This document shows, one piece after another, positions 1 to 10,060 of a DNA stretch of 10,060 nt (its first letter is position 1; each line of letters starts with the position of its first letter). The notes under the pieces are model-generated. The model worked only from the letters and a program-made list of their open reading frames with translations. It was not told the DNA's origin and ran no database searches. The translations under genes were made by a program, and so were the position numbers. Source of the stretch: Nitrospinota bacterium (lineage in GTDB: Bacteria > Nitrospinota > Nitrospinia > JACRGO01); the NCBI GenBank assembly GCA_016212295.1, contig JACRGO010000208.1, positions 1-10,060 of the forward strand, written 5' to 3'.

Positions 1-140
1 ATTTGAAATTTCAAAAAGGCGGCAAAAAGTGAAACGTTTTATGGCAAAAAGAGATAAATTTTCGGAATAGGCGAGTAAGTATCTCCAACCGTGAAAAAAC
101 ATTGCGCCTTTTTTGAAAATTTCAAATATTTTTGGCTAGG
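1..140. repeat. Palindromic intergenic repeat, left copy (contains 91-bp inverted-repeat arm 50-140)
   Basis: Positions 50-140 are the reverse complement of 2340-2430, with 88 of 91 bases identical; the three differences fall at the CCAACCGTGA/CCGGCCGTGT segment. The copy is itself roughly palindromic: bases 1-22 (starting ATTTGAAATTTCAAAAAGGC) match the reverse complement of 105-127 apart from two single-base gaps. The left part may continue before the window. There is no ORF and no transposase. The structure resembles a MITE or a REP-like element, but the family is not recognised. It lies upstream of the TRAP genes. Confidence 0.85.
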
Positions 141-180
141 AATTTATCGAATAAATTAATGCCTTTGGGTCAAGATTTTT

Positions 181-280
181 TTACCACAAAGCGCGCAAAG
201 GAGGCGCAAAGATCGCAAAGTTTTTCTCCGCGGTCTTTGCGGATTCTTTGCGTTCTTTGCGGTTAATCTTGGTTGTGGTT
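181..280. repeat. CGCAAAG-rich inverted repeat upstream of dctP
   Basis: Three CGCAAAG heptamers (194-200, 205-211, 214-220) are followed by three inverted copies, CTTTGCG (235-241, 246-252, 255-261). They are bracketed by ACCACAA near 183-189 and TTGTGGT near 273-279. The whole can fold into a long imperfect stem-loop just upstream of the DctP gene. Related A-rich periodic elements lie at 1391-1416 and 5914-5981. Elements of this style are common between genes in environmental genomes; no function is assigned. Confidence 0.75.
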
Positions 281-310
281 ATGTACTTTTTCTCGGCTTA
301 TTTTTTAAAT

Positions 311-314
311 GAGG
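311..314 (+). promoter_or_regulatory. Shine-Dalgarno GAGG deciding the DctP start
   Basis: GAGG at 311-314 lies six bases before the ATG at 321. This favours 321 over the in-frame ATG at 309, which overlaps the GAGG itself. The 321 start also gives a compact signal peptide beginning MNFKK. Confidence 0.6.
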
Positions 315-320
315 CTCGTG

Positions 321-1331
321 ATGAACTTTAAAAAAATCCTTTTAACAATTCCCTTCTTTCTCCTCTCCGTTGCGCTTATGCCGTTATCCGCCATGTCCGA
401 GGAAATTATTATAAAATTCGCCACCCTGGCCCCTGAAGGGTCCACCTGGATGAACCTCATGAAGGAAATGGATCTGGAAATCCAGAAAAAGACGACTGGA
501 AGGGTCAAGTTCAAAATCTACCCCGGCGGCGTGTCAGGTGATGAAAAGGACGTTGTCAGGAAAATGCGGCTTGGCCAGCTTCACGCGGGCGGGTTCTCAG
601 GGGTCGGCCTTGGGGAAATACTTCCCTCGGTGCGCGTGTTGGACCTTCCTTTTCTATTCAGGAACAAAAAGGAATTGGATTTTATCCAGGAAAAATATTT
701 TGACTGGTTCGCCAAGGCATTTGAGGAAAGCGGCCATATACTACTGGGATGGGCTGAGGTGGGCCCGGTTTATATATTCTCCAACGAGGAGATCCATTCC
801 CTGCAAGATATGAAGGGACACAAGATGTGGATGTGGGAAGGAGATCCCCTGGCGGCCGCCCTGTTCAAGGCGTTGAATCTCGCCCCATATCCCCTGTCAG
901 TAACTGACGTTTTGATGGCCCTGCAGACCGGGATGATCGACACCGTGTACGTGTCCCCCTTGGGCGCCATATCGCTTCAATGGTTCACGAAGGTCAAATA
1001 TATGATGGACCTGCCCATGGCGATATCCACCGGGGCGGTCACCATTTACAAGTCTCAATTCCTGAAGATTGCCCCGGAGGACCGCAAGATCATTCAGGAC
1101 GTGGCCGCCTCTTCACTGAAAAAATTGACCCTCACTTCCAGGTCGGACAATGAAAAATCCGTGCAGTTGATGAAGGATTACGGGATAAAGGTAATATCCG
1201 TGACTGACCCGGCCAGGATCGAGGAATTCCGAAGAGTGGGCGATCCTGTGAGGAAGGAATTGACAGGAAAACTCTTTCCCCAGGAGCTTATAAACGGAAT
1301 TATGAAGGACCTGGAGGGGTTGAGGAAGTAG
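321..1331 (+). CDS. dctP: TRAP transporter substrate-binding protein, DctP family
   Basis: This is the periplasmic solute-binding subunit of a tripartite ATP-independent periplasmic (TRAP) transporter. The protein has 336 residues, the usual family length. Residues 1-25 form a signal peptide (MNFKK, a hydrophobic stretch, then a probable cut after LSAMS). The mature domain starts with IKFATLAPEGSTW, and family features follow: IYPGG (66-70), LPFLF (109-113), the MKGHK hinge (164-168) and ALQTGMIDTVY (200-210). Classical DctP proteins have KIRVP after the GxK, with the Arg pairing to the ligand carboxylate; here the sequence reads HKMWMWEGD, so Trp170 appears to replace it. I recall similar KMW-WEGDPLA proteins in deltaproteobacteria, some beside TatT-type lipoproteins, but no tatT is present here. 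The ligand is unknown. A small-permease gene follows after a 113-bp repeat-filled gap. Confidence 0.92.
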   Translation: MNFKKILLTIPFFLLSVALMPLSAMSEEIIIKFATLAPEGSTWMNLMKEMDLEIQKKTTGRVKFKIYPGGVSGDEKDVVRKMRLGQLHAGGFSGVGLGEILPSVRVLDLPFLFRNKKELDFIQEKYFDWFAKAFEESGHILLGWAEVGPVYIFSNEEIHSLQDMKGHKMWMWEGDPLAAALFKALNLAPYPLSVTDVLMALQTGMIDTVYVSPLGAISLQWFTKVKYMMDLPMAISTGAVTIYKSQFLKIAPEDRKIIQDVAASSLKKLTLTSRSDNEKSVQLMKDYGIKVISVTDPARIEEFRRVGDPVRKELTGKLFPQELINGIMKDLEGLRK

Positions 1332-1342
1332 AGGATATTTGA

Positions 1343-1377
1343 GATTTCAGATTTCAGATTTGAAATTTCAGATTTAA
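1343..1377. repeat. Tandem 7-bp repeat, five units
   Basis: Five consecutive heptamers follow the pattern GATTTCA, GATTTCA, GATTTGA, AATTTCA, GATTTAA in the gap between the two TRAP genes. The 13-mer ATTTGAAATTTCA within it also occurs at bases 1-13 of the window. It is non-coding and separates two genes that would normally be tightly coupled. Confidence 0.8.
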
Positions 1378-1390
1378 GGACCAAAGAGCT

Positions 1391-1416
1391 TTTCGCGGCG
1401 TCCTTGCGTCTCAGCG
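1391..1416. repeat. Fragment of a CGCAAAG-type periodic repeat
   Basis: The stretch contains GCGTCCTTGCGTCTCAGCGG, a degenerate relative of the CTTTGCG units at 235-261. It ends 28 bases before the DctQ start, in a place where no Shine-Dalgarno sequence can be seen. The family assignment rests on appearance only. Confidence 0.45.
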
Positions 1417-1444
1417 GTAAAAAAAATTGAATTTTAAATATTCA

Positions 1445-1942
1445 ATGAACCTTATTAAAAAAATCGATTCTGCCATCTCAAAAATCGAAGGGATAATCAT
1501 TTCAGCCTTGCTGGCCGTTATGATCCTGATGGCCTTTTCCCAGGTGGTCTTGAGAAATTTTTTTCATGGGGGGATACCCTGGGCGGATATTTTCCTTAGG
1601 AACCTGGTCCTATGGGTATGCTTCATAGGGGCCTCCCTTTCATGCAAGGAACACAGGCACATCAATATCGATATCCTGAGCCGGTTTCTTCCCATTGGAT
1701 TCAGCAATATCGCCGGGATTTTTATAAATCTTGCTTCTTCCATCGTGTGCGGGTTCCTGGCCTCCGCCGCCTGGGGCTTCATGATGGACGAGCGCACCGC
1801 TGGGGGCTTTCTTTTTTCCGAAATTTCCACTTGGTACTTTTTGACTATTATCCCGGCGTCCCTTTCCCTCATGAGCGTTAGATTCTTCGTCTATTCATTC
1901 ATGCCATTCTCCGGCAAGGAATCCATTGTATTATCGCGTTAA
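1445..1942 (+). CDS. dctQ: TRAP transporter small permease, DctQ family
   Basis: This is the small membrane subunit of a TRAP transporter, which pairs with the large permease DctM and the binding protein. It has 165 residues from the ATG at 1445, with four hydrophobic segments at roughly 16-36, 52-68, 88-110 and 130-152. Family hallmarks are visible: FSQVVLRNFF (31-40), WADIFLRNLVLW (46-57, matching the WaeE-x-xR-x-x-x-xW pattern with Asp in place of Glu), IGASLSCKEHRHINID (61-76) and a closing SVRFF. An in-frame TTG at 1427 would add six residues; neither start has a clear ribosome binding site. No dctM follows, although the usual order is P-Q-M. DctQ and DctM can also be fused, but this protein ends cleanly at the normal Q length. 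A GC-rich hairpin begins 16 bases after the stop. Confidence 0.9.
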   Translation: MNLIKKIDSAISKIEGIIISALLAVMILMAFSQVVLRNFFHGGIPWADIFLRNLVLWVCFIGASLSCKEHRHINIDILSRFLPIGFSNIAGIFINLASSIVCGFLASAAWGFMMDERTAGGFLFSEISTWYFLTIIPASLSLMSVRFFVYSFMPFSGKESIVLSR

Positions 1943-1973
1943 GAAATTTATTTTGATTGCGGCCAAAGGCCGC
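1943..1973. repeat. Direct-repeat copy 1 with GC-rich hairpin after dctQ
   Basis: Bases 1943-1965 are identical over 23 bp to 8002-8024 in the feoB leader. The copy continues into a perfect 6-bp hairpin, GCGGCC-AAA-GGCCGC, at 1959-1973. The hairpin lies directly downstream of the dctQ stop and could protect or end the transcript, but no T-run follows, so it is not a standard intrinsic terminator. Confidence 0.75.
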
Positions 1974-2339
1974 GCCATCCATACACCGCGTGAGTTCAGA
2001 AAAAAATCCCTTCGTTTCATGCAATAATTTTACTTGCCAATTCGTTTAATGAGGTTTTCAGCCGTGAATGGATGTTGAAGTCTTGCAAGAGGAACAGCCG
2101 CCGCCGCAAAACGGCTTTTAAATTGTAAGTAAAGCTCCCAGCAAGGCCGCCTGATCTTGATATCTCCATGAGTTTTCCTATTAATGAAAAGCAGTGGTAC
2201 ATAAAAATGAAATGCGATGGTATTTCAGAGTCAACAAATTTACAATAGGATTTTTCTGACAAAAACAGGACGATTCTGGCTTTTGTGGGACTTTTGCGGC
2301 TTTTATGGGATTTTTACGTTATCAACGAAACTGCTGAAA
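1974..2339. other. Gene-free spacer, inner part of the inverted-repeat segment
   Basis: No credible gene is visible. Short open frames on both strands (about 81 codons on the minus strand at 2017-2262 and the start of a frame from 2217 on the plus strand) have no recognisable motif. I see no trace of DctM. A degenerate tandem pair of 20-bp units, GGCTTTTGTGGGACTTTTGC and GGCTTTTATGGGATTTTTAC, sits at 2278-2317 with 16 of 20 bases shared. Confidence 0.6.
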
Positions 2340-2430
2340 CCTAGCCAAAAATATTTGAAATTTTCAAAAAAGGCGCAATGTTTTTACACGGCCGGAGATA
2401 CTTACTCGCCTATTCCGAAAATTTATCTCT
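2340..2430. repeat. 91-bp inverted repeat, right copy
   Basis: This is the reverse complement of 50-140 with three mismatches in 91 bases. It starts CCTAGCCAAAAATATTTG and ends AAATTTATCTCT. The two arms enclose 2,199 bp that contain both TRAP genes. No target-site duplication was seen at the outer edges: ...GGCAAAA precedes the left arm and ATAGGCG follows the right arm. Confidence 0.9.
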
Positions 2431-2448
2431 ATAGGCGAGTAAGTATCT
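2396..2448. repeat. Perfect 18-bp hairpin at the outer edge of the right repeat copy
   Basis: The left stem AGATACTTACTCGCCTAT (2396-2413) and the right stem ATAGGCGAGTAAGTATCT (2431-2448) are exact reverse complements around a 17-base loop. The left stem and loop belong to the 91-bp repeat and the right stem lies just outside it. This suggests that the complete ancestral element was a longer palindrome centred on this loop. Confidence 0.9.
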
Positions 2449-2701
2449 ATTATGTAGGGGGAATCAGGGGAGGTTTGGAGAGAAACCCGCCCTTTGGGAG
2501 ATTTAGTGAGTGCCGGGGACTGCTATATTATCCAATTTCCCAATTAGTTTAATTTCATTGACGGGAAAAATCATTGATCTGGATCAAGAAAAAAAAGGAG
2601 AGGCTTTGCACGTGGAAGGATGAAAAAAAATCAGGAATACTCAGAAACTATCTTAAAAAAAAATTAAGCTTTGGCCTGCTTACAAATAGCCGGAAAAATC
2701 C
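2449..2701. other. Gene-free spacer between repeat elements
   Basis: No gene is seen. A G-rich stretch at about 2456-2500 is followed by AT-rich sequence. The only ORF with a plausible start, an ATG at 2620, stops after 15 codons. The stretch contains the FNR-type palindrome listed separately. Confidence 0.55.
2574..2587. promoter_or_regulatory. Perfect FNR/DNR-type palindrome
   Basis: TTGATCTGGATCAA matches the FNR/DNR consensus TTGAT-N4-ATCAA at all ten defined positions. No annotated gene starts downstream on either strand. On the minus strand a TAAACT hexamer at 2546-2551 is placed as a -10 would be for a site centred at -41.5. The match is seen; the regulatory function is inferred and could be chance. 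Confidence 0.4.
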
Positions 2702-2890
2702 TTAACACACCCCGGCCTTCGGCCACCCCTCTCAAGAGGGGAAAATGATAGCACCTTTTCAATAGGGGACTATTGGGAATCATGGAGGGATAGAGGAAAC
2801 AACTGTAAATCATGCCGACGGTGACTTTAAAATTTATCCTTTAAAAAATTCCCCTCTTGAGAGGGGTGGCCGAAGGCCGGGGTGTGTTAA
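2702..2890. repeat. Perfect 42-bp inverted repeat flanking a 105-bp core
   Basis: Arms 2702-2743 and 2849-2890 are exact reverse complements. Each arm carries two small hairpins, one in CCGGCCTTCGG and one in CCCCTCTCAAGAGGGG. The core at 2744-2848 is AT-rich and has no ORF. The arms begin and end with TTAACACACC/GGTGTGTTAA. It looks like an intergenic palindromic repeat pair or a small non-autonomous mobile element, lying 75 bp beyond the 3' end of the PD40 gene. Confidence 0.9.
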
Positions 2891-2965
2891 CGGTCTCTTA
2901 TTCATGCCTCATATTCGCGTCTCCGCGATATATTTTTAATTTATAGCAGTTTAAGGAACAGCCCC

Positions 2966-5104
2966 TCAAAAATTCACGCCACTATTGCTGTCTACCCTAT
3001 AGTAGCCCTTCTTGATTTTCTCCTTCAGTGTAGCCGTCTTCTCGGTTGTCCCTTGTTTCAGCTTATACTTCCCGGCGGTCAGTTTGCTGAAGGCATACTT
3101 ACCGTTTTTAGGCGTGGTGGAGCTTAGCTTCTGGTACAAACCGTATTTTGGAGAATAACGGAACAGGGTGATGGAGGAGTTCCTGGCGGACTTGCCGGAT
3201 ATCTCCCCGCGGATAGTGTGGGACATGATAATGAAGGAGCTTGGTTTTTTCTTGCTGGAGCTTAGTTTGGATACCGTGGCGGAAACGATGTTATGCTTTG
3301 CGTCCACTTTGGATTTTAAGCGGGTGAGTTTGCTCCTGCTCTCCATTTCATAAAGCTGAAGGGACTGCTCGTTATATCCCTCTATCTCCGAATCATTATA
3401 GTGGACCTTGATAGTGTATGATCCCCCGCTCTTCTTCGACGCAGCGGCTTTATAATAGGAAGGCGCCCCGGATGAACCGCCGCAGAGATGGGCCACCTGT
3501 TCCCCTATCCCCGTATTTTCAGCTCCGCTTATGTTGGCAGTGGGAGAGTCATTGCTGTCCCCGCCGCAAACGTGTGGGGACTCCATGCTCATGCTGCCTG
3601 ATACATGGTCTGACGATGACGAGGTGACTGATGAATAGCCCGGATCTGAGCCGCTCCGCAGGTTTCCGGTAAGAGTGGTAACGGTGACCATTGGCATTAT
3701 GACCATTGATCCGCCGCCGCCGATTTCAGAGCGGGAATAGGCGAGCTGGGTCCCATCAGGCGACCACCTGATCCATTGCTTGTTGATATTGGTTTCTGGA
3801 TAAAATTCGTTGTTGAGGAAGACGTCCATAGTGGACTCGGCGGTGGAATCAAGGATGTACATTTTGATTTGGACGTTGTTATCGTTCATTCCCCCTTCGG
3901 AAGCGGAAACCCCGATCCATTTCCCGTCCCTGGACCAGCCCGGCGCCCCGCGAACGGAATAAGATGTGCTTTCCAATTTACTAACTACAGCGCCGCCCGG
4001 GTTGTTAGGGTCCGGGTTGGTTCCGCCTGCGCTGCCGCCAGGATTCGTGCCGCCACCTGAAGTCTCCGTGAAAGGCGTGACCTTCTGTGCCCTGGAATCG
4101 CTGAGAGATGTGATAGCGCCCGTCGTGCCCGCTATTATGTCTTGAATTCCATTCAGAACATAGATGTTTCCGCTTGCGGCCAAGACCCCAATCCTGTCAA
4201 CCGCCCTGACCCCAGTAGGATTTCCACCCGCGTCCGTAATGTCTTCAGGCGACCATGAGGCGGACCAGACCTGAAGTCCATCGGTGATTTGTACCGCCGC
4301 CTGCGCGCTCGTTAATTCATTTTTGTCCGCCGGATCAAAGGTTAAGGTCCAAAGGTCTCCGGCGTTGTCTCCAGCCACGGTCCTTAGAAAAAGCAGTCTT
4401 TCCTTTGCCGTTTTTTCGTCCCAAATGGACTCAGGCTTGATTGCGTTTGAATAATTTTTGGTTGAGGCTGGAAGCGCCGAATTCTGGAGAAAGGTGGTGA
4501 CGTCAGCGGTTATTGTGCCGCCTGCTCCACCTGGGTTGCCGCCTGGATTGTTAGGGTCCGGGTTATTCGGGTCAGGATTATTAACATTGCCATTGGGATT
4601 ATTAGGGTCAGGATTCGTGGCGTTCGGATCAGGGTTGGTTGCAGCCGCGCCTGTGGCTTTTTGCTGGGCCGGGTTATTGCTCTGGGTAGTGTCCTCGGTA
4701 TCGTCTATGTTAAAGGACATGATTTTTGCGTCAACGTTATCGTTTTCAGGGTCGGTCCAAAAAAGCATGCGCTGGTCGCCGGACACCCACGAATGATAAA
4801 CTCCGACGCTTGTCCCCATGTCGTATCGTTTGGACGAGGCATTGACGGTGTCGTAAATTTCAAGGTTGTTGCCGTTGGCGCCGGCAAGATAGCGCCCTGA
4901 TTGCGACCATGAAGGGTCGCCGCCTATGGCCACTTCAATCGAGTCCGTTGTATCCGCCGGCGTTTCGAAATCAGTGTTCTCCGCCGCCGGGTTGTCCAAT
5001 GCCTTAAGGCCGGCGAAGATAACAGCCGGAAGGACCAGGGGAAGGGACAATAAAACAAGGAGGATAATATTTTTCAGCGTCAGGGAATTTTTTTTCATTT
5101 TCAT
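2966..5104 (-). CDS. Secreted TolB/PD40-like beta-propeller protein with Asn/Asp/Pro linkers
   Basis: This 712-residue protein is not assigned to a named family. The start at 5104 has AGGAGA eight bases upstream. Residues 1-31 form a signal peptide (MKMKK, a Leu/Val-rich core, then AGLKA), so it is exported. WD40/TolB-like (PD40) blades are visible as DPSWSQSGRYLA (63-74), SASWSPED (281-288), APGWSRDGKWIG (387-398) and WIRWSPDGTQLAY (444-456). Two low-complexity linkers rich in NPDPN and GG (about 156-196 and 350-371) separate the blade groups. A Ser-rich stretch (484-560) holds two HxCGG motifs (Cys513, Cys541). The C-terminus (about 630-690) contains SSITLFRYSPKYG and NGKYAFSKLTAGKYKL, resembling a carboxypeptidase-regulatory or Cna_B-type beta-sandwich. 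It probably acts outside the cytoplasm in binding or assembly; no catalytic motif is seen. Confidence 0.85.
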   Translation of the reverse strand: MKMKKNSLTLKNIILLVLLSLPLVLPAVIFAGLKALDNPAAENTDFETPADTTDSIEVAIGGDPSWSQSGRYLAGANGNNLEIYDTVNASSKRYDMGTSVGVYHSWVSGDQRMLFWTDPENDNVDAKIMSFNIDDTEDTTQSNNPAQQKATGAAATNPDPNATNPDPNNPNGNVNNPDPNNPDPNNPGGNPGGAGGTITADVTTFLQNSALPASTKNYSNAIKPESIWDEKTAKERLLFLRTVAGDNAGDLWTLTFDPADKNELTSAQAAVQITDGLQVWSASWSPEDITDAGGNPTGVRAVDRIGVLAASGNIYVLNGIQDIIAGTTGAITSLSDSRAQKVTPFTETSGGGTNPGGSAGGTNPDPNNPGGAVVSKLESTSYSVRGAPGWSRDGKWIGVSASEGGMNDNNVQIKMYILDSTAESTMDVFLNNEFYPETNINKQWIRWSPDGTQLAYSRSEIGGGGSMVIMPMVTVTTLTGNLRSGSDPGYSSVTSSSSDHVSGSMSMESPHVCGGDSNDSPTANISGAENTGIGEQVAHLCGGSSGAPSYYKAAASKKSGGSYTIKVHYNDSEIEGYNEQSLQLYEMESRSKLTRLKSKVDAKHNIVSATVSKLSSSKKKPSSFIIMSHTIRGEISGKSARNSSITLFRYSPKYGLYQKLSSTTPKNGKYAFSKLTAGKYKLKQGTTEKTATLKEKIKKGYYRVDSNSGVNF

Positions 5105-5156
5105 TTTAATATCTCCTAAAAAAAATCAAAGGAATTTCATGATAAAAAACAGGCAT

Positions 5157-5186
5157 AATATACAGTAATAGTAATACAATTGTCAA
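5157..5186 (-). promoter_or_regulatory. Sigma-70-like promoter for the PD40 gene
   Basis: On the minus strand, a perfect TTGACA (5181-5186) is followed after 18 bases by TATATT (5157-5162). This predicts a transcript start near 5150 and a leader of about 46 bases before the ATG at 5104. The element begins 12 bases past the stop of the upstream DtxR-type gene, so the PD40 gene can be expressed independently of the iron locus. Confidence 0.65.
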
Positions 5187-5197
5187 ACCTTATTGAA

Positions 5198-5863
5198 TCA
5201 CTTTTCCACCGGTTTCCAGACGTGGATTTCCTCTCCTATGGACTCTTCCATGGCGATCTGGCGCTGGTCCACTTCCACCACTATTGCCGGGTAGGTCTGA
5301 TGGAGCCTGATCTCGACCCCAGGGGTCAGGCCCATGGCCAGAAGTTTATGCATCCGACTGTCGTCCCTGGTGTTAATGGAGATGATTTTGGCAGCGCTCC
5401 CTATCTTCATTCTAGTCAGGGGAATGGCGGCGGACTCGATGGAGCTTTGGGCCTCCACGCAGCATCTTCCTTCCGGTATTGGCGATCCGTGCGGGCATTT
5501 TTTTGGATGCCCCAGCAGGATGCAGATGGACTCCACCAACTCCGGCGCCAGGACATGCTCAAACTCGCAGGCCGCTTTCTCCGTTTCACTTACTCCTTTT
5601 CCAAGCACATCCACCATAAGCCGCTCCGCGAGCCTGTGCCTCCTGACAATGCCCTTGGCCATATCATTTCCTTTCGGGGTCAAGGTGATTTTTTCACCGT
5701 CAAAGATGAGGATGCCGTTGGATGCGAACTGATACAGGGCCTTCTCGTGCTCCTGGGCCGGATCGTGTTTTTTCAGATAGGAGAGCGTCAAATCATGGTA
5801 TTCAGCCAGATGCCACAAGGTTTCCAGTAGTTCGTCCTTTTTGTGATTTTCCTCCAAGTTCAT
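5198..5863 (-). CDS. DtxR/MntR-family metal-dependent regulator with C-terminal FeoA-like domain
   Basis: This 221-residue protein is probably an iron- or manganese-responsive repressor. The start at 5863 has AGGAGA at 5870-5875. Domains: an N-terminal winged-helix region (about 8-65, ending in LTPKG), then the dimerisation and metal domain with RRHRLAERLMVDVLG (74-88) and ACEFEHVLAPELVESI (98-113). Cys99, Glu102 and His103 correspond to the primary metal ligands of DtxR, and His76 and Glu80 to ancillary ligands. A loop LGHPKKCPHGSPIP (117-130) ends in GRCC (132-135). The C-terminal SH3/FeoA-like domain (about 145-218) has LLAMGLTPGVEI. The recognition helix (LSYLKKHDPAQEHEKALYQF) departs from the usual DtxR pattern. 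It lies 138 bp downstream of feoB on the same strand, consistent with iron control of that transporter. Confidence 0.88.
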   Translation of the reverse strand: MNLEENHKKDELLETLWHLAEYHDLTLSYLKKHDPAQEHEKALYQFASNGILIFDGEKITLTPKGNDMAKGIVRRHRLAERLMVDVLGKGVSETEKAACEFEHVLAPELVESICILLGHPKKCPHGSPIPEGRCCVEAQSSIESAAIPLTRMKIGSAAKIISINTRDDSRMHKLLAMGLTPGVEIRLHQTYPAIVVEVDQRQIAMEESIGEEIHVWKPVEK

Positions 5864-5913
5864 GGCTCTTCTCCTAAATTATCTGTATATATGTTCTATT
5901 AAAACTTAGTGAA

Positions 5914-5981
5914 CCTTAGTGTCTTCGTGACTTTGTGGCTATTCATTTTTTTGCCACTAAGACACAAAGCCGCAAAGATAC
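5914..5981. repeat. Period-8 CACNAAG inverted repeat between feoB and the DtxR gene
   Basis: In the reverse complement of 5914-5939, units GCCACAAA, GTCACGAA and GACACTAA follow one another with period 8. From 5953 the plus strand reads GCCACTAA, GACACAAA, GCCGCAAA, GATACACA with the same period. The two blocks face each other around a short spacer and can form an imperfect hairpin. The element sits inside the probable feoB-dtxR transcription unit and accounts for much of its 138-bp gap. Confidence 0.75.
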
Positions 5982-6001
5982 ACAAAAAACTATAGAAAGA
6001 T

Positions 6002-7975
6002 CTATAAAAAAAGCCGCAGCAAGAAATTAACCAGCCCACCCACAAGGACCGCTATAACAATAATTAAAATATTCGCGAATATGGCCCATCCGGCGCCCAG
6101 TTCCTTGATCATCACCATCGTGTTGGAAATACACGGGATAAATAGTGTTGTCACCACCAGACCCACGATGGTCTGGCAATAATCAACCTCCCCGGCGTCC
6201 ACCATGTGCTTAAAGAACACCGCGCCAAGCTCCCTGCGGGAAAGCACTAGAATAAACACTTCCGTCATTTTGTCAGGAAGAAAAAGAAAGCCGGTGACCA
6301 CTGGCCTAAGTATAATTTTGATAAGGGCAAGGAGGCCGGTCTTTTCCATTGCGAACAACAGGGCCGCTCCTAACACGAACAGGGGCATGGCCTCCACCAG
6401 AAACCACTTGACCCTGTAATACGTTTTCAAGAGAATATGCCTTACGCTGGGAAGGTGGAACGCGGGAAGCTCCATTATAAAGTCAGCCTTCTGTTCCGTG
6501 GGGAACAATCGATTGAGCGCTATTCCGCAAATGATCTGTGTCCCGATCACAGCCGTCATTGTGACCAGCAACACGGAGAAATGCGACGTTGCCATGATGG
6601 CAAGCAAGACCCCCAGTTGGACCGCGCACGGCACGCCCAAGGCAATCAGAAAAGAGGCCACCATTCTCTCCTTTTTAGTCGCCAGCATTCTGGTGGTCAA
6701 CGTGGCCACGGTATTGCACCCATAACCCAAAACCAAGGGAAGAACCGCCTTTCCCGTAAGGCCGAAATAAGACAGAAACCGGTTGGCCAATACGCTTAGA
6801 TTCGGGAGGTATCCAATATCCTCCAAAAAATTGGTGATCATGAAAAAAACTATCAGGATGGGGACCACTGTACCAATGGCGTTAAAAATCCCCATTGTCA
6901 ATATGCCGTAACCGCCCACCAAAAATTCGTTCAGGAACGGATAAGTTACCAGCGATGAAATGGCGCCCGTCAGTGGAGTGAAAATCCACGCATCCAGATT
7001 TCCGGCGATCCTGGTGGCAACAGTGCCTACCCCATAAAAGATTGCCCAAAGGATAGCCATTAAAATCGGCCAGCCAAGAATAATATGGCGCGAGGCCCAG
7101 GCCGCTTTATGGGAAAAACCCGCCGCTTTAAAGGCCGCTCTTTTAACCGATTTTTCCGTTACCCTCTCGGCCCATGCCTCGCGGGCATTGGAAACTGCCT
7201 GCCTGATGCGTGAGGCTGAAGAATTTCTGTATATACCCAGAAGGATTTCATTCATTCTGAAAAAGACTTCCCCTCCGAAATTGGATTCCAGATATCGGGC
7301 TATGTCCTCGTCCCCCATTAGGTACAGAAGCAATAAAGCCCTTGAGGGACGGTCCCGTTCGGGAAAAAGCGCGCCGAATTTTTCCAATGCCTGTTCAATA
7401 AAGGGCGTGTAACGCACCTGTCCTCGAGACAAAGTGATGCTGTAGATCATGTTTTCCAATGCTCTAAGCCCTATGCCATGGACCGCGGCGGTTTCCGCGA
7501 CCGGGGAACCCGTCTCCCTGGCCAATTCCGAGGAATCGATCACTATCCCTTTTCGCGAAGCCTCATCCATCATGTTGAGACAGAATATGGCGGGGATTTC
7601 CAGCTCAAAGATTTGGGCCAGCAGGATAAGGGACTGTTTCAACCGGGTTGCGTCAGCGCAAAAAAGAAGCAACTCAGGGTGCTCCTTCACTAAAATATCA
7701 CGGGTCACCCGTTCGTCCTCCGAGAAAACACTCAGTGACGCGATTCCAGGGGTATCGATTATCTCAAATGGCTCCCCCGCGAAGATGGAGTCCTTCCGGA
7801 TAACGGAGATAGTGGTTTGGGGATAATTGGCCACCAGGGAATAAGAGTTGGAGAATTTATTGAACAGGATGCTCTTGCCCACATTGGTCAGGCCGACAAT
7901 GGCGATCTTGTTCTTGTGCAAGGCCAAAGCGGCTTTTTTCCCGGCTTCGGGGGTGGCATTGAATTGTTGGGTCAT
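6002..7975 (-). CDS. feoB: Ferrous iron transport protein B
   Basis: This is the inner-membrane GTPase-linked ferrous iron permease. It has 657 residues from the ATG at 7975, at the short end of the family range. N-terminal G domain: G1 GLTNVGKS (28-35, where most FeoB have GNPNxGK), G2 around YPQTT (51-55), G3 DTPG (74-77) and G4 NMMDEA (134-139). Then comes the helical bundle, a long membrane domain (about 295-657) with gate motif GYGCN (417-421), VPC (448-450), and the second gate TLFIPCISN (610-618) followed by KELG (624-627). An in-frame ATG at 8032 would add 19 residues but overlaps the predicted promoter start and a repeated sequence, so it is unlikely. No separate feoA is present; the DtxR-type regulator follows. 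Confidence 0.95.
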   Translation of the reverse strand: MTQQFNATPEAGKKAALALHKNKIAIVGLTNVGKSILFNKFSNSYSLVANYPQTTISVIRKDSIFAGEPFEIIDTPGIASLSVFSEDERVTRDILVKEHPELLLFCADATRLKQSLILLAQIFELEIPAIFCLNMMDEASRKGIVIDSSELARETGSPVAETAAVHGIGLRALENMIYSITLSRGQVRYTPFIEQALEKFGALFPERDRPSRALLLLYLMGDEDIARYLESNFGGEVFFRMNEILLGIYRNSSASRIRQAVSNAREAWAERVTEKSVKRAAFKAAGFSHKAAWASRHIILGWPILMAILWAIFYGVGTVATRIAGNLDAWIFTPLTGAISSLVTYPFLNEFLVGGYGILTMGIFNAIGTVVPILIVFFMITNFLEDIGYLPNLSVLANRFLSYFGLTGKAVLPLVLGYGCNTVATLTTRMLATKKERMVASFLIALGVPCAVQLGVLLAIMATSHFSVLLVTMTAVIGTQIICGIALNRLFPTEQKADFIMELPAFHLPSVRHILLKTYYRVKWFLVEAMPLFVLGAALLFAMEKTGLLALIKIILRPVVTGFLFLPDKMTEVFILVLSRRELGAVFFKHMVDAGEVDYCQTIVGLVVTTLFIPCISNTMVMIKELGAGWAIFANILIIVIAVLVGGLVNFLLRLFL

Positions 7976-8001
7976 AATATCATCGAACGTTTGAATACGT
8001 C

Positions 8002-8024
8002 GAAATTTATTTTGATTGCGGCCA
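8002..8024. repeat. 23-bp direct repeat, copy 2, in the feoB leader
   Basis: This is identical to 1943-1965 after dctQ. Here the match stops at the first loop base, so the GGCCGC half of the hairpin seen in copy 1 is missing. It falls within the predicted untranslated leader of feoB. Confidence 0.8.
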
Positions 8025-8037
8025 TACCACACTATGA

Positions 8038-8066
8038 ATTATACTCCACAGACATTCAAACTCCAA
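8038..8066 (-). promoter_or_regulatory. Sigma-70-like promoter for feoB
   Basis: On the minus strand, TTGGAG (8061-8066), a 17-base spacer and a perfect TATAAT (8038-8043) predict transcription starting near 8031. This gives a leader of about 55 bases and makes the ATG at 7975 the likely start. No clear Fur or DtxR operator could be picked out by eye. Confidence 0.6.
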
Positions 8067-8099
8067 AAATGAAAAAAGATGGATTTAAAGTGTTGCCAG

Positions 8100-8393
8100 A
8101 TGTGGCGCTTGTACATAATCAGATGCCGGGACGGCAGCCTGTACACCGGCATTACCACTGAGGTCCGCCGCCGGATGGAGGAGCACCGTGGAATGGGGAA
8201 CAAGGGGGCCAAGTACCTCAGGGGCAGGGGGCCACTGGAACTAGTGTTTCATGTGAAAATAGGAAGCAGGGCCTTGGCGCTGAAGGCGGAGCATAAGGTC
8301 AAGAGGCTGCCTAAGGCGAAAAAGGAAGCCCTGCTGAAAGCCCCGCGAGCCAAGGACATGATTATTGAATTGTTGGGATATTCGAATTTCTAA
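8100..8393 (+). CDS. GIY-YIG nuclease superfamily protein, YhbQ/UPF0213 type
   Basis: This small protein has 97 residues from the ATG at 8100. The GIY-YIG core is visible: LYIIRC (4-9), LYTGITTEVRRRMEEH (14-29), GAKYLRG (36-42) and the helical SRALALKAEHKVKRL (56-70) with Glu64 as the expected metal-binding residue. The pattern follows E. coli YhbQ closely (YTGITTDVERR, GAKALRG, LALRAEYRVK). The family is a single-domain nuclease-like group whose cellular role is poorly defined. An in-frame ATG at 8079 would add MDLKCCQ; 8100 is preferred because family members start next to the W-x-x-Y strand, though neither start has a strong ribosome binding site. It is divergent from feoB and convergent with the aminotransferase gene. 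Confidence 0.88.
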   Translation: MWRLYIIRCRDGSLYTGITTEVRRRMEEHRGMGNKGAKYLRGRGPLELVFHVKIGSRALALKAEHKVKRLPKAKKEALLKAPRAKDMIIELLGYSNF

Positions 8394-8397
8394 TTTT

Positions 8398-8423
8398 GCC
8401 TGAACGGGGGTTTTCATTCAGGC
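8398..8423. terminator. Hairpin between convergent genes, possible terminator
   Basis: GCCTGAA (8398-8404) and TTCAGGC (8417-8423) form a 7-bp perfect stem with a 12-base loop, in the 62-bp gap between two converging genes. A T-rich tract (TTTCTTTTGTTT) comes about 20 bases later rather than directly after the stem. The position supports a terminator; the structure is only moderately convincing. Confidence 0.35.
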
Positions 8424-8455
8424 GCTAAGCATCCCGCAAGCGTTTCTTTTGTTTA

Positions 8456-9568
8456 TTATTTGCCGCAAAACTCCAGAAGGCTTTCGCAAACATATTCAAT
8501 GTGCTCTTCCTTCATTTCCGGATACATAGGCAGGGAAAGGACCTCTTTGGAAATCCGGGAGCTGACAGGAATATCTTTCGCCTTATATCCCAAATGCCGG
8601 AAGGATTCCTGGCCGGATACCGGGATGGGATAATGAACCGCGGTGCTGACGCCCCGTTCCTGCAAAAACCTCTGGCATGCCTCCCTCTCACTGACCCGCA
8701 CGGAATAGAGGTGGTAGACATGTTTATTGCCCGGCAGCTCTTTAGGGAGGATGATCCGCTCGTTTCCTCCTAAAAGGTTGCCATATCTCCTTGCATGCCT
8801 CCTTCTTAAATCATTCCATTGGTCAAGATGCCTTAAGTGGACGCGCAGGACCGCGGCCTGTATGGAGTCCAACCGGCTGTTGAATCCCAGCGTCTTGTGG
8901 ACGTATTTCGCGGCGCTCCCATGCACATGCAAAATTTTCACCTTGGCGGCTATTTCGTCATCGTTAGTAAACACCATCCCGCCGTCCCCTGCCCCGCCCA
9001 GATTTTTCGTGGGAAAAAAGCTTGTGCAGCCGGCATGGCCGATTCCGCTCAACTTCTTTCCGTGGCACTCCCCTCCAAACGCCTGGGCCGAATCCTCGAT
9101 TACCTTAAGGCCATGTTTTTCCGCCAAGGCCATGATTGACTTCATGTCAGCGGCTTGGCCGTACATGTGTACCGGGATAATGGCCTTTGTCTTTTTCGTT
9201 ATTTTTTTCGCCGCCTTTTTAGGGTCGATATTATAGCTGCCAGGCAAGATATCCACCAGGACAGGGGTCGCCCCTGTATAGGCTATGGCTTCCACCGTGG
9301 CTATGAATGTAAACGGCGTGGTTATTACCTCGTCCCCTTTTTTCACACCGCAGGCGAGAAGGGCCAAATGCAATGCGTCAGTCCCTGAAGCCACCCCCAC
9401 GGCATATTTTACTCCGATGTATTCAGAAGCCTCTTTTTCCAGATTGGACACGTCCGGGCCCAGGATAAAATGTCCGCTTTCAAGAACCGAAATAACCGCC
9501 TTCTTTACCTCCTTTTCCACCGTTTTATACCGCGCCACCATGTCCACCAAGGGTACCTTTATCGACAT
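8456..9568 (-). CDS. DegT/DnrJ/EryC1/StrS-family PLP-dependent aminotransferase
   Basis: This 370-residue enzyme belongs to the family that transaminates keto-sugar nucleotides in the synthesis of amino sugars for O-antigens, capsules or glycosylation. The start at 9568 has GGAGG five bases upstream; a TTG at 9580 is less likely. Visible family features: SGTDALHLAL (61-70), FTFIATVEA (86-94), VHMYGQAADM (133-142), IEDSAQAFGG (157-166, Asp159 facing the PLP ring nitrogen), the Schiff-base Lys188 in FFPTKNLGGAGDGG (184-197), LGFNSRLDSIQAA (227-239) and VHYPIPVSGQ (311-320). Length and motifs are complete. The exact sugar substrate cannot be read from the sequence, and no sugar-nucleotide or glycosyltransferase genes are adjacent in the window, so it stands as an isolated gene. 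Confidence 0.93.
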   Translation of the reverse strand: MSIKVPLVDMVARYKTVEKEVKKAVISVLESGHFILGPDVSNLEKEASEYIGVKYAVGVASGTDALHLALLACGVKKGDEVITTPFTFIATVEAIAYTGATPVLVDILPGSYNIDPKKAAKKITKKTKAIIPVHMYGQAADMKSIMALAEKHGLKVIEDSAQAFGGECHGKKLSGIGHAGCTSFFPTKNLGGAGDGGMVFTNDDEIAAKVKILHVHGSAAKYVHKTLGFNSRLDSIQAAVLRVHLRHLDQWNDLRRRHARRYGNLLGGNERIILPKELPGNKHVYHLYSVRVSEREACQRFLQERGVSTAVHYPIPVSGQESFRHLGYKAKDIPVSSRISKEVLSLPMYPEMKEEHIEYVCESLLEFCGK

Positions 9569-9573
9569 TTTAT

Positions 9574-9578
9574 CCTCC
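9574..9578 (-). promoter_or_regulatory. Strong Shine-Dalgarno GGAGG for the aminotransferase
   Basis: GGAGG on the minus strand lies five bases from the ATG at 9568. It decides against the in-frame TTG at 9580, because that start would place the ribosome binding site inside the gene. Confidence 0.75.
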
Positions 9579-9626
9579 AAAAAATTTAATCAAAAGAGTA
9601 ATAGTTCACCCATATACAGTCATTAA

Positions 9627-9789
9627 CTCCAGCCTTCAGGCTGGAGCCTGCGAACAAACTAAGTAGGGCTTTAGCCCTGAGTGTATTTGCCTGTCAGCGC
9701 ACGGCACACTCGGGAGTGCGCCGCAGGGCAGTAAAGTCATGGCTAAAGCCGGGTAGTTGTTTTCGTTTTCTCCGCCATAAATGGCGGAG
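9627..9789. repeat. Array of intergenic hairpins upstream of the aminotransferase
   Basis: Within 163 bp there are several near-perfect stem-loops: CTCCAGCC-TTCA-GGCTGGAG (9627-9646), AGGGCT-TT-AGCCCT (9665-9678), an imperfect 9-bp stem at 9702-9723 around CGGG, GGCT-AA-AGCC (9741-9750) and CTCCGCCAT-AA-ATGGCGGAG (9770-9789). GGCTTTAGCC (9667-9676) is also the reverse complement of 9741-9750, so the array can fold as a larger structure. It has no ORF. It resembles the hairpin repeats scattered in many environmental genomes. Confidence 0.8.
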
Positions 9790-10060
9790 TTATTAAAAAC
9801 CAGTATAACAGATCATTTGGATTAGACCGGGCTGAACTATTACAAAAATTCTTCCTTTATTCTGACATTCTGGCTTCTGACTCCTGAATTCCATGCCATC
9901 TGCTAACTGTTTGATTCATAAGCGAAAAAAATGGAAATTCCTATACTATGAACTTATAGAGCCTACGCATAAATTAAAAAACAACAAATCAATTTTAAAA
10001 AACCCAACAAAATCAATGAGTTAGGATTTTAGGGTCTATGGGTAAATTGAAAACCAGTAA
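9790..10060. other. AT-rich intergenic end of the window
   Basis: No gene is visible. The stretch contains a TTCTGA/TTCTGG-rich segment at about 9857-9886 and AT-rich sequence. AAAACCAGTA recurs at about 9795-9804 and at the very end (10050-10059), and a loosely similar pair (CCTACGCATAAATTAA and TCTATGGGTAAATTGA) lies near 9963 and 10036. These may be edges of a repeat that continues past the window. Confidence 0.4.

Follow-up and report, generated by a model that had tools for sequence, protein, structure and literature searches.

Bacterial MITEs, among them Chunjie, QMITE2 and RUP, have been reviewed in PMC10969869: they are non-coding repeats of less than about 500 bp, present in many copies, with ends that are mutual inverted repeats and, in young copies, with a target duplication. 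The REP/BIME sequences with RAYT (PMC2817692) are also short and present in many copies, and they carry a short palindrome with a GT(A/G)G head. The window, i.e. the whole stretch of 10,060 nucleotides analysed here, contains two copies of a repeat that can be compared with both. It corresponds to the entire contig C166 of a 3.74-Mb genome that is 90.5% complete in 237 contigs. The two copies form inverted arms around dctPQ, the genes of a TRAP transporter, and we conclude, with a probability of about 0.88, that they arose from two independent and oppositely oriented insertions of one small dispersed repeat, which is non-coding, asymmetric-ended and MITE-like, the enclosure of dctPQ being a by-product of repeat density.

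The inverted repeat around dctPQ

The original prediction described an inverted repeat at 50–140 and 2340–2430, and re-alignment bore it out: the two arms are complementary at 88 of 91 positions, with mismatches at 87, 88 and 94. This pairing is far beyond the chance level: no inverted pair in the window is longer, and each arm is a member of a family spread through the genome. Only the edges had to be corrected. The true ends of the elements lie at base 139 on the left and at 2341 on the right, so that the pairing at the 91st position is fortuitous and lies in the flank. The right copy runs on to 2448, where positions 2431–2448 represent the opposite end of the same element, and the pairing is limited to 91 bp because of an internal deletion in this copy. 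As the contig begins within the left copy, the left arm is part of a longer element (Table 1).

Table 1. Repeat copies and TRAP transporter genes of the dctPQ locus
Feature	Position	Strand	Description
Left repeat copy	1..139	+	Right-hand 139 bp of the 204-bp element, the remaining 65 bp being on contig C187; ends ...TTTGGCTAG at 139
dctP, TRAP solute-binding protein	321..1331	+	PF03480, 2.5e-41; alternative ORF start at 309
dctQ, TRAP small membrane subunit	1445..1942	+	PF04290, 1.2e-20; start codon uncertain
Right repeat copy	2341..2448	-	108 bp, internally deleted, with the first 18 nt of the element fused to its last 90 nt

Between the arms there are only dctP, dctQ and non-coding DNA, as confirmed by the Pfam matches of the two proteins. 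Each gene is present in a single copy in the genome, and the ortholog of dctP in the sister species is 71% identical. The right copy is placed in the spacer of two convergent genes, dctQ and a 712-aa PD40-repeat gene (2966–5104), and is predicted to fold into an 18-bp hairpin plus the right end (z -6.5). Pfam annotation of the seven main proteins of the window revealed neither a recombinase nor a transposase, and the outer edges of the two copies share no target duplication; the original prediction likewise saw no transposase and no target duplication.

Several other features of the window were observed. A perfect 42-bp inverted repeat (TTAACACACCCCGGCCTTCGGCC...) at 2702–2743 and 2849–2890, with 105 bp between its halves, is of another kind than the dctPQ arms. 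The region 176–280, between the left repeat and dctP, forms a strong imperfect hairpin of CAAAG/CTTTGCG units (z -6.2), which is resembled by GCAAAG/CGCAGAG inverted repeats inside some copies of the dispersed element. An exact 23-bp direct repeat, GAAATTTATTTTGATTGCGGCCA, occurs at 1943–1965 and at 8002–8024, 6 kb apart. The minus-strand gene at 5198–5863 encodes a metal-dependent repressor dimerisation domain fused to a FeoA domain and adjoins feoB.

The genes dctP, dctQ and dctM are often adjacent in other genomes (e.g. G002 and G004). Here dctM is alone on contig C229 (L189:4254-5522), away from dctPQ, and in the sister species, too, it is separated from dctP. A search for the repeat near dctM gave no copy in this genome and just a right end about 5 kb off in the sister. 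Displacement of dctM by the repeat was thus rejected, as dctM is apart in the sister too and neither genome has a repeat right beside it; the dctPQ/dctM split is not explained by the inverted repeat.

A dispersed repeat family of variable length

Copy numbers were obtained by targeted searches of the genome, with 65 matches to the 91-bp unit, 99 to the right end (≤3 mismatches) and 65 to the left end (≤2 mismatches, inner copies included). In the one sister species sampled, 110 right ends and 101 left-end cores were counted. The left-end core is absent from the 75 other genomes of the class searched, and the exact left-end 18-mer has no match in the named GTDB genomes. The original prediction proposed a genome-wide count, hundreds of unrelated sites being the sign of a coincidental enclosure; several dozen scattered copies were found, with 65 unit matches and 99 right ends. 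No description of this family was found in the open-access literature, and it is apparently undescribed in Nitrospinia. Several contigs start or end inside the repeat, which documents a Nitrospinia family that breaks assemblies, the window edge being one such break.

The full element measures about 204 bp; ten of the copies found are nearly complete, and about twenty more are long but partial. Its left end reads AGATACTTACTCGCCTATTCTGAGAATTTATCTC... and its right end ...TTTCAAATATTTTTGGCTAG; both ends recur inside it in inverse orientation, so that the 204-bp form contains two interleaved internal inverted repeats. The various forms range from 46 bp to a few hundred bp. In the shortest one, the left end is joined straight to the right end, while in other copies of both species unrelated inverted repeats are found between the constant ends, the interiors being interchangeable. 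The repeat is non-coding and rich in AT, and most of its copies are intergenic; crude ORF calls showed no clear bias in its orientation relative to neighbouring genes. Several copies start at the stop codon of the upstream gene, and the base just left of the element is nearly always T.

Individual copies show further rearrangements. In the shortened copies of L007 and of the window (2341–2448), what is left of the start is precisely the first 18 nt (AGATACTTACTCGCCTAT), after which each copy picks up again at an inner AG (AGTGAA, AGAGAT); this identical retention suggests that a shared deletion mechanism may have operated. In L041 (contig C127), a different repeat with inverted ends, CAGCAATTCTCGGTGAAA, is inserted inside an element copy and, on visual inspection, seems to have produced a 9-bp target duplication (AAGTAAAAC/AAGCAAAAC). 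At the sister loci L090, L210, L231 and L232, a reversed right end (AAAAGATATTTT) abuts the left end in a back-to-back arrangement.

Origin of the two arms

Four contigs, C12, C177, C187 and C181, have exact overlaps of 73–74 bp with the window start. The genes at the end of C187 are fmdB and one for a 4Fe-4S protein. In the sister species the 4Fe-4S gene, fmdB and dctP are consecutive, in the same order and on the same strand, without the element. When C187 is joined to the window, a 204-bp element is found between fmdB and dctP, and fmdB takes the AG of its stop codon (T|AG) from the start of the element; the join is inferred, since the four contigs overlap equally well, C187 was chosen by synteny and no single contig spans the junction. 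The most plausible reading of the left arm is then that it was inserted between fmdB and dctP, with dctP oriented as in the sister. A comparison with relatives had been proposed as a check: the sister keeps the fmdB-dctP order and orientation without the left copy. dctQ was not found in the sister, whose contig ends just after dctP, so the comparison covers the left side, in one sister species.

A single difference separates the left arm from the copies on C184 and C51, and three separate it from the right arm; the right arm is equidistant from C149, C199 and the left arm. When 45 to 99 copies were scattered randomly in simulations, the number of inverted neighbour pairs to be expected within 2.4 kb was 0.7–3.0 genome-wide. 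Given these arm distances, the chance pairs expected, the single-copy dctP and dctQ, and the failure to find a recombinase in the window, the enclosure needs no special explanation. Of the three readings initially offered, that of two independent insertions of one repeat family is the one supported by family membership, arm distances and sister synteny. The left copy would have inserted at the fmdB stop codon, upstream of dctP, and the right copy, shortened to 108 bp, would have come to sit downstream of dctQ. The spread would be due to a transposase acting in trans, mobility being deduced from copy number and dispersal, and the pair of arms would have no role for dctPQ.

A different view of the family is that the repeat is not a mobile element but a retained intergenic signal, such as a hairpin for mRNA stability or for the mRNA 3' end, its copies having arisen in another way. 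The mostly intergenic position, the starts at upstream stop codons and the folding of the long forms, far better than that of shuffles (z -7.6 and -6.5), are consistent with such a role. We consider it improbable, as the 46-bp form tested folds no better than chance (z -0.4), the interiors are interchangeable, a clear orientation bias to neighbouring genes is absent, and no Rfam family is matched at the gathering score, the matches below it being mainly of the microRNA type.

It is very unlikely that dctPQ forms an invertible segment, flipped by homologous or site-specific recombination between the arms with, for example, a change of promoter. Two inversely oriented 90-bp arms that are 97% identical could act as substrates for homologous recombination, but dozens of sites carry arms of this family, the search of the window gave no recombinase, and the orientation of dctP to fmdB is the same in both species, the left junction being based on assembly overlap and synteny. 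This removes a tempting phase-variation reading of the transporter locus. The least credible reading is that of a non-autonomous composite transposon made of dctPQ and the two copies of one repeat that flank it, as the cargo is single copy, the left arm is nearer to copies elsewhere, neither a transposase in the window nor a target duplication shared by the outer edges was found, and the left-side synteny with the sister, where fmdB and dctP are in the same arrangement, already contradicts it.

Relation to known small mobile elements

The repeat resembles bacterial MITEs (PMC10969869) in its length of < 500 bp, its non-coding, AT-rich and mainly intergenic character, its dozens of copies, its truncated variants and its capacity to form hairpins, but differs from them in two canonical features. 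It has no terminal inverted repeats, as seen by comparing AGATACTTAC with CTAGCCAAAA, the reverse complement of the right end, and the 26 + 38 end pairs examined for a target duplication across the family match no more than shuffled pairs. Because of these unlike ends and of the lack of a target duplication above chance, the repeat, as judged from sequence, is MITE-like and not a canonical MITE. With REP/BIME and RAYT (PMC2817692) it shares the short length, the many copies and the inverse nested and clustered arrangements, but not the short palindrome with a GT(A/G)G head. The flanks of the RAYT-like genes in this genome lack the ends of the repeat, and different palindromes surround one of these genes.

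No autonomous IS with the same ends was found in a genome that is fragmented at the repeat, the transposases checked being of the Y1 type. An end pair around a PIN-domain gene (C3, 706 bp), the only pair 0.7–6 kb apart among the listed ends, was taken as chance. A more specific proposal, which we put forward tentatively and regard as doubtful, is that these could be genus-restricted miniature elements with asymmetric ends, moved without target duplication by a putative transposase. Their constant ends would frame interchangeable inverted repeats, and they would often insert exactly at gene boundaries, where they would give the preceding gene a stop codon (T|AG). Through this family, a transposase that leaves no target duplication might be found. 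As none of the Y1 transposases checked in the two genomes is flanked by the repeat ends, they were rejected as the autonomous partner. With non-autonomous derivatives of IS200/IS605-like elements the repeat has in common unlike ends, the absence of a target duplication and a T-rich left flank; as a difference, no Y1 transposase bracketed by its end pair was found in either genome.
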